A stretch of DNA of 64,000 nucleotides from Sulfobacillus benefaciens. Its GTDB lineage: Bacteria > Bacillota > Sulfobacillia > Sulfobacillales > Sulfobacillaceae. Position numbers and translations under genes: made by a program. The DNA lies in contig PXYW01000001.1 of NCBI GenBank assembly GCA_003023695.1, positions 5,060 through 69,059 on the forward strand. The letters run 5' to 3'. Numbering within the stretch: position 1 is the first letter of the stretch; each line of letters begins with the position of its first letter. This document shows positions 1 through 64,000 of this stretch, piece by piece. Under the pieces are notes generated by a model. It was not told the DNA's origin, did not search any database, and saw only the letters and a list, made by a program, of their open reading frames with translations.

Positions 1-246
1 CAGGCATTATGGCATGAATTTTACCATCACAATCCCTTTGTAGAAATCTTGGCTCCCGAGCAAAGCGTCCGTACCGGCCGGGTTCGGGGAACCAACCGAG
101 TGGAAATCAAGGCAGCGATGGATGCACGAGGAGGGGCCATGGTGCTCATCGCAGCGTTGGATAATTTGGGAAAAGGTGCTGCCGGACAAGCAGTGCAGCA
201 TGCGAATCGATGGACTCGTCTGCCTTTGACGGCAGGGTTGGACTAA
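1..246 (+). CDS. argC: N-acetyl-gamma-glutamyl-phosphate reductase, C-terminal part
   Basis: This is the 3' end of argC; the gene begins outside the window and reads in frame from base 1 to a TAA at 244-246. ArgC reduces N-acetylglutamyl phosphate with NADPH, the third step of arginine synthesis. The visible 81 residues contain the C-terminal family signature: VRGTNRVEI followed by DNLGKGAAGQAVQ near the end. argJ begins 37 bases downstream, so it heads an argCJBDGH operon. Identification is firm although the catalytic Cys lies outside the window. Confidence 0.93.
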   Translation, partial: QALWHEFYHHNPFVEILAPEQSVRTGRVRGTNRVEIKAAMDARGGAMVLIAALDNLGKGAAGQAVQHANRWTRLPLTAGLD

Positions 247-283
247 TATTGTATCTTTGGAGAACGGATGAAGAGGGGATAGC

Positions 284-1531
284 GTGGAATCTGAAACACA
301 CACATCAAATGAAGAGCCTAATCCTATAGCTCTGGTTGAGGGCAATGTATCTTTTCCCCAAGGATTTGAAGCCTATGGGGTAAACGCAGGATTGCGCAAA
401 GGGATGTTGGACATGGCGCTAATTTGGTCAAAACAACCTGCAACATTTTCCGGGACTTTTACCACAAACTCAGCCAAAGCGGCGCCAGTAGTCATCACCC
501 AATCGGTGGCGGAACGGGGACTTTGCCAGGCTATCGTGGTCAACTCGACTAATGCCAATGCGATGACGGGAGACCAAGGATACCAAGATGCAGTTTCCAT
601 GCAAACCCAAGTGGCTCAAGGACTGGATCTACCACCAGGATTGGTTGCAGTCGCGTCTACCGGCGTGATTGGAGTGCCGTTGCCGATGCACTTGATTCAG
701 AGCGGCATTGCCGCCTTAGTTAATGCTTGCCATTCGCCAGAAATTCCGGGAGACGGAATCGCGGCCAGCCAAGCCATATTAACTACCGACACTGTCGCCA
801 AAACTCACGGGGTCATGGTGACCTTATCCTCTGGGACGGTTCGGATAGGGATGATGGCCAAAGGCTCAGGGATGATCCATCCGCAAATGGCGACGATGTT
901 GGTCTTTATCACCACCGATGCCAAGGTTTCCAAATCGGTTTTGGATGATTTGGTGCGCCGCGGGGTCGAGCAGAGTTTTCATCGCATTTCGGTGGATGGA
1001 GATCCCTCTACAAACGATATGGTGTTGTGTTTAGCTAATGGGGCGAGTGGCGTGGAAATCCGTTCTGCTGATGACGAACGCATATTTGGTCAAGCGTTGG
1101 TTGCTCTGATGCAATATGGTGCCAGACAAATTGCCAAAGATGGCGAAGGGGCAACCCATTTGTTAACCGTCAAGGTGCGGGGCGGCGTTAATGAGTCAGA
1201 TGCTGCGCTTAAGGCGCGCACAGCAGTCCGGTCATCGTTGGTAAAGAGTGCGGTTTATGGAGCCGATCCTAATTGGGGGCGCGTGATCGCCGCAGTAGGT
1301 TCGGTGGGCTTAGAATTTGACCCTGGAGTGGTCGACCTGACCATGAATGGGATGCCGCTATTGCAATCTGGCCAACCGGTCGCCTTTGATGAGCAGCGTG
1401 CTAAAGATCTGATGGGACAAGAAGAAGTGGTGTTTGACGTGGATCTTCATTTAGGAGATGCCCGGGCGGAAGCCTGGGGTTGTGATTTAACCGAGCGTTA
1501 CGTCGAGATTAACGCACGGTATCGGACGTAA
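284..1531 (+). CDS. argJ: Bifunctional ornithine acetyltransferase / N-acetylglutamate synthase
   Basis: ArgJ moves the acetyl group from N-acetylornithine to glutamate, recycling acetyl groups in arginine synthesis; many family members can also use acetyl-CoA. The 415-residue product has the self-cleavage site KGSGMIHPQMATML, where Thr204 would be the nucleophile and the new N-terminus of the beta chain. NSTNANA and the C-terminal ADPNWGR segment are also family marks. The start is GTG at 284. It carries about 20 extra N-terminal residues before the conserved part, so a later start is possible, but none has a better ribosome site. argB follows after 3 bases. Presence of argJ and absence of argA nearby fit the cyclic pathway. 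Confidence 0.96.
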   Translation: MESETHTSNEEPNPIALVEGNVSFPQGFEAYGVNAGLRKGMLDMALIWSKQPATFSGTFTTNSAKAAPVVITQSVAERGLCQAIVVNSTNANAMTGDQGYQDAVSMQTQVAQGLDLPPGLVAVASTGVIGVPLPMHLIQSGIAALVNACHSPEIPGDGIAASQAILTTDTVAKTHGVMVTLSSGTVRIGMMAKGSGMIHPQMATMLVFITTDAKVSKSVLDDLVRRGVEQSFHRISVDGDPSTNDMVLCLANGASGVEIRSADDERIFGQALVALMQYGARQIAKDGEGATHLLTVKVRGGVNESDAALKARTAVRSSLVKSAVYGADPNWGRVIAAVGSVGLEFDPGVVDLTMNGMPLLQSGQPVAFDEQRAKDLMGQEEVVFDVDLHLGDARAEAWGCDLTERYVEINARYRT

Positions 1532-1534
1532 GCG

Positions 1535-2290
1535 ATGCGTATTGTAGTTAAAATTGGTGGCAGCGTTTTAAATTCCTTAGAGACGGCATCTTGGCTGCAT
1601 GATGTTCAGTCGTTGGTGGCGGACAGACATCATTTGATGATTGTGCATGGTGCGGGTTCATTGATTACTGAAGCTCTGGCGAGACACCATGTTGCCACCG
1701 CGTTTGTCAATGGCCAACGGGTCACCACTGCTGAGGTGATCACGGATGTGATTCGGGAAATGCGGGGTACCGCGAGCATGACCGTGGTCAGTCTTTGTCG
1801 GCAAATGGGCATCAGTGCCGTTGGCCTCAGTGGGGCAGATGGCCAAATTTTTGACGCGGAAATGATTGACGAGTCCCTAGGACTGGTTGGGCGTGTTGCC
1901 GCCGTACGCCCACAACTGTTGGAGAAACTGTGGTCCTTGAACATGCTTCCTGTGATCACGCCCGTGGCTCCAGATATCCAAACAGGACAGTTGTTGAATT
2001 TGAACGGGGATTGGGCTGCTTCCGGACTGGCGCAAAAATTGGGGGCCTCCGTTCTCTTGTTTTATACCGATACTGGAGGCGTCCGATGGGATCGCAGCGA
2101 TCCTGACAGTTTGATGCGGGAGATAACAGTAAGGCAAGCACAAGACCTTATTGACCAGGGTCGGGTAGCGGCGGGAATGATTCCCAAAGTCCAATCGGCC
2201 GTCGAGGCGGTTGCTAACGGGGTGGGAAAAGTAGGCATTGGACGTTGGTGTGAACCGACAATGACGACGTGGGTGGTGCGAGGAGAGTGA
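1535..2290 (+). CDS. argB: Acetylglutamate kinase (ArgB family)
   Basis: ArgB phosphorylates N-acetylglutamate with ATP, the second step of arginine synthesis. The 251-residue protein has the amino acid kinase fold marks KIGGSVL at residues 4-10, HGAGS near 40, a NLNGDWAASGLA segment near 155 and GMIPKV near 213. Two positions differ from common ArgB: the substrate loop usually reads HGGGP, and NGDWAASG stands where N-A-D-x-x-A-G is usual. The gene lies between argJ and argD with a 3-base and a 1-base gap, so pathway context makes ArgB by far the best call. A relative acting on another acidic amino acid cannot be excluded from sequence alone. Confidence 0.9.
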   Translation: MRIVVKIGGSVLNSLETASWLHDVQSLVADRHHLMIVHGAGSLITEALARHHVATAFVNGQRVTTAEVITDVIREMRGTASMTVVSLCRQMGISAVGLSGADGQIFDAEMIDESLGLVGRVAAVRPQLLEKLWSLNMLPVITPVAPDIQTGQLLNLNGDWAASGLAQKLGASVLLFYTDTGGVRWDRSDPDSLMREITVRQAQDLIDQGRVAAGMIPKVQSAVEAVANGVGKVGIGRWCEPTMTTWVVRGE

Positions 2291-2291
2291 T

Positions 2292-3464
2292 ATGATGCAA
2301 GACACACATTTGATTGGAGTATATCGGCGCCATCCGGTCACTCTAGCTAGGGGAGAAGGCGCTAGGGTGTGGGATCAGGAAGGCAAACCCTATTGGGACT
2401 TTTTAGCGGGAATCGGGGTTAATAGCTTGGGTTACCATCATCCTGATGTCGACCGCGTACTGAAAGACGCATCGCAATTGATGCATACATCGAACTTGTT
2501 TTGGCATCAACCAGGAATTGATCTGAGTCAACGGATAGCTGACATTACCGATGGCATGTGGTCGCTATGGGTCAATAGTGGTACCGAGGCGAATGAAGCA
2601 GGCATTAAAATGATGCGCCGCATCGGCCATGATCAAGGGCGATACCATATTATCACCATGACAGGAGCCTTTCACGGAAGAACCCTGGGCAGCCTTTCAG
2701 CAACGCCCCACCAAAGCTACCAAGAACCTTTTCAGCCCTTGGTGCCCGGTTTTGTGACCGTCCCTTATGGAGATTTGGATGCATTGGCCCAAGCTTTGGC
2801 AAAGTGGAACCCATGTGGGGTGATGATGGAACCCATCCAAGGGGAAGGTGGTGTTGTGGTTCCGCCACCAGGATATTTGGCAGAAGCGGTACGGATGATT
2901 CATCAGGCAGGGTCGTTGATATTGTTTGATGAGGTACAAACGGGAACTGGGCGCACCGGAAATTGGTTTGGGTACCAATATGAAGGAGAATTGGGCCCTG
3001 ATTTGATTACTGTAGCCAAAGGGATTGGGGCGGGCATGCCAATTGGGGGACTGTTAGTCGCCCCGAAGTGGGCACAGGCATTTCATCCCGGTGATCACGG
3101 TACGACTTTTGGGGGGAACCCTTTGGCAAGTCGCATGGCGCTAACCGTGATCGACTGGTTGGATCAGGGAGGATTAAATCATGTGCGGGAGATGAGTTCC
3201 AAACTGGAACAGGGACTAGGGCAATTGCAAGAGGCCTATCCCCAACTGATACAGGCGGTACGGGGAAGAGGACTGATGTGGGGATTAAAGACGTCGGTTC
3301 CAGCCGGCTCTTTGGTCCAACAAGCTTTGGCAGAAGGACTCATTGTCAATGCAGCGCAACCTGATGTAATACGCCTGCTGCCTCCTTTTGTCATTGACGA
3401 GACGGCGATTGCCGCATGTTGTAACATATTAGGGACAGTGTTGGACCAAGCATCCCGACACTAA
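2292..3464 (+). CDS. argD: Acetylornithine aminotransferase
   Basis: This PLP-dependent class III aminotransferase makes N-acetylornithine from N-acetylglutamate semialdehyde and glutamate. The 390 residues include NSGTEANEAGIK near 95-106, the cofactor Asp in LFDEVQTG (Asp213), and the Schiff-base lysine in VAKGIGAGMPIGG (Lys243). Length is normal for ArgD. The start ATG at 2292 has the GGAGAG of the argB 3' end as its ribosome site. ArgD enzymes often also serve as succinyl-diaminopimelate aminotransferase, so a lysine-pathway side role is possible. Confidence 0.95.
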   Translation: MMQDTHLIGVYRRHPVTLARGEGARVWDQEGKPYWDFLAGIGVNSLGYHHPDVDRVLKDASQLMHTSNLFWHQPGIDLSQRIADITDGMWSLWVNSGTEANEAGIKMMRRIGHDQGRYHIITMTGAFHGRTLGSLSATPHQSYQEPFQPLVPGFVTVPYGDLDALAQALAKWNPCGVMMEPIQGEGGVVVPPPGYLAEAVRMIHQAGSLILFDEVQTGTGRTGNWFGYQYEGELGPDLITVAKGIGAGMPIGGLLVAPKWAQAFHPGDHGTTFGGNPLASRMALTVIDWLDQGGLNHVREMSSKLEQGLGQLQEAYPQLIQAVRGRGLMWGLKTSVPAGSLVQQALAEGLIVNAAQPDVIRLLPPFVIDETAIAACCNILGTVLDQASRH

Positions 3465-3490
3465 GACAGCTTGAGAGCGGGGAGAAAATT

Positions 3491-4705
3491 ATGACAAACG
3501 GCGTTATGCCCGGAGATCGTGTGGTTCTTGCATATTCGGGTGGACTGGATACTTCCATTATCATACCCTGGCTTAAAGAAAATTATGGAGTACGCGTCGT
3601 GGCCTTTTGCGCCGATTTAGGGCAAGGAGAGGACCTAGACAAAGTCCGCGACAAGGCATTGCGTTCAGGGGCCGAGGCGGTAGAGATCCGCGATTTACGC
3701 CATCGGTTTTTGACCGAATTTGCGTTTCCCATGCTGCGTGCCGAAGCTATTTATGAAGGCGTATATTTGCTCGGGACCTCCATCGCACGGCCATTAATTG
3801 CTGAAGAATTGGTGCGAGTGGCGCGACAATATGACGCCAAAGCCGTAGCGCATGGGGCCACGGGCAAGGGAAATGATCAGGTTCGCTTTGAACTAGGGAT
3901 TATGGCATTGGCACCGGACTTGCGGGTGATTGCCCCTTGGCGAGAATGGCAGATTACCGGCCGTCTTGAGGCAATGGCCTATGCCAAAGATCATGGCATT
4001 GAAGTGGCTGCCACTCCCGAGAGTCCATATTCTCGCGATCAAAATATGTGGCACGTAAGCCATGAAGGAGGAGTCCTGGAGGATCCGTCCATCCCTACTC
4101 CCTCGGATGTCTATACTTGGACGGTAGATCCAATCAAAGCGCCGGATGCGGTCAAGGTGGTGCGGGTCGGATTTCGGGAAGGCTATCCAGTTTCCCTTAA
4201 TGGTGTGGATTTAGAACCGGTTATGCTAATGGAACAAGTCAACCAGTGGGGTGCCGAAAACGGTATTGGACGGGTTACCATGGTGGAAAATCGGCTGGTG
4301 GGAATGAAATCCCGTGGCGTCTATGAAACTCCGGGCGGCACCATTTTGTATGAGGCGCATCAGGCGTTAACGGCGTTGACCTGGGACCGGGAAACCCGGG
4401 ATTTTGCCAGTGAAGTGGGTCTGAAGATGGCGCGCCTGATTTATGATGGACTATGGTTTTCTCCGCTTCGGGAAGCATTGAGCGCATTTGTGGATCAAGC
4501 CAACCATGTCGTCACCGGTGAAGTGACCCTTCACCTTTACAAAGGCCGCGCTACTAGCCATGCGGCGTCGTCGCGGTTTTCTCTGTATTCCCAGGACCTC
4601 GCCACGTTTGATGGCGGACAATACGATCATCATGATGCCCAAGGCTTCATTCGTTTGTTTGGGTTGCCATTAGCAGTACGCCACCATATGCGGACGGGGG
4701 AGTAG
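3491..4705 (+). CDS. argG: Argininosuccinate synthase
   Basis: ArgG joins citrulline and aspartate using ATP to make argininosuccinate. The 404-residue protein has the N-type ATP pyrophosphatase loop AYSGGLDTS at about residues 14-22, HGATGKGNDQVRFE for citrulline and ATP binding, and SPYSRDQNMW in the synthase domain. A GAGCGGGGAG ribosome site precedes the ATG at 3491. It sits 26 bases after argD and 4 bases before argH, in the usual argGH pairing. Confidence 0.97.
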   Translation: MTNGVMPGDRVVLAYSGGLDTSIIIPWLKENYGVRVVAFCADLGQGEDLDKVRDKALRSGAEAVEIRDLRHRFLTEFAFPMLRAEAIYEGVYLLGTSIARPLIAEELVRVARQYDAKAVAHGATGKGNDQVRFELGIMALAPDLRVIAPWREWQITGRLEAMAYAKDHGIEVAATPESPYSRDQNMWHVSHEGGVLEDPSIPTPSDVYTWTVDPIKAPDAVKVVRVGFREGYPVSLNGVDLEPVMLMEQVNQWGAENGIGRVTMVENRLVGMKSRGVYETPGGTILYEAHQALTALTWDRETRDFASEVGLKMARLIYDGLWFSPLREALSAFVDQANHVVTGEVTLHLYKGRATSHAASSRFSLYSQDLATFDGGQYDHHDAQGFIRLFGLPLAVRHHMRTGE

Positions 4706-4709
4706 CGCC

Positions 4710-6116
4710 ATGGCCATGGCCCGTAATCCCCGATTTCGGTCGGGACCAGACCAAAAGGCTCAGTCATTTACCGCTTCGGTGACATTTGATTGGCGTCTAT
4801 TGCCCTACGATATTGCGGGATCTCAAGCACATGTTGCAATGCTCGGCCGCCAAGGCGTGATCAGTGCTGAGGACGCTGAAATCATTTCTCGGGGACTGCA
4901 ACAAGTGCTGGAAGAAGCGGAAAGTGGGGTGTTTGAACCACGCCTGGAGCATGAGGACGTTCACATGAACGTCGAAGCCCGATTATCGGAAATTATTGGG
5001 CCTGTGGCAGGTAAACTGCACACGGGACGCAGCCGCAACGACCAGGTTGCCCTAGACATGCATCTCTATATGCGAGCCGTGGCCCAAAGGCAGCAGCGCC
5101 TGCTGTTAGACTTGATGGAGGCCATAGTGCATCAGGCTGAGGCTAACAGTGATGTGATTATGCCTGGGTATACTCACCTTCAGGCTGCCCAGCCGGTGCT
5201 GTGGGCGCATCATATGATGGCGTACGTGGCTATGTTGCGGCGTGATATGGAAAGAATTTTAAGTTGGGCACCGCGTGTTGTCATTTCTCCGTTGGGCGCT
5301 GGGGCTATATCGGGAACGCCATATCCAACGGATCCTCTCCTGGTGGCGCACCTGGTAGGGTTTGACGGAGTTTACCAAAACTCAATGGATGCCGTAGCAG
5401 ACCGCGATTTTCTGCTGGAATACCTGTCATGGGCCAGTATTTTGATGGTGCATTTAAGTCGCCTAGGCGAGGAATTGGTGCTGTGGTCTACTCAAGAATT
5501 TGGATTTGTCACCATGGCTGATGCGTACAGCACTGGATCCTCGCTCATGCCGCAAAAACGCAATCCTGACGTCGCAGAGTTGATGCGTGGAAAGTCGGGA
5601 CGCGTCTTTGGCAATCTTATGACATTGCTTACGGTCATGAAAGGATTGCCTTTGGCCTATCATTCCGATATGCAAGAGGATAAAGAGGCGGTATTTGATG
5701 TGGTCGATACCCTAGATGCGTTGTTGCCAGTGGCAGCTGGGATGATGGAGACGCTTTCGGTGCGACAAGATCGGCTTAACCAACGTGTCGGCCATGATTA
5801 CACCGCAGCCACAGATTTGGCCGATATGCTGGTCGGTGAGGGCATGCCCTTTCGAGAAGCTCATCATCTGGTAGGCTCATTAGTAACGAGACTAGAACAG
5901 GATGGTCTTCATTTTGCTGACGTTACCCCCGAATATTTGGCCGAGGTGGCGCCATCAGTGCCTTTCGAGTGGATGTCGCAGTTAGCAGCTCCATCGGTTG
6001 TTAAACGTCGTCGGCAACCGATGTCCACAGGTCCGGAGTTTGTTCATGCTCAAGTTGATGCGGCAAAAGGCTGGATAGCCCAGCTGCGCCAAATTTTTTC
6101 CGATGTCAATGAATGA
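4710..6116 (+). CDS. argH: Argininosuccinate lyase
   Basis: ArgH splits argininosuccinate into arginine and fumarate. The 468-residue protein shows the fumarase/aspartase superfamily signature GSSLMPQKRNPD at about 276-287, with the mobile catalytic serine, plus HTGRSRNDQ near 104-112 and the TH pair at 156-157 in MPGYTHLQ. It is the last gene of the arg operon and is followed at once by a perfect stem-loop terminator. Carbamoyltransferase (argF) and carAB are not in this stretch, so they must lie elsewhere. Confidence 0.97.
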   Translation: MAMARNPRFRSGPDQKAQSFTASVTFDWRLLPYDIAGSQAHVAMLGRQGVISAEDAEIISRGLQQVLEEAESGVFEPRLEHEDVHMNVEARLSEIIGPVAGKLHTGRSRNDQVALDMHLYMRAVAQRQQRLLLDLMEAIVHQAEANSDVIMPGYTHLQAAQPVLWAHHMMAYVAMLRRDMERILSWAPRVVISPLGAGAISGTPYPTDPLLVAHLVGFDGVYQNSMDAVADRDFLLEYLSWASILMVHLSRLGEELVLWSTQEFGFVTMADAYSTGSSLMPQKRNPDVAELMRGKSGRVFGNLMTLLTVMKGLPLAYHSDMQEDKEAVFDVVDTLDALLPVAAGMMETLSVRQDRLNQRVGHDYTAATDLADMLVGEGMPFREAHHLVGSLVTRLEQDGLHFADVTPEYLAEVAPSVPFEWMSQLAAPSVVKRRRQPMSTGPEFVHAQVDAAKGWIAQLRQIFSDVNE

Positions 6117-6141
6117 AACAGGGAGCACTGACTCCCTGTTT
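6116..6141 (+). terminator. Rho-independent terminator of the arg operon
   Basis: A 10-bp stem, AAACAGGGAG paired with CTCCCTGTTT, encloses the 6-base loop CACTGA, and the right arm runs into TTTT. It starts at the last base of the argH stop codon. Confidence 0.9.
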
Positions 6142-6164
6142 TCTGGGACAGCGGCTGCACAGTG

Positions 6165-6557
6165 CACTAGGCTATCGCACTCCCCACGGGAGGCAGTGCT
6201 CAACTGATCTTCGCCCGCCACGTACCCGTCTTGGAGATCGGTCTCCCAGAGTGGATTGGGGCCGGTCACGACCCGATTGGCGGCCCGGACCTGCGGCGGT
6301 CGATCGTGCGCAGGCCGCAAAGATTGCCCCTGGAGGAGATCCGCCTCCCGCAGGATCCGATAGACCGTTTTGTTATTGCTGCCAGGCCTTCTTTAAGGCA
6401 CGGGCATCCTCGTGTGGGGTGGCCGCATGCACCCACTGTTGCACCAGGCGCGGTGCTCAGCCGTGACGGCGGGCGACCGCGCCGCATTCTTGATGTCGAG
6501 CGCTTCTTGAATGCATTGCGCTTTCAATTCCGGCGTAATCGTTTTCGTCTCTCCCAT
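6165..6557 (-). pseudogene. Decayed IS3-family transposase (orfA/orfB remnant)
   Basis: Read on the minus strand from an ATG at 6557 with a GGGAGTGG ribosome site, the first 26 residues (MGETKTITPELKAQCIQEAL and on) look like the N-terminal helix of an IS3-type OrfA. The HTH-like segment then continues only in other frames (VQQWVHAATPHEDARA), and a further frame gives KTVYRILRE and NPLWETDLQDGYVAGEDQ, which match the OrfB part before the DDE core. Several frame changes and the missing middle show a dead fragment of about 0.4 kb. Seen: the motifs in three frames. Inferred: an IS3-type insertion between argH and the next gene that later decayed. No terminal repeats were recognised. Confidence 0.7.
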
Positions 6558-6761
6558 GGTGTCCACTCCCTTTTATTGTCAGGACGATCCCGATATTTTC
6601 CTGCCACCTGTCCTCCTCCGCTCCCGACGATCATACAACGGTTCGCGGCTGCGTGTCTACGCCCATTTAGGGGCTTAAGAGCCTTCTCCGTGCGTAACCG
6701 GATTCCGCCATCCGTCGTTCTTCAAGAGGATGAGTCAGACGGCTTGAGAAGAGGTATCCTG

Positions 6762-7331
6762 ATGAGGCACCATGTTTTAATCGTTGCGGGTGTGGCTCTC
6801 GGCACGCTCGTGCTTGCAGGGTGTGGGGCTAATGGCCATCTCGCCACGCCACCGCCCTCGCAGCGTCACTCTCCCATTTCACAGGCTATCCAGGTGCCGA
6901 ACCCGTCTCGACGGACTACGGTTCATCCCTTTGCTGGCACCGCGCATCTGGTGCGGCATCTCTCGATGCCATTACCGGCTCCCTATCAGACTGCCCATAT
7001 TCTTTATGGTTAGGTCGGGCATCTTCATGGCAAAGCGTTCACGCTGGTGATGTGGAATGCGCACCAAGCTCAAGGGTTTACCTTGTTTTATAATCATAAG
7101 GTTATTTCACAGGCGCCAGGCGTCACTGATATCTTCTGTTTCACCGGGAATTGGTTCTTGTGGCAAGTCGGGGCTATGGCGGAAGGGGGGGCGATGAATA
7201 TGGTGACCGGACAAGTGCTGAATCCCAATTTTTCGACTCAAGAAGAACGTAAATGGAAACAACTCTGCCCGGTAGACCCCCAAAACGTCACCTATGTGCT
7301 AGGATTGCCGCAGCGTTATCCGTTTCACTGA
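6762..7331 (+). pseudogene. Lipoprotein gene interrupted by an in-frame TAG codon
   Basis: An ATG at 6762 behind GAGGTATCCT opens a frame with a lipoprotein signal peptide, MRHHVLIVAGVALGTLVLAGC, in which Cys would be lipidated. The frame meets TAG at 7011-7013 after 83 residues, then continues in exactly the same frame for 105 more residues with normal composition (VMWNAHQAQGFTLFYNH and on) to TGA at 7329-7331. The two halves read as one secreted protein of about 189 residues. I do not recognise the family. The simplest reading is a nonsense mutation. A sequencing error, or separate use of the first 83 residues as a small lipoprotein, are alternatives. A decayed transposase lies directly upstream, so the whole 6.1-7.5 kb stretch may be decaying. 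Confidence 0.6.
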
Positions 7332-7509
7332 TCTTATGATGACCACAAAACCCGAAGAGGAGAATATCCGGCTAGCCAGTATTGACCCCCAAAAGGTCCA
7401 ACCGAATCCCAATGTAGCAATCTCGTCTTCATCGGGGTATGATAAACAATCGGCATTAGGAGAGCCTGTTTCGATCACGGAATACGGACCGTGTCTTCTA
7501 ATAACGAAA

Positions 7510-7549
7510 CCCCAATAACTTGACCTGTATAGAGCACAAGTTATTGGGG
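7510..7549. terminator. 13-bp perfect inverted repeat, likely bidirectional terminator
   Basis: CCCCAATAACTTG (7510-7522) pairs perfectly with CAAGTTATTGGGG (7537-7549) around a 14-base loop. It lies between the plus-strand lipoprotein remnant and the 3' end of the minus-strand SASP gene, where a shared terminator would be expected. There is no clear T-run on either side, so termination efficiency is uncertain. Confidence 0.55.
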
Positions 7550-7563
7550 CTATAATATAACTG

Positions 7564-7794
7564 CTATTGTTTTGGTGATTGTTCAGCCATGGACTCTTCA
7601 GCCATGCGTATCATCACCTTGACCATATTGCCTCCGATTTTTCCTCCAATGCGTCCCAATTGGCGTGTGGGCATATCTGCCCATCCTTTTTGTTCGATTT
7701 CATCAAGTAATCCTAGCTCTGACGCCACCTCGTATTTGAAGCGGTCACGAACCGTATTGGATAATACGGATGGACCGTTTGTCCACTTGGCCAT
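7564..7794 (-). CDS. Small acid-soluble spore protein, alpha/beta type
   Basis: The 76-residue product fits the DNA-coating spore proteins that bind and protect DNA in the dormant spore and are degraded at germination. The marks are KYEVASELGL at about 20-29, where the GPR protease cuts many family members, and the C-terminal block TRQLGRIGGKIGGNMVKVMI. The variant with GWADMPTRQ before the glycine block resembles clostridial relatives more than the classic Bacillus proteins. An AAGGGGGG ribosome site precedes the ATG, and a sigma-G-like -10 element lies upstream. Monocistronic, on the strand opposite its neighbours. Confidence 0.88.
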   Translation of the reverse strand: MAKWTNGPSVLSNTVRDRFKYEVASELGLLDEIEQKGWADMPTRQLGRIGGKIGGNMVKVMIRMAEESMAEQSPKQ

Positions 7795-7826
7795 TTGGAT
7801 TCGCCCCCCTTGTCTTGGTGCGCTTA

Positions 7827-7833
7827 TAGTATG
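7827..7833 (-). promoter_or_regulatory. Sigma-G/sigma-F-like -10 box upstream of the SASP gene
   Basis: On the minus strand CATACTA stands about 33 bases upstream of the SASP start codon. It equals the -10 consensus of forespore sigma factors in Bacillus. The matching -35 is weak (an AACATT-like sequence about 18 bases further upstream). The match between promoter type and product makes the call more believable. Confidence 0.55.
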
Positions 7834-7969
7834 GCAATCAAGGCCTGCGGGAATGTTAGGAGGATAGTGTCATCGTTGTGAAGTTTGACCGAAAACACCG
7901 CTTTAAACCCAGCCAGAGAGAATGATTTTGCGGAGAAGTTGAGAACTGTGGTAAAACCATCCGAATTGA

Positions 7970-7975
7970 TATAAT
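7970..7975 (+). promoter_or_regulatory. Probable -10 box for the ypmA-like/nudix/TPR genes
   Basis: A TATAAT lies 31 bases upstream of the ypmA-like start. No good -35 is seen at 17 bases (CTGTGG/TGTGGT). It is the only promoter-like site between the divergent SASP gene and this small operon. Confidence 0.4.
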
Positions 7976-8005
7976 GGGATGACAGATAAGAACAGGAGGG
8001 ACACC

Positions 8006-8197
8006 ATGAATGTCTCGGCCGATCATGAAAAATTAATCACCTTGGCCCAAAGGCGATTTGATGGTTTTACGCCATATCAAGTCGTGACATTTTTAAATCA
8101 AGTCTTAAAGGAGCGCGGCTTTATCTTTGGACTGCGCCAAATGGCATCGGATTACGAATTAACCATTTATGACATAAATTCCCACGATGAATCCTGA
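8006..8197 (+). CDS. YpmA-like small protein (DUF4264 type)
   Basis: A 63-residue protein. The stretch FLNQVLKERGFIFGLRQ with a C-terminal ELTIYD resembles YpmA-type proteins of Firmicutes, whose function is not known. The ATG at 8006 was chosen because AGGAGGGA precedes it at good spacing; an in-frame upstream ATG at 7979 lacks one. Its 3' end overlaps the next gene by 11 bases, so the two are probably translated together. Confidence 0.7.
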   Translation: MNVSADHEKLITLAQRRFDGFTPYQVVTFLNQVLKERGFIFGLRQMASDYELTIYDINSHDES

Positions 8198-8603
8198 GGT
8201 TGGGGTGGCTGCGGTATTGACACGGCCCGGTCCATCCGGCAAGGAGATTTTGCTGGTGCAGCGGCAGCACCCACCGCAAGCAGGTTACTGGGCTTTGCCA
8301 GGTGGGCACGTGGAATTTGGCGAGTCCATAAGGGACGCTATTAAGCGGGAAATACAAGAAGAGTTGATGGTAACGGTTAGTGTCGGGGCTTTGCTGTACA
8401 TTGCAGAATTGATTGGTGAACACTATCATTTCGTGGTGCTGGATTATGCGGTGGAAGTGCAATCAGGGCAGCTGAGAGCAGGTTCCGATGCGGCAGCAAT
8501 GGGCTGGTATGGGCAAAACAATCTCGCGAGACTGCCGCTAGCGGCGGGAATGGGCCAGTTTTTTCAACATCCTGATATTGTGCGGTTTTTAGAATGGGGA
8601 TGA
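8187..8603 (+). CDS. Nudix hydrolase
   Basis: A 138-residue Nudix protein that would hydrolyse a nucleoside diphosphate linked to another group, such as ADP-ribose or an oxidised nucleotide. The Nudix box runs from GGHVEFGE to REIQEEL, about residues 36-60, with all catalytic acidic residues; only the usual Gly after the last EE is Met. NALPGGH-like context (YWALPGGHVEFGES) resembles MutT/ADP-ribose pyrophosphatase members. The start overlaps the YpmA-like gene and the end overlaps the next gene. The substrate cannot be told from sequence. Confidence 0.88.
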   Translation: MNPEVGVAAVLTRPGPSGKEILLVQRQHPPQAGYWALPGGHVEFGESIRDAIKREIQEELMVTVSVGALLYIAELIGEHYHFVVLDYAVEVQSGQLRAGSDAAAMGWYGQNNLARLPLAAGMGQFFQHPDIVRFLEWG

Positions 8604-9367
8604 AAATTCGTTTTTTGGCAACAACCATTTCGGGCGTATTAGTGCTTTCGTTGGCAGGATGCGGATCTCAGCCGACACCCTCTGCAGAGGGTGGAGGATA
8701 TTTACAAGGCGCTGTGGAGCACTATCAGCAGGTTCCGGATAATTTGGAACAGGCAGCCCGGGATGGAGAGACTGCCGTCTTGGACGATCCGACCAACACC
8801 AACGGATATGTGGCTTTGGCTAATACGTTTTTGCACTTGCGCCAACCAATGGTGGCTGCTTGGGAACTGAAAACCGCGACCAATTTAAAGCCCCATGACT
8901 CGATGTTGTGGAACGACTTGGGCATGTTGTACTGGAGCGTAGGACAATCGAAACTAGCGAATGCAGCATGGAGACAAGCGGTTAAGCAAAACGCGGGTAA
9001 TTGGATGGCATGGGATGGCTTAGCCAAGGTGGCCATGTCACAAGCCCACTGGTCTCTGGCTACTGCCGATTTGGACCAGAGTCTTTTGGTAGGAGGAAGT
9101 CAAGGCCCAACTTTAGATTTCTTGGGACAAGAAGCGATGTCTTTGGGGGATTGGCAGAGCGCCGCCACCTATTTTCAGGACACTATTCAAACGACTCCCC
9201 AGTGGTGGCAAGGCTATTATGACTTGGCTCGGGTGGATTTGCACTGGGGCGAGATCAACCTAGCCGAAAGCAATCTGCATGCGGCGCTTAATGTGTACCC
9301 CGGTAGCGGCAAATCTTGGCTGTTGCTGCAGAGTCTTCCCCAACCGGTGGCAGCCAATGGTAATTAA
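8600..9367 (+). CDS. TPR-repeat lipoprotein
   Basis: About 255 residues with a lipoprotein signal peptide ending in LSLAGC, so it would be anchored on the outer face of the membrane. The mature part is a run of helical repeats of TPR type, for example NTNGYVALANTFLHLRQ, DSMLWNDLGMLYWSVGQ and WMAWDGLAKVAMSQAH, each about 34 residues. Such proteins usually act as binding scaffolds; the partner is unknown. ATG 8600 is taken because it overlaps the nudix stop as ATGA; ATG at 8594 is the alternative. hflX starts 10 bases after its stop. Confidence 0.78.
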   Translation: MKIRFLATTISGVLVLSLAGCGSQPTPSAEGGGYLQGAVEHYQQVPDNLEQAARDGETAVLDDPTNTNGYVALANTFLHLRQPMVAAWELKTATNLKPHDSMLWNDLGMLYWSVGQSKLANAAWRQAVKQNAGNWMAWDGLAKVAMSQAHWSLATADLDQSLLVGGSQGPTLDFLGQEAMSLGDWQSAATYFQDTIQTTPQWWQGYYDLARVDLHWGEINLAESNLHAALNVYPGSGKSWLLLQSLPQPVAANGN

Positions 9368-9377
9368 GGGAGGGTTT

Positions 9378-10619
9378 ATGCCAGATCGGGCAATTTTAGT
9401 GTCGGTGATGGACAGGCGGCATCCTGTCGATCGTAATCAGGTACAGGAAACCGCTGGATTGGTGGCAGCTGCCGGGGGCCTGGTGGTGGATTACGAATCT
9501 CAACAACGATCAGATCTGCGTCGAGGACTCGGCAAAGGGGCATTGGAGCGATTAAACCAAAAAGTTCGTGACCAATCAGCCAATTTGGTGGTTTCCGATA
9601 TCGATTTGTCGCCGTCAATGGCTGCCCACTGGGCAGCGGCTTTGCCGTCCGAGACTCGAGTTGTGGACCGGACTCAAGTCATATTGGATATTTTTGCACG
9701 ACGGGCAACGTCTCGAGAGGGTAAACTGCAGGTCGAATTAGCACAGCTTCGATATCTATTGCCTCGCTTGTCTGCCCTAGGCACTCATCCCGATCGTGCT
9801 GGCGGGGGAATAGGAACCCGAGGGCCTGGCGAAACGGCGTTAGAATTAGATCGCCGCCGCATTAGGACGCGAATCCAAGTTCTTCAAGACGCGCTCAACC
9901 GGGTTAGTGCAGCGCGTCAAACACGGCGCCAAAAGCGCCACGACAGGGAAATCCCGGTGGTGGCTTTGGTGGGGTATACCAATGTTGGCAAATCGACTCT
10001 GTTTAATCGATTGACCGGTGATGTGTCCGTTGCAGCCGATGCCTTGTTTGTGACCCTGGATCCAACGGTTCGAAAAGTGGTAGTGCCAAATTTTGGTCCG
10101 GCCCTGATATTTGATACCGTGGGGTTTGTCGACCGCTTGCCGCACACTTTGGTGACCGCTTTTCATGCGACATTGGACGAAGTACGCGAGGCTAATTTGC
10201 TTCTCGAGGTGGTAGACGGCAGCGATCCCCATCTAGAGCAGCACCGTCAAGCCACGGAACATGTGCTTCAGGAAGTTGGAGCGGGAGAGCTGCCGAGACT
10301 GGTCGTCTATACGCAATCTGATAAGGTGCCTGTGGCGCAAAGAGGGTCAGGCCAGCTTTGGGTGTCAGCAGTTACAGATGAGGGGATCGATGAACTGCGA
10401 CATGCATTAGGGCAAAACTTGAGCGCATGGCGGCAAAAACTCACGGTGTTTGCCCCATGGAGCGATTCGGAGCTATGGGCGGCTGTGTCCCGGGATGCAA
10501 CCATTTTGCAGCGCCACGATGGGGGAAATGGGGCCACCCTGACTATTTTGGTTCCACCAGCGCGTGTCGCGTATTTCAATGGATATTGCACCCTGGACAG
10601 CAGTGGCAGTGAATGCTAA
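9378..10619 (+). CDS. hflX: Ribosome-associated GTPase HflX
   Basis: HflX binds the 50S subunit and splits or rescues stalled ribosomes. The 413-residue protein has the glycine-rich HflX linker GGGIGTRGPGETALE, the P-loop GYTNVGKST, switch region TLDPT and DTVGF. The G4 motif, normally NKxD, reads TQSD in VVYTQSDKV, so two guanine-recognition residues are changed. Start ATG 9378 follows AAGGGAGGG; the open frame extends further upstream but lacks a site there. It follows the TPR lipoprotein after 10 bases and precedes miaB. Confidence 0.93.
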   Translation: MPDRAILVSVMDRRHPVDRNQVQETAGLVAAAGGLVVDYESQQRSDLRRGLGKGALERLNQKVRDQSANLVVSDIDLSPSMAAHWAAALPSETRVVDRTQVILDIFARRATSREGKLQVELAQLRYLLPRLSALGTHPDRAGGGIGTRGPGETALELDRRRIRTRIQVLQDALNRVSAARQTRRQKRHDREIPVVALVGYTNVGKSTLFNRLTGDVSVAADALFVTLDPTVRKVVVPNFGPALIFDTVGFVDRLPHTLVTAFHATLDEVREANLLLEVVDGSDPHLEQHRQATEHVLQEVGAGELPRLVVYTQSDKVPVAQRGSGQLWVSAVTDEGIDELRHALGQNLSAWRQKLTVFAPWSDSELWAAVSRDATILQRHDGGNGATLTILVPPARVAYFNGYCTLDSSGSEC

Positions 10620-10713
10620 CTCGACTAACAAGTGCCGTAGGAACGGTCGTTGCCGTCGTGGTAAGATAGAGCGGTTATATAGCGACCAGGGAACACGTGA
10701 AGGGGGGATGGAG

Positions 10714-12099
10714 ATGCCAGAAAAATATTTCATTAAAACTTATGGCTGTCAAATGAATGAGAGGGATACGGAGATTATGGCCGGCCAATTAGATGAGTTG
10801 GGATATTCCCCGACGCAAAACGACCATGATGCAGACCTAATCATCATTAACACCTGTGCAGTCCGGGGCAGTGCTGAACAGCATGCTTTTGGTTATATTG
10901 GTCAGTTGAAACAACTTAAAGAGCAGCATCCCGATCTCAAGTTGGCGGTGGCTGGATGTATGGCGCAAGAGCCAGGCACTGTAGCCTGGATCAAGCGCTA
11001 CGCTCCTCATGTGGATCTGGTGTTTGGCACGCACAACTTGCATCAACTGCCGAAACTTTTGGAAGAAGCCGACGAACACCAAGAGACTTTGGTTGACGTA
11101 TGGAAGACCGCAGGCGATGTCGTGGAGCATCTTCCTTCTCACCGCAACGATGGGGTGCGTGCATTTGTCAACATTATCTATGGGTGCGACAAGTTCTGTA
11201 CTTATTGCATTGTGCCTTTTACCAGGGGCAAGGAGCGGTCACGGAATATAGGTCCCATCTTTGAGGAAGTCAAGGCGTTAGCGCAAGAGGGCTATCAAGA
11301 TATCACTGTTTTGGGACAAAATGTGAATTCCTATGGGCACGACCTAGACCCTCAGGTTGATTTGGCTGACTTGTTGCAAACGCTGGAGCAAATTGAAGGA
11401 GTGCGCTGGCTTCGGTATACTACATCCCATCCTCGGGATTTTAGCCAGCGGTTGATTGACACGATTGCGGCAAGCAACAAAATTACTCATCATGTCCACT
11501 TGCCGGTACAGTCAGGATCTAGTGGGATATTAAAGCGCATGAACCGCAAATATACCAAAGAGCAATATTTGGACCTAATTGACCGTGTGAAACACGCGAT
11601 TGATGACGTGTCTTTGACGACGGATATCATTGTGGGATTCCCTGGAGAAAGTGAAGCGGATTTTGCCGAAACGCTGGATTTAGTGAAAACTGTGCGTTAC
11701 GATGCCGCCTTTACTTTTCTCTATTCGCCGCGTGAAGGGACTCCTGCTGCCCGTTGGGAAGGACGGGATCCGGTACCCAATCCGGTCAAGAAAGAACGGT
11801 TGAATCGATTGATGGAGCTGCAATATCAAATTAGTTGGGAAGCGAACCAGAAATTGCTGGGACGGACCGAAATAGTGCTGATTGAAGGTTTGAGCCGAAA
11901 GGATCCCAATGTTTGGGCGGGACGCACTCAGTCTAACAAAGTGGTGTTGGTGAACCGGGACCCTCAGCAGGATCTCATCGACCGTTTCGTTCCGGTGCGG
12001 ATTGAGACCGCAAAAACCTTTTATCTGGGCGGAGTCCAGGTGGGAGCTCCGCTGTCTGGACCGGTGCCGCGGCGCCGGGTGGAATTGCCGCTGCTATAA
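10714..12099 (+). CDS. miaB: tRNA-2-methylthio-N6-dimethylallyladenosine synthase
   Basis: MiaB adds a methylthio group to i6A37 of tRNAs, using two 4Fe-4S clusters and SAM. The 461 residues begin with the UPF0004 domain, whose three cysteines are in KTYGCQMN, INTCAVR and VAGCMAQ. The radical SAM motif is YGCDKFCTYCIVPFTRG, and a TRAM domain ends the protein (RTEIVLIEG and on). The ATG at 10714 is used because AAGGGGGG lies 6 bases upstream; ATG 10708 touches that site. MiaB rather than MtaB or RimO is favoured by the MNERD and IVPFTRGKERSR sequences. Confidence 0.94.
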   Translation: MPEKYFIKTYGCQMNERDTEIMAGQLDELGYSPTQNDHDADLIIINTCAVRGSAEQHAFGYIGQLKQLKEQHPDLKLAVAGCMAQEPGTVAWIKRYAPHVDLVFGTHNLHQLPKLLEEADEHQETLVDVWKTAGDVVEHLPSHRNDGVRAFVNIIYGCDKFCTYCIVPFTRGKERSRNIGPIFEEVKALAQEGYQDITVLGQNVNSYGHDLDPQVDLADLLQTLEQIEGVRWLRYTTSHPRDFSQRLIDTIAASNKITHHVHLPVQSGSSGILKRMNRKYTKEQYLDLIDRVKHAIDDVSLTTDIIVGFPGESEADFAETLDLVKTVRYDAAFTFLYSPREGTPAARWEGRDPVPNPVKKERLNRLMELQYQISWEANQKLLGRTEIVLIEGLSRKDPNVWAGRTQSNKVVLVNRDPQQDLIDRFVPVRIETAKTFYLGGVQVGAPLSGPVPRRRVELPLL

Positions 12100-12133
12100 A
12101 AATCCGGCCGCGGCTAAAAGAGGATGATTGCGC

Positions 12134-12436
12134 ATGAGCTTGACGTTGGTGCATGTGCTGTTCGTAGTCATTATGACTACAATTGGGGCGTCTTTTGGGC
12201 GGTTTATTCGCAATCGCTCAAAACGTCTTTTGTATCTCAAAGAGACCGTACGAGCCGTTCTTTTTCTACTGGGGACGTTGGCCGTGGTGTGGTATCTCGC
12301 AGGCACCCACGCTTCGGGGGTGGCCAAAGCTGGATTGGCGGGGTTATACATTGGCTTGGTCTATGGGTTGATTGCCTCAGATCCTCGGCCCCGCAATACT
12401 TCACCGCCGAAAGACATGGTGCCGCCAAAAAAATAG
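12134..12436 (+). CDS. Small membrane protein, unknown function
   Basis: About 100 residues with three likely membrane segments: VHVLFVVIMTTIGASFG near the start, VLFLLGTLAVVWYLAGT in the middle and AGLAGLYIGLVYGLIAS near the end, with a basic loop (RNRSKRLLYLK) after the first. The tail PPKDMVPPKK is hydrophilic. I do not recognise a family. ATG 12134 or TTG 12128 could start it; AGAGGA is upstream. It may be co-transcribed with miaB. Confidence 0.6.
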   Translation: MSLTLVHVLFVVIMTTIGASFGRFIRNRSKRLLYLKETVRAVLFLLGTLAVVWYLAGTHASGVAKAGLAGLYIGLVYGLIASDPRPRNTSPPKDMVPPKK

Positions 12437-12463
12437 CCCCCTCGGGAACTCTAGCGAGGGGGC
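12436..12463 (-). terminator. Terminator of the minus-strand GH18-like gene
   Basis: GCCCCCTCG pairs with CGAGGGGGC around a 10-base loop. Read on the minus strand the stem is followed by TATTTTTTTGG, a clear U-tract, so it ends transcripts from the 13631-12471 gene. It also overlaps the stop codon of the plus-strand membrane protein gene and could stop that transcript weakly. Confidence 0.85.
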
Positions 12464-12470
12464 CTATGCG

Positions 12471-13631
12471 TTACTTTGTCGCACTTTGGGGACTGGTTTT
12501 ATTGCTTGGCGTTTTGAGCGCTTTGGCCACGACATTCCACCACTTGGCATCTTCGTAGCCAATCCGCCAAAACGCGACGCCAGCCAGGTGATATTTCTCG
12601 GCCAGTTGGATGCGGTCTTTAGCACCCCGATCATTGACGAACCAGATAATGTGTTTTACCCCACCCGATGTGTAGGTATCGTAAGCCTCTTTGTAAGTCG
12701 GATTCCACACATAGGCGCCATACTTGTGCTGGTACATTACTTTTAACGGAATTGTGATGGCCTTCGTGGATCCGGCTGTCCATAAATATCCGTAGTTAGC
12801 GATCCCTAAGTACAACTTGGACGGGGATACTCCGGCTGAGATCGCGCGAGAAATGCTTTGGGAGACCCAAGAGTATGGACTCACCGGTCCCGGGGCAGTG
12901 CCATTGCTATGCAGGTCGTAAGCCATAAGCACCATGGCATTGACCACTTTATCCAATGCGCTGTAGTTGTAGGCGGAAGCCGGACCATTCGCATTGCTCA
13001 GTGGAACCACCGACATGGAGATGAACTTGCCTTTGGGCATAGCGACTTTAAGATCGTTCATGAATTTCACTAACAGCGGAGCGTCGGTGGGCTTTAACAT
13101 TTGAAAGTCAATGTTCACCCCGGCGTAATTATGCGCAGTCACCAAATGCACAATATTGCTAACCGCTGTGTGACGGGTTGCAGAGGTTGCAAGCATGCCA
13201 TCACTTCCGGCAGCGTTGTTGAACAATGGTACCAGTGGCAAGTGCTGCTGGGCTGCGAGTTGTGGGGCATTGCCCTCAGGTTTGGAGATAATGCTGCCGG
13301 TGGCAGATACCTCATACCAAAACGGGGCCAAATAGGTGACGAGCCCTGGATGCGCCTTTAATAACTGAAATGGGTCCGGCGCCACCTTAGACATGGTGGG
13401 GTCGTAAAAAGCGATCACCTTTAGTGCGGGGCCCTTAGACTTTGGGGTTGCCGTTTTGGTTTTTGTAAGGTCCTTTGACGCTGTTTTCGCCGTTTTCCGG
13501 GTGGCATTAGTGACATGTTTTACCGGCGCCGGACTTTTTGGCGGTGGTGATCCGGTAAGGCTGCAGCCAGCCACAAACATTGCGGTGGCTCCGGCAATGG
13601 CCAGCCATTTTGCGTGGTGATTCGATACCAT
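12471..13631 (-). CDS. GH18-family lipoprotein with a changed catalytic residue
   Basis: A 386-residue protein with a lipoprotein signal ending FVAGC, a Lys/Thr/Pro-rich linker (about 25-68), then a glycoside hydrolase 18 barrel resembling spore cortex hydrolases of the YaaH/SleL kind, but without LysM domains. The beta-4 motif, usually DGVNIDFE, reads YAGVNIDFQ at 169-177, so Gln177 replaces the catalytic Glu. Other barrel features remain: MAYDLHSNGTAPGPVSP, LYLGIANYGYLW and GVAFWRIGYED. It may bind rather than cut glycan. A very good ribosome site, AAGGAGGG, precedes the ATG. Confidence 0.82.
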   Translation of the reverse strand: MVSNHHAKWLAIAGATAMFVAGCSLTGSPPPKSPAPVKHVTNATRKTAKTASKDLTKTKTATPKSKGPALKVIAFYDPTMSKVAPDPFQLLKAHPGLVTYLAPFWYEVSATGSIISKPEGNAPQLAAQQHLPLVPLFNNAAGSDGMLATSATRHTAVSNIVHLVTAHNYAGVNIDFQMLKPTDAPLLVKFMNDLKVAMPKGKFISMSVVPLSNANGPASAYNYSALDKVVNAMVLMAYDLHSNGTAPGPVSPYSWVSQSISRAISAGVSPSKLYLGIANYGYLWTAGSTKAITIPLKVMYQHKYGAYVWNPTYKEAYDTYTSGGVKHIIWFVNDRGAKDRIQLAEKYHLAGVAFWRIGYEDAKWWNVVAKALKTPSNKTSPQSATK

Positions 13632-13763
13632 AACTCGGTCCCTCCTTAAAAGCCTGATGGTCGTGTCGACAGATCATGATGACAGTGCCAAGTCATGCAT
13701 ATTATGTCTTCGACACTTGTTGTCCATACTGGAAGAGATCGGTATCGGATGGAGGCTGGATCA

Positions 13764-14261
13764 ATGCGGCGTTATGGACCCTGGTTGGGGGGATTTGTGC
13801 TGGGAGGGGCGAGTTTGGCGTGCGTAGAAGCCCTTTGGCTTGGTTGGCATGGAATTACCATTAAAGTCACTCGTTATGAATTGCAACACGATGTGGCTCC
13901 GGTGATAAACACGCTGGTAACGCCAGTGTGGCCCTCGTTACGTCGACAATTATCGTATGACATGAAGCCATTAATTGACACGCAAATTGAGCAACTTATG
14001 GCGCAAATTCGCGTTTCGGTGGACGGCGTGAGCTTTAGTATCCCCAAAAGCGCCCAGGTAAATCTGCGAAATCGTTTGGTGCCGATGGTCAATAGACAGG
14101 TGGATGCCTATCTTGATCAGCAACTCACGCCGAAGCGCATGATTGCCCCTTTGTTCCAACGGTTAACCACGGCCCCGTCTGTAGCAGTAACCATTAAAGT
14201 GGGACCGTGGCCCCTTTCAATTCAGTTTGTGCCAAGTAGTTCAAAAACCCCAAGCCGATGA
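13764..14261 (+). CDS. Membrane-anchored protein of unknown function
   Basis: About 165 residues. An N-terminal hydrophobic segment (GPWLGGFVLGGASLACVEALWL) would act as anchor, and the rest is an amphipathic, Gln- and Leu-rich external domain (for example IDTQIEQLMAQIRVSV) ending with IKVGPWPLSIQFVP. I do not recognise the family. The ATG at 13764 is preceded by GGAGG at 8 bases; two in-frame upstream ATGs (13695, 13749) lack a site. It is divergent from the GH18-like gene, with about 130 bases between the two starts. Confidence 0.6.
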   Translation: MRRYGPWLGGFVLGGASLACVEALWLGWHGITIKVTRYELQHDVAPVINTLVTPVWPSLRRQLSYDMKPLIDTQIEQLMAQIRVSVDGVSFSIPKSAQVNLRNRLVPMVNRQVDAYLDQQLTPKRMIAPLFQRLTTAPSVAVTIKVGPWPLSIQFVPSSSKTPSR

Positions 14262-14831
14262 CGGAAATCCATTTATGGAACTTGCCCCGGGTTTCGATAT
14301 AACAACACCGCATTTTGATCAGGGTTGAGGTTTGTGCTGTTAAAAGTTTACCTCAATCGTTCAGAGTTACGCGCGTTTCCTACGGCGGGATTGGCCTCGA
14401 TCTTCAAAGTTAACCCCAGCCCGTCGCTGCGGAGACACTGAAATTTAATGTATGCACCCAATCAATTTCCCGGAGCGTGCCCGTATTTGTTCCACGAAGA
14501 TACGTGAAAGATGAGGCAGGTTTCTCGACGATGCTCTACAGGGCAGTGTAAAACCGTATCCATAGGTTTTTTCAAACCCGGTGGAACTCCTGATCCGCGT
14601 CATTAATAGTGGTAATCTAAACCCGCAACCCAATGCCCTTTATAACGTTTGCGAGGATCGTCGGTAAGAGTAAAGATGTTCTCTACCCACCCCAAGTCAG
14701 GCGTTATCCAACTCAAGTTTAATACCTTCAGATGGATTTTGGCGACGGGCACCATATTGGTTTCCAGTCGTCATGCTCGTCCGCCGCCCAGGCCAGTCGT
14801 TGATTCGCATTGTCCATGGGTGATAAGGGGC
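14262..14831. other. 570 bases without a convincing gene
   Basis: Short open frames occur on both strands, but none has a ribosome site with a recognisable product, and base composition is less regular than in flanking genes. It looks like degenerate DNA at the left edge of an accessory segment. No terminal repeat, tRNA or insertion sequence end was recognised. Confidence 0.5.
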
Positions 14832-14999
14832 TTAACAGGGGCCGAGTTGGAGGATGTTCAAGCGCCGCGCTTCACGCGAGAGGAACGCGGTGAGTTGGTT
14901 GTCGTCCAGCACATCGTAGGTTTCATACCGGGGAACCCGGCATTTTTCGGAACGCCCTCGAGCGGGGCAGAATTCGACCTTGCAGCGGGCGGCTGTCAT
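14832..14999 (-). CDS. Possible small cysteine-containing protein
   Basis: A 55-residue frame beginning MTAARCKVEFCPARGRSEKC and continuing with YETYDVLDDNQLTAFLSREARRLN. An alternative ATG at 15023 adds 8 residues. Three cysteines in the first 20 residues with basic residues between them could bind metal, but I recognise no family. GAGAGAGG upstream can serve as ribosome site. It is divergent from the HTH gene at 15097, an arrangement often seen for small regulated gene pairs. The orderly C-terminal helix makes it look more coding than its neighbours, but this is a tentative call. Confidence 0.35.
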   Translation of the reverse strand: MTAARCKVEFCPARGRSEKCRVPRYETYDVLDDNQLTAFLSREARRLNILQLGPC

Positions 15000-15096
15000 G
15001 ACCTCATGCCTCTCTCTTGACATGGGACCATTAAGTTCGTATCCTGAACAGGTAAACATATAGTTACACAGACAGTTAAACAGAGGGAGCTGTGGC

Positions 15097-15456
15097 TTGA
15101 ACAAGATTGAGGAGATAGTTAAGGATCCAAGCTTAACTGTGGCGGAACGTATTCGCCGCCTACATGTCTTAGGGCTGTCGCGAACGGAAATCGCACAGCA
15201 TCTCGACAAACGATACCAACATGTTCGCAACACCTTGGTGGGTCCGGGGGCGGCCGACGCTATCGCAGCCACCAAAGCCCGGATGATGAACGATGCGAAG
15301 GCACCGGATGGAGCTTCTGATGGGTCACCACTTTCGGGCACACCAATAAACGCACCTTCGGGCAGCCAACCTGATTGGGCTCAGGAATTGCTAGCAGAAG
15401 TAAGGCAAATTCGTGACCTATTGCAACAAATTCGGGACGACCAACGTGCGATGTGA
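15097..15456 (+). CDS. Small helix-turn-helix protein
   Basis: 119 residues starting with TTG at 15097, 8 bases after AGAGGGAG. Residues about 14-46 (LTVAERIRRLHVLGLSRTEI, then AQHLDKRYQHVRNTL) form a helix-turn-helix of the kind found in resolvase and sigma region 4 relatives. A Pro/Ser/Ala-rich linker follows, then a C-terminal helix (AQELLAEVRQIRDLLQQIRD) with heptad spacing that could be a coiled coil for dimers. It is probably a DNA-binding regulator or adaptor. The next gene begins 65 bases downstream on the same strand, so they likely form a pair. Confidence 0.65.
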   Translation: MNKIEEIVKDPSLTVAERIRRLHVLGLSRTEIAQHLDKRYQHVRNTLVGPGAADAIAATKARMMNDAKAPDGASDGSPLSGTPINAPSGSQPDWAQELLAEVRQIRDLLQQIRDDQRAM

Positions 15457-15521
15457 TTGTGTCTTAGCTAAACTCACGAGACCCTCGCAAAAGCGAGTTG
15501 AGATGGATGAGGAGGAGTTAT

Positions 15522-15779
15522 GTGTTGGAAGCCATAAAAGACTTCAAGAACGCACTGTATGCCGAATTCAATCGAGCTATGGAACAAAACGCACCGTACG
15601 TCGACATCAGATCGGGGGATCTTCACCGGAATGCCGGTGGCTATCCCGGTCCAAATCACCGTATGCCGTCCTGCTGCGCGGTTATGGAGCGAGAGATGAA
15701 GGTACACGATCAAATTCTTAAGGCACCGCCGCGGGGACGTGGAGCTAGTCTAACTATTCGGTACATGCTGCCTCGGTAA
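15522..15779 (+). CDS. Small protein with DLHRxxGGYPG / LTIRYxLPR motifs, function unknown
   Basis: About 85 residues beginning with GTG 15522 behind GGAGGAG. The middle holds IRSGDLHRNAGGYPGPNHR, followed by MPSCCAVM, and the end reads GASLTIRYMLPR. From memory this motif set recurs in small proteins near restriction and other defence-type genes, but I cannot name a domain and no function is established to my knowledge. Conserved His, Arg and paired Cys suggest nucleic acid or metal binding. It follows the HTH gene and precedes the HelD-like helicase by about 450 bases. Confidence 0.6.
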   Translation: MLEAIKDFKNALYAEFNRAMEQNAPYVDIRSGDLHRNAGGYPGPNHRMPSCCAVMEREMKVHDQILKAPPRGRGASLTIRYMLPR

Positions 15780-15798
15780 AACCTTTCCGACATGTGCG

Positions 15799-15826
15799 AC
15801 GAGGACGGGCCTAGGCCTGTCCTCGC
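15799..15826 (+). terminator. Hairpin after the HTH gene pair
   Basis: CGAGGACGGGC pairs with GCCTGTCCTCG, with one G-T pair, around the 4-base loop CTAG, 20 bases after the stop codon at 15779. There is no T-run, so it may be a weak terminator or an RNA 3' end stabiliser. Confidence 0.45.
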
Positions 15827-16232
15827 CATCATCCCTACTAGAGCCCAGCTCAATCTTGCCTTGCCAAACCATACCAAGCCCCGCTATGGGTCGCCATGTA
15901 ATTGTGACGCCGGCGAAGTGCAAGATTTGGCGGACGTGATTGGTGAATTAGTTCGTCTCTTACAGCCATGGGCACTGACGATTCAGGTGGCTTTAGGATA
16001 CGTCGAGTATCCCCATGGACCAGACGATTCGGGACCATGTCAATGCGCTGTTGAGCCATGTCAAGGGAGGTTGTCCCACACGTGCCTTGACGCTTTTCGC
16101 TACCCCATCGGCCGCAAACTTTGATACACTAATTATTCTCTGCCTTTGAATAGCATTTGAATTCCGAAATACCTGTACGGCTGTTATGCCGTTGTAGAAA
16201 AGCACCATGTTCCAGAAGAGGAGAGCAAATAA
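15827..16232. other. About 400 bases without a convincing gene
   Basis: A short frame at 16016-16150 (MDQTIRDHVNALLSHVKGG and on, about 44 codons) looks like a gene fragment but has no ribosome site and no recognised family. The 90 bases before 16233 are AT-rich and may hold the promoter of the helicase gene. AGAGGAGAG is its ribosome site. Confidence 0.4.
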
Positions 16233-18077
16233 GTGGAGAACGAGTCCAACCGAACTGCTAAGGAAAATGACATATTTGACGCATGGAAAAACTGGGCTGA
16301 GCGTGAATTGCCCCAGCGGCGGCAACGTGCAGACAAGGCGTACCAACGTGCGCATCAGATAAATGATGAAGTGGCCTGGCAGCACGCGGAAATTGTCGAA
16401 GCCGGTTATGGGCAGCTTAATGATATGCTTTTGGCGCAGGATCCCTACTTCTCCCGTATTGCTGCACAAATGCAGGACGTGGATGGCGAAACCTTCCAGG
16501 TGGACTTGCGAGTGCATCGTTATCACCGCTCCGAGGTGTTCCCATTAGATGATAGCAGGGAAATGTTGGACATTAGCCATTTGGCGCCGCTCGCCGATCT
16601 AGTGCGCAATCCCGCACAACAGGAACTGGCATTGACACTGCGTGACCGTGAATTTTACCAATGGCCGCAATCCGGCAATACCCCCCACATTCGTGTCGTA
16701 CACTGCAATGTGGAGGACATTGAAATTGAAAATGGGTGCGTTGTGCGAGTTGCGCCAAGATATGGAGCCATTTTCGAGGACCGCGTGCGGCGTCGGCTTG
16801 AGCGCTCTGCGCAGCCAGCACTCGACGTGTTGGCGGATGTGTTGGATAGGGAACAAAATGCCATCATCAGCAATCGTAATCCGCAACTCCGGTTGTTGAT
16901 TCTCGACGGCCCCGCGGGTACTGGAAAGACCGTTGTCGCCGCGCACCGGATCGCAGTTGCGGCTAGTCCACAGAGCATGGGCATTTACTTGACCCCAACC
17001 AATACATTGCGCAATTATATTGATCCGGTGCTGCCGCGTCTGGGACTCGAACGACAGCGGGCCCGTGCTTGGAGCCTAGCCGAATGGGCTCAGGCAGTTT
17101 GGCCAGAATTTCCCTGGGCCGATGACTTAAGCGGGATGGTGCCGGATTGTCCTTGGGATCAAAAGGCATTTGGCGACGCTTTAGACTCAGTACAGCGGGA
17201 TCATCCGAAAGCCAGTTGGCTGGAAATTTATCGTGAAGCAGGGCAGCGGTTGGGGCAACGGCCACGCCGGATGTTCGGAGTTGAAGATGTTGCCGCATTG
17301 TTATGGATGGGACCTTGGGCTCACCGGAAACTGCCAGGGCTCGAACCGCAATGGATCATCATTGATGAAGCGCAGGCCATCCCTCTTTTGGTATATCATG
17401 CGCTTTGGCGGTGGTTCGGGGGGAAGGTATCTTACATCCTGGCTGGCGATCTCATGCAGCAAGGGAGCCAGCATGAGTTTGACGGGTGGGCCCAAATCCA
17501 AGAGGCGCTTCAGGTCAAGCCTTCTCAAATTTCTCATTTATGGCTTCGACGCAGCTATCGCGTGCCTCCGATGATTCATGCTGCGTCCGAAAGATTGCGT
17601 CGTGCTATTAACCCGGAAGCAAATCTAAGTGAAAGTGTCACATGGCACCCGCATCCAGGAAAAATTACCTATAAACCGACCCAGTCTATCTCTCAAGTCC
17701 AAGAGGACGTTAAACAGCTGATAACCCATTGGAGGGCGGAGGGTATAAGCGCCATCGCGATACTTGCCCCCAGTGCTGACTTGCTCCATCATTGGGTGCA
17801 GCAATTGGCAGTCACCGGGATTGAACTGCAAATATTGCAGGGTCAAGAGAGCTATGGCGGAGGGGTGGTGTTGACCACCTTGGATATCGTACGGGGACTG
17901 GAGTTTGATGGGGTCGTGCTTCTCGATGTGAACAAGGCCGCCTATCCGGAGACGCCCTCCGGCGCACGTGCGCTATACACGGCACTGACACGGTCTAGAA
18001 AGTACGTACATCTTATTGCACTGTTGGATGGCCCAGATCAATCCCCCTCGCCCTGGCTTGCGCAAATCGTTTCGTAA
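16233..18077 (+). CDS. HelD-like superfamily 1 helicase / ATPase
   Basis: 614 residues. The Walker A motif is GPAGTGKT at 226-233, Walker B is IIIDEAQ ending at 381, and the SF1 motif VI region reads ALYTALTRSRKYVHLI near the C-terminus. The N-terminal part has a long charged helix pair (about 20-65) followed by DPYFSRI, which resembles the coiled-coil arm and GRI segment of HelD, a protein that removes stalled RNA polymerase from DNA. A phage- or island-type UvrD relative is the alternative. GTG start at 16233. It stands alone between a small accessory gene pair and the rpsB promoter, which may mean it came in with the island. Confidence 0.75.
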   Translation: MENESNRTAKENDIFDAWKNWAERELPQRRQRADKAYQRAHQINDEVAWQHAEIVEAGYGQLNDMLLAQDPYFSRIAAQMQDVDGETFQVDLRVHRYHRSEVFPLDDSREMLDISHLAPLADLVRNPAQQELALTLRDREFYQWPQSGNTPHIRVVHCNVEDIEIENGCVVRVAPRYGAIFEDRVRRRLERSAQPALDVLADVLDREQNAIISNRNPQLRLLILDGPAGTGKTVVAAHRIAVAASPQSMGIYLTPTNTLRNYIDPVLPRLGLERQRARAWSLAEWAQAVWPEFPWADDLSGMVPDCPWDQKAFGDALDSVQRDHPKASWLEIYREAGQRLGQRPRRMFGVEDVAALLWMGPWAHRKLPGLEPQWIIIDEAQAIPLLVYHALWRWFGGKVSYILAGDLMQQGSQHEFDGWAQIQEALQVKPSQISHLWLRRSYRVPPMIHAASERLRRAINPEANLSESVTWHPHPGKITYKPTQSISQVQEDVKQLITHWRAEGISAIAILAPSADLLHHWVQQLAVTGIELQILQGQESYGGGVVLTTLDIVRGLEFDGVVLLDVNKAAYPETPSGARALYTALTRSRKYVHLIALLDGPDQSPSPWLAQIVS

Positions 18078-18155
18078 GCGCGGCGGGATGATTTTCCCAC
18101 CACTGGACCGAGAGAGCTTCGTCAAGATCCAAAGGACTTTACTCACGCCTGAACC

Positions 18156-18184
18156 TTGTGGCTTATCAGCCTGTATGCTATAAT
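18156..18184 (+). promoter_or_regulatory. Promoter of rpsB-tsf
   Basis: TTGTGG at 18156-18161, 17 bases, then TATAAT at 18179-18184, preceded by TG to give an extended -10 (TGCTATAAT). Transcription would begin near 18191 and leave a leader of about 80 bases. Confidence 0.75.
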
Positions 18185-18190
18185 TCGCAA

Positions 18191-18272
18191 GGACTTAAAC
18201 CACGCACGCAGTCTGAGTCCTGGTGCCGAAAGGTGCATAGCTGGCTGCGGAGGAAAAACCAGGAGGTGTTGT
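18191..18272 (+). promoter_or_regulatory. Structured rpsB leader, possible S2 autoregulation site
   Basis: The untranslated leader can fold. GTGCC-GAAA-GGTGC forms a tetraloop hairpin, and GCAG before it can pair with CTGC after it, just ahead of GGAGGAAAAACCAGGAGG. Two purine-rich blocks, GGAGG and AGGAGG, flank the AAAAACC run. Ribosomal protein S2 represses its own mRNA in other bacteria; that this leader does so is inference. Confidence 0.4.
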
Positions 18273-18989
18273 ATGTCTGTCATTTCCATGAAACAATTGC
18301 TTGAAGCTGGTGTCCACTTTGGTCACCAGACCCGCCGTTGGAACCCCAAGATGAAGCCGTATATCTTTACCGAGCGCAATGGGATCTATATTATTGATCT
18401 ACAAAAGACCGTGCGCAAGGTCGATGAAGCATATAATTTTGTCCGACAGGTCGGCGCCGACGGAGGTCGGATGCTATTTATAGGCACTAAAAAGCAGGCT
18501 CAGGAAGCGGTGGCCGATGAAGCACGCCGGTCTGGGGATTATTTTGTGAATCAACGATGGCTGGGCGGGATGTTGACCAACTTTGATACCATCAAGAAAC
18601 GCGTCAAACGTCTGGCAGAATTAAAAGAGCAAGAAGCTAGCGGCAATTGGGATCGCCTTCCAAAAAAAGAAGTCAGTTCACTAACCCGAGAAAAGGAAAA
18701 ATTGGAGAAGTACTTGGGTGGTATTGAAGGCATGCGGGAATTGCCAGCGGCTGTCTTTGTTGTAGATCCCCGTAAAGAACACATTGCGGTAACCGAAGCT
18801 CGTAAATTGGGAATTCCTATTGTGGGTATTGTCGATACTAACTGCGACCCCGATGAGATTGATTACATCATTCCAGGAAACGACGATGCCATTCGTGCGG
18901 TTCGCCTGTTGACCGCTAAAATCGCCGACGCCTTAATTGAAGGTCGGCAAGGCGAAGTGTTGGTGCCTGAGGTTGCGGAGGCCCAATAA
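18273..18989 (+). CDS. rpsB: 30S ribosomal protein S2
   Basis: 238 residues with the S2 start [29 protein letters not shown] and the segments [13 protein letters not shown] and VVDPRKEH. The ATG at 18273 follows AGGAGG and is preferred over the upstream in-frame TTG, which overlaps the promoter -35. S2 is a late-assembling small-subunit protein at the head-body junction. tsf follows, as in most bacteria. Confidence 0.98.
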
Positions 18990-19008
18990 GGATGTTTGGA
19001 TATCCAAG

Positions 19009-19029
19009 AAGGCGACCGTAAGGTCGCTT
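19009..19029 (+). promoter_or_regulatory. Hairpin between rpsB and tsf
   Basis: AAGGCGACC-GTA(A)-GGTCGCTTT forms a short stem followed by CCTT. It resembles a weak terminator and may lower tsf transcription relative to rpsB, or protect the mRNA ends. Confidence 0.45.
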
Positions 19030-19050
19030 TCCTTGCGAGGAGGATCAGGT

Positions 19051-19677
19051 GTGATTTCAGCCAATGATGTTAAAAAGCTGCGGGAGCGCACGGGTGCTGG
19101 CATGATGGAATGCAAGCGGGCACTGGAGCAAGCCGAAGGCAACATGGATCGTGCCGTGGATATATTGCGGGAACGAGGTCTAGCGGCGGCCGCCAAAAAA
19201 GCAGGACGATCGGCAACTGAAGGGGTGATTGAAAGTTACATTCACCTTCAGGGAAGAATTGGCGTATTGCTAGAAATTAATTGCGAAACCGACTTTGTTG
19301 CCAACACATCAGATTTCCGGGCATTAGCCCATGATGTGGCGATGCACATCGCGGCCGCGCGGCCACGTTTTGTGCGACCGGAGGAAGTGCCGGCCACAGA
19401 ATTGGAGCATGAGCGGGAAGTGCTAACGGCTCAGGCACTGAATGAGGGCAAGCCGGCAGCGATTGTTGATAAAATGGTTGAAGGACGATTGAAGAAATTC
19501 TATCAGGAAGTGTGTTTGTTGCAACAACCATTTGTGAAAAACCCGGATATTACCATTGACCAATTGCTGAAAGAACATATTGCGCGACTTGGAGAGCAGA
19601 TTACGGTGCGGCGCTTTGCCCGATTTGAACGGGGAGAAGAATTGCCGTCAGATGTTGAGGCTCCGGTATTGCAGTAG
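19051..19677 (+). CDS. tsf: Translation elongation factor Ts
   Basis: EF-Ts exchanges GDP for GTP on EF-Tu. The 208-residue protein begins [20 protein letters not shown], the standard N-terminal UBA-like domain, with the TDFVAN core motif in [14 protein letters not shown]. Length about 208 is the short form common in some Firmicutes and Thermus-like lineages, with one core subdomain fewer than the E. coli protein. GTG at 19051 follows GAGGAGGA. Confidence 0.96.
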
Positions 19678-19679
19678 GG

Positions 19680-19704
19680 AAGGGGCACCTAAACGGTGCC
19701 CCTT
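19680..19704 (+). terminator. Stem-loop after tsf
   Basis: AAGGGGCACC pairs perfectly with GGTGCCCCTT around TAAAC directly after the tsf stop. The stem is strong, but there is no T-run (CGGTATAG follows), so read-through into pyrH is likely. Confidence 0.6.
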
Positions 19705-19749
19705 CGGTATAGTTAGAATTCGGCATTTTCACTAAAAAAGGGGGCACCT

Positions 19750-20481
19750 ATGGACGAACAGCCAAAGTATAAGCGTATCGTATTGAAGCTTTCAGGAGAA
19801 GCCATGGCAGGAAGTGAAGGCTATGGCATTGATCCTATTGTCGTAGATAATCTGGCCCGGCAAATTCAAGATGTGCTGTTGCTCGGAGTCCAGGTCGGGG
19901 TTGTAGTCGGCGGCGGCAACATTTGGCGTGGTCTGTCAGGAGCCTCCAAGGGTATGGACCGAGCTACGGCCGACTATATGGGGATGCTGGCTACCGTGAT
20001 TAATGCGTTGGCATTGATGGATGCTTTGGAAAAACATGGGGTGGAAGTCCGGGTACAGACTGCCATTGAAATGAAAGAGGTGGCCGAGCCTTACATCCGC
20101 CGACGCGCCATCACTCATCTGGAAAAGGGCCGGGTAGTAATTTTTGCTGCAGGAAATGGCAATCCCTACTTTTCGACAGATACCACCGCGGCATTGAGGG
20201 CAGCGGAAATTGAAGCCGACGTGATGCTGAAGGCGACTAAAGAGTCTGGGGTGTATGATGCTGATCCGCGGACCCATCCTGACGCGCGCAAATTGGATCA
20301 AATAGGGTACCTTGATGTCCTGAAAGAAAATCTTAAGGTGATGGATGCCACTGCGACGTCACTTTGCATGGATAATGATATTCCTATTGTGGTATTCAAT
20401 ATGAACATTTATGGTAATATTCGTAAGGTAGTGATGGGTGAACCCATTGGCACCTTTGTGAGGAGCGAGCATCATGCTTAA
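19750..20481 (+). CDS. pyrH: Uridylate kinase
   Basis: UMP kinase makes UDP from UMP. 243 residues of the amino acid kinase fold: LKLSGEAM near 12-19, GGGNIWRG near 57-64, and the acceptor segment [17 protein letters not shown]. Bacterial PyrH is a hexamer typically activated by GTP and inhibited by UTP. It overlaps frr by 8 bases. Confidence 0.97.
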
Positions 20482-21031
20482 AGAGATTGTGTCGGATGCC
20501 GAGCACAAAATGAAACGCACCGTTGAGGTGTTTGAACGGGACTTGACAGGGATGAGGGCTGGCCGGGCCCACCCGGCCTTGCTGGAAAAAGTTCCGGTGG
20601 AATATTACGGCAGTATCACCCCGCTTCAACATTTGGCCACCATCTCCGCGCCCGAACCCCGGGTTTTAGTGGTGCAACCGTTCGACAAAACGGCCGCCAA
20701 TGCGATTGAAAAAGGAATTCAAAAAGCCGACTTGGGTGTTTCAGTGCGCGTGGATGGACAAATTTTGCGCGTCAACGTGCCGCCTCTAACAGAGGAACGG
20801 CGTCGGGATTTGGTAAAGCAACTGAAGCGGCAACTTGAAGAACAACGGGTGGCGATTCGCAATATTCGTCGCGAAGCTGTGGAGCAACTCCGCGCCAACC
20901 AAAAAGATCGGCAGATTTCAGAAGACGAGGAACGGCGTGGACAATCCGAAGTGCAAAAATTGACCGATAAGTATATTAAAGCCTTGGATGACGTTGCCGA
21001 AGCGCGAGAGCACGATATTATGATGCCTTGA
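20474..21031 (+). CDS. frr: Ribosome recycling factor
   Basis: RRF splits post-termination ribosomes together with EF-G. 185 residues, the normal length, with the family stretch [31 protein letters not shown] and ERRRDLVKQ. It overlaps pyrH, so translation is probably coupled. Confidence 0.97.
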
Positions 21032-21046
21032 GGCGCGGGAGGTTGG

Positions 21047-21796
21047 ATGGAAGATAACTTGATTTCCGGAGCAGCGGGTCACGAGATGATGCAAGATCGC
21101 CCGTTGCCCCGTCATATTGCAATCATTATGGACGGCAACGGACGTTGGGCTATTCGCCATGGGTTGCCAAGGGTGCTGGGACACCGTGAAGGCGTGAAAG
21201 CACTTAAACCAATTGTAAAAGAGTGCTCTCGACTTGGTATTGAAGTATTGACGGTCTACGCGTTTTCGACGGAAAACTGGGCTCGGCCAGCAGGCGAAGT
21301 GAATACCTTAATGGCTTTGCTAGAGGAATTTCTGGATTCGGAAACGCCGGAACTAAAAGCGCAAGGGGTATCCATTAGGACCATTGGAGATATCGGTCAA
21401 CTACCTGTCAGTGCACAAGCGGCGCTGGCGCGATCCCGGCGTGATACCGCGAACCAAAGCAAAATGGTATTGAATTTAGCGCTAAATTATGGAGGGCGCG
21501 ACGAACTAGTCCGGGCGGTTAATCGGTGGTTGGCTTCTCAGCCCCTTGGAGGAGTATTACCGGCGTTGGATGTCGACACTTTAGCGCAGCATTTGGATAC
21601 GGCGGGTCTACCGGATCCCGACTTATTGATTCGCTCCAGCGGAGAAGTTCGCCTATCGAATTTTCTACTGTGGCAAATGGCTTACGCCGAGATTTATATC
21701 ACTGATGTGTTATGGCCGGATTTTACCCCCGAAGAGCTGCAAAAGGCGATTGCCGTGTTTCGCATGCGTGAGCGCCGTTTTGGCGGCCACAGTTAG
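21047..21796 (+). CDS. uppS: Isoprenyl transferase (undecaprenyl diphosphate synthase)
   Basis: This cis-prenyltransferase builds the C55 carrier lipid for the cell wall. The 249 residues carry IIMDGNGRWA with the catalytic Asp at about residue 28, VYAFSTENWARP, and LLIRSSGEVRLSNFLLWQ near 190-210, the allylic substrate site. It has about 20 extra N-terminal residues. It sits before cdsA as in Bacillus. Confidence 0.95.
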   Translation: MEDNLISGAAGHEMMQDRPLPRHIAIIMDGNGRWAIRHGLPRVLGHREGVKALKPIVKECSRLGIEVLTVYAFSTENWARPAGEVNTLMALLEEFLDSETPELKAQGVSIRTIGDIGQLPVSAQAALARSRRDTANQSKMVLNLALNYGGRDELVRAVNRWLASQPLGGVLPALDVDTLAQHLDTAGLPDPDLLIRSSGEVRLSNFLLWQMAYAEIYITDVLWPDFTPEELQKAIAVFRMRERRFGGHS

Positions 21797-21809
21797 GACG
21801 GTTGCCACT

Positions 21810-22592
21810 GTGTTGAAAATGCGGGTAGTCACGGCGGCCATCGGTATCCCGATCATGTTGCTGTTGTTGTATTTTGGCGGCATGGTATTGGTGATTGGCA
21901 TTGGGGTGTTGTCTGGACTGGGAATATGGGAGCTGCACCGCATGCTGCGGCTACATAAGGTGGAATTTTTCCCTTTTGCCGCACTGGGTTGGGTTTGGGC
22001 ATTCATTTGGGCTAGTCGCCATCCGTCCTGGATATTGCCGGTGTTGACCCTAGGCTCGGTAGGAATTGCCCTGGTGGCATTGCTCAATCGTAAGCCAGAA
22101 TCATTTGAAGGCACCATGACGACGTCCTGGGGAGCGCTTTATATGGGGCTCTTCTTTTCATTTGTTATTCGGCTTAGAGAATTAACTAGTGGCATGAATA
22201 TTGCATTTAGCTTTTTTTTGATTATATGGGCCACCGATACTTTGGCGTTTTTTATCGGGCGCCAATGGGGAACACACCGACTCTTGCCTAAGATTAGCCC
22301 GGGAAAAACCTGGGAAGGCACCGCTGCGGGTACCTTAGCGGGGATTTTAATGGGAATGGGCACGGCTCACTGGAGTGGTCTCACCATTGTCGACGGCATA
22401 TTGTTCGGCCTTTTGGTCTCAATTTCTGGACAAATGGGGGATTTGCTGGAGTCGTCCATCAAACGCTATGCGGGCGTCAAGGACTCTGGCGTGCTGTTGC
22501 CGGGGCACGGTGGTATTTTGGATCGATTTGACTCGGTATTGTTTGCATTGCCAATTGCTTATTATTTATTGAGAGGCTTGGGCATAAGCTAG
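21810..22592 (+). CDS. cdsA: Phosphatidate cytidylyltransferase
   Basis: CdsA makes CDP-diacylglycerol from phosphatidic acid and CTP. About 260 residues with seven or eight membrane segments and the signature at the C-terminus: SSIKRYAGVKDSG then LLPGHGGILDRFDS. The GTG at 21810 is chosen because AGGACGG lies 8 bases upstream; ATG 21819 is the alternative. The open frame extends into uppS but that part is shadow. Confidence 0.93.
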   Translation: MLKMRVVTAAIGIPIMLLLLYFGGMVLVIGIGVLSGLGIWELHRMLRLHKVEFFPFAALGWVWAFIWASRHPSWILPVLTLGSVGIALVALLNRKPESFEGTMTTSWGALYMGLFFSFVIRLRELTSGMNIAFSFFLIIWATDTLAFFIGRQWGTHRLLPKISPGKTWEGTAAGTLAGILMGMGTAHWSGLTIVDGILFGLLVSISGQMGDLLESSIKRYAGVKDSGVLLPGHGGILDRFDSVLFALPIAYYLLRGLGIS

Positions 22593-22621
22593 CATATCCT
22601 CACGATGGGGAGAGTGCTGCT

Positions 22622-23650
22622 ATGTCCCGCTACTGGAGCAATATGGCATGGTCGATCCTGTTTCTTGCCGGGGCGTATTGTTTCTGGCGCTGGTGTATAG
22701 GTTACATTCTCCCTTTTTTGTTAGGGGCATTGATTGCCCTATTCTTACGCCCCCTATCTGAGCGTTTAGAGGAGTGGGGACTGTCCCGGGGAACTGCCGC
22801 GTTAGGGAGTTTAGTGTTGGCCGGAGGCTTCGTGGCTTTGACTATGAGTGCAGTTATCGCCTTATTGGTCTCGGAAATTGTCCAGTTGTCGCAGCGTCTG
22901 CCCAAATACGTCAAAGAATGGCGCCAGCTGGTTGATCATCATCGGGGCATGGGAGAAGCGGTGATTTCCCAATTGCATCTAAATCCTACACTTCTGAACA
23001 GTTCTTTAGGAGGAATGGTTCGGGTAGCCGAAGGGATGCTGCGTCATCTTTTGGTATTTTTGCTGCATGTGCCGGATGCCGCCCTCGTGTTGATCTTATC
23101 CACCTTAACAGCTTTTTTCCTCCTACGCGACCACCGATGGGCCAGTCGGGTGGTATTGCGCACGTTGCCGCCGACGATGCGGACACAGTATTGGGAGATG
23201 AAGTATGGTATTGTAAATGGAACACTGAGGTTTATCAAGGCGGAACTGTTTCTGGTGAGCGTTACAGCAGCCGTGACCACTGCCGGTTTGCTAATCGCAG
23301 GGTTTCGTTATGCGGTATTGGTGGGTGTCTTGGCAGGGTTGCTGGATTTAGTGCCCTATCTTGGACCCACAGTCATTTTGGGCCCGTGGGCGGCAATATT
23401 GCTAATTTCTGGGCACTATCTAGCAGCAGCCAAACTGGCAATGGTTTTGGCCGCCGTAGCGATTGCACGCCAAGTGTTGGAACCGCGGTTGGTGGGCACC
23501 AGTATGGGGCTTCATCCATTGGTGGCATTAGGAGCATTGTACATTGGGATACGGGTATTTGGCGCGTCTGGCGTCATCGTGGGGCCTCTGACAGCACTAG
23601 GATTGCGCGTGATGTTTCAGAGCCGTCAAGGGTCTATCAAAGCCTCGTAA
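22622..23650 (+). CDS. AI-2E family membrane protein, YtvI-like
   Basis: 342 residues with about seven membrane segments arranged as in the AI-2E/PerM family, including the C-terminal hairpin GLLDLVPYLGPTVILGPWAA. The length and N-terminal LLGALIALFLRPLSERLE are like the sporulation protein YtvI of Bacillus. Its role is not well defined; members move small solutes or ions. Placement between cdsA and dxr is unusual for YtvI. Confidence 0.75.
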   Translation: MSRYWSNMAWSILFLAGAYCFWRWCIGYILPFLLGALIALFLRPLSERLEEWGLSRGTAALGSLVLAGGFVALTMSAVIALLVSEIVQLSQRLPKYVKEWRQLVDHHRGMGEAVISQLHLNPTLLNSSLGGMVRVAEGMLRHLLVFLLHVPDAALVLILSTLTAFFLLRDHRWASRVVLRTLPPTMRTQYWEMKYGIVNGTLRFIKAELFLVSVTAAVTTAGLLIAGFRYAVLVGVLAGLLDLVPYLGPTVILGPWAAILLISGHYLAAAKLAMVLAAVAIARQVLEPRLVGTSMGLHPLVALGALYIGIRVFGASGVIVGPLTALGLRVMFQSRQGSIKAS

Positions 23651-23673
23651 AACGAACGAAGAGGGATAGCAAG

Positions 23674-24822
23674 ATGATGCATGTAATTGTTCTAGGGGCC
23701 ACCGGTTCCGTTGGGGAAACCACCGCGCAAGTATTGCGGGAACATCGTAACCGGTATCAAGTCGAAGGGTTGGTAGCGCGGCAAAACGGTCAGCGGCTAT
23801 TGGAATTGGCTTCTGAATTTAAACCGGCCTGGATTGGGCTGACCAACGAGGAAGCAGGGGGCCAGTTGCTTTCCCACCAATCGCACTCCGACTTTAAAAT
23901 TTTGGTGGGCATGCCCGCCATATTATCAGCGATTAGCGGTGCGCCCCCGTCTCGGGTGATAGGCGCGATGAGCGGATTTGCCGGATTGTTGCCAACGCTG
24001 GCCGCCATTGACCAAGGATTTGATATTTTATTGGCCAACAAAGAGACCATGGTCGCGGCCGGAGACCTGGTCCGGCAACGGGCCCAACGGAGCGGAAGCC
24101 GATTGATACCTGTCGACAGCGAACACTCGGCGATTTTTCAATGCTTAGCTCTGGGCCAACCCTATTCCCGGATTATCCTGACGTGTTCGGGCGGACCGTT
24201 TCATGGCAAAACCCGTGCGGAGTTAGAGCAGGTGACCGTGGAAGCGGCACTGAAACATCCGAATTGGTCAATGGGACCAAAGATTACTGTCGATTCGGCG
24301 ACATTGATGAATAAGGGATTGGAGCTTATCGAAGCGCATCAATTGTTTTCCGCCAACTACGATCAATTGCAAGTGGTGATTCATCCTCAAAGCATCATTC
24401 ATTCCATGGTGGAATTTGTGGATGGCGCTACCATGGCACAATTAGGCTGGCCCGATATGCGAGTGCCGGTACAAGTAGCCTTAAGTTGGCCTGAAAGATG
24501 GCCGCTTTCGGTGGCGCCGATGGATTGGAGTCAACGCCGATTGACTTTTGAACGACCGGATGAGGAAACCTTCTCTGCACTGCCTCTGGCAAGAGCGGTA
24601 GGGAAAGCAGGAGGACTATTGCCGGCCGTATTTAATGCAGCCAACGAAGTGGCAGTAGCGGGTTTCTTAGACCGCCGGATTAGGTTTTTGGGTATCATGG
24701 AAGTGGTAGAGGCCGTTGTTCAGCGATTTCGGGACAATGGCCCGGTACGCGATTTGGAGCAAATATTGGAGGCTGATCGATGGGCTCGGAAAACCGCAGA
24801 TGGGCTGGTGAACGAGAGCTGA
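23674..24822 (+). CDS. dxr: 1-deoxy-D-xylulose 5-phosphate reductoisomerase
   Basis: Dxr turns DXP into MEP, the committed step of the non-mevalonate isoprenoid route. 382 residues: NADPH loop GATGSVGE near 7-14, LANKETMVAAGD near 125, the metal site VDSEHSAIFQ, and MNKGLELIEAH. Start ATG 23674 follows GAGGGA; the open frame reaches far upstream through ytvI but those residues are out-of-frame shadow. Together with ispG two genes downstream it shows an MEP pathway organism. Confidence 0.95.
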   Translation: MMHVIVLGATGSVGETTAQVLREHRNRYQVEGLVARQNGQRLLELASEFKPAWIGLTNEEAGGQLLSHQSHSDFKILVGMPAILSAISGAPPSRVIGAMSGFAGLLPTLAAIDQGFDILLANKETMVAAGDLVRQRAQRSGSRLIPVDSEHSAIFQCLALGQPYSRIILTCSGGPFHGKTRAELEQVTVEAALKHPNWSMGPKITVDSATLMNKGLELIEAHQLFSANYDQLQVVIHPQSIIHSMVEFVDGATMAQLGWPDMRVPVQVALSWPERWPLSVAPMDWSQRRLTFERPDEETFSALPLARAVGKAGGLLPAVFNAANEVAVAGFLDRRIRFLGIMEVVEAVVQRFRDNGPVRDLEQILEADRWARKTADGLVNES

Positions 24823-24853
24823 CAACAAGCCTTTCTGGGGAGGTGAAAGGGTT

Positions 24854-25888
24854 ATGACGACGGTAATCGCCTTGGTCGCAGTCTTTGGCATCTTAGTGTC
24901 GGTGCATGAGTCGGGCCACTATATCGTGGCGAAGACGTTAGGGATGCGGGTCAATGAGTTTTCATTAGGATTTGGCCCAGCTCTGTTCTCGTCCCAATGG
25001 GGCGAGACGCAGTATTCGTTGAGAATTATTCCTTTAGGGGGCTATGTTCGCATCGCGGGCATGGAAATGGATAAAACCAACGATCCCGACGCATTTCCCA
25101 ATCGGCCCCTATGGCAACGATTTTCCGTGATTTTTGCTGGACCGGTGATGAATTTGGTGTTGGCTGCAGTGTTGTATATCTTGGCTTTTGGCCCTATTGG
25201 CACCCCGACGATTACGACGACCGTAGCCAGCACAGTCCCTCATTATCCAGCCTACGCGGCGGGTATCCGTGCCGGCGATAAGATCGTTGCGGTGGACCAT
25301 CGGGCCATTGGCAATTGGACGGAATTGCAAAAAGCCATTGTCTCGCATGCCCATCAACCTCTACTAATCACCATTGAGCGGCATGGGGTGAAAAAAACAG
25401 TCACCGTGCACACGCGTTACGATAAACATCTCAAAGAGTACATCGTGGGTATCGAACCACAAGTCGCAATGATACATCTCGGCTTCTTCGCCTCGATCCG
25501 TTCGGGTGTGGACTACACGGTCCGCCTTACCGGCAGTTGGTTCGTCGCGATGTATCATTTAGTGATTGGGAAAAGTCGGTTTGATTTAACGGGACCCGTT
25601 GGCATCGCGGTGTATGTGAGCCAGGCAGCGCAAGACGGGTTGCCTTATCTGGTCCTGCTGGCCGCAGCTTTGTCGGCCAACTTAGGGCTATTTAACGTGT
25701 TGCCGATTCCGGTATTGGATGGCAGCCGCCTGTTTCTGCTCGGACTGGAAGGAGTCCGTCGCAAAGCGATGGATCCAGATCGGGAAAATATGATTCATAT
25801 GGTAGGTTTTGTGGTGCTTATCTTGTTTGTTTTGGTGGTGACCTATCATGATATCGTGCATTTCTTTCATGTTGGGGCGGCGTTCTAA
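24854..25888 (+). CDS. rseP: Site-2 intramembrane protease RseP
   Basis: A 344-residue zinc metalloprotease in the membrane that cleaves anti-sigma factors and leftover signal peptides (RasP in Bacillus). HESGH at residues 18-22 is the zinc motif. One PDZ domain follows (about 115-185, with GIRAGDKIVAV), and the second metal motif NVLPIPVLDG lies near 279-288. Four membrane segments are visible. The dxr-rseP-ispG-proS-polC order is common in Firmicutes. Confidence 0.94.
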   Translation: MTTVIALVAVFGILVSVHESGHYIVAKTLGMRVNEFSLGFGPALFSSQWGETQYSLRIIPLGGYVRIAGMEMDKTNDPDAFPNRPLWQRFSVIFAGPVMNLVLAAVLYILAFGPIGTPTITTTVASTVPHYPAYAAGIRAGDKIVAVDHRAIGNWTELQKAIVSHAHQPLLITIERHGVKKTVTVHTRYDKHLKEYIVGIEPQVAMIHLGFFASIRSGVDYTVRLTGSWFVAMYHLVIGKSRFDLTGPVGIAVYVSQAAQDGLPYLVLLAAALSANLGLFNVLPIPVLDGSRLFLLGLEGVRRKAMDPDRENMIHMVGFVVLILFVLVVTYHDIVHFFHVGAAF

Positions 25889-25948
25889 TGGTAAGATAAG
25901 ACTAGGCAAAGAACCTCAAATGGGCAACACTCTCAGGAGGAATTTCTG

Positions 25949-27031
25949 ATGACAAAAGCGGTCAAAGTACGTGATCTCACCATTGGCGGTGGCGCTCCCG
26001 TGGTGGTGCAGGGGATGACCAAGACCGATACCCGCGATATTAAAGCCACGCTTGAGGAGATTCGTCGGTACACTGCCGTGGGTTGCGAATTAGTGCGGGT
26101 TGCGGTACCGGACCAAGAAGCCGCTCAGGCGGTAGCAACCATTGTCAAGCATTCCCCGATTCCTGTGGTGGCGGATATTCATTTTGATTACCGTTTGGCT
26201 CTCACCGTGATTCGTGGGGGCGTGGACGGGTTGCGACTGAACCCCGGGAACATCGGGGACCGGGATCGGGTGGAGCAAGTTGTGAAGGCGGCTAAGGAAC
26301 GACAAATCCCGATTCGCATCGGGGTCAACTCGGGTTCCATTGAAAAAGGCCTGTTGCATGACTTGGGACGCACGGCAGAGACCATGGTAGAATCGGCTGC
26401 CCGCCACATTCAGATCTTGAATGACTTGGACTATGACAACATTGTGGTGTCGTTAAAAGCTTCAGATGTGCCGACGATGGTGGCTGCCTATCGTCTAATG
26501 GCTAAATCGTATGATTACCCCTTGCATTTGGGTGTTACCGAGGCTGGCACTTTGCTGCAAGGCACCATAAAATCTGCTGTGGGACTGGGGACGCTTTTGG
26601 CCGAAGGTATTGGGGACACCATCCGGGTTTCGCTTACTGCACCCGGTGAAGAAGAGCTTAGGGTGGCCTGGGAGATTCTTAAAAGCTTGAAACTGCGAGA
26701 GCGGGGTGCCAATTTGGTGGCATGTCCTACATGTGGTCGGCTGCAATTTGATATGTGGCCAGTGACCAATGAATTGGAACGCCGTTTGGCCACCATAGCG
26801 GAGCCGATTACGGTGGCGGTCATGGGGTGTGCGGTCAACGGCCCTGGTGAGGCGCGCGAAGCGGACGTTGGGCTGGCCGGAGGCAAGAACATGGGATTGA
26901 TTTTCCGCCATGGTGAAATCGTGCGGCGGGTTGAGCAACAGGATATGGTGGAAGAATTATGGAAAGAAATTCAGGATGCTGCTGAGGAGGTTCGCTTGGG
27001 TGGAAAAGCTTCTCAAAGAAATCACCCCTAA
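25949..27031 (+). CDS. ispG: 4-hydroxy-3-methylbut-2-en-1-yl diphosphate synthase
   Basis: IspG reduces MEcPP to HMBPP with a 4Fe-4S cluster. 360 residues with a TIM barrel (VADIHFDYRLAL, LRLNPGNIGD, RIGVNSGS) and C-terminal cluster cysteines in VACPTCGR and MGCAVNGPGEA. The 3' end overlaps proS by 32 bases. The last residues (QRNHP) extend past the usual end. Confidence 0.96.
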   Translation: MTKAVKVRDLTIGGGAPVVVQGMTKTDTRDIKATLEEIRRYTAVGCELVRVAVPDQEAAQAVATIVKHSPIPVVADIHFDYRLALTVIRGGVDGLRLNPGNIGDRDRVEQVVKAAKERQIPIRIGVNSGSIEKGLLHDLGRTAETMVESAARHIQILNDLDYDNIVVSLKASDVPTMVAAYRLMAKSYDYPLHLGVTEAGTLLQGTIKSAVGLGTLLAEGIGDTIRVSLTAPGEEELRVAWEILKSLKLRERGANLVACPTCGRLQFDMWPVTNELERRLATIAEPITVAVMGCAVNGPGEAREADVGLAGGKNMGLIFRHGEIVRRVEQQDMVEELWKEIQDAAEEVRLGGKASQRNHP

Positions 27032-28430
27032 ATCGCAAGATTACTCACAATGGTACACGGATGTGATCAAAAAGGCGGATATGGTGGATTATGCACCAGT
27101 AAAAGGATTTATGGTGATGAAACCATATAGCTATAGAATGTGGGAATTTATTCAAGCAGCATTGGATCAGAAATTTCGGGAAACAGGGCACCAAAATGCC
27201 TACTTTCCCCTGTTAATTCCGGAACACCTGCTAATCAAAGAGGCTGAACATGTGGAGGGCTTTTCCGCCGAAGTGGCTTGGGTGACGATGGGTGGCAACG
27301 AGGTGTTGGCGGAACGGCTGGCAGTGCGTCCTACCTCGGAAACGGTTGTGGGTGCGATGTACTCACAGTGGATTCAATCGTATCGTGACTTACCCGTCTT
27401 AATAAACCAATGGGCCAATGTCCTTCGCTGGGAAAAGTCTACGAGGCCTTTTCTTCGCACGACAGAATTTTTATGGCAAGAAGGACATACGGTGCATCGC
27501 ACGGCGGCCGAAGCTGAGGCGGAGACACGTCAGCAACTCGGGATTTATCATGAAATGATGGAAAATCTCCTGGCAATACCGGTGGTGGCGGGAGCTAAAA
27601 GTGCCGGTGAGCGTTTTGCAGGAGCCATCGAAACATATACGTTGGAAGCGCTGATGGGAGATGGCAAGGCGCTGCAATCGGCTACCTCCCACTTTTTAGG
27701 CCAAAATTTTGCTAGAGCCTTTGACATTCAATATTTAGATGAAGACGGGACGCTGAAATTTGGGTGGACAACGTCTTGGGGTTCGTCGACTCGACTGATT
27801 GGAGCCTTGATTATGGTCCATGGGGACGATAAAGGATTGCGATTGCCTCCTCGAGTCGCTCCTATTCAAATTGTCATTGTTCCGATTGGACGGGGCAAGG
27901 ATCGGGAACAAGTCACGCGGTACGCCAAATTATTGAGCGAACAGTTAAGCGCTACGTTTCGCGTCAAGTTGGATGATCGTGATGAGTTCACCCCTGGGTA
28001 TAAATTTAATGACTGGGAAATGCGGGGAGTGCCGCTCCGGATTGAAATCGGGCCGCGTGATTTGGCTCAGCAACAAGTGATTGTGGCGCGCCGTGACACG
28101 GGGGAAAAAATCGCGGTTAGCGAGGCATCGCTGCCGGACACGTTGGCAAACTTGCTGGACCTGGTGCAAGACACCCTGTTGCAACAGGCCCGGCAGTATC
28201 AACAGGAAAATACGTTTGCAGTTGAGAATTACCAGGAAATGGCACATCATAACTTTAAGGGATTTTTCATGGGGGATTGGTGCGGTCAAGAAACGTGTGC
28301 CGATCAATTGAAGCAGGAAACGTCGGTGACCATTCGCTGCTTGCCATTTGATACTGAGCTGGCAGGTACGGGATGTATTGTTTGCGGTCGGCCGGGACAG
28401 CATCGCGCCTTATTCGCTCGTGCCTATTGA
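27000..28430 (+). CDS. proS: Prolyl-tRNA synthetase, eukaryote/archaeal-like type
   Basis: A class II synthetase of about 476 residues. Motif 2 region: PTSETVVGAMYSQWI and VLRWEKSTRPFLRTTEFLWQEGHT. It lacks the large editing insertion of the usual bacterial ProRS and has a C-terminal zinc-type tail ending GCIVCGRPGQHRALFARAY, so it belongs to the archaeal/eukaryote-like class that some bacteria use. GTG 27000 follows GAGGAGG at 9 bases and lies inside the ispG 3' end; the frame extends upstream to 26910 without a site. Confidence 0.93.
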   Translation: MEKLLKEITPKSQDYSQWYTDVIKKADMVDYAPVKGFMVMKPYSYRMWEFIQAALDQKFRETGHQNAYFPLLIPEHLLIKEAEHVEGFSAEVAWVTMGGNEVLAERLAVRPTSETVVGAMYSQWIQSYRDLPVLINQWANVLRWEKSTRPFLRTTEFLWQEGHTVHRTAAEAEAETRQQLGIYHEMMENLLAIPVVAGAKSAGERFAGAIETYTLEALMGDGKALQSATSHFLGQNFARAFDIQYLDEDGTLKFGWTTSWGSSTRLIGALIMVHGDDKGLRLPPRVAPIQIVIVPIGRGKDREQVTRYAKLLSEQLSATFRVKLDDRDEFTPGYKFNDWEMRGVPLRIEIGPRDLAQQQVIVARRDTGEKIAVSEASLPDTLANLLDLVQDTLLQQARQYQQENTFAVENYQEMAHHNFKGFFMGDWCGQETCADQLKQETSVTIRCLPFDTELAGTGCIVCGRPGQHRALFARAY

Positions 28431-28482
28431 GAGATTAACCGTAACGAAAGAAATGACTTCGGAAAAATGAAGGTGTGTGCGG

Positions 28483-29118
28483 GTGAAAGAACGAGTCGCG
28501 GCGATTGTTCCGGCGTTTAACGAAGAGCAAAACATTGCCTCGGTGTTGCGTGTGTTGATGGCAGTGCCGGAGATCGATGATATTATCGTGGTCAATGATG
28601 GATCCACCGATGACACTAGCCGGGTTGCCCGTGAAATTGGCGTACGGGTCCTGGACTTGGCGGAGAATTCTGGAAAGGGTAGCGCCCTAAAAGCGGGGGC
28701 GGAACAAGTTACCGCAGACATTTTGTTGTTTTTGGATGCCGACTTGCTTGGGTTGACGGTAACGCACGTCCAAGAACTTTTGCGTCCGGTCATGAATGGA
28801 GATCATGAAGCAACGGTGGGTATTTTTGAGGGAGGCAGAACCTCTACGGATTGGGCGCAAGCGCTTACGCCATTTTTATCCGGTCAGCGGGCCATGCGCA
28901 AGCAACTGCTGATCGGAGCGGATTATCTTGATGGTGCGGGGTATGGAGTAGAACTGCAAATGCACCGCCAACTCAAACGCATGGGAAAAGAACCCTACGC
29001 GGTGATACTGCATGATGTCACCCAGGTGATGAAAGAAGAAAAAATGGGTTTGGTTAAAGGACTGGCTGCTCGCATGAAGATGTATTGGGAGATTATTAAA
29101 GAAATCCCTCGGGTGTAA
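28483..29118 (+). CDS. Family 2 glycosyltransferase
   Basis: About 211 residues with the GT-A core: VPAFNEEQNI near 9-18, VVNDGSTDDT near 36-45 and FLDADL near 84-89. No membrane segments, so it resembles soluble glucosyl- or mannosyl-transferases acting on lipid or small acceptors. The sugar and acceptor are unknown. GTG 28483 has AAGGTG upstream; GTG 28477 is possible. It lies between proS and polC, 18-50 bases from each. Confidence 0.8.
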   Translation: MKERVAAIVPAFNEEQNIASVLRVLMAVPEIDDIIVVNDGSTDDTSRVAREIGVRVLDLAENSGKGSALKAGAEQVTADILLFLDADLLGLTVTHVQELLRPVMNGDHEATVGIFEGGRTSTDWAQALTPFLSGQRAMRKQLLIGADYLDGAGYGVELQMHRQLKRMGKEPYAVILHDVTQVMKEEKMGLVKGLAARMKMYWEIIKEIPRV

Positions 29119-29142
29119 GTTAATGATTGTAGGAGGGTGTTG

Positions 29143-32100
29143 GTGTCAATGGAACCTCGGGTGATCGAATGGTTGTCAATGCACGGCTACCCCAACCAAC
29201 CTCCGCCTTTTGTGGCGTTGCAGTGGACACCGCCAAACACAGTAACAGTGCAGGTGGCTTATTTGCGCTCCGAAGACACCCCCTGGCAGGCTGCCTTGGC
29301 CGAGGAATTGGGACAAGCTTGGCGCGTAGCAGTGCAATTTCAGGCGTATCCATGGCCGGAGTCTCCCATAGAGCGGATCCGCCACATTTGGGAAATTAGC
29401 CAGGCACGCTTTTTGACGTTAGTGCCACCGCAGTGCTTTACGATGGCGACAAATGCGGCGGACATCGAGTGCGTGTTTCCCAACCGGGTAGCGGCAGACC
29501 TGTTTGAGCAATGGGGTGGGGAAGCGCGTTTGCGTCAATTTTGGCCCGGTATGCCCCCTTGGTCCCATAGGGTTAGCACGCCAGCCCCTGCGGTGCCGGA
29601 TCCGGTAGTGCCAATGGCTGGCCCCGTGAGTGTCGGCCGAGATTTATCGCCCCGAATCGGACGCGGGGTTCCGCCGACAACCCCAGTATCCTTGCGCAAT
29701 CTGGGCGAGTCTGGTGAGGTGACGGTAATGGGCAGGGTGTTTGGAGTCGACAGCCGGGTGGCGCGTGACGGGGGTGTTCACTGGACCTGGTCCATTACCG
29801 ACAATGAGGGGGCCATTAGAGTAAAATTTTCAGAGCGGCGCGGGACGCAGCAGTCCTTGGAACCGTTTGCTGAAGGTGCTTGGATAAAGGTTCGGGGCGT
29901 TTTGGAAGTGGACAAGTTTAGTGAGGAACGCGTAATCCGGATCAAGGATGCTGGCGTTATTTCCGCCCCTTTGGCCGTGCACAGCGATACCCATCGGATA
30001 GAGTTGCATGCCCATTCGAAAATGAGCACTATGGATGCCTTGATGACGCCAGGGGAATTATTTCGCTTAGCCAAGGAAGCTGGCCATACGGCAGTGGCCA
30101 TTGTTGACCACGGCGTGGTGCAAACCTATCCGGAACTTGAACAATTGTCTAAAAAGACCGGGGTCCAGCCTATTTATGGCGTTGAGGTCAATATGGTCGA
30201 TGATGCCGTGCCTTCTCTTACCGGCCCGCAATTGCTAACGGCTTGGCCTGACACCCCAATTGTCGTGGTCGATGTGGAAACCACGGGTTTGTCGCCTCGG
30301 ATTCACGACATTATCGAAATTGGGGCGGTGAAAATTGTTGGGCGACGCATCGCCGAGCGCTTTCATCGTATGGTGCGTCCCGAACGTGCCATTTCGCAAG
30401 CCACTATGGACATTACTGGAATTAAGGCGGGTGACGTTGCCAATGCGTCGTCGGCTGCCGTGGTCATGGAGGAATTTTTGGAGTTTGCGCAGGGATGCAT
30501 TTTGGCTGCGCATAATGCGCGTTTTGATTATGGCTTCATTACCGCGGCTGTCCGCCGACACCTGGGGCACGATATTGATTTTCCTCTGTTGGATACACTA
30601 AATTTGGCCCGCACGACAATTCCTGGATTAAAATCCTATGGATTAAGCGGGTTGACTCAGCATTTCAAGGTGCCATTAACTCAACATCATCGGGCCTTAG
30701 ATGATGCGGAAGCCACTGCAGAAGTCTTGATCAAACTGTTGACCGACCCAGAGGGCCATTGGATTGACGAGAGTGAACTGCGGATGGCCAAGCCCCTGTT
30801 CTTCAGTGTAGGACGTCCGCAACCAGTGGTCGTGTTGGTAAAATCCCAGGCAGGAATCGAGCCGCTTTATCGGTTGGTGTCGGAGTCCCATTTGGAAACT
30901 TTCTACCGGGTGCCCAGGGTCCGACGATCTGCACTGGAAAAAGGACGGGATTACTGGTATTTGGGTTCCCCGATTCATGGCGGGGAGATTTCAGAGGCCC
31001 TTTTGCGGGGGGATGGACAAGCCCAGGTGGAGCTGCTAATTCGGTTCTACGACTACTGGGAAGTGACTCCTCCCGATGGGCTGATGAAATTGTGCCAAGA
31101 GGAATTTTTATCATCACCTGAGGAGGTCAAAGCATTTCTTCAGGAGATGATTGCGATGGGACGTGCCTGGAACAAGCCGGTGCCAGCGGTGTCGGATGCT
31201 CACTACCTGCGTCCCGAGGATAGGGTGTTTCGGGATATATTAGCCGCCACTGCTAAAGGCGAGTTGCATGATGCTGCTGATGCACTGCATTTAAGAACCG
31301 GAGACGAAATGCGAGACGCATTTCATTGGCTTGCGTCTGAAGATCGGGACTATGTAGTGGAGATGTCGCCGCAGTGGATTCTTCAAGGGATCGAGGCTGT
31401 CAAACCAGTGCCTGATGGTCTATTTGCTCCTACTCTTGATGAAGCTCTCACGGTGATTCAGACGATTCCGCGGAAACAGGCCGAGGCACTGTATGGATCA
31501 CCGTTGCCCACATTGGTGGCCGAGCGTTTGGAAAAAGAAATTCGTTCGATAACGGATAACGGGTTCTCCAGTATTTATTACATTGCCCATAGGTTGGTGA
31601 AGAAGTCATTGGACGACGGATATCTCGTCGGTTCTCGTGGTTCGGTGGGTTCTTCCCTTGTAGCCACCTTGTTGCAGATTACCGAAGTAAATCCGCTGCC
31701 ACCGCATTATCGGTGTCCAGCGTGTCAGTACTCTGAATTTGTGGATGAGGGAGCATATCATTCGGGGTTCGACTTGCCGGATAAGGCCTGTCCCCGATGC
31801 GGGCAACCACTTTTGGGTGATGGCCAAGATATTCCGTTTGAAACTTTTCTAGGGTTTGAAGGCGACAAGGTGCCGGATATTGATCTGAATTTCTCCGGAG
31901 AATACCAGCCGATTATCCATCGCTATACCGAAGAGCTATTTGGCCAAGGCCATGTATTTAGGGCTGGGACTATCGCCACAGTGGCGCAAAAAACAGCGTA
32001 TGGGTTGGTGCGCGCCTGGGCCAGAGATACCGGACGTGAATTGTCGAATGCCGAAATTGATTGGTTAGCCAGTGGCATTACGGGTGTTAAACGTACGACG

Positions 32101-33294
32101 GGGCAACATCCTGGGGGACTGATGGTGGTGCCCCGCAATGAATCCATTTACCGATTTTGCCCGGTCCAGCACCCTGCTGACGACCATTCGTCAGACGTAG
32201 TCACTACCCATTTTGATTACCATGCCATCGAAGGACGCTTATTGAAGCTAGATCTTTTAGGCCACGATGATCCGACGGCAATTCGAATGTTGGAAGAATT
32301 AACCGGGGTCTCGGCCCGAGACATTCCTTTTCAAGATCCCGAAACCATGGCGTTGTTCCGGGATACGTCTTCCATCGAAGTCTCTCCGGAAGCCATTAAT
32401 TCTCCGGTAGGGAGCCTGGGAATTCCTGAATTTGGCACACAATTTGTGCGCCGGATGTTGATTGAAACGAGACCAGCCACGTTTGCGGAACTAATTCGTA
32501 TTTCAGGGTTATCACATGGCACTGAAGTGTGGACTAATAATGCTCAGGAGCTTATACGACAAAAGCTGGCTACACTGTCTGATGTGATTGCGACTCGAGA
32601 TGACATTATGATTTACTTGTTGAGCCGCGGATTGGCCCCCAAAGTGGCTTTCGGTATTTCAGAGTCGGTACGGAAAGGCAAAGGGTTGAAACCGGAGCAG
32701 GAAGAAGTCATGCGTCAGCATCAAGTTCCTGACTGGTATATTGGATCCTGCCGTAAAATCTCTTATCTGTTTCCCAAGGCGCATGCTGCTGCCTATGTCA
32801 TGATGGGCTGGCGCATCGCTTGGTTTAAGGTTCATCACCCATTGGCGTTTTACGCAACCTACTTTTCTCGGCATATGGATGATTTTGACCCGCAAATAGC
32901 CGTGCTCGGCCTAAAACGGGTAAATCAAACGATTTCCGATATCGAATCCAAGGGCAATGACGCCACTGCCAAGGAGCGAGGGCAAATTTCCGTATTGGAG
33001 CTGGTTCGAGAGATGCTGGCCAGGGGTTATCGTTTTTATCCGGTGGATTTGATGGCATCGGCAGCAGACCGATTTGCGGTGCGCGGCGATGGTTTGTTGA
33101 TTCCGTTTGCGGCGTTGCCGGGTTTGGGACTGTCAGCGGCGGAAAATATTACCCAGGCGCGACAAGAATCCCCATTTCTTTCAGTCGATGACTTGCGCCG
33201 TCGGGCGCGTTTGACCAAGAGTGTGATTGATCTGCTGCGAAGCCAGGGCGCGTTGGACGGATTGGGAGAAACTAGTCAACTAGCGTTTTTTTAA
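29143..33294 (+). CDS. polC: DNA polymerase III alpha subunit, PolC type
   Basis: The replicative polymerase of low-GC Gram-positives, about 1383 residues. Order: N-terminal domain, OB fold (about 185-270, VTVMGRVFGVDSR), PHP domain start HAHSKMSTMDA near 288, an inserted proofreading exonuclease (VVVDVETTGLS near 375 to HHRALDDAEAT near 525), return to PHP, then the polymerase with a zinc finger (CPACQ...CPRCG near 860-888) and the PDIDLNFSGEYQ active-site segment near 910. GTG 29143 is preferred since AGGAGG lies 6 bases upstream. Confidence 0.96.
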   Translation: MSMEPRVIEWLSMHGYPNQPPPFVALQWTPPNTVTVQVAYLRSEDTPWQAALAEELGQAWRVAVQFQAYPWPESPIERIRHIWEISQARFLTLVPPQCFTMATNAADIECVFPNRVAADLFEQWGGEARLRQFWPGMPPWSHRVSTPAPAVPDPVVPMAGPVSVGRDLSPRIGRGVPPTTPVSLRNLGESGEVTVMGRVFGVDSRVARDGGVHWTWSITDNEGAIRVKFSERRGTQQSLEPFAEGAWIKVRGVLEVDKFSEERVIRIKDAGVISAPLAVHSDTHRIELHAHSKMSTMDALMTPGELFRLAKEAGHTAVAIVDHGVVQTYPELEQLSKKTGVQPIYGVEVNMVDDAVPSLTGPQLLTAWPDTPIVVVDVETTGLSPRIHDIIEIGAVKIVGRRIAERFHRMVRPERAISQATMDITGIKAGDVANASSAAVVMEEFLEFAQGCILAAHNARFDYGFITAAVRRHLGHDIDFPLLDTLNLARTTIPGLKSYGLSGLTQHFKVPLTQHHRALDDAEATAEVLIKLLTDPEGHWIDESELRMAKPLFFSVGRPQPVVVLVKSQAGIEPLYRLVSESHLETFYRVPRVRRSALEKGRDYWYLGSPIHGGEISEALLRGDGQAQVELLIRFYDYWEVTPPDGLMKLCQEEFLSSPEEVKAFLQEMIAMGRAWNKPVPAVSDAHYLRPEDRVFRDILAATAKGELHDAADALHLRTGDEMRDAFHWLASEDRDYVVEMSPQWILQGIEAVKPVPDGLFAPTLDEALTVIQTIPRKQAEALYGSPLPTLVAERLEKEIRSITDNGFSSIYYIAHRLVKKSLDDGYLVGSRGSVGSSLVATLLQITEVNPLPPHYRCPACQYSEFVDEGAYHSGFDLPDKACPRCGQPLLGDGQDIPFETFLGFEGDKVPDIDLNFSGEYQPIIHRYTEELFGQGHVFRAGTIATVAQKTAYGLVRAWARDTGRELSNAEIDWLASGITGVKRTTGQHPGGLMVVPRNESIYRFCPVQHPADDHSSDVVTTHFDYHAIEGRLLKLDLLGHDDPTAIRMLEELTGVSARDIPFQDPETMALFRDTSSIEVSPEAINSPVGSLGIPEFGTQFVRRMLIETRPATFAELIRISGLSHGTEVWTNNAQELIRQKLATLSDVIATRDDIMIYLLSRGLAPKVAFGISESVRKGKGLKPEQEEVMRQHQVPDWYIGSCRKISYLFPKAHAAAYVMMGWRIAWFKVHHPLAFYATYFSRHMDDFDPQIAVLGLKRVNQTISDIESKGNDATAKERGQISVLELVREMLARGYRFYPVDLMASAADRFAVRGDGLLIPFAALPGLGLSAAENITQARQESPFLSVDDLRRRARLTKSVIDLLRSQGALDGLGETSQLAFF

Positions 33295-33331
33295 CAACGG
33301 TTAGGTGGCCAGGACCCAGGTTGCGTAAAAT

Positions 33332-33340
33332 TGCTATAAT
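33332..33340 (+). promoter_or_regulatory. Extended -10 promoter before the MFS gene
   Basis: TGCTATAAT, the same extended -10 as in the rpsB promoter, with no good -35. It lies about 20 bases before the first codon of the open frame at 33359, which supports a start well upstream of TTG 33431. Confidence 0.55.
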
Positions 33341-33430
33341 TAAGTGGTGAAGGCTTAGATTGGGGTTGCTACTATCAATTCGGTTGCGAATCACCATCAG
33401 GGTTCGGGTTGGCCGCGAACACTTTGGATT

Positions 33431-34561
33431 TTGTGTGCCGCTATCTTTATCATTCAGACCGGGTACGGACTGATCCTTCCGTTGTTGCCGATATATGCTG
33501 AGCATCGCGGGTTCAGTTTGCCTTGGATTGGGGCCATGGCAGCGCTTTATGCGGCTTCGTCATTCGTATCCCAATGGATATTCGGGCGTCAATCCGATGT
33601 TTTGGGGCGCAGAGCCTTGCTGTTGTTCGGTTCATTCGCTACTGCGCTGGCCACCGGACTTTTTGTGCTCAAGGTGCCAGCGGGGGCATACCTCGCCTTT
33701 CGCGCGCTGCAAGGAATTGGAGCCGGTGCTTTCATCCCTGCGGCGAATGCGTTGGTTGGAGACTTGGTTCCTGATCAACGGCGGGGTTCTGCATTTGGAC
33801 TGTTATCCTCGGCGTCGATGGGGGGCTTTGCTCTCGGACCGTTTATCGGCGGAGTAATGGGCAACTTCTTCGGGCTGCGGGCTCCGTTTGGTCTAGGGGC
33901 CATATTGGCGTTTTTAGCCACTGTGGCGGTGTTTCAAGGAATGCCGCCAATGCAGCGACAACATCGGGCGAGGCCGGAATCCAAGCCCCGAACAGCACCT
34001 TTGCAAGAAAAATTGTGGCCTTTATACCTGATAAATTTTGGCTGGACAGGATTGGTAGGCATGTACGATACGGTGTGGAGCTTGTATATGAAATCGCTCG
34101 GTGCTTCCAACTTAGTGATCGGTCTGTCGTTCACATTATTTGCCATTCCGCTGCTGTTGTCGAATTTTTTGGGAGGGGCTTTGGCCAATCGGCCTGGGTG
34201 GCGCCGGAAATTGATCGTTGGCGGAAGTTTTTTAAACGCCATGACGGTTATTTTGTATATTGTGTCCCAAAATGCCTGGCTTTCCATTGGCATTTCGGTC
34301 CTAGAAGCTATCGCCATGAGCCTCATTGGCCCGGCGCTGCAAGCATTGTTGCTTAGCCGAACGCCGGACGCCTGGCGTGGAACGATTCAAGGCCGATTCC
34401 AGGCGGTGGGTACGTTGGGTGCATTGGTAATGGCGACCTTCAGCGGCATCTTGATGACCCATAACATTAAGACGCCATTTTGGGCTGGTGCCGCATTGCT
34501 TGTGGCCACGGCTGTCATTTTTGGCTGGGTGCGAGGCGGACGTGTTAGCAACGACAACTAG
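33431..34561 (+). CDS. MFS transporter
   Basis: At least 376 residues with about 12 membrane segments and the MFS loop motif FGRQSDVLGRR between segments 2 and 3. Substrate unknown; the family moves drugs, sugars and metabolites with ions. The start is uncertain. TTG 33431 would cut into the first membrane segment (LWILCAAIFIIQTGYGLILP), and the frame is open back to 33359, where ATT follows GAAGG at 5 bases. An ATT start would give 400 residues and a complete first segment. No other ATG, GTG or TTG lies in that stretch. Confidence 0.85.
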   Translation: MCAAIFIIQTGYGLILPLLPIYAEHRGFSLPWIGAMAALYAASSFVSQWIFGRQSDVLGRRALLLFGSFATALATGLFVLKVPAGAYLAFRALQGIGAGAFIPAANALVGDLVPDQRRGSAFGLLSSASMGGFALGPFIGGVMGNFFGLRAPFGLGAILAFLATVAVFQGMPPMQRQHRARPESKPRTAPLQEKLWPLYLINFGWTGLVGMYDTVWSLYMKSLGASNLVIGLSFTLFAIPLLLSNFLGGALANRPGWRRKLIVGGSFLNAMTVILYIVSQNAWLSIGISVLEAIAMSLIGPALQALLLSRTPDAWRGTIQGRFQAVGTLGALVMATFSGILMTHNIKTPFWAGAALLVATAVIFGWVRGGRVSNDN

Positions 34562-34580
34562 GCGGTAGGGTGGGTGTAGG

Positions 34581-34609
34581 TTGTCGTGTCCTATGCAGTG
34601 TGGTAAAAT
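34581..34609 (+). promoter_or_regulatory. Promoter of the nusA-infB operon
   Basis: TTGTCG, 17 bases, TAAAAT. The transcript would begin near 34616 and pass a stem-loop before nusA. Confidence 0.65.
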
Positions 34610-34671
34610 ATCCACGTAAAGATGTTGGGTAACCAAAAGAAATAACGCTGTGGCGTTTGTTTTGGCGACTC

Positions 34672-34699
34672 AGAGTGGGGAGCATGAGCCCACTCTTTT
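34672..34699 (+). terminator. Attenuator-like terminator in the nusA leader
   Basis: AGAGTGGG and CCCACTCT pair around a 9-base loop, followed by TTTTC. It lies about 40 bases before the nusA start and downstream of the promoter, with no gene before it, so it can only act on the nusA operon transcript. In Bacillus subtilis NusA limits its own operon by NusA-dependent termination in the leader; the same arrangement is inferred here. Confidence 0.7.
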
Positions 34700-34740
34700 C
34701 GCTTGACAGGGGCAAAGAGTCCGTTAGGGGGGATTGTTCG

Positions 34741-35790
34741 GTGAATGAGGATCTTATGGCCGCACTCACTGATTTAGAACGAGAGAAAGGGATTGACAAA
34801 GAGGTTCTCTTCCAAGCGATTGAGTCGGCACTAATCTCGGCTTACCGCCGGAACTTTGGGTCGGTTCAGAATGTAAGAGTTCGACTTGATAGGGAATCCG
34901 GGGCTACCCAAGTCTGGGCGCAAAAAACAGTAGTAAAAGAAGTCCAAGATCATCGCCTGGAGGTTAGCCTGGACGAAGCATTGTCTATCCGTCCGGGCTC
35001 CTTGGAAGGCGACATCATCGAATTTGAGGTCACCCCTAAAAACTTTGGACGAATTGCCGCCCAAACTGCCAAGCAGGTGATTGTCCAACGGATTCGCGAG
35101 GCCGAACGCGGAATGATTTATGAAGAATTTATCAATCGCGAAGGTGACATTGTCACTGGATTGGTGCATCGTACGGAACGCAATCTGGTCTATATCGACT
35201 TGGGTCGAACCGAAGCCATCATGATGCCTAGTGAACAAGTGCCAGGTGAAATGTTACGCTCCAACGAACGCATCAAGCTTTATGTGGTAGAAGTGAAAAA
35301 GACCAGCAAAGGACCCCAGGTGTATGTCTCACGAAGCCACCCAGGCCTGATTCGTCGTTTGTTTGAATTAGAAGTACCCGAGATTCATGAAGGAACCGTA
35401 GAAATTAAAGGCATTGCCCGGGAAGCGGGGGCGCGAACAAAAATTGCCGTGTGGGCGGAAGATCCCAATGTGGATCCGGTCGGGTCCTGCGTGGGCAACC
35501 GGGGAACCCGCGTTCAAGCCATTGTCAACGAGTTGCGCGGGGAAAAGCTGGACATCATTCGTTGGGATCCCGATCCTGCGGTATTGGTGGCCAACGCGCT
35601 GTCACCCGCCCACGTCACCAATGTGGCGGTGGATGCGGCTACACGTGCGGCTCGGGTCACGGTTCCAGACAACCAGCTTTCTCTAGGGATTGGTAAAGAG
35701 GGGCAAAATGCGCGGCTTGCCGCAAAATTGACGGGATGGAAAGTGGATTTGCGGTCTGAGTCGCAAGTTGGACATGGCGACTGGTGGTGA
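34741..35790 (+). CDS. nusA: Transcription termination/antitermination factor NusA
   Basis: 349 residues. An N-terminal RNA polymerase-binding domain (to about 125), S1 domain (about 130-200, VTGLVHRTERNLVYIDLG) and two KH domains with VGNRGTRVQAIVNEL and LGIGKEGQNARLAAKLTGW. Length fits Firmicute NusA, which lacks the C-terminal repeats of E. coli. GTG 34741 follows AGGGGGG. rimP, the usual gene before nusA, is absent here. Confidence 0.96.
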   Translation: MNEDLMAALTDLEREKGIDKEVLFQAIESALISAYRRNFGSVQNVRVRLDRESGATQVWAQKTVVKEVQDHRLEVSLDEALSIRPGSLEGDIIEFEVTPKNFGRIAAQTAKQVIVQRIREAERGMIYEEFINREGDIVTGLVHRTERNLVYIDLGRTEAIMMPSEQVPGEMLRSNERIKLYVVEVKKTSKGPQVYVSRSHPGLIRRLFELEVPEIHEGTVEIKGIAREAGARTKIAVWAEDPNVDPVGSCVGNRGTRVQAIVNELRGEKLDIIRWDPDPAVLVANALSPAHVTNVAVDAATRAARVTVPDNQLSLGIGKEGQNARLAAKLTGWKVDLRSESQVGHGDWW

Positions 35791-35795
35791 GCGCA

Positions 35796-36071
35796 ATGAA
35801 GGTCAAAAAGGTGCCGATGCGCACCTGTGTGGGGTGCAATGTGTCGCAGCCGAAAAAATCGCTGGTCAGAGTGGTGCGTACGCCAGACGGAACCCTGATG
35901 GTGGATCGAAAAGGCAAGGTATCGGGACGGGGCGCCTATGTTTGTCCTAATGAGGGGTGTATCCAAACGGCAATCAAGACACGGCGATTGGAACGGGCAC
36001 TGGAGCATGCGATAGATGCGGAGGTTGTCGCGACCTTAATGGAAATCGCGACCAAGGAGAGTCATGACTGA
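35796..36071 (+). CDS. ylxR: YlxR family RNA-binding protein (RnpM)
   Basis: About 91 residues with MRTCVGCNVSQPKKSLVRVVR and the GRGAYVC motif of the YlxR family. In Bacillus the protein has been linked to RNase P regulation (RnpM). ATG 35796 is used; GTG at 35784 or 35787, overlapping the nusA stop, are alternatives. It overlaps ylxQ by 8 bases. Confidence 0.92.
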   Translation: MKVKKVPMRTCVGCNVSQPKKSLVRVVRTPDGTLMVDRKGKVSGRGAYVCPNEGCIQTAIKTRRLERALEHAIDAEVVATLMEIATKESHD

Positions 36072-37035
36072 CTGGACAAATTGGATAGGGCTGGCCCGTC
36101 GGGCTGGGGCTATGGCGCCGGGTCATAGCCAAGTAGAACAGGCTCTGCTGGGCGGTACCGCGAAGTTAATCATCATTGCCGAAGATGCAGGGCCGTCTGT
36201 GGACCGCAAGTACCACCTGTGGGCCCAGGATTTGGGAGTACCGCTGGTTCGGGCGGGTACCAAAGAAACGCTTGGGCGGGCAATGGGCTTGGGCCCCCAC
36301 GCGGTACTTGCGATTTTAGACAAGAATATCAGTCAACGAATGTTGGCGTCGGGAGAATTTCCAAGGGGGAGTCAACATGGCAGAAAAGGACAAAGTACGG
36401 GTTTACGAGCTGGCAAAGGAACTCAAACTAGACAGTCGCCGGCTCATCGATCTGCTTCATCGGCTCAAAGTGGAAAACATCAAGAATCACATGAGCACGG
36501 TGGAGCCAGACGCGGTACAAACGGTAAGAAACATTATGGAGGGGAAGTTGCCCCCAGAACCCAAAGTGGTGGCGGAAGCAAAACCAGCCGCCGCTCGGGT
36601 TACTCCGCCGGCGCCGCCTCGGCACGCGGAAGAGAGAAGGCCGAGTCCGCAGGCAACCGAGGTGCCAGGCAATCGTCCGAGCCCCGCAGCCAGACCGACG
36701 CGGCCCCCATACAATCCCAACCCCGGCACCAGGCCGGCAGCATCAGCGGGAAATCGGCCCGCGACCGCTCCCCAAAGTCCACGGCCGATGGCGGCAACAA
36801 GCGGACCTACGGCGCGCAGCGAACGACCTCCGTATCAGGGAGATCGAAACAATCGGCCGGACCGCACCCCATATCCGAACAACAATCGGGGCGCCGTGTC
36901 GGGAAGTACGCCCCACAGCCCCACAACCGGAAGCCGACCTCCCAGACCACCGTATCCCAACCATCGCAGCGACAGTCCAGCCGGCGCGCGGCCCGACCGT
37001 CCGCCATATCAAGGGAGCCGGGCTCCAAGCACTAG
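36064..37035 (+). CDS. L7Ae-family protein YlxQ with a long tail overlapping infB
   Basis: Residues 1 to about 95 form an L7Ae/YlxQ-type RNA-binding domain (WIGLARRAGAMAPGHSQVEQ, then AKLIIIAEDAG and GLGPHAVLAILD), normally about 100 residues in all. Here no stop follows. The frame runs on for 659 bases inside infB, one base out of phase, giving a tail of about 220 residues rich in Ser, Arg, Gln, Gly and Lys and ending at 37035. The tail may be real, as a basic disordered RNA-binding tail, or a chance by-product of the low-complexity infB linker after loss of an earlier stop. The domain call is firm; the tail is not. Confidence 0.75.
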   Translation: MTDWTNWIGLARRAGAMAPGHSQVEQALLGGTAKLIIIAEDAGPSVDRKYHLWAQDLGVPLVRAGTKETLGRAMGLGPHAVLAILDKNISQRMLASGEFPRGSQHGRKGQSTGLRAGKGTQTRQSPAHRSASSAQSGKHQESHEHGGARRGTNGKKHYGGEVAPRTQSGGGSKTSRRSGYSAGAASARGREKAESAGNRGARQSSEPRSQTDAAPIQSQPRHQAGSISGKSARDRSPKSTADGGNKRTYGAQRTTSVSGRSKQSAGPHPISEQQSGRRVGKYAPQPHNRKPTSQTTVSQPSQRQSSRRAARPSAISREPGSKH

Positions 37036-39106
37036 TAGCGCGAATTACGGAGCACAGCGTCCTCCTCGGCCTAATCCGTCTGGACCACCTAGGCCGGGGT
37101 TTTCAGGCGGTCAATCGCGTCCGCGGCCCGCTGCTGGCCGTGGCCCGGCAGTGCCTCCCCCGGTGGCACCGAGCCGTCCCGGAAAAGATACCGGACGGCG
37201 CAATACGGGTCATAGTGGGAAAGATCGGCGTCCCGGGGGACCCAGCACGGACCGTCGCTACAAGTCATGGGATGAGGAACATTTTGGTTCGCAACGCAAG
37301 TCCAAAGGACGCAAGGGAGCTCAACGCCAGGAAATCTACATGCCCCCGGTGACCCGCCATGTAGTCATTAGTGGTCCGGTGTTGGTGAAGGATCTAGCTG
37401 ATCAGTTGGGTGCCAAAGCTACAGAACTAATCAAGCACCTAATTGGACTTGGGGTTATGGCGACCTTGAATCATGAGCTCGACAAAGAAACTGCAGTCAT
37501 CGTCGCGACCGAAATGGGGGCGACGGTGGAGGAGCGAGCTACCGTTGAGGAACGCGAAGAACAATTGATTCAAGGGAGCGAAGATACTCCCGAATCCCTT
37601 CAAGAGCGGCCCCCGGTGGTCACCGTGATGGGACACGTCGACCATGGGAAAACCTCATTGCTGGACCGCATTCGGTCGACCCGGGTCACACAATCGGAAG
37701 CTGGTGGCATCACTCAGCATATTGGTGCTTCGGTGATTGAATGGAACAATCGGCGGGTAGTGTTTTTGGATACGCCGGGCCACGAAGCGTTTACTGCAAT
37801 GCGGGCACGGGGCGCACAAGTCACGGACGTGGCAGTGCTGGTGGTTGCAGCCAACGACGGCGTGATGCCGCAAACCGTAGAGGCGATTAATCACGCGAAG
37901 GCAGCGGCAGTACCCATCGTGGTGGCTATTAATAAAATTGATTTGCCCGATGCCAATCCTGAGCGGGTCAGAACCGAGCTGACGGAATATGGGTTGGTGT
38001 CCGAGGAGTGGGGCGGCGATACCATGATGGTTCCGGTTTCGGCCCGCACCGGCGAGGGAATTGATCGGTTATTGGAAGCCATCACTCTGCAGGCGGATGT
38101 GCTAGAGCTCAAGGCGAATCCCGACCGCATGGCGCAAGGTACGATTATTGAGGCACAACTGGATAAGGGTCGAGGCCCGGTAGCTACCGTGCTCGTGGCC
38201 AAGGGCACCTTGCGAGTGGGGGACGTCTTTATGGCGGGTTCTGTGACCGGCCGGGTTCGGGCATTGATCAACGACCGCGGACAACGTGTCAAAGAAGCGG
38301 GTCCCTCAATGCCTGTTGAGGTTTTGGGATTTAACCAAGTGCCCGATGCTGGTGATGATTTCGTTATTTTCGAGGACGAACGGCACGCTAAAATGATTGC
38401 TGATGCACGGCTGGAACGCACTCGCCAAAGTTCAGAGACCGGACAACGCGGTGTCTCATTAGATGAGTTTTATCAGCGTCTTAAAGACGAATCGATACGC
38501 GATCTCAATTTGGTTATTAAGGCAGACGTGCACGGGTCGGCTGAGGCTTTGGCGCAATCGCTGCAGAAATTATCCAATGAAGAAGTACGGGTTCGGGTGC
38601 TGCATACCGGTGTCGGCAGTGTGACTGAATCGGATGTGATGTTGGCTCAAGCGTCTGGGGCTATCATTGTAGGATTTGGGGTCAGCACAGAATCCAAAGC
38701 CAGGCAGTTGGCAGAAAAAGAACATGTGGACATTCGGCAGTATCGGGTAATTTACGAAGTGATTGATGATGTGCAAAACGCTTTGACCGGGATGCTGGCT
38801 CCCAAGTACCAAGAAATGGTACTTGGAAGGGCAGAAGTGCGTGAGGTGTTCCGGGTACCCAAGGTGGGAGCGGTAGCCGGATGTTATGTGCTCGAAGGCA
38901 AAGTGGCTCGCTCCGGAAAGGTGCGCATCATTCGTGATGGTGCAGTAATTCACGACGGAAACATCGGCTCGTTGAAGAGGTTTAAAGACGACGTACGGGA
39001 AGTAATGACCGGCTACGAGTGCGGAATAGGCGTGGATAAGTTTAACGATATTAAAGTTGGGGATATTCTTGAAGTGTATACCCAAGAAGTTGTCAAAGCT
39101 AGCTAG
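36377..39106 (+). CDS. infB: Translation initiation factor IF-2
   Basis: IF-2 brings fMet-tRNA to the 30S subunit and promotes subunit joining. The 909 residues have an N-terminal IF2_N helix domain ([20 protein letters not shown]), a long Pro/Arg/Asn-rich linker (about 60-300) with repeated RPPY units, a second IF2_N-like domain ([20 protein letters not shown]), then the GTPase with [11 protein letters not shown] near 416, DTPGHE and NKIDL near 517, and the C-terminal domains. ATG 36377 follows GGGGGA. ylxQ is open in another frame under the linker. Confidence 0.97.
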
Positions 39107-39118
39107 GAGGGTGCACTC

Positions 39119-39469
39119 ATGAATCAGGCACGCGCAGATCGGGTGGCTCAAATGATGCAGCAAGAACTAGGGGCGATGATTCAAACCGAGGTCAAGGATC
39201 CCCGGATTGGCTTCGTTAGCATTACCCATGTCGATGTGAGTCGTGATTTAGGTGTTGCCCGCGTGTTTGTCAGTATTATGGGGAATCCTGAACAAATTCA
39301 GGATTCCCTCAAAGGACTAAAGAGTGCGTCGTCATTTCTCCGGGGCGAGGTCGCGCGCCGATTGGGCTTAAGGCATGCGCCACAGCTGGATTTCAAGCAG
39401 GATACCTCAATTGCCGAGAGTCTTCATATTCAAGAACTCATGAAAACCTTGCCCGATCCCCATGAGTAA
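39119..39469 (+). CDS. rbfA: Ribosome-binding factor A
   Basis: 116 residues. RbfA is needed for 16S rRNA 5' end maturation and cold growth. It has the KH-like fold sequence KDPRIGFVSITHVDVSRDL and LRGEVARRLGLRHAPQLDF. AGGAGGG precedes the ATG by a few bases, and the 3' end overlaps truB by 8 bases. Confidence 0.96.
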   Translation: MNQARADRVAQMMQQELGAMIQTEVKDPRIGFVSITHVDVSRDLGVARVFVSIMGNPEQIQDSLKGLKSASSFLRGEVARRLGLRHAPQLDFKQDTSIAESLHIQELMKTLPDPHE

Positions 39470-40385
39470 AGCGAGATCCGGGGACTCCCATAGTACCCCC
39501 GCAGGGCTATTGAACTTGATGAAACCGCGGGGCATTACCTCACATGATGCGGTCGCGAGAGTGCGCAGACTGACTCATGTTCGCGAGGTGGGTCATGTGG
39601 GCACTTTAGACCCCGATGCGTGCGGGGTCTTGCCGATAGCCGTGGGATCCTCTTATACCAAGCTTATCCAATGGTTGGAACTGACGCCAAAGATTTACCG
39701 GGGATGGATGGAGTTGGGCGTTAGCACATCTTCTGGAGATGCCTCCGGCGTGGTGGTAGGCCGCTCAGGTCCACCCTGGCCGACTCGCCGTAACGCCGTT
39801 TCGAGTGCGCTCTGGTTGGTGGGAGACCATTTGCAAATTCCCCCCCGGGTTTCGGCGTTGAAGCACGACGGAAAGCGTTTATACCAGTTAGCGCGTCAGG
39901 GCCGCGCAGTGTGGCCATCGCCTCGCCTGATTTCGGTGGCAAGCTTAAAAGTGCTTAACGGAGACGGTCAACGGTGGTATTTTGAAGCCAGTGTGGGAGC
40001 CGGAACCTATATTCGTTCGCTGGTGCGTGATTGGGGCTGGCTTTTAGGGCATAGTGCCCATCTTGAGGAACTGGAGCGCACTGGTGTGGGATCGTTTGCT
40101 GCGGCACATTCCTGGAGTTTTCAGCAATTGGAAGAGATGGGAGATCAATGGACATCGGCCTTGGAGACCTATGAGTCGCACTTGTCTATCGCGGTTCATA
40201 ACCTGGATCCTGACGTGATACCCATGATTGCCCATGGGCGTCGAGACATTTTGCCACATATCATGGGAAATGCAGAGGGAACGGTTGCCTTGGTTGCTAA
40301 CCGTGATATTATTGCCATAGTGACGGGACCGCCTTGGCGGTTTCGGAAGGTGCTGTTAAAGGACGGGGCTTATGGAGCGAATTGA
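39462..40385 (+). CDS. truB: tRNA pseudouridine-55 synthase
   Basis: TruB makes pseudouridine 55 in tRNA. 307 residues with KPRGITSHDAV near 21-31 and the catalytic motif GHVGTLDPDACGVLP, Asp being the nucleophile. The YIRSLVRDWG segment is also typical. It overlaps rbfA upstream and ribF downstream, so the three are probably coupled. Confidence 0.95.
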   Translation: MSKARSGDSHSTPAGLLNLMKPRGITSHDAVARVRRLTHVREVGHVGTLDPDACGVLPIAVGSSYTKLIQWLELTPKIYRGWMELGVSTSSGDASGVVVGRSGPPWPTRRNAVSSALWLVGDHLQIPPRVSALKHDGKRLYQLARQGRAVWPSPRLISVASLKVLNGDGQRWYFEASVGAGTYIRSLVRDWGWLLGHSAHLEELERTGVGSFAAAHSWSFQQLEEMGDQWTSALETYESHLSIAVHNLDPDVIPMIAHGRRDILPHIMGNAEGTVALVANRDIIAIVTGPPWRFRKVLLKDGAYGAN

Positions 40386-41310
40386 CCAAGATCATCGGCC
40401 ATCCAGGCCAACAGTGGTGACTATCGGAAATTTCGATGGTGTTCATATCGGACACCAGGCTTTGTTGCGCCGGGCGCAAGCTGAAGCGCGCGCCCACAAT
40501 CTGGACATGGTGGTGATGACTTTTGATCCGCATCCGCTGACGGTATTGCGGCCCAATATGCCGTTGTCGCTTATCACTCCGACCGCGCTGAAATTGCATT
40601 ACTTAGCTGAGGCAGGGGTCGCTTGGGTAGACATCTTGCCGTTTACCAAGGAGTTAGCCATGGTACCTCCTTTGGCCTTTTTGCAATTATATTTGGTGCA
40701 ACGGCTTAAGGTGCGGTCAGTTGTCATTGGCTACAACTTTACTTTCGGGGCGGGGGGCACGGGCAATGCGGATACGATCAAGAGTTGGGGCCAAGTGAGC
40801 AACGTGTCCGTGCATGTCATTGACCCGATTCAGGATCCAGAACCTGCACACAAAGTGGTTTCTAGTACACGCATCCGGCAACTCATCACCGAAGGCCAGG
40901 TGTCTCTGGCCCAAGAGGATTTAGGTCATCCATTTGCGGTGCAATCACACGTGGTTGCTGGCGACGCGCGTGGTCGCCAAATGGGTATTCCTACTGCCAA
41001 TATTGTGCCTCCCAGCAATCAAGTCATGCCCCCATTTGGGGTATATGCTGGATTTTTGAACTATCGCGGAATCTCGGCTGAAGCTGTGGCCAATTGGGGA
41101 ATCCGCCCCACCTTTGCAGGGACTGACCCGGTATTGGAGGTACATGTTCTTGATGGGACCTCCTGGACCTTTGACGAACCGGTACGTTTTGATTTTATTG
41201 AGCACCTGCGACCCGAGAAAAAATTTGCCTCGCCAGAAGACTTGGTGCAGCAAATCGAAAAGGATGTAGAGCACGCCCGAACCCTACTGCGCAAGGCGAG
41301 GCAACGCTAG
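40372..41310 (+). CDS. ribF: Bifunctional riboflavin kinase / FAD synthetase
   Basis: Makes FMN and FAD from riboflavin. The 312 residues have the nucleotidyltransferase motifs TIGNFDGVHIGHQ near 16-28 and TFDPHP, SSTRIRQLI, and the kinase domain with GRQMGIPTANI and IRPTF. It overlaps truB by 14 bases. Confidence 0.95.
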   Translation: MERIDQDHRPSRPTVVTIGNFDGVHIGHQALLRRAQAEARAHNLDMVVMTFDPHPLTVLRPNMPLSLITPTALKLHYLAEAGVAWVDILPFTKELAMVPPLAFLQLYLVQRLKVRSVVIGYNFTFGAGGTGNADTIKSWGQVSNVSVHVIDPIQDPEPAHKVVSSTRIRQLITEGQVSLAQEDLGHPFAVQSHVVAGDARGRQMGIPTANIVPPSNQVMPPFGVYAGFLNYRGISAEAVANWGIRPTFAGTDPVLEVHVLDGTSWTFDEPVRFDFIEHLRPEKKFASPEDLVQQIEKDVEHARTLLRKARQR

Positions 41311-41314
41311 CAAC

Positions 41315-41343
41315 TTGTCCCGGTATAGGGCGTATGATACAAT
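41315..41343 (+). promoter_or_regulatory. Promoter before the small ORF and rpsO
   Basis: TTGTCC, 17 bases, TACAAT, directly after ribF. It would let rpsO and pnp be transcribed separately from the nusA operon. Confidence 0.6.
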
Positions 41344-41370
41344 TAAGTGTCTTTGATTGGAGGCAACCTG

Positions 41371-41574
41371 ATGGAAACCGAACTGTGGCGTGATATGGTC
41401 GGCAAGATTTCTACAATTTGTGTCACAGGCCAGTTTAAGCGCCTGCAGCACCAGTTAGAGGATCTTTATCGACGTGCAGGTGTGCCACAACCGGCGGTGC
41501 AGGCTTATCAAGACGCACTACTATCCTTGTTGGCGGAAGAAGAAGAGGTTCATGTTTCTTCCCCGGCCAACTAG
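41371..41574 (+). CDS. Small acidic/helical protein, unknown
   Basis: 67 residues, METELWRDMVGKISTICVTG and on, mostly helical with a C-terminal EEEE run. No recognised family. ATG 41371 follows GGAGG at 7 bases. It lies between a promoter and rpsO, 26 bases before rpsO. Confidence 0.6.
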   Translation: METELWRDMVGKISTICVTGQFKRLQHQLEDLYRRAGVPQPAVQAYQDALLSLLAEEEEVHVSSPAN

Positions 41575-41600
41575 CGAGGACAATGAAAGGAGGCTAAGCG

Positions 41601-41870
41601 ATGGCTCTTGCAAATGAGCAAAAGCAGACCATCATTGCGGCTCACCGGCTGCATGAATCGGATACAGGCTCTCCAGAAGTCCAAATTGCCTTGTTAAGCC
41701 GACGAATAAGCGAACTGACAGAACATCTTAAAGTTCATAAAAAAGATCATCATTCGCGACGGGGATTGTTGCAGATGGTGGGACAACGCAGACGACTGTT
41801 GAATTATTTGAAAAAGAAGGATAGCGAACGGTATCGAGCGATTGTCCAAGAACTCGGATTACGTCGGTAG
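41601..41870 (+). CDS. rpsO: 30S ribosomal protein S15
   Basis: 89 residues, the usual length, with [19 protein letters not shown] and [21 protein letters not shown], the 16S-binding helices. AAAGGAGG precedes the ATG. A terminator overlaps its stop codon, and pnp follows, as in most bacteria. Confidence 0.98.
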
Positions 41871-41894
41871 AGCGGGGTATTGACCCGCTCTTTT
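41869..41894 (+). terminator. Terminator between rpsO and pnp
   Basis: AGAGCGGG and CCCGCTCT pair around a short loop, followed by TTTTCCC. The stem begins at the rpsO stop codon. Some read-through into pnp is expected as no separate pnp promoter is evident. Confidence 0.8.
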
Positions 41895-41954
41895 CCCAAT
41901 TTTGAGGACTTGGATTTTTTGATGCCCGATCTGGTAGCACTTAGGAGGATACTT

Positions 41955-44174
41955 ATGGAGTCTTATACTACCGAAATGGTGGTAGGCGGACGCGTCATGT
42001 CCTTGGAAACCGGCCGAATGGCTCGGCAGGCCAATGGCGCTGTGGTCGTACGGTATGGCGATACCGTGGTCTTGGTGACTGCAGTGGCGTCGCGTGAACC
42101 GCGAGCTGGAATAGATTTTTTTCCGCTCACCGTAGATTTTGAAGAACGCCTTTATGCGGTCGGGAAAATTCCGGGCGGTTACATCAAGCGTGAAGGACGG
42201 CCCAGTGAACAGGCGATTTTAGCAGCCCGTTTGACAGATCGGCCGATTCGTCCCTTGTTTCCCTCGGGATTTCGCAACGACGTACATATTGTGGCTAGCA
42301 TCCTTTCTGTCGACCACGACCACTCTCCTGAAATATGTGGCATGGTTGGGGCGTCGGCAGCACTGACAATTTCCGACATTCCTTTTGAGGGACCGATTGG
42401 CGCAGTGGAAGTAGGGCTGGTAAACGGCGAGTTCATTGCAAATCCGACGTCGGAACAGTCGCAAGCGAGTGCGTTAAAGTTGATGATAGCGGGGACCCAA
42501 GACGCTATTTTGATGATAGAGGCAGGGGCCAACATTATTTCCGAACAGCAAATGCTCGACGCGATTTTGTTTGGCCATGAAGAAATTCGTCGCGTAATTG
42601 CTGGGATAGCTGAATTTCAAGCCAAGGCTGGCAAACCCAAGAGTGAATACCCGCTGTTCATTGCGGATCCCGCTCTTGTGGCGCTAGTGGACGAAAAGGC
42701 TGAGGGTCGGCTGATGGAGGCCATGCGCACAATCGATAAACTGGAGCGCGAAGCACGAATTGCAGCGGTAAACCAGGATATTACCCGAGAGCTAATAGAC
42801 GAATATCCTGACCAGGGTCCGATGATTGCCAGTTTGCTGAAAAATGTGCTGAAAAAAGTGGTGCGCCGGGCGATTATTCAGGAAGGGATAAGACCGGATG
42901 GGCGCGCATTAACCGAAATTCGGCCGCTGCATATCGAGGTAGGCGTGTTGCCGAGGGTTCATGGCACTGGGTTGTTCACTCGCGGACAAACTCAAGCGTT
43001 AACTGCCATGACGTTGGGACCTTTGTCGGACCAACAGATGATAGATGGCATTGGGGAAACCGAATCCAAGCGCTACATGCATCACTATAATTTTCCGCCC
43101 TTTGCCACTGGTGAAGCTGGGCCTATGCGCGGGCCAAATCGGCGCGCCATTGGCCACGGTGCATTAGCAGGACGAGCCTTAGAGCCCGTGATCCCGCCAG
43201 AATCGGAGTTTCCCTATGCGTTGCGTCTGGTTTCGGATATTTTGGAGTCCAATGGATCCTCCTCAATGGCATCGGTTTGTGGGAGCACCTTGGCATTAAT
43301 GGACGGCGGGGTGCCCATTAAGGCTCCCGTGGCAGGCATCGCTATGGGATTGGTGAAAGATGAGGCAGGTATCGCTATTTTGACAGACATCCAAGGTTTG
43401 GAGGATGCGTTGGGCGACATGGACTTCAAAGTGGCGGGAACCAAGGATGGCATTACTGCGATTCAAATGGACATCAAGATTCACGGCCTTGACCGTGAAA
43501 TCTTAGCCAAAGCCTTAGAGCAGGCCCGCCAAGCCAGACTTTTCATCCTGGACAAGATGTTGGCAGTATTGCCTGGCCCACGAGAGCACCTGTCGACTCA
43601 TGCCCCTCGTATCATCACGATCACGATAGATCCGGAAAAAATCCGGGAGGTGATAGGGCCAGGAGGCAAAACCATTAACAAAATTATCGAGGCTACGAGG
43701 GTTGGAGACAAAAAGGTCGACATTGACATTCAAGATGACGGTACTATCTATATCGCAGCGATTAATCAAGAGGTAGCGCAAAAAGCAGTGCAAATGATTG
43801 AAGATTTAGTGCGCACTGTAGAAGTAGGACAGATTTACGAAGGAAGAGTGACCCGCTTAATGAACTTTGGAGCGTTTGTTGAAGTACTGCCTGGCAAGGA
43901 AGGCTTGGTGCACATTTCCCAATTGGCGCATCAGCGGATTAACAAGGTGGAGGACGCAGTCAAAGTCGGCGATATCATTAAGGTCAAAGTCGTCGAAATA
44001 GATCACGCGGGACGTGTTAATTTGTCCCATAAAGAAGTAGTACCGGTACCTGAAGGCATGGTCATCGACAACAAAGGCAACGATGTGCACCATACGCCAT
44101 CAAGCCAGGGCCGTCCGGGGGGACCGCGGCGACCCTACCGTGACAACAATGGACCGCGGCGAGATACCCGGTGA
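41955..44174 (+). CDS. pnp: Polyribonucleotide nucleotidyltransferase
   Basis: PNPase degrades RNA 3' to 5' by phosphorolysis. 739 residues: first RNase PH domain ([18 protein letters not shown]), helical linker, second RNase PH domain with [17 protein letters not shown] and [18 protein letters not shown], a KH domain ([15 protein letters not shown] near 560) and an S1 domain ([17 protein letters not shown] near 627). ATG 41955 follows TAGGAGGA; the longer frame from 41880 lacks a site. The stop overlaps the GTG of nfo. Confidence 0.97.
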
Positions 44175-45007
44175 TTCGTATTGGGGCTCAAGTGTCGGTC
44201 GCCGGAGGAATGCAACAGACACTGGAAGAAGCGGAGCAGATGGGGCTGGATTGCCTGCAAATATTCAGTCGTAGTCCGGTCGGGGGCCAAAGCCGTGGCC
44301 TGCCGCAGTCGAAACAGATGGCACAGTGGTTGGCCGGAGCACAGATCCGGCCGCTTTTTGTTCATGCGCCCTATTTCGTGAATCCAGCCGCCACCGATGA
44401 GGTGATGCACGCCAAAGCTTGTCAGGTGTTGGGTGATGAAATGAGGCGGGTGCGACATTTGGCAGGAGATTTTTTAGTAGTACACCCAGGCCATCAACAG
44501 ACCGGTGCCAGTTCCATAGAGGCACTGGATGCCTTTGCCGATACTGTCATATCTTTGTTGACCGCTCGGGGTCGAGTGCTCATCGAAAATACGGCGGGAC
44601 AGGGAAAAGAAGTCGGATCCAGCTTCGAAGATTTGGCACGGGTGTTCAATGCTGTAGGGAAGACATCGCGGGTCGGATTAATGCTGGATACTGCCCATGC
44701 CATGGCCTGGGGTTACCCGTTAACCACTGCCAACGATTGGAAGCTTCTCTGTAGCCTAATTGACGAGAACATTGGATTGGCTCGGGTAAGAGGCGTTCAT
44801 TTGAACGACTCACTGTTTCCCATTGGCTCTCGACGAGACCAGCATGCGGCACTGTTAACGGGATATTTTGGCTCCAAAGCGCTACAAGATATCGTTGCTA
44901 CTGCGGATGAATACAATTGGCCACTGATCTTGGAGACCCCGGGAAAGAATGCAGCTGCGCGTGCAGCGGATTTGGCAATTTTGCGCAATATTATTGCGGG
45001 CTTATGA
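44171..45007 (+). CDS. nfo: Endonuclease IV
   Basis: An AP endonuclease cutting DNA 5' of abasic sites with three zinc ions. The 278-residue barrel has the expected metal ligands in [40 protein letters not shown] and [11 protein letters not shown] 44171 overlaps the pnp stop as GTGA, so translation is coupled to pnp. This replaces the usual ylxY neighbour of pnp. Confidence 0.94.
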
Positions 45008-45236
45008 CAGTCCCGGTGGGTTGTCTCCCCGTGACGAGGTACCAGGATCCCCAGTGGAGCAGTGTCGCCTGAAAGACGCTGTGGACCCTCGGTCAGGAGC
45101 CCTTCCATTCGACTGATGCCAGAGACTTCATGTTCGGCTCCTTAGAAAATTCCTTCGATCTTTCAGGAGTCAATTCAGTTTCAGTCCTCGGTCAGGTTGT
45201 GCACGCATGGTTCGAACCAAAATTCGCAGGTCTCTA

Positions 45237-45265
45237 TTGACAATCCAAAACGTTTTCGGTAATTT
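45237..45265 (+). promoter_or_regulatory. Promoter of the lacI-type gene
   Basis: TTGACA, 17 bases, TAATTT, about 50 bases before the start codon. The spacer holds a palindromic operator. Confidence 0.75.
45245..45259. promoter_or_regulatory. LacI-type operator 1
   Basis: CCAAAACGTTTTCGG with the perfect 10-bp palindrome AAAACGTTTT and central CG, typical of LacI/GalR sites. It fills the space between the -35 and -10, so the regulator would block its own promoter. Confidence 0.75.
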
Positions 45266-45314
45266 ATACCCAACGATTGCAATGTTGTGAAATTTGTGAC
45301 GTGGACGTGAATGT

Positions 45315-46319
45315 ATGCCGGTAACAATTCGAGACGTGGCAAAAGCTGCAGGGGTGTCCATAACCACAGTGTCCCGTGCGTTTAATGGGTATGACGATGT
45401 GGGTCCGGATACGCGCAAACGCATATTAAAAGTAGCCAAAGAACTAAATTATCGTCCTAGTCATGTGGCGCGCAGCTTGGTTCTGCAACAAACCCAAAAT
45501 ATTGGCCTATTAATCTCTGACTTCAATGCCAATCGCGGTGCTCATCACTTCTTATTTGACGTTATGGCGGGAGTTCATGATCGTTTGTCGTCGTTGGGCT
45601 ACGATGTGACGTTGGTGAGTACTACCACAGCACGGCAGCGCTTGGTAAGCTATATTGATTTTTGTACCGAACGCCGTTTGGAAGGCGTGATCGTTATGGG
45701 GATGCGATTGGATGATCCTTACATGCAAGAGGTTGCCGAGGCCAAACTGCCTTCTGTGGGTATCGATCTGCCGATTTTAAGCCGGTATTGCGGGTATGTC
45801 ATGACGGATAACGTGAATGGGGCCAAGCTGGGCATGCAACATTTGCTGGCCAAAGGTCACCGACGGATCGGGTTTGTCAACGGCTACCAAAAGGCTGCGG
45901 TCAGTGTCGACCGTCTGCGCGGCTATCAATTGGCTCTGGAATCGGCAGGCATAGAGAGCGATCCTGATTTGATTGTCCATTCGAACTTTTTGGTGGAAGG
46001 CGGGGAGGTGGCGACAGAATTGCTTTTGAGTCGCGTTCCTGATTTGTCCGCCATTTTTTATGCCAGTGATCTTATGGCAATCGGTGGCATGCGCTATTTG
46101 CATCGTGTGGGCAAGCGCATACCTGAAGATGTGGCGGTCGTGGGATATGACAATGTGGACGTCGGCGAATGGAGCGCCCCTGCACTGACGACGGTGTCCC
46201 AGCGTCGTTATGACATGGGTGTTTATGCCGCAGATATGTTGATAGGGATGCTGCAGCGCAATGAGGAACCAGGGGGGCGACTGCTGCCATCAGAGCTGGT
46301 AATTCGGCAGAGCACCTGA
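45315..46319 (+). CDS. LacI/GalR-family transcriptional regulator
   Basis: 334 residues. The N-terminal headpiece VTIRDVAKAAGVSITTVSRA and NYRPSHVARSL is a LacI DNA-binding domain with hinge helix; the rest is a periplasmic-binding-protein-like sensor domain (NIGLLISDF, VVGYDNVDVGEWSAPALTTV). Its ligand is probably a maltodextrin or glucan breakdown product, given the genes downstream. Two matching operators support self-control and control of the next gene. The promoter is its own, and it is transcribed in the same direction as the sugar genes. Confidence 0.93.
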   Translation: MPVTIRDVAKAAGVSITTVSRAFNGYDDVGPDTRKRILKVAKELNYRPSHVARSLVLQQTQNIGLLISDFNANRGAHHFLFDVMAGVHDRLSSLGYDVTLVSTTTARQRLVSYIDFCTERRLEGVIVMGMRLDDPYMQEVAEAKLPSVGIDLPILSRYCGYVMTDNVNGAKLGMQHLLAKGHRRIGFVNGYQKAAVSVDRLRGYQLALESAGIESDPDLIVHSNFLVEGGEVATELLLSRVPDLSAIFYASDLMAIGGMRYLHRVGKRIPEDVAVVGYDNVDVGEWSAPALTTVSQRRYDMGVYAADMLIGMLQRNEEPGGRLLPSELVIRQST

Positions 46320-46354
46320 AATACAAAATCTCCGAAACAGAGGCCCGGGATTTT

Positions 46355-46383
46355 TTTAGGACCGAAAACGTTTTGGCCATAAT
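46355..46383 (+). promoter_or_regulatory. Promoter with LacI-type operator 2 (46362-46376)
   Basis: CCGAAAACGTTTTGG at 46362-46376 is the exact reverse complement of operator 1. It lies between a weak -35 (TTTAGG, 46355-46360) and CATAAT (46378-46383), so bound repressor would block the sugar operon. A T-run directly upstream may belong to a terminator for the regulator gene. Confidence 0.7.
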
Positions 46384-46400
46384 GGAAGGGGTCTTGATGA

Positions 46401-48599
46401 GTGAATTATGGAGTTATCAAGGAAAACGATTTGTTTTATGTTTTCGGGCCAGAGGGCATGATCGGACGGCAATATCAACATGGACTCTTTACTCGCGATA
46501 CACGGTTTCTCTCTCGTCTGCAATGGCATGTGCAGCCCGATGTATTGGTTTTGCTGGAATCTGATACCTCAACGGGGTACGAAAGTGTCTATCGTTATAC
46601 CAATCGGCCTCCAGAGGACGAATCAGGCATTCCGCGAGAATCTCTGTTAATTACCCGCCGCCAATGGGTTGATGGCCAAGCCTTGCATGAAAGTCTCATT
46701 ATCGAAAATTTTGCCATGGTGCCAGTCTCCTTGAAATATACGTATATCATTGACGCGGATTTCTTGGATATGTTTGAAGTCCGCGGATTTCGGCAAACTC
46801 CTCTCGCGCGGCAAATAGATGTCCACAGTGGTAATGGGTCATGTGTTTTTAGCTACATGGCTCAGGATGGACTTATCACGCGGACCACGGTCTTGCTGAA
46901 AAGTGGCGAAGCGACCGTGGTGGACGCGGATTGGATTCGTGTGTCCGGGGATGGCACGGCTCGGCAATGGACAAACTCGGTGACAATATTGCCACATTCA
47001 AAACAAACCGAAGAATTGGTTGTAGAAGCCGGGTGTAGTGACAGAAGGAAAACAGCTACTCGCATGAGTCGCCCGGAGGTAAAACCTGCTGCCATCCAAA
47101 ACGATTTCGGCAATAAATTGATGGGTCACTCCGCACCGCTGTCACCAGCCATTTGGCGGTCTTACCAAGAGTGGTTTAGTCGTATGCCTCAGGTGTCTGG
47201 CAATGATCGTTTTGCACAGTGGTATGCGCAAGGTATTAAGGATCTAAGGATGCTGCAAAGCGATTTGGGATACGGAAAAATGGCTGTAGCCGGGGTTCCG
47301 TGGTATGCAGTGCCATTTGGACGGGATAGCCTTATTGCATCCCGTCAAATGCTGCTTGCCGAACGCGATGTTGCGCGTGGCACCCTATTGACGATGGCCC
47401 ATTTTCAGGGATGGGAAGAGCGCTCCGAGCGTGATGAGCAACCGGGAAAAATCGTGCATGAAGTACGCAACGGAGAACTTAGCCGGCTTGGCACCTTACC
47501 CTTTTCGCAATACTACGGCAGTATCGATGCAACACCATTGTTTTTGCTGTTAATAGCCGATTACTTTAAATGGACCGGCGACGAGGAGTTTGTCCGGGGA
47601 TTGCTTTCCCACGTGGAGCGGGCTTTGACATGGATGACCCGTTTTGGTGACCGCGACCACGATGGGTTTTTGGAATATTGGCGCGAAGCTAGTGACGGGA
47701 TTGCCAATCAGGGATGGAAAGATTCTGGAGATTCCATCATGTATTCTGATGGCCGGCTGGTGGAGGGCACTGTCGCTCTATGCGAGGTGCAAGCCTATGC
47801 CCATCGAGCATATATGGAATGGCATGACATATACACGGCCTTTGGCATGGTCCATGAGGCTGATAATCTTAAACACCATGCCAAAACGCTCCAAGCCAAT
47901 TTTCTTCAGCATTTTGTATTAGCCGATGGGACAGTGGCTTTGGCCCTAGATGGTGAAAAGCGGCCTTGTCAGGTGATCTCATCCAACATGGGTCAGGTGT
48001 TAGTCAGCGATATCTTGCCCCCAGGCGTGGCTCGTACCGTGGCACAGCACATGGTGTCGCCTGATATGCTCACGGGATTTGGCATACGCACACTGTCTAG
48101 TCAGGAAATCCGATACAACCCCGTGAGCTATCATAACGGGTCAGTTTGGCCTCACGATACCAGCTTAATTATTTACGGATTGCGACGGCATGGCTACGTG
48201 GCGGAGTCCTTAGAGGTTATTGAAAACCTCTTGCGTGCCCAAGACGCGTTTGAATACCACCGTTTGCCGGAACTATTTGCGGGCTTTTCGGCGGTGGAAA
48301 TTTCCCGCCCAGTGCCTTATCCCGTCTCTTGCTCTCCACAGGCGTGGGCGGCTGCTGTGCCTGTGTTCGTGTTGGAGCAATGTTTAGGCCTACAACCCGA
48401 TGGTGTACACCGGGTAATCCAGATTGACCCGATGTTGCCTGACAGTGTTCCCTACCTTGAAATACGGGGGATACGATTGGGTGGCGGCATACTGTCGGTG
48501 AGTTTAAGACGGGATAAAGGCGGAGTCGATATGAAGATCATTGAAAATTCGAGCGGTTGGCCGTTGGTGCATCCGATGGCAAAGGAGGTGAGGTCTTGA
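46401..48599 (+). CDS. Glycogen-debranching-type amylo-alpha-1,6-glucosidase
   Basis: 732 residues. The N-terminal half (to about 250) is the beta-rich GDE_N-type domain (YQHGLFTRDTRFLS); the C-terminal half is an (alpha/alpha)6 barrel with AGVPWYAVPFGRDSLIASR near 305-323 and PVSYHNGSVWPHDTSLI near 575-590. It is likely to hydrolyse alpha-1,6 or related links in glucans, in the cytoplasm as no signal peptide is seen. GTG 46401 follows GGAAGGGG. It leads the sugar operon under LacI control. Exact substrate is unproven. Confidence 0.82.
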   Translation: MNYGVIKENDLFYVFGPEGMIGRQYQHGLFTRDTRFLSRLQWHVQPDVLVLLESDTSTGYESVYRYTNRPPEDESGIPRESLLITRRQWVDGQALHESLIIENFAMVPVSLKYTYIIDADFLDMFEVRGFRQTPLARQIDVHSGNGSCVFSYMAQDGLITRTTVLLKSGEATVVDADWIRVSGDGTARQWTNSVTILPHSKQTEELVVEAGCSDRRKTATRMSRPEVKPAAIQNDFGNKLMGHSAPLSPAIWRSYQEWFSRMPQVSGNDRFAQWYAQGIKDLRMLQSDLGYGKMAVAGVPWYAVPFGRDSLIASRQMLLAERDVARGTLLTMAHFQGWEERSERDEQPGKIVHEVRNGELSRLGTLPFSQYYGSIDATPLFLLLIADYFKWTGDEEFVRGLLSHVERALTWMTRFGDRDHDGFLEYWREASDGIANQGWKDSGDSIMYSDGRLVEGTVALCEVQAYAHRAYMEWHDIYTAFGMVHEADNLKHHAKTLQANFLQHFVLADGTVALALDGEKRPCQVISSNMGQVLVSDILPPGVARTVAQHMVSPDMLTGFGIRTLSSQEIRYNPVSYHNGSVWPHDTSLIIYGLRRHGYVAESLEVIENLLRAQDAFEYHRLPELFAGFSAVEISRPVPYPVSCSPQAWAAAVPVFVLEQCLGLQPDGVHRVIQIDPMLPDSVPYLEIRGIRLGGGILSVSLRRDKGGVDMKIIENSSGWPLVHPMAKEVRS

Positions 48600-48690
48600 G
48601 TTAGGACATCGATTGCCGCCTGTGGATGATAGCAACATGGACTGTGGGATGAGAAACAAATAAACCAGGAAAGAGAGAGGACGATGAACA

Positions 48691-49965
48691 ATGAAACAGC
48701 TGCAAAAAATTGTCCAAGTCTCAGCTATGGGGCTTTCCTTAGTCGGGATGGTGGGGTGTGGCGCGGCAGGTTCCGCGTCCGGTTCCGGAGGCAGTAAAGT
48801 TGTCACCATTGTGGTTGCCAGTTGGGCAGGAACCAACGTGACTAATGGGATTATCGATCAGCAATTGGCTGATTTCAACAAAACTCATCCTGATATTCAT
48901 GCCGTGTACCGGCCCATTGCCGGTAACTATGAAACCATTCTTAAAACGGAATTTGTTTCGGGAGATGCCCCGGACATCATTACTCTCAACAATGGAGGGC
49001 AGGCACCGGTATTTGAATCTGAAGGTGCGGTTATTCCCCTCAACTCCTACATTCAGCAGTCGCACTATTCGCTAAGTGACTTTTTCCCCGGCGCGATGAA
49101 TATGTTTGAAGCCGGGAACACGGTGTATGGCATCCCACGAGATCAGTCCCCGCTGGTACTTTATTACAATCCCCAAATGTTCAAAAATGCCGGTATTGCG
49201 GGACCGCCTACGACGTGGGCCCAGCTTCAGGCAGATGCACAGAAACTGACTGATCCAGCGAAAAAAATCTACGGCATTGTTCAAACACCCCAAGAGCCTC
49301 GATGGGCGCAATTCCTGGTTGAAGCCGGGGGCAATGTGATGAATAATTCCATGACTAAAATGACGTTGAATACACCCGCTGCGCTCCGTGGGTTCACATT
49401 TTTTGTGAACTTATACCGGTCCGGAGTGGCCGCTCAACCTTCGCAGGTGGGTGCCACTTGGGGAGGCCAAGCGCTTGGCATGGGCCACGCTGCAATGTCA
49501 TTTGAAGGCGCTTGGGCAATTCCCTACCTGCAGGATACGTATCCTAACACCCCATTTGCCATTGCCACATTGCCCAAAGGGCCAGTCAACAATATGAGCC
49601 TTGATTTCCCGACGGCCTGGGCCATCACCAAAGACTCTGCCCATCCTCAACAGGCGTGGCAGGTCATCAAGTATCTCACCGGCCAGGGACAAGCCCAGTG
49701 GGTGGAACAGGGAGGACTCGTGACGGTTCGTAAGTCGCTGATAAATATGCCTTACTATCAGCAGCATCCGATTTATCATAATATCTTGGCACAACTACCC
49801 AATGCGGTACCCTGGAACTTTCCCAACGGATTTGATCAATATGTGAGCAGTACCTTGTCCAATGTCTCACTGCTTGCTGTAGAAGGTAAGCTATCGCCAC
49901 AAGCCGCGCTCGAGCAACTGCAAAGTCAAGGAACTAGTATCCTCCAGCAAAACGGGGGGAATTGA
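48691..49965 (+). CDS. Sugar ABC transporter substrate-binding lipoprotein
   Basis: 424 residues with a lipoprotein signal ending LVGMVGC and a Gly/Ser linker, then an extracellular-binding family 1 fold (ITLNNGGQAPVFESEG, GIPRDQSPLVLYYN, AAMSFEGAWAIP), as in maltose and oligosaccharide binding proteins. It delivers sugar to the two permeases that follow 2 and about 950 bases downstream. Aromatic residues for sugar stacking are plentiful. Confidence 0.93.
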   Translation: MKQLQKIVQVSAMGLSLVGMVGCGAAGSASGSGGSKVVTIVVASWAGTNVTNGIIDQQLADFNKTHPDIHAVYRPIAGNYETILKTEFVSGDAPDIITLNNGGQAPVFESEGAVIPLNSYIQQSHYSLSDFFPGAMNMFEAGNTVYGIPRDQSPLVLYYNPQMFKNAGIAGPPTTWAQLQADAQKLTDPAKKIYGIVQTPQEPRWAQFLVEAGGNVMNNSMTKMTLNTPAALRGFTFFVNLYRSGVAAQPSQVGATWGGQALGMGHAAMSFEGAWAIPYLQDTYPNTPFAIATLPKGPVNNMSLDFPTAWAITKDSAHPQQAWQVIKYLTGQGQAQWVEQGGLVTVRKSLINMPYYQQHPIYHNILAQLPNAVPWNFPNGFDQYVSSTLSNVSLLAVEGKLSPQAALEQLQSQGTSILQQNGGN

Positions 49966-49966
49966 C

Positions 49967-50893
49967 GTGGGAACCGCCGTTATGTTAAAGAATACTGAAA
50001 AACGCGGCGGGATGGAACATTGGCGACGGCAGGAAACCGCCGCCGCCTATATGTTCTCTTTGCCCACAATCATCTTGTTGCTGGTCTTTTCTTTGGGTCC
50101 GGCTGCCTACGCATTCTTTTTAAGCGGTGTGTCATGGAACTTGCTCAACCATATGCATTGGGTGGGACTGAGTAATTATGGCGCAATATTGCATATGCCC
50201 TTATTTTGGACTTCAGTGAAGAATTCGGTTATATTTGCCGCCGTAGTAATGCCGGTACAAACGGTGATTGCGATGATCATTGCCGTGATTATGAATCAAA
50301 ATCTTCCGGCGCGCCCCATTTATCGACTGATTTTCTTCTTCCCCTCCATCAGTTCATCAGCCGTGACTTCGTTAATGTTTATGTGGATTTTTAACAAACT
50401 GGGGCTTTTAAACGGTTTTCTTACCGCCGTGGCGGGAATTTCCGGACCTAACTGGATTGGGAATCCGCGATTTGCTCTGTCCGCCATAATGATTTTGAAT
50501 ATTTGGAGCACTGCTGGGTATTTTATGGTGGTATTTCTTGCCGGATTACAAGCCATTCCTCGTGCTCTATATGAAGCGGCAGCCATTGATGGGGCATCGG
50601 CGCTGCAGCGATTTTGGAACGTTACGGTACCGTTGCTGAGGCCATCGACGTTTTTTATCGTGGTGATGGGGCTCATCGGTACGCTTCAGATGTTCGACCA
50701 ATCGTTCATTATCTCAGGTGGAACGGGTGGACCGTTAAATTCTACGATGACAATTGCCTTATTAATTTACCAGGAAATATTTTCTTATGGCCAGGTCGGC
50801 TATGGTGCGGCGGCCACTGTGTTCTTATTCGTATTGGTTCTAGGTTTAACAATCCTCACCAATCGGTGGCTTGGCAAACCGATCGAATATTAA
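49967..50893 (+). CDS. Sugar ABC transporter permease (MalF type)
   Basis: 308 residues with six membrane segments and the EAA loop EAAAIDGASALQRFWNVTVP that touches the ATPase. The first of a MalF/MalG pair. GTG 49967 or ATG 49982 may start it. No ATPase gene is present in the cassette, so a shared MsmX-type ATPase encoded elsewhere is probably used. Confidence 0.93.
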   Translation: MGTAVMLKNTEKRGGMEHWRRQETAAAYMFSLPTIILLLVFSLGPAAYAFFLSGVSWNLLNHMHWVGLSNYGAILHMPLFWTSVKNSVIFAAVVMPVQTVIAMIIAVIMNQNLPARPIYRLIFFFPSISSSAVTSLMFMWIFNKLGLLNGFLTAVAGISGPNWIGNPRFALSAIMILNIWSTAGYFMVVFLAGLQAIPRALYEAAAIDGASALQRFWNVTVPLLRPSTFFIVVMGLIGTLQMFDQSFIISGGTGGPLNSTMTIALLIYQEIFSYGQVGYGAAATVFLFVLVLGLTILTNRWLGKPIEY

Positions 50894-50920
50894 AACGCCC
50901 GGTTCGAAGGAGGCATGGTT

Positions 50921-51757
50921 ATGGTTGGATCCAATAGTACATTAAGCCGAGTATCCCGTGGTCTATATTTATTGATTTTAACAGCGGGGGCCTTGGTCAT
51001 GGTCATCCCATTTTTCTGGTCCTTGTCCACCTCCCTGAAACCCTTAAGCGAGGCCTTAGTGTTTCCGCCAAGGTGGATTCCTCATCCCTTTTTATGGAAG
51101 AACTATGTCCTTACTTGGAAGACCGTCCCAATGGGACAATGGTTTGTCAACAGCGCCATAGTGGCCGTGGTTGTTGTGATAGGGAACGTGGTGTTGGATT
51201 CCATGGCGGGATATGCGTTGGCCCGTATACGGTTTCGCGGACGTTCGCTAGTCTTTTTTGGCATTATATCGATGTTGATGATTCCGTTTCAATCCATCAT
51301 GTTGCCCGTCTACATCATTTTACGGGCACTGGGCTTGATAAACAGCTATGCAGGGATGATTTTGCCGCAGTTGGTGTCCGCCATGGGCGTGTTTTTGATG
51401 CGCCAGGCATTTTTGAATGTGCCGCATGAAGTGGAAGAATCGGCCATTATCGATGGGGCCAGCCGCTGGCGAATATTTGCCCAGATTTCCTTGCCTATGG
51501 TTCAACCGTCGCTTTTTACCCTGGCCTTAATGATGTTCATGGGCGCCTGGAACAATTTTTTGCTCCCATTGTTGGTAGCTAACAATCAAAATTTCTGGAC
51601 ACTGCCTTTAGGTGTGGTAATGTTTCAACAGCAGTATTATACAAATTGGCCGTACTTGATGGCAGCGGCAGTCATGGCTACCATTCCCATCGCGGTATTG
51701 TTTTTAGTGTTCCAACGATGGTTCATCCAGGGTATTTCCACCACTGGGCTAAAATAA
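50921..51757 (+). CDS. Sugar ABC transporter permease (MalG type)
   Basis: About 278 residues, six membrane segments, EAA loop EESAIIDGASRWRIFAQISLP. ATG 50921 is chosen because AAGGAGG lies 7 bases upstream; ATG 50915 touches it. It completes the membrane part of the importer. Confidence 0.93.
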   Translation: MVGSNSTLSRVSRGLYLLILTAGALVMVIPFFWSLSTSLKPLSEALVFPPRWIPHPFLWKNYVLTWKTVPMGQWFVNSAIVAVVVVIGNVVLDSMAGYALARIRFRGRSLVFFGIISMLMIPFQSIMLPVYIILRALGLINSYAGMILPQLVSAMGVFLMRQAFLNVPHEVEESAIIDGASRWRIFAQISLPMVQPSLFTLALMMFMGAWNNFLLPLLVANNQNFWTLPLGVVMFQQQYYTNWPYLMAAAVMATIPIAVLFLVFQRWFIQGISTTGLK

Positions 51758-51829
51758 CGGTTAGGGCGGTTGGGGAGTACTCGGGTCTAAACAATTTGTC
51801 TCACGATGGTCATTGGTGGAGGAAAGCGC

Positions 51830-53608
51830 ATGACGGTCTACTATGGATTTTTGTCCAATACCTACACTTCAGCTCTGGTGGACCCGGAAGGTACTCTGGT
51901 CTGGTTGCCGTTTCCTCGCTTTGATGGAGACGCCATATTTTGCAAGTTGCTGGATGACACTCAAGGAGGATATTTCAATACGGTACCGGAGCTCCCGTAT
52001 GTCGCAACCCAGTCTTATGTCCCTCATACGCACACGTTAGAAACGATATATCAGGTTCAGGACGATAAAGTTACCATCCGCGATTTTTTGCCCATTGGCA
52101 CCACCAGCTTTTGGCGAGTGATAGAAACACCTGTGCCTTTGGTTTTGACTTGCCGACCAACGTTCGGATTCGGGTATGCCAACGCCAGCTACGAAATGAC
52201 TCCCAACGGGGCATGGTTTTCCCATCCAAATGGCAGGGAAGGTCTTCACCTGACCATTGATGGCCCGCATGTGAAAAGCAGCCAGCGGGATCAGTGGATG
52301 GTCGGTCCGGGGAGAGTCACTATTGCGTTGCGGTACGTTGCACATTTTGGCAAAGATACCGCTTTGGACCAGGACTTGGCGGACCGCGCGGAACAGGTGG
52401 AGCGCGTCACCAATCAGTTTTGGGCTAAACCGAAAAATCCTTATCGGGGAGCCCATGCCGAGTTATTTGACCGCAGTTTGCTGACCATTCGCGGCCTTAC
52501 CTATCGTATCAATGGGGCTTTGCTAGCAGCGGCCACAACGTCTTTGCCGGAAATCGTCGGTCAACATCGGCAGTGGGATTACCGCTTCGTTTGGGTTCGT
52601 GATGGGGCCTATGGCGCCGAAGCCTTGTTAATGGCAGGTGATACTGTGGGGTGTCGCCGATTCTTAGAGTTTATGTTTAATACCATTGATTTGGTTAACA
52701 AGCCATTTTCGGCTCCGTTTTACCAAGTAGATGGATCGCGAATAGAAGGCGAACGGGATTTACTCTGGCTCTCCGGTCACCAAAATTCACGGCCGGTACG
52801 GGTTGGCAATGCCGCTACAGACCAATTGCAGCTTGATATTGAAGGCGATTTGCTGTGGGTGCTGTATGCCTATTGGGAAGAAAGTCAAGATAGCACTTTT
52901 GTTCGAGATTATTGGTGGGCGGTATCGGCACTGGCAGACTGGGTGGGCAACAACTGGCATCAGCCGGATGCCTCACTTTGGGAGTTTCGCGGCGATCAAG
53001 ATTTTTATCTGCATTCCCAGCTCATGTGCTGGGTGACAATGCGAGTGGGTTCGGTATTGGCTCGTGAAGTAATGAGTCTAGAGACTGTGGCTGACCGTTG
53101 GCAACGTCAGGCGGACGATATTGCCGAAGCCATCTGGCATCGGCAATCCTTGTCGGGTCTACCATATTTTACTCAAGGACCTGGCCATCCAGTGATGGAT
53201 GCTGCATTGCTGCTCATGCCCTTGTACGGTTTTGTTGGCGTCCATGATAAGGTATTCCAGGCCACCTTGCAGCAAATCGAGAGCACGCTTTTGGTCGACG
53301 GAACGGTGATCCGGTATCAGCAGGACAACATGGGAGAAGTGGCTTACCCCTTTACTTTGGCCGGATTTTGGCTGGCGCGCGTATATTTGCGCATGGGACG
53401 GTGGGACCGGGCTGAGGAACTCATTGAGCGTCAATTGGGGCTAACCACTTCTTTGGGGTTGTTTGCAGAACATGTGGATCCGGCGACTGGAGAACCACAT
53501 GGCAACTTTCCCCAACTTTTTCCCCACGCTGGAGTAGTAACGACTTTGTCAGAGTACCAAAGGCTCAAGAAAAAAGGACATTTGTGGACGCTGGCCACAG
53601 ACGGCTAA
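51830..53608 (+). CDS. GH15 family glucoamylase/trehalase-like hydrolase
   Basis: About 592 residues with an N-terminal beta domain (SALVDPEGTLVWLPFPRFD) and an (alpha/alpha)6 barrel: RQWDYRFVWVRDG near 255, DIEGDLLWVLYAY near 345, FAEHVDPATGEPHGNFPQLF near 555. The Glu in AEHVDP aligns with the family catalytic base. It would release glucose from alpha-glucans or trehalose; no signal peptide, so it works in the cytoplasm. Start ATG 51830 follows GGAGG; the frame reaches back to 51806. It is last in the sugar operon. Confidence 0.88.
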   Translation: MTVYYGFLSNTYTSALVDPEGTLVWLPFPRFDGDAIFCKLLDDTQGGYFNTVPELPYVATQSYVPHTHTLETIYQVQDDKVTIRDFLPIGTTSFWRVIETPVPLVLTCRPTFGFGYANASYEMTPNGAWFSHPNGREGLHLTIDGPHVKSSQRDQWMVGPGRVTIALRYVAHFGKDTALDQDLADRAEQVERVTNQFWAKPKNPYRGAHAELFDRSLLTIRGLTYRINGALLAAATTSLPEIVGQHRQWDYRFVWVRDGAYGAEALLMAGDTVGCRRFLEFMFNTIDLVNKPFSAPFYQVDGSRIEGERDLLWLSGHQNSRPVRVGNAATDQLQLDIEGDLLWVLYAYWEESQDSTFVRDYWWAVSALADWVGNNWHQPDASLWEFRGDQDFYLHSQLMCWVTMRVGSVLAREVMSLETVADRWQRQADDIAEAIWHRQSLSGLPYFTQGPGHPVMDAALLLMPLYGFVGVHDKVFQATLQQIESTLLVDGTVIRYQQDNMGEVAYPFTLAGFWLARVYLRMGRWDRAEELIERQLGLTTSLGLFAEHVDPATGEPHGNFPQLFPHAGVVTTLSEYQRLKKKGHLWTLATDG

Positions 53609-53661
53609 AGTTCTAGGACAAGGCCTTGACATCATAGGAGTATGCCAGGGGGGATGTCCTG

Positions 53662-54390
53662 GTGTGGGTCAAGGTTATTTCGGCGCGATCGCGTGGGGCA
53701 CGTGCTATCTATGTGGCGCTGCTGCTCGGATTAAGTTTGCTCGTTTTTCAACCAAGGTCTCATTCAACAGGGGTACCTGGCCCGGTGTACCGGGTCAAAA
53801 CCACGACGCGCGCGATGGCGCTAACCATCAATGTGGTTTGGGGCACCGAATTTGTTCCGCAAATGCTTCAGGATCTGATGTCGGCGCATGTGACCGCCAC
53901 CTTTATGGTGGGTGGTGCTTGGGCTGCCGCACATCCGCAACTCATTTTAGAGATGGTTCGCGACCATATGGAAATTGGCAACCACGGCTGGAACCATCCC
54001 CATCCTAATCAGTTGTCGTATGAAGCCAACATGACCCAAATAACCCGAACCAATGAGGCGGTTAAACATATTGCCGGCATCACCCCTATGGTGTTTGCTC
54101 CTCCTTACGGAGAATTTAACCGCACTGTGTTGGAGGCTTCTGCTGCACTCCATATGCCTCTGATTATGTGGACCATAGACACAATTGACTGGAGACCCTC
54201 GTCGTCACCGTCTTATATGGTCAATAAGGTGCTGGGGAGGGCTCAGCCAGGCGCCATTGTCCTGATGCACCCTACTTCTCGGACGGTGGCGGCTTTGCCT
54301 GAAATTATCAGCGGGTTGACCTCTCGAGGCTATCGCTTAACCACGGTTTCTAACCTGCTGACGATGGGGGAGCCCACAGGGGATGAGTAA
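53662..54390 (+). CDS. Polysaccharide deacetylase-like protein, YlxY type
   Basis: 242 residues with an N-terminal membrane anchor (IYVALLLGLSLLVF) and a NodB-type fold. The first metal motif TFDDG is replaced by LTINVVWGTE, so the usual Asp ligand and base are missing, while GNHGWNHPHP, APPYGEFN, WTIDTIDW and LMHP remain in order. This pattern fits YlxY-like sporulation proteins. In Bacillus ylxY follows pnpA; here it follows the inserted sugar cassette. A CCAGG/CCTGG hairpin (53645-53662) covers the ribosome site before the GTG start and could limit translation. Confidence 0.82.
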   Translation: MWVKVISARSRGARAIYVALLLGLSLLVFQPRSHSTGVPGPVYRVKTTTRAMALTINVVWGTEFVPQMLQDLMSAHVTATFMVGGAWAAAHPQLILEMVRDHMEIGNHGWNHPHPNQLSYEANMTQITRTNEAVKHIAGITPMVFAPPYGEFNRTVLEASAALHMPLIMWTIDTIDWRPSSSPSYMVNKVLGRAQPGAIVLMHPTSRTVAALPEIISGLTSRGYRLTTVSNLLTMGEPTGDE

Positions 54391-54753
54391 TTGGTAAGGT
54401 GCGTAGTTTTCCGCAGGGGATAGTCCGTCCGGTTGAAGCCGCGCTCCCTATTTATCCGCTCCTTGTTCAGGGCTTCATTCGACACGGATACCGACCTCTT
54501 CATTTGGCGCCCTGAACTGAACAATCGGGCATCGACGGGTACCAGTTCGCACATTGCGGCCCGACGGGGGACTGCCTGGATTTTTGGACCATCGTCTTGC
54601 TCACAGCACCAGGTTAAGGTTTGGTCGACTTTTGCGTGTTCAGAGCCGAGGAGCACTAGATGCCCGCAAAAAACTGGCGCAACTCAGCGGCCAAGAGCTC
54701 GTTAGGTTGGCCACGGACGGAACTTCACATGCAAACAGGGGAATCCAGAGCGT
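54391..54753. other. About 360 bases without a convincing gene
   Basis: Short open frames exist on both strands (for example a 90-codon frame at 54433-54705), but none has a ribosome site or recognisable product. It may be a decayed gene between ylxY and the Rpn-type gene. Confidence 0.45.
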
Positions 54754-55608
54754 CTATAGGATGGTCTTACCGATCCTCTCGACCTCAGATAAGGTGACAT
54801 TCGCAATTTCGGCTGTATCTTCAATGCTAAGGCCTTTGAGTAACAGTCGTTGGACGATGGCCCGACGCTCTTCTTGACGTCCTTCTTGACGTCCTTGGCG
54901 GTTGGCCGTCTCAATAGCGGTTGCATAATCATGCAACGCCTTTTGCCGGTCCTCGTATCGCTGGCGCGTTTGCTCATCATGGCTCAAATATTCCAAGGCG
55001 GTTAAGGCTTTCTCCATTATCGGATCTCCTTTCACGAGGGATTCTCGGTCGGACTTCGTGCGCATCGTCAAAAAGGTCAACCAGCGCATTAGCGAGTCGT
55101 GCACTACGCCCGGTTCTTGCGATAGTTTGGGCAATTCCAGAAAGTGCAAGGCCAAATGGTCTGTCAGCAGAAGGCCTTCCTGAGTGCGGATTTGAAACAC
55201 ATTATGCACACGGTTATTGGGAATTTCGACAAAATTGCATACATTGATCGCGATGGCCGGATAAAGTGTGTGGTACGTCGCACTTTCGTGTAATTGGCTT
55301 TCGTAAAGCTTGCTCCAATAGTATAGGCTCCGCTCCCGGATTTCTCCCGTGTTCCGAATCTGGATTTCAATATTGATCAGGGACTGCGATTCGGTGCGTG
55401 CCCGAATGTCTAAGACCGACATTTTATCCGTCCAGGCGTCTTTCTCAATAAACGGGTTGAGGAGCTGTACGGACGTTACACGAGGCGCGCCCGCGTCCTC
55501 AAAAATACCATTGAGAAACGCAATGAGGATATCAGTGCGTTGTTCATCGCCAAACAAGCGTTTAAAGAGAAAATCAACCAAAGGACTTAAGAGCATCTCG
55601 TCCGACAT
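54754..55608 (-). CDS. Rpn-family PD-(D/E)XK nuclease / putative transposase
   Basis: About 284 residues beginning MSDEMLLSPLVDFLFKRLFG, the typical Rpn start. The nuclease core shows MSVLDIRARTESQSLINIEIQ at about 63-84, giving Asp and the ExQ pair. The C-terminus has a repeated GRQEGRQEERR segment and a helical tail (LSIEDTAEIANVTLSEVERI). Rpn proteins promote recA-independent recombination in E. coli and vary fast, with proposed phage-defence roles. ATG 55608 follows GAGAGGAGG. Opposite in strand to all neighbours, so it looks inserted. Confidence 0.85.
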   Translation of the reverse strand: MSDEMLLSPLVDFLFKRLFGDEQRTDILIAFLNGIFEDAGAPRVTSVQLLNPFIEKDAWTDKMSVLDIRARTESQSLINIEIQIRNTGEIRERSLYYWSKLYESQLHESATYHTLYPAIAINVCNFVEIPNNRVHNVFQIRTQEGLLLTDHLALHFLELPKLSQEPGVVHDSLMRWLTFLTMRTKSDRESLVKGDPIMEKALTALEYLSHDEQTRQRYEDRQKALHDYATAIETANRQGRQEGRQEERRAIVQRLLLKGLSIEDTAEIANVTLSEVERIGKTIL

Positions 55609-55881
55609 TGCGCCACGCCTCCTCTCCATGCTCTATTGTACCCACTTGTTCATGCATAGGGTAGGGGACGGTTGTGTTTTCCGCACGGTATATTAGCAGG
55701 GATTGTATTGAGGCATGGTCTCGATTTTTATCGGCTATCGGGCCCAAATTCTCGAAGAAAAGTGATTCGAAATGAAGACCCGCGGCACAGGCACACCGTT
55801 TCTATCCAATTCTGAGCATTGCGGCGTGTGAACGGGGATCTCATCATTTGGAAACCGGGTTATTCTTGGTCGTTCTAGTGG

Positions 55882-57225
55882 TTGATCAATCTGGCAATAC
55901 GAACAGCTATTAAATCTGATAAAATAACCTACGAATCAGCCAGGAACCTGGCAGGAAAGCAGGGAGTACGCATCGACTATTTGATGAAATTGCCCCACGG
56001 ACTAACCTTTGTTTACGATGACCATGGCTCTTTAGGAACTATTGCCATGGGCATCTTTATCGGTGCCGGATCCCGGGACGAGGGACTGGAACAGGAAGGC
56101 GCAGCGCACTTTCTGGAACACTTGGCATTTAAGGGAGCGGGAAACCATACCAGTCGCCAAATTGCTGAATTGATGGATGGATTGGGCGGGGAAGTCAATG
56201 CCTATACGACACGAGACTACACCTGTTTTTACGCGAAAGTGTTAACGCCAATGGCGCTTCCAGCATGGGAACTATTGTGGGATTTGGTGCGGAACCCTTG
56301 GTTAGCGGAAGGGGATTTGTACCGTGAGCGCAATGTGGTCCAAGAAGAGTTGCTGGAAGCCTGGGATGATATCGAAGACCGTTGTGAAATGGCCTATATG
56401 GAGTCACTGTATCAGGATCATCAGATGCGCCACGATGTGCTGGGCACGCCCGATACTATTAAACGTCTGACATGGGATAACATACAATCTTTCTATCGCC
56501 AGCACTACACGCCAGCCAATATGGTGGTGGCGATCGCGGGTGAGGGCACGATGACTTTGCTGGATCAAATCCAACAGGTGCACAACACAGTTGGAGGAAC
56601 CGCGCCCAGTCGCTCGGCGCCGGTACCTGCGCCATCGCATGTTCATTACCACCACAAAGCTGAACAGTTGCAGATACTTATCGGGGCTCCCGCTCCGGTA
56701 TTGACGCAGGATGAATATCCGGTGGCTCTTTTGCTATCCATGCTGCTAGGAGGACAAAATAGTTCGCGGCTGTGGCAACGATTAAGAGAAACCGAGGGTC
56801 TGGTATATACCGTATCCACGGGGTACAATGCCCAAGCGGATTGGGGGGAGTTGTCAATCCACATGGCCTTGAATCCGGCGTCTTTGGAATCGGCGTTGGC
56901 AGCAACAAAGTCTGAGGTCGAGCGATTCATCGCTCATGGGCCGGAGGATCATGAGGTGCAGCGGGCATTGATGCAACTGACCACCAGTTTGGCCTTTACT
57001 CGAGAAACCCCCGATGGCCGAATGTTTCGTCTGGGACGGTACGGGCTGTTAGGACAGGTTCCTCACAGTGGGGACTTGCTGCTTGGCCAATTAGCGCGGG
57101 TGACTCCGCGCCAAATTCAACTATTGGCCGAGACGCTTTTTGGAGATTGGTCTCGGGTCGCGGTGGGGACGGCAGGAATATTGCCGGGTGAATGGCGAAA
57201 TCTTCATGATTTTCTTGTCAAATAG
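55882..57225 (+). CDS. M16 family zinc peptidase (MlpA/YmxG-like)
   Basis: Up to 447 residues. The inverted zinc motif HFLEH lies in AAHFLEHLAFKG at about 75-86, with the distal Glu in VVQEELLEAWDD; C-terminal M16 domain with LRETEGLVYTVSTGY. Bacillus MlpA/YmxG is the relative at this place. The start is unsure: TTG 55882 opens the frame, but the family normally begins just before LPHGLTFVYDD, so ATG 55984 is possible; neither has a good ribosome site. Confidence 0.85.
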   Translation: MINLAIRTAIKSDKITYESARNLAGKQGVRIDYLMKLPHGLTFVYDDHGSLGTIAMGIFIGAGSRDEGLEQEGAAHFLEHLAFKGAGNHTSRQIAELMDGLGGEVNAYTTRDYTCFYAKVLTPMALPAWELLWDLVRNPWLAEGDLYRERNVVQEELLEAWDDIEDRCEMAYMESLYQDHQMRHDVLGTPDTIKRLTWDNIQSFYRQHYTPANMVVAIAGEGTMTLLDQIQQVHNTVGGTAPSRSAPVPAPSHVHYHHKAEQLQILIGAPAPVLTQDEYPVALLLSMLLGGQNSSRLWQRLRETEGLVYTVSTGYNAQADWGELSIHMALNPASLESALAATKSEVERFIAHGPEDHEVQRALMQLTTSLAFTRETPDGRMFRLGRYGLLGQVPHSGDLLLGQLARVTPRQIQLLAETLFGDWSRVAVGTAGILPGEWRNLHDFLVK

Positions 57226-57285
57226 GTTTGTCGGGAGATCCATAACCGTTCTGGATAATATGTGTAAATGTGCTATAATATGGGC

Positions 57286-57868
57286 ATGGTACACACATAT
57301 TCACCTAAACAATTTGGCTAACTCATTGGCAAATCGGTCGCGACGTTGCAACGCTGGGACCGTAAGGGCATTTTACTGCGCATCGATCTCCCACGAATCG
57401 GCGGTATTACACGTACGACCAGTATCTCGCCTATATCGGCGTGGTGGCGAAGCCCGAAGGACGTGTCGTGCTGTATGCGCGGGTCTCGACCCGTAATCAC
57501 CGTCCCGATTTACTCCACCAAGTCGCCGCGTTAGAGCAATATTGTCAGCAACACGGAGCAAGACATTGGGAGCGGATTAAACTATCACCGAAGGGGTTCA
57601 AGCAACTGTTTGAGGACATAGAAGTGGGGAAAGTGCGCCAAGTCATCGTCGCGCATAAAGATCGACTGGTCCGGTTCGGATTCGAGTGGTTCGCCGAGTT
57701 TTGTGCCCGGCACCACTGGGGGTCATGAACCAAGAAACGCTGTCTCCAGAACAAGAAATGGTGAACGATTTGTTATCGATTGTCCATGTCTTTAGCGCCC
57801 GGCTGTATGGCTTACGGTCTTATCGAAAGGAGTTGAAGCATGCTCTTAGCGAAAAGGATCCGCATTAA
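57286..57868 (+). pseudogene. IS607 serine recombinase TnpA, inactivated
   Basis: The frame from ATG 57286 reads MVHTYSPKQFG then TAA at 57319-57321, then LIGKSVATLQRWDRKGIL. The MerR-type part continues in a second frame as TAHRSPTNRRYYTYDQYLAY and on through VVLYARVSTRNHRPD, which carries the catalytic serine (ARVST), to AEFCARHHWGS and a stop at 57726-57728. The end, MNQETLSPEQEMVNDLLSIV and ARLYGLRSYRK, is in a third frame. So there is one nonsense codon and two frame shifts, each equal to a 1-base deletion modulo 3. The gene cannot make an active recombinase. Confidence 0.85.
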
Positions 57869-59030
57869 CGTTTCTCGCCCCGATGCGAACACGTTGGACT
57901 TTATGCAAGCCAAATGCCGTGCTCTCTATAACTGGCATCTGAGCCAACTGAAAGCGGGTGCGAAGTGGTCGCTGTATGAGGCGAAGAAAACCCTCCAACA
58001 GAGTCGCGCCGTGGACCCCGAGATCAATGCGGTCTATGGAAAACTGTTGCAAGAAGTCTTCTTCCGGTTGGATGAAGCCATGCGAGGATTTTTTCGCCGC
58101 GTCAAAGCCGGGGAGGCCCCCGGGTTTCCGCGCTACCATCCGCGGCAGAAGTTCTTCACGCTCAAGTATCCCGGCATGTATCTTCGCGTCGAAGGCCCGA
58201 CGTTAATTCTCCCCACGGGCGGTCGAGGGAAACACAAGCGATTCCCCGATGTTTATGCCAAATTGACGGAAACGCCGCCGATGCCATTTCGGGAAGTGGC
58301 GGTGACCAAGGATGCCGAAGGGCACTATTACGCCACGTTTCTGTCGGATGCCGGCGAGTCACGTCCGCAAGCGGATGATGGCAGTGCCATCGCCTATGAT
58401 TTGGGGATGAAAACCCTGGCCACGGGCTATAGCACGACCGGACGCTTTGTGCATATTGGAGGGTTCACCACCTACCGTTGGTACAACAAACAGTTGGATC
58501 ACCTGCGATCCCTTCGCGCCCGATGTCACAAGGGCTCGCGGCGGCATCGGTACTTAACGGGGGTATATCACCGGGTGTCCGAAAAGAAACGACGGAAGCA
58601 ACGCGATTCCCTGCACAAAGCTTGGGCTTTCCTGACACGACAGGCTGAAAGCGCTATCGTGCTGGGCGATCTGTCCCAACAGCAGATGGTGCGGAAATCG
58701 CGGAAATGCACAAAGCGAACCAAAGGGCTGCATCGCAGTGTGCAAAATGAGTGGGGCCTTTATCAATTCGTCCAGATGGTTCACTACAAAGCGCAGCGCA
58801 CCGGCAAAAAAGTCTACGTCATGAACGAGCGCTACACCTCGAAAGAGTGTTCGGGGTGTGGCTATCGCCAAGACATGCCGTTGTGGAAGCGCACCTATAC
58901 CTGCCCGCAGTGTGGGCTTGTGATGGACCGCGACGAAAATTCGGCCCGCAACATTCTTGCCCGGTTCCTTGCCCGGCTAGGGCCATATCCCGACAGGGAC
59001 GATGTGCTGAGCGAACGCTCAGGAATTTGA
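57840..59030 (+). CDS. tnpB: TnpB RNA-guided nuclease of an IS607/IS605-type element
   Basis: 396 residues and intact. TnpB proteins are RNA-guided DNA nucleases that help keep their transposon in place. RuvC-I Asp is Asp187 in IAYDLGMKT. The RuvC-II position, usually Glu in a xEDL motif, reads VLGDLSQQQM with Gly276, while Glu330 in VYVMNERYTSKE may be the relocated acid. Zinc finger: Cys337, Cys340, Cys355, Cys358. RuvC-III: VMDRDENSARNI with Asp363/365. AAGGAG precedes the ATG, which lies inside the end of tnpA. A guide (omega) RNA would include the 3' end of the gene and the DNA just after. Confidence 0.9.
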   Translation: MLLAKRIRINVSRPDANTLDFMQAKCRALYNWHLSQLKAGAKWSLYEAKKTLQQSRAVDPEINAVYGKLLQEVFFRLDEAMRGFFRRVKAGEAPGFPRYHPRQKFFTLKYPGMYLRVEGPTLILPTGGRGKHKRFPDVYAKLTETPPMPFREVAVTKDAEGHYYATFLSDAGESRPQADDGSAIAYDLGMKTLATGYSTTGRFVHIGGFTTYRWYNKQLDHLRSLRARCHKGSRRHRYLTGVYHRVSEKKRRKQRDSLHKAWAFLTRQAESAIVLGDLSQQQMVRKSRKCTKRTKGLHRSVQNEWGLYQFVQMVHYKAQRTGKKVYVMNERYTSKECSGCGYRQDMPLWKRTYTCPQCGLVMDRDENSARNILARFLARLGPYPDRDDVLSERSGI

Positions 59031-59047
59031 ACATGTTTAAACATGTT
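59030..59047. repeat. 18-bp perfect palindrome at the right end of the IS
   Basis: AACATGTTTAAACATGTT reads the same on both strands and begins at the last base of tnpB. It may mark the right end of the IS607-type element or the end of its guide RNA. Confidence 0.6.
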
Positions 59048-59064
59048 TAGAAAGGCAGGCTACT

Positions 59065-59448
59065 ATGGACCATAAAGATAAACTGGAGACGGTATTTGCC
59101 TGGCAACAAAAATTTAACCAAAAAGTGCGCGAGGAACGACACCTAGATTTTGATCAAAGCACTTGGATTCAGAAGATGGGATTGGCACTCATGGTGGAAC
59201 TTGGAGAAGTGATGGAAGAAGCGCAATATAAGTGGTGGAAGAATACCAAGCCAATCGATGTGGCTAAGCTTCACGAAGAACTGGTGGATGTGTTTCATTT
59301 TTTTATCAGTATGTGTCTTGATGCGGGTTTAGATGCGGAGGGGCTTTACAACGGTTATATGGAAAAGAACCGGGAAAATTTTCGCCGTCAAGAAGGGCTT
59401 TCGGCGAAGCCAGGCTATGCGGTATCGGAGCCAAATTCCTTCGAATGA
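59065..59448 (+). CDS. MazG-like all-alpha NTP pyrophosphatase (dimeric dUTPase type)
   Basis: 127 residues, all helical, with the metal-binding pairs ELGEVMEEAQYKWWKN (about 47-62) and HEELVDVFHFFIS (about 72-84). This fits dimeric dUTPase/MazG-type enzymes, which cleave dUTP or other nucleotides to monophosphate and PPi, cleaning the nucleotide pool. Substrate not provable from sequence. It lies 17 bases after the IS palindrome. Confidence 0.75.
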   Translation: MDHKDKLETVFAWQQKFNQKVREERHLDFDQSTWIQKMGLALMVELGEVMEEAQYKWWKNTKPIDVAKLHEELVDVFHFFISMCLDAGLDAEGLYNGYMEKNRENFRRQEGLSAKPGYAVSEPNSFE

Positions 59449-59490
59449 ACGTTTTGTCCCTCTGCATACCCTTAAGGCGGGGGGAGAAAT

Positions 59491-59751
59491 ATGCGATTTA
59501 CCGAATTGGCGTCTAAAGAAATTATAAACTTAACCACTGGCGGCAGAATGGGTCCGCTTGGTGATACCGATCTGGTGATAAACGCGGATACGGGTCAGAT
59601 TGAATCGATTATCGTACCATCCCGGGGTCGTCTCAACCGACAGACTGAAGAAACCGTCATTCCTTGGAATGCGATTCGACGAGTAGGTCCTGAGGTGTTG
59701 ATCGTAGATATGGATGAAGCTGGGCCGCTAAGACGCACTGGTCGAAATTAA
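59491..59751 (+). CDS. YlmC/YmxH family PRC-barrel protein
   Basis: 86 residues, MRFTELASKEIINLTTGGRM and on to VIPWNAIRRVGPEVLIVD, a PRC-barrel of the YlmC/YmxH family linked with sporulation. In Bacillus ymxH lies just before spoVFA, which agrees with dpaA here, although two genes now separate them. GGGGGGAG precedes the ATG. Confidence 0.88.
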   Translation: MRFTELASKEIINLTTGGRMGPLGDTDLVINADTGQIESIIVPSRGRLNRQTEETVIPWNAIRRVGPEVLIVDMDEAGPLRRTGRN

Positions 59752-59814
59752 CGCGAGGCTTTTTGTGTCGAACGCTCATACTATGGGGGCACGGCATAAA
59801 AAGGAGGCGATGGT

Positions 59815-60297
59815 GTGGAAAAAACAGTGGTTGGCGCATTCCAAGACCATCATAGCGCAGAGACCGTGGTTGATGAGCTAAAACAGCGTGGCGTGCCGGA
59901 AAAGGACATCTCTATGGTCGCCCGAGATCATGGCAAGACCAAAGAAGGACACCCAGGCAGCCATGGGGGAATGCATGACTTGTCTTCCGGCATTGGCTGG
60001 GGAGGCACCATAGGTGGGGTAACCGGCCTATTGGCAGGTGTAGGAGCCTTGGCGATTCCTGGCATCGGCCCAATTGTGGCCGCAGGGCCACTGGCTGCGA
60101 CCTTGACGGGGGCAGCGGCCGGCGGGATTGCCGGAGGCTTAATGGACTACGGGATACCTCGCCAAGAAAGCCATCAATACGAAGAACGCCTAAAAGAAGG
60201 CGATGTACTGCTTATGGTGCGCGCTGACGCCGATGAGGTGGATAAGGCAAAACGCTTGTTTGAACATCACGGCGCCTCCGACATTCACGTGCATTAA
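59815..60297 (+). CDS. General stress protein-like, glycine-rich membrane-type protein
   Basis: 160 residues. The N-terminal ferredoxin-like segment (VVGAFQDHHSAETVVDELKQ, then GVPEKDISMVARDHG), a Gly/Ala-rich hydrophobic middle (IGWGGTIGGVTGLLAG and on), and a C-terminal half-repeat (GDVLLMVRADADEVDKAKRL). This matches YflT/general-stress-type proteins induced by stress in Bacillus. GTG start at 59815 with AAAAGGAGG upstream. A strong terminator follows. Confidence 0.75.
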   Translation: MEKTVVGAFQDHHSAETVVDELKQRGVPEKDISMVARDHGKTKEGHPGSHGGMHDLSSGIGWGGTIGGVTGLLAGVGALAIPGIGPIVAAGPLAATLTGAAAGGIAGGLMDYGIPRQESHQYEERLKEGDVLLMVRADADEVDKAKRLFEHHGASDIHVH

Positions 60298-60307
60298 GCA
60301 TGGGCAG

Positions 60308-60340
60308 TCGGGAACTAGTGCATACTAGTTCCCGATTTGT
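60308..60340 (+). terminator. Strong Rho-independent terminator
   Basis: TCGGGAACTAGT pairs perfectly with ACTAGTTCCCGA around the loop GCAT (60320-60323) and is followed by TTTGTATT. It separates the stress-type gene from the aminotransferase. Confidence 0.9.
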
Positions 60341-60371
60341 ATTATGGATGTCCTTCGGGGAGGAAATCTCT

Positions 60372-61529
60372 GTGCCTGTATCAACCCGTGCTCAAGCGTT
60401 GCCGCCTTATATTTTCGCGCGGATGGAAGAGGATATCGACGCTATTCGTCGAGAAAATCGTTTAGTCGTCGATCTAGGTATTTCCGATCCTGACCTGCCG
60501 CCGCCAAATGGTGTTGCTGCAGCCTTGGTTCAAGCGGTCGGGCAACCTGGCAGCTATCGTTATCCGCCGTATGGCGGTATAGATGAATTGCGTCAGCAAG
60601 TGGCGGACTGGTATCGTCAACGGTTTGCCGTGAACTTGGATCCAACGACCGAGGTGTTAATTACCGGGGGTTCTAAAGAGGCCCTGATCCATGTGGCATT
60701 GGCTACTACCGACCCCAAGGATGCGGTGTTGGTGCCGGATCCCGGCTATCCCGCATATCATATTCCTAGCGCACTTTTTGATTTGGAGGAAATTTCCCTC
60801 CCGTTGAGAGCAGCAAACCATTTTCTGCCGGATTGGACCGAAATTACACCAGAGCAGTGGAAACGGATTCGCTTGGGATATCTAAACTATCCCAACAATC
60901 CTACTGGAGTTCTGGCTCCCGATAGTTTGTGGCAGGAAACTATTGATTTGGCTGCGCGTCATGGATGGACTGTGGTCTCCGATCTTGCCTACGTTGATAT
61001 TGTTTATCAAGGGCGGGCCCGTTCGATTATGGAATTTCCCGGCGCCAAAGATGTGGCCCTGGAAACCCTCACTTTCTCTAAAAGTTACAGTATGCAGGGG
61101 TTTCGATTAGGAGCTGTGGTTGGCAACGCCAAAATTTTGAAGGCAATGTACCGCGTTGAAAGTCAGATTAATGCAGGCGTCTATGTGCCAATTCAAACGG
61201 CAGGCATCGAAGCTCTAAAATTAGGGATGCAAGCCGACGTCCTCTCCCAATACCGGGCACGTAGAGATTATGTCGCGTCGCAACTGGCTACCTTAGGTTT
61301 CCACGTGTCTATTCCTCCGGCAACTCTGTATTTTTGGTTGCCAATGGCGCCAGGCGTCACTGGTACGCAATTTTGTCGCGCCCTGTTGCACAAGGCTGGT
61401 GTTGCGTTAACACCAGGCGCCGCATTTGGACCTTCCAGCGATAGGTTCGTTCGTCTCTCCTTAACTGAACCCTTGTCTTTGCTATCGCGTGCTTTCGAGT
61501 CCTGGCACCGGGCACTGCCTATTACTTGA
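60372..61529 (+). CDS. Class I/II PLP aminotransferase, possibly LL-diaminopimelate aminotransferase
   Basis: 385 residues with YPPYGGIDELRQQVADWY, DPGYPAY, NYPNNPTG and the PLP lysine in TLTFSKSYSMQGFRLG. The tail ALTPGAAFGPSSDRFVRLSL is typical of class I aminotransferases. The gene order, next to dpaA-dpaB-asd, suggests lysine/dipicolinate work such as DapL, but aspartate or other aminotransferase roles fit too. GTG 60372 follows GGGGAGG at 8 bases; an upstream ATG at 60300 lies before the terminator and is not used. Confidence 0.78.
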   Translation: MPVSTRAQALPPYIFARMEEDIDAIRRENRLVVDLGISDPDLPPPNGVAAALVQAVGQPGSYRYPPYGGIDELRQQVADWYRQRFAVNLDPTTEVLITGGSKEALIHVALATTDPKDAVLVPDPGYPAYHIPSALFDLEEISLPLRAANHFLPDWTEITPEQWKRIRLGYLNYPNNPTGVLAPDSLWQETIDLAARHGWTVVSDLAYVDIVYQGRARSIMEFPGAKDVALETLTFSKSYSMQGFRLGAVVGNAKILKAMYRVESQINAGVYVPIQTAGIEALKLGMQADVLSQYRARRDYVASQLATLGFHVSIPPATLYFWLPMAPGVTGTQFCRALLHKAGVALTPGAAFGPSSDRFVRLSLTEPLSLLSRAFESWHRALPIT

Positions 61530-61619
61530 GACCAGATGGAACCCCATTTCACCTAGCCACGTATAGTGAACGGAAACCAATTCACATAGTCGTGCTGAGC
61601 CGAGTGGGGAGGCAGCTTT

Positions 61620-62495
61620 ATGAGACACCGAGTCGTAGTCGCGGGCGGTGACGCCCGCGATGCCTGGTTGTGCCGCTTTTTGGCAGATCAAGAATTTCAT
61701 GTAGAGTCCTGGGGTATGACTGTTGCGGAAATCGAGCCGTTTCAAGCTCAGCGTCCGGGCCCCGACATCCTTATTGGGCCTATGACCGGGATTGGGCCCC
61801 GGGGTGTCATGGAAACCATAGAAGGACCACAATCCGTCACACCCCAATTGCTGGCTAAAATGCCGGAAGGCGGGATTGTGGCAGCAGGTCTGATAGCTGC
61901 TGATGTCCGCGCCTGGGCTCAAGATCTGGGGCTAATGACAGTGGAATACCGAAAGCAGCCGATTTTTATGTGGCTCAATGCGGTACCAACCGCTGAAGGT
62001 GCCCTCAAAGCCGCATTGGGGCGTTCCGGTTTTACCGTATATCATCGCTCTTTTGCCATCTTGGGATTTGGTCGGGTGGGGTCCGTATTGGCACTGCGTC
62101 TGCAAAGCTATGGGGCAAATCCGGAGATATTTGAACGTTCCGAAGAACGAAGGGCGATGGCATCAGCCTATGGATTTCGTGTCCATTCTCTGGACCCTCA
62201 GTGGTGTCCACCAGTGGATGGCCTTTTTAATACCATTCCTCATCCGGTATTGACTCCCGAGTGGTTTGACTTGACGGATCCCGCCTGGATTGTGGATCTG
62301 GCGTCTAAACCTGGGGGCCTTAGTTTTTCTTTGCATGATAAGCCCGAGTATAGTGCTCGTTATGAGTCGATATTGGGGATTCCTGGGCAAGTCGCACCCC
62401 GGCGGGCAGCGGAAATCATTTGGGAGACGCTTAGTGTAGCAATATCTGACCGTCAATTAAGTCCTATCGCCAAAACCTCAGAAAGGAGAACGTGA
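61620..62495 (+). CDS. dpaA: Dipicolinate synthase subunit A
   Basis: Makes dipicolinic acid from dihydroxydipicolinate in the mother cell during sporulation (SpoVFA). 291 residues, with VVVAGGDARDAWLCRFLADQ at the start and a NAD(P)-binding site AILGFGRVGSVLA in the middle. The 3' end is next to the GTG of dpaB. Only spore formers carry it. Confidence 0.95.
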   Translation: MRHRVVVAGGDARDAWLCRFLADQEFHVESWGMTVAEIEPFQAQRPGPDILIGPMTGIGPRGVMETIEGPQSVTPQLLAKMPEGGIVAAGLIAADVRAWAQDLGLMTVEYRKQPIFMWLNAVPTAEGALKAALGRSGFTVYHRSFAILGFGRVGSVLALRLQSYGANPEIFERSEERRAMASAYGFRVHSLDPQWCPPVDGLFNTIPHPVLTPEWFDLTDPAWIVDLASKPGGLSFSLHDKPEYSARYESILGIPGQVAPRRAAEIIWETLSVAISDRQLSPIAKTSERRT

Positions 62496-63101
62496 GTGGC
62501 CGTGAGTGGCAAACCATTATCTGGTGTAAGAATTGGAATGGCAATGGCTGCATCCCATTGCAATTTGCACCGTGCCGTCGCTACAATAAAAGAATTGGTG
62601 GAGGCTGGCGCCGTCGTCACCCCAATTGTATCCCCCAGCATTCTTCACGTGGCGACTCGCTTTGGCACGCCTGACTACTGGAGAGAACAAATTCAAGAAT
62701 CCACGCCCGAAGAAATATTGACGTCGATTCCTGAGGTGGAGCCCAGTGGACCCAAGCACTGGTTTGATGTGGTGGCGGTGGTGCCATGTACCGGCAACAC
62801 ATTGGCCAAGTTGGCCAATGCCATCAATGATTCTCCGGTGACCATGGCGGCAAAGGCGCAATTAAGAAATGGCCGCCCAGTGGTATTGGGGATTACCTCC
62901 AATGATTTGTTGGGGATGAATGCGGCCAATTTAGGACGTTTGTTAACGGCACGCAATATTTATTTTATTCCGTTTGGCCAGGACGATCCAGAAAACAAGC
63001 CTCGGTCATTGGATGCGCATTTGGAGCTAATTGTACCAACTATTGAACAAGCGCTGCGTACTGAGCAAATTCAGCCCCTGCTGCGAAGCTGGCGGGAGTG
63101 A
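62496..63101 (+). CDS. dpaB: Dipicolinate synthase subunit B
   Basis: The flavoprotein-like partner of DpaA (SpoVFB), 201 residues, with MAMAASHCNLHRAVATIKEL and PCTGNTLAKLANAINDSPV of the flavoprotein/decarboxylase fold. GTG 62496 follows GAAAGGAG and begins right after the dpaA stop, so the two are co-translated. An asd gene follows. Confidence 0.95.
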   Translation: MAVSGKPLSGVRIGMAMAASHCNLHRAVATIKELVEAGAVVTPIVSPSILHVATRFGTPDYWREQIQESTPEEILTSIPEVEPSGPKHWFDVVAVVPCTGNTLAKLANAINDSPVTMAAKAQLRNGRPVVLGITSNDLLGMNAANLGRLLTARNIYFIPFGQDDPENKPRSLDAHLELIVPTIEQALRTEQIQPLLRSWRE

Positions 63102-63128
63102 TGAACTTTTTTAAGGAGTGACAGACAG

Positions 63129-64000
63129 GTGAGGGAGATACGGGTTGCCATATTAGGCGCTACAGGACTGGTAGGCCAGAAAATACTTGAAGTATTGCAA
63201 GACCGCAATACGCCAGTAGGGAAGATTGTCCCTTTGGCGACGGAAGGCCAGGGGCGGAACATCAAGTTTCGGGATCAATCGATAGCTGTGGAATCGGTGG
63301 AGGACATGGATTGGAGCCGAGTAGATGTGGCGTTTTTTGCTGCGTCAAGCGAGGCTAGCGCCCACTACGCACCACGTGCAACTGCCGCTGGGGTGACCGT
63401 GGTCGATAAGTCCAGCCATTTTCGCATGAACCCAGAGGTGCCTTTGGTCGTGCCCGAGGTCAATGTGGATGCCATTGGTGACAGCAAATTGATTGCTAGT
63501 CCCAATTGTTCCACCATTCAAATGGTCGTTGCGCTCAATCCCGTACGAATCCATTATGGTTTAAAGCGGGTACTGGTTTCCACCTACCAAGCGGTCTCGG
63601 GGACCGGTCGCGAAGCAATGGCCACCCTGCGCCAGGAAAGTCTGGCAATGCTTGAAGAGCGGCCCGTAACCCCCTCAACCTATCCGCAACCGATAGGCTT
63701 TAATGTTCTGGCCTATTGCGATAAGTTTGGCGACTTGGACTTTACCGGAGAGGAATGGAAGTTAACGCGGGAAACCCGGAAAATTTTCTCGCAACCAATT
63801 CCAGTGTCAGCTACAGCGGTGCGAGTACCGGTCTACGTGGGGCATGCGGAATCAGTGTACATTGAAACCGAAAAACCCTTTACCATTCCCGAAATCCGCG
63901 AACTTTTGCGGCGTTCTCCTTCAGTCAAATTAGTGGATGATCCGGAACAGGGAGTAGTGCCTACGCCATTGCAGGCGCAAGACCAGGATTTGGTGCTCGT
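63129..64000 (+). CDS. asd: Aspartate-semialdehyde dehydrogenase, 5' part
   Basis: The gene runs off the right edge of the window. It reads open from GTG 63129 to base 64000 (290 codons). N-terminal ILGATGLVGQK is the NADP loop, SPNCSTIQ has the catalytic Cys, and the segment STYQAVSGTGREAM follows. It makes aspartate semialdehyde, the branch point to lysine and dipicolinate, matching spoVFA-spoVFB-asd of Bacillus. AAGGAGTG lies upstream of the GTG. Confidence 0.95.
   Translation, partial: MREIRVAILGATGLVGQKILEVLQDRNTPVGKIVPLATEGQGRNIKFRDQSIAVESVEDMDWSRVDVAFFAASSEASAHYAPRATAAGVTVVDKSSHFRMNPEVPLVVPEVNVDAIGDSKLIASPNCSTIQMVVALNPVRIHYGLKRVLVSTYQAVSGTGREAMATLRQESLAMLEERPVTPSTYPQPIGFNVLAYCDKFGDLDFTGEEWKLTRETRKIFSQPIPVSATAVRVPVYVGHAESVYIETEKPFTIPEIRELLRRSPSVKLVDDPEQGVVPTPLQAQDQDLVL

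Follow-up and report, generated by a model that had tools for sequence, protein, structure and literature searches.

A HelD-type ATPase gene bordered by a mosaic insert with two intact small genes and apparent mobile-element and defence-island debris in Sulfobacillus benefaciens

Three described systems come close to the genes considered here. In HelD, domain 1A carries a clamp arm as an insertion, residues 292-538 of the B. subtilis protein (PMC7749167), and the DWR motif of the Trp cage is absolutely conserved (PMC8655204). PDC-M57 is a PADLOC candidate consisting of M57A, a DUF6884 protein, and M57B, a GIY-YIG-like protein; no paper using the name PDC-M57 was found in the literature collection searched. 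Hma systems, which are DUF499-centred and BREX-related, carry complete HmaA, HmaB and HmaC genes. We analyzed an interval of a 64,000-nucleotide stretch of S. benefaciens DNA (the window) in which a sequence-only reading had noticed a divergent Cys-containing gene, a helix-turn-helix (HTH) gene, a small gene with two unusual motifs and a helicase, and had considered them as a possible stress or defence module or as unrelated passengers. The last three genes are real and lie where that reading had put them, yet they do not form one module. The interval is probably best read as a HelD-type chromosomal gene next to an unrelated insert of mobile-element and defence-island debris that holds two intact small genes. 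The features are as follows (positions of the window):

13695..14261, + strand: conserved 188-aa gene, left flank of the insertion site; 79% identical to the gene directly before the helicase gene in G003 (L060)
14244..16108: inserted segment of ~1.87 kb, absent from the congener G003
14307..14485, + strand: eroded left end of an IS (DUF772-type transposase element) similar to L091 of G003, the transposase itself missing
14786..14838: end of a repeated mobile element with copies in G000, G001 and G003
14832..15341, - strand: 'Cys ORF', probably not a gene (coding score below zero; lies opposite the HTH gene and its promoter)
15017..15045, + strand: promoter-like site TTGACA-17-TATCCT before the HTH gene (consensus match only)
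15048..15082, + strand: ACAGKTAAACA in two direct copies spaced 24 nt apart, after the promoter-like site and before the HTH start
15097..15456, + strand: gene of a 119-aa protein with an N-terminal HTH, a low-complexity linker and a C-terminal helix
15522..15779, + strand: gene of an 85-aa protein from the GGYPG/NHRMPxCC family with a predicted winged-helix fold
15800..15825, + strand: strong hairpin just 3' of the 85-aa gene, 13-nt arms, no T-run (-24.2 kcal/mol, z -2.85)
15876..16066, + strand: frameshifted 3' part left over from an hmaC/DUF499 defence ATPase gene (tblastn with the C-terminus of G028 HmaC)
16233..18077, + strand: gene of a 614-aa SF1 ATPase of HelD type whose clamp arm is shortened; conserved and outside the insert

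The borders of the insert were defined by blastn of the window against locus L060 of G003: the homology ends at 14243 and restarts at 16109, and in G003 the two flanking homologies are separated by ~94 bp with the insert missing. G001 and G002 contain different debris at the same spot. As a mosaic, the insert combines the left end of an IS with the terminal part of a repeated element, the HTH and 85-aa genes, and the frameshifted 3' end of hmaC. The IS end is 75-85% identical to positions 2455-2670 of L091 in G003 (tblastn E 4.6e-5), where the ORF matches PF05598. The 53-bp repeat end is 91-94% identical to four other sites in the same genome, G000 (L086-L089), is also found in G001 and G003, and in every copy the homology breaks off sharply at ...GGGGCTTAACAG. 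The decaying stretch suspected from the letters alone is thus real and consists of IS and repeat remnants. The hmaC remnant was detected by tblastn with the C-terminus of G028 HmaC (E 2.6e-15, spread over two frames; positions 15910-16066 are 82% identical at the nucleotide level), and the G028 gene itself matches the PADLOC HmaC model with an E-value of 3.6e-40. Whereas Hma systems have complete genes, only ~60 hmaC codons remain here, and no HmaC gene was found elsewhere in G000. Searches of the insert DNA against plasmids and phages, and an Rfam search, gave no match.

The divergent Cys-containing gene proposed earlier fared poorly. Its coding score is -0.20 (-0.13 for the C-terminal part), similar to that of other spurious ORFs, it runs antisense across part of the HTH gene and the promoter of that gene, it has no Pfam match, and the only part of its DNA that is matched in relatives is the 53-bp repeat at its extreme end. 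The HTH gene on the opposite strand has a positive coding score (+0.136 per codon) and a TTG start with GAGGGAG upstream. Its product matches HTH_38 below the cut-off (E 0.0056). No relative was found in 60 related genomes, and no confident one in plasmids and viral contigs or in a sample of ~400 genomes of the phylum, where the best match (E 0.008) contains internal stops. There is no relative by which selection or pairing could be judged. Promoter-like sites occur in the region in a number expected by chance, the one before the HTH gene included; the two ACAGKTAAACA copies downstream of it are suggestive of an operator.

The 85-aa gene starts with GTG behind AGGAGGAG, and the motifs IRSGDLHRNAGGYPG and GASLTIRYMLPR are present exactly as they had been quoted. 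The coding score of the ORF is ~0, although the other five frames all score lower; homology nevertheless shows it to be a real family member. Bacteria, archaea and phages contain relatives with the pattern GGYPGxNHRMPxCC and an invariant core at 51 loci, 38 of them in genomes and 13 viral. This widespread small domain family, which the family libraries searched do not cover, is described here. The protein itself had no match in these libraries and no sequence match in Pfam or among solved structures, and the 85-aa model gave no clear match to viral proteins. Among close relatives only a decayed copy was seen, in G026; the hit at L004 of G021 is fortuitous, the protein there being phosphoglycerate kinase. 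AlphaFold2 predicted a helix-strand-helix-helix-strand-strand order (pLDDT 85.6). Its structural neighbours include many entries that we take to be winged-helix proteins, but the fold matches are weak (Z <=6.3). The predicted element order and size fit winged-helix DNA-binding domains, and we predict this fold for the family on the basis of the model; what sets the family apart from them is a long turn, the conserved GGYPGxNH, which connects helices two and three. A metal site formed by H35, H46 and C51 was considered and dismissed, because H46 and C51 are lost in a shorter NRMPxVC subfamily (L041-L050).

Among defence systems, the 85-aa family is linked to PDC-M57. At 11 of the 38 genome loci the family is fused or close to genes for M57A and/or M57B, compared with 0 of 61 control loci; for three of the 11, the domain models were built from their proteins or from same-genome copies of these, eight are independent, and the controls are not lineage-matched to the family loci. 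The PADLOC M57 models confirm the M57 genes for example loci. In the DUF6884-GIY-YIG fusions L037, L038 and L130, a C-terminal third domain is homologous to the 85-aa protein (tblastn E 1.8e-25 for L037, the same protein being matched by M57A and M57B), while at L112, L110 and L134 the homologue is a separate gene close to M57A/M57B. The PADLOC models cover the first two domains of the fusions and not the third, which is proposed as a PDC-M57 feature in the present analysis and gives this candidate system a testable third part. In selected loci the family is also linked to restriction genes. A defence connection, as had been suspected, is supported by these associations and by the hmaC remnant. 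The arrangement in the window differs in that the 85-aa domain stands alone behind an HTH gene. G000 has no match to PDC-M57B and, with HmaC gone as well, the 85-aa protein is left without its usual partners. In phages, stand-alone copies are located among head and connector genes. One could speculate that the family is an unrecognised third component of PDC-M57, a winged-helix recognition module which aims the DUF6884/GIY-YIG pair at foreign DNA, and that phage stand-alone and orphan copies are decoys or immunity factors blocking or redirecting it; we regard this combined proposal as rather improbable.

How the genes of the interval belong together was examined against three other readings. 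That the HTH gene through the helicase make up a single accessory stress or defence module is very hard to sustain: the genes are adjacent and on the same strand, and PADLOC GajB and NERD-UvrD helicase models match the 614-aa protein weakly, but synteny has already largely refuted it. The helicase gene (coding score +0.144 per codon) is matched in 30 of 61 relatives and occurs in other genera; in the congeners G001 and G002 it is 86% identical and adjoins rpsB, in G003 it sits behind the 188-aa gene without the small genes, and it is kept without them in many genomes of the family and the sister family. The gene belongs to the chromosome of the genus, so the earlier view that nothing here follows the conserved chromosome order fails for the helicase, whereas the small genes are accessory as stated: they are absent from the site in G003, the HTH gene is without a relative in 60 genomes, and the 85-aa gene persists, decayed, in G026 only. 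The 85-aa family does occur with defence genes, but none of its 51 loci has a relative of the HTH protein; by the criterion set in the earlier reading, random occurrence of the small genes with respect to each other, the module is largely refuted. For the window itself, the supposed module is a debris insertion next to a core gene.

If the helicase is set aside, the HTH and 85-aa genes could still work together as a two-gene unit for defence or of a toxin-antitoxin-like kind, in which the 85-aa protein would be the effector and the HTH protein its regulator or antitoxin. Both frames are intact with good ribosome sites, a promoter-like site precedes and a hairpin follows the pair, and the pair lies in defence debris in a gene order typical of such units. 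We consider it unlikely all the same: tblastn found an HTH relative at 0 of the 51 family loci, the HTH protein is an orphan in the relatives and the phylum sample, so that the pair is not a conserved unit, and the 85-aa relatives are not known toxins but domains of a DNA-binding type that are fused to other proteins or encoded close to them. Somewhat less doubtful is that the HTH gene is a leftover regulator of a lost Hma (DUF499) locus and that the 85-aa gene arrived separately. The 3' end of hmaC follows downstream within this insert. Thermus plasmid pTHTHE1601 encodes an HTH protein whose N-terminus is similar, directly upstream of a Swt1-HEPN protein gene; DUF1156 and helicase genes share the locus, a composition that has been described for such systems. 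The similarity to the Thermus protein is weak, however (tblastn E ~4, 51 residues), the HTH motif is generic, and no such gene was found in the examined part of the G028 locus or in HmaC-carrying relatives. This origin would refine our best explanation and does not exclude it.

In our best reading, the HTH and 85-aa genes are what is left of a defence island, two genes that are intact yet orphaned, with an unrelated core gene alongside. The site between the 188-aa gene and the ATPase gene would be an insertion-prone spot that took up the IS end, the repeat end, the two small genes and the broken hmaC 3' end. The small genes probably form one transcription unit, with the hairpin as its possible end, which the HTH protein may control by binding the repeats between its own promoter and start. 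The 85-aa protein is presumably a small winged-helix DNA-binding module that in PDC-M57 systems would deliver the DUF6884 protein and the GIY-YIG nuclease-like protein to DNA; here, without M57B, it might be an orphan accessory, acting as a DNA binder or regulator, or heading for loss.

The 614-aa ATPase shares full-length homology and SF1 motifs with HelD (classes I-III). In hhalign, eight helicase relatives aligned with eight HelD-like proteins from relatives over columns 1-613 (probability 100%, E 2.4e-46), and the best PDB matches are 6wvk and 6yxu. The match to HelD has an E-value of 3.6e-22, and the best NCBIfam score of 78 bits is far below the HelD cut-offs of 419 bits and higher. A GajB-like defence protein was rejected, with a best PADLOC E-value of 2e-8 against these HelD values. 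We conclude that the protein is probably a motor for RNA-polymerase recycling. It is shorter than HelD (614 aa vs about 700-780), and its clamp arm has about 60-70 residues vs about 220 (~69 profile positions between two matched blocks, compared with ~224 residues in 6wvk). Most of the arm believed to open the RNA-polymerase clamp seems to have been lost from this conserved HelD-type lineage; should the shortened motor still act in RNA-polymerase recycling, the arm would be dispensable for that process. At the place of the diagnostic DWRAP the protein has DxSHLAP, with D113, S115, H116, L117 and A118 invariant in eight sequences. An AlphaFold2 model from the single sequence was unusable (pLDDT 35.5) and gives no reliable structure for the N-terminal ~200 aa. 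In the alignment this region contains DPYFSRI, comparable to PYFGRI in HelD, and an invariant acidic pair (D45 E46) that may be the tip of an N-terminal secondary-channel arm as in HelD.

Homology between the window and the congener G003 ends at position 14243 and restarts at 16109, and in G003 the two points are separated by ~94 bp; 14244-16108 is therefore extra DNA in the S. benefaciens genome. Two other congeners (G001 and G002) carry different debris at the same intergenic spot, which indicates that this spot is insertion-prone. The features of the insert and of the helicase gene beyond it are as follows (window positions):

14307-14485, left end of an IS, matched by one in G003 that encodes a DUF772 transposase
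14786-14838, end of a repeated element with four further copies in the same genome (L086-L089) at 91-94% identity
15097-15456, HTH ORF, 119 aa, TTG start, ribosome site upstream
15522-15779, 85-aa ORF, GTG start, ribosome site upstream
15876-16066, remnant of an HmaC/DUF499 ATPase, last ~60 residues in two frames (tblastn E 2.6e-15)
16233-18077, SF1 ATPase (helicase), 614 aa, ribosome site upstream

The DUF772 transposase proper is missing from the IS remnant. In all copies of the repeated element the likeness ends at ...GGGGCTTAACAG, and this sharp end reads CTGTTAAGCCCCTTATCACCC on the other strand; the copies in this genome vary in length, and one adjoins what by eye is an IS21-like gene fragment. 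Positions 15910-16066 show 82% nucleotide identity to a gene of the relative G028 that PADLOC matches to HmaC (3.6e-40), and no HmaC is left elsewhere in the draft genome (4.1 Mb, 95% complete). DUF499 systems are tripartite defence systems, alternatively named Hma (PMC8565338, PMC12839542). The HTH, 85-aa and SF1 ATPase ORFs called in the sequence-only reading were all recovered at the same positions. On a codon score trained on the window's other long ORFs, the HTH gene and the helicase reach +0.14 per codon each; the 85-aa ORF scores ~0, yet its own frame is the top one among six. The divergent "Cys ORF" proposed alongside them (14832-15341, minus strand) is not counted as a gene, because its score of -0.20 (-0.13 for the C-terminal part) lies within the range of spurious ORFs and it runs antisense across the HTH gene and its promoter.

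Most observations of the sequence-only reading held, but its suggestion of one module did not: the helicase and the insert are two unrelated units, and the remaining interest lies in an unnamed domain that is widespread and linked to defence, and in a HelD variant whose clamp arm is reduced. Nor is the helicase accessory DNA as had been supposed, since it is kept in the G003 gene order (miaB, GH18 protein, 188-aa protein, helicase), is 86% identical in G001 and G002, where it adjoins rpsB (tsf as well in G001), and has matches in 30 of 61 relatives. Its position beside rpsB was seen only within this genus, and no rpsB lies inside the stretches fetched around the helicase of G004, G009, G015 and G034. 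Frame breakage in related strains, which the sequence-only reading had named as a sign against its module, was found for the helicase in G003 and not in G001 or G004; the G003 frame (L060 6961-8034) is broken near its start by a ~170-bp insert. In profile comparison the whole length of the helicase aligns with HelD-type proteins, and its best solved relatives are the two HelD structures. It retains an N-terminal region with DPYFSRI and an invariant acidic pair. Two defining HelD features do not hold: HelD proteins have an "absolutely conserved" DWR motif (PMC8655204), for which the helicase has DxSHLAP, and the clamp arm, which spans aa 292-538 in B. subtilis HelD (PMC7749167), is down to ~60-70 residues. 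Most helicase-bearing genomes of the family that were examined show no second HelD-type protein, and the helicase may therefore fill the role of HelD in these bacteria; G026, from another genus of the family, has a canonical HelD-type protein besides the helicase.

The 85-aa protein has no family match in Pfam, NCBIfam, PADLOC or PHROG. Searches of whole genomes and contigs located its family at 38 bacterial or archaeal loci and on 13 viral contigs. In Bacillota a homologue is the C-terminal domain of fusion proteins, and the two domains before it, DUF6884 and GIY-YIG-like, are called PDC-M57A and PDC-M57B, of a candidate defence system, by PADLOC. H35, G39-P42, H46, M48, C51, P69 and G74 are kept in 38/38 aligned sequences. 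The AlphaFold2 model made with the family alignment (pLDDT 85.6) has the order helix-strand-helix-helix-strand-strand; no structural neighbour exceeds Z 6.3, a weak level of similarity, but many of the neighbours are winged-helix domains (RctB, RPC62, Stn1, RepE and a Z-alpha domain). In G026 the gene copy (L003 and L096) is broken by several stops. With domain models built from the fusion proteins, DUF6884 and/or GIY-YIG genes were detected at 11 of the 38 genome loci vs none of 61 control loci, which are other fetched loci unmatched in lineage; eight of the 11, including L112 and L134 (Treponema), are independent of the model-building proteins. At L112 (5980-7365, a Nitrososphaeria archaeon) the 85-aa family gene, DUF6884 (PDC-M57A) and GIY-YIG-like (PDC-M57B) genes are consecutive, the separate-gene counterpart of the bacterial fusion. 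Among other neighbours, picked by hand and tested, which are a selection and not a count, L128 has a type I restriction enzyme with its specificity subunit, L133 a HEC-06/Orf5-like protein, L129 a BrxD-like ATPase and L124 a type IIG-like restriction enzyme. The phage copies are stand-alone amid head and connector genes, 3' of the major head protein gene in L142, L145 and L148 and 3' of the head-closure gene in L139; this position is an accessory gene slot. By eye, the 85-aa gene of Treponema L131 and L132 immediately precedes a small BrnT-type-toxin-like gene.

In the window, the HTH gene and the 85-aa gene are preceded by a promoter-like site (TTGACA-17-TATCCT) and then by two direct copies of an 11-nt repeat, and a hairpin follows them, an order that would suit a self-regulated two-gene unit. 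Homology, intact frames and the co-occurrence of the 85-aa family with M57 genes are direct observations; the 85-aa protein may bind DNA through its predicted winged helix, and in M57 loci this domain would put the GIY-YIG/DUF6884 proteins onto their target. Here these partners are gone, so the 85-aa protein is an orphan. The pairing of the two small genes does not extend further: no HTH relative was found at the related loci of the 85-aa family, and the pair is therefore not a conserved unit. Confident relatives of the HTH protein were absent from 60 relatives, ~400 genomes of the phylum, plasmids and viral contigs. Its first 51 residues weakly match Rhizobium HTH-GIY-YIG proteins beside a Shedu gene (E 0.04) and a Thermus HTH protein (E ~4) whose gene lies directly 5' of one for a Swt1-HEPN protein, the Thermus locus also containing DUF1156 and helicase genes; both matches are leads, not membership. 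On a Rhizobium plasmid (L152 2983-4752) the weakly similar HTH domain is fused to a GIY-YIG nuclease beside Shedu and AbiGi genes, and on the Thermus plasmid pTHTHE1601 (L156 8553-18102) helicase, Fic, DUF1156, RelE/HTH, HTH protein and Swt1-HEPN protein genes form an island adjoined by type I-U CRISPR genes.
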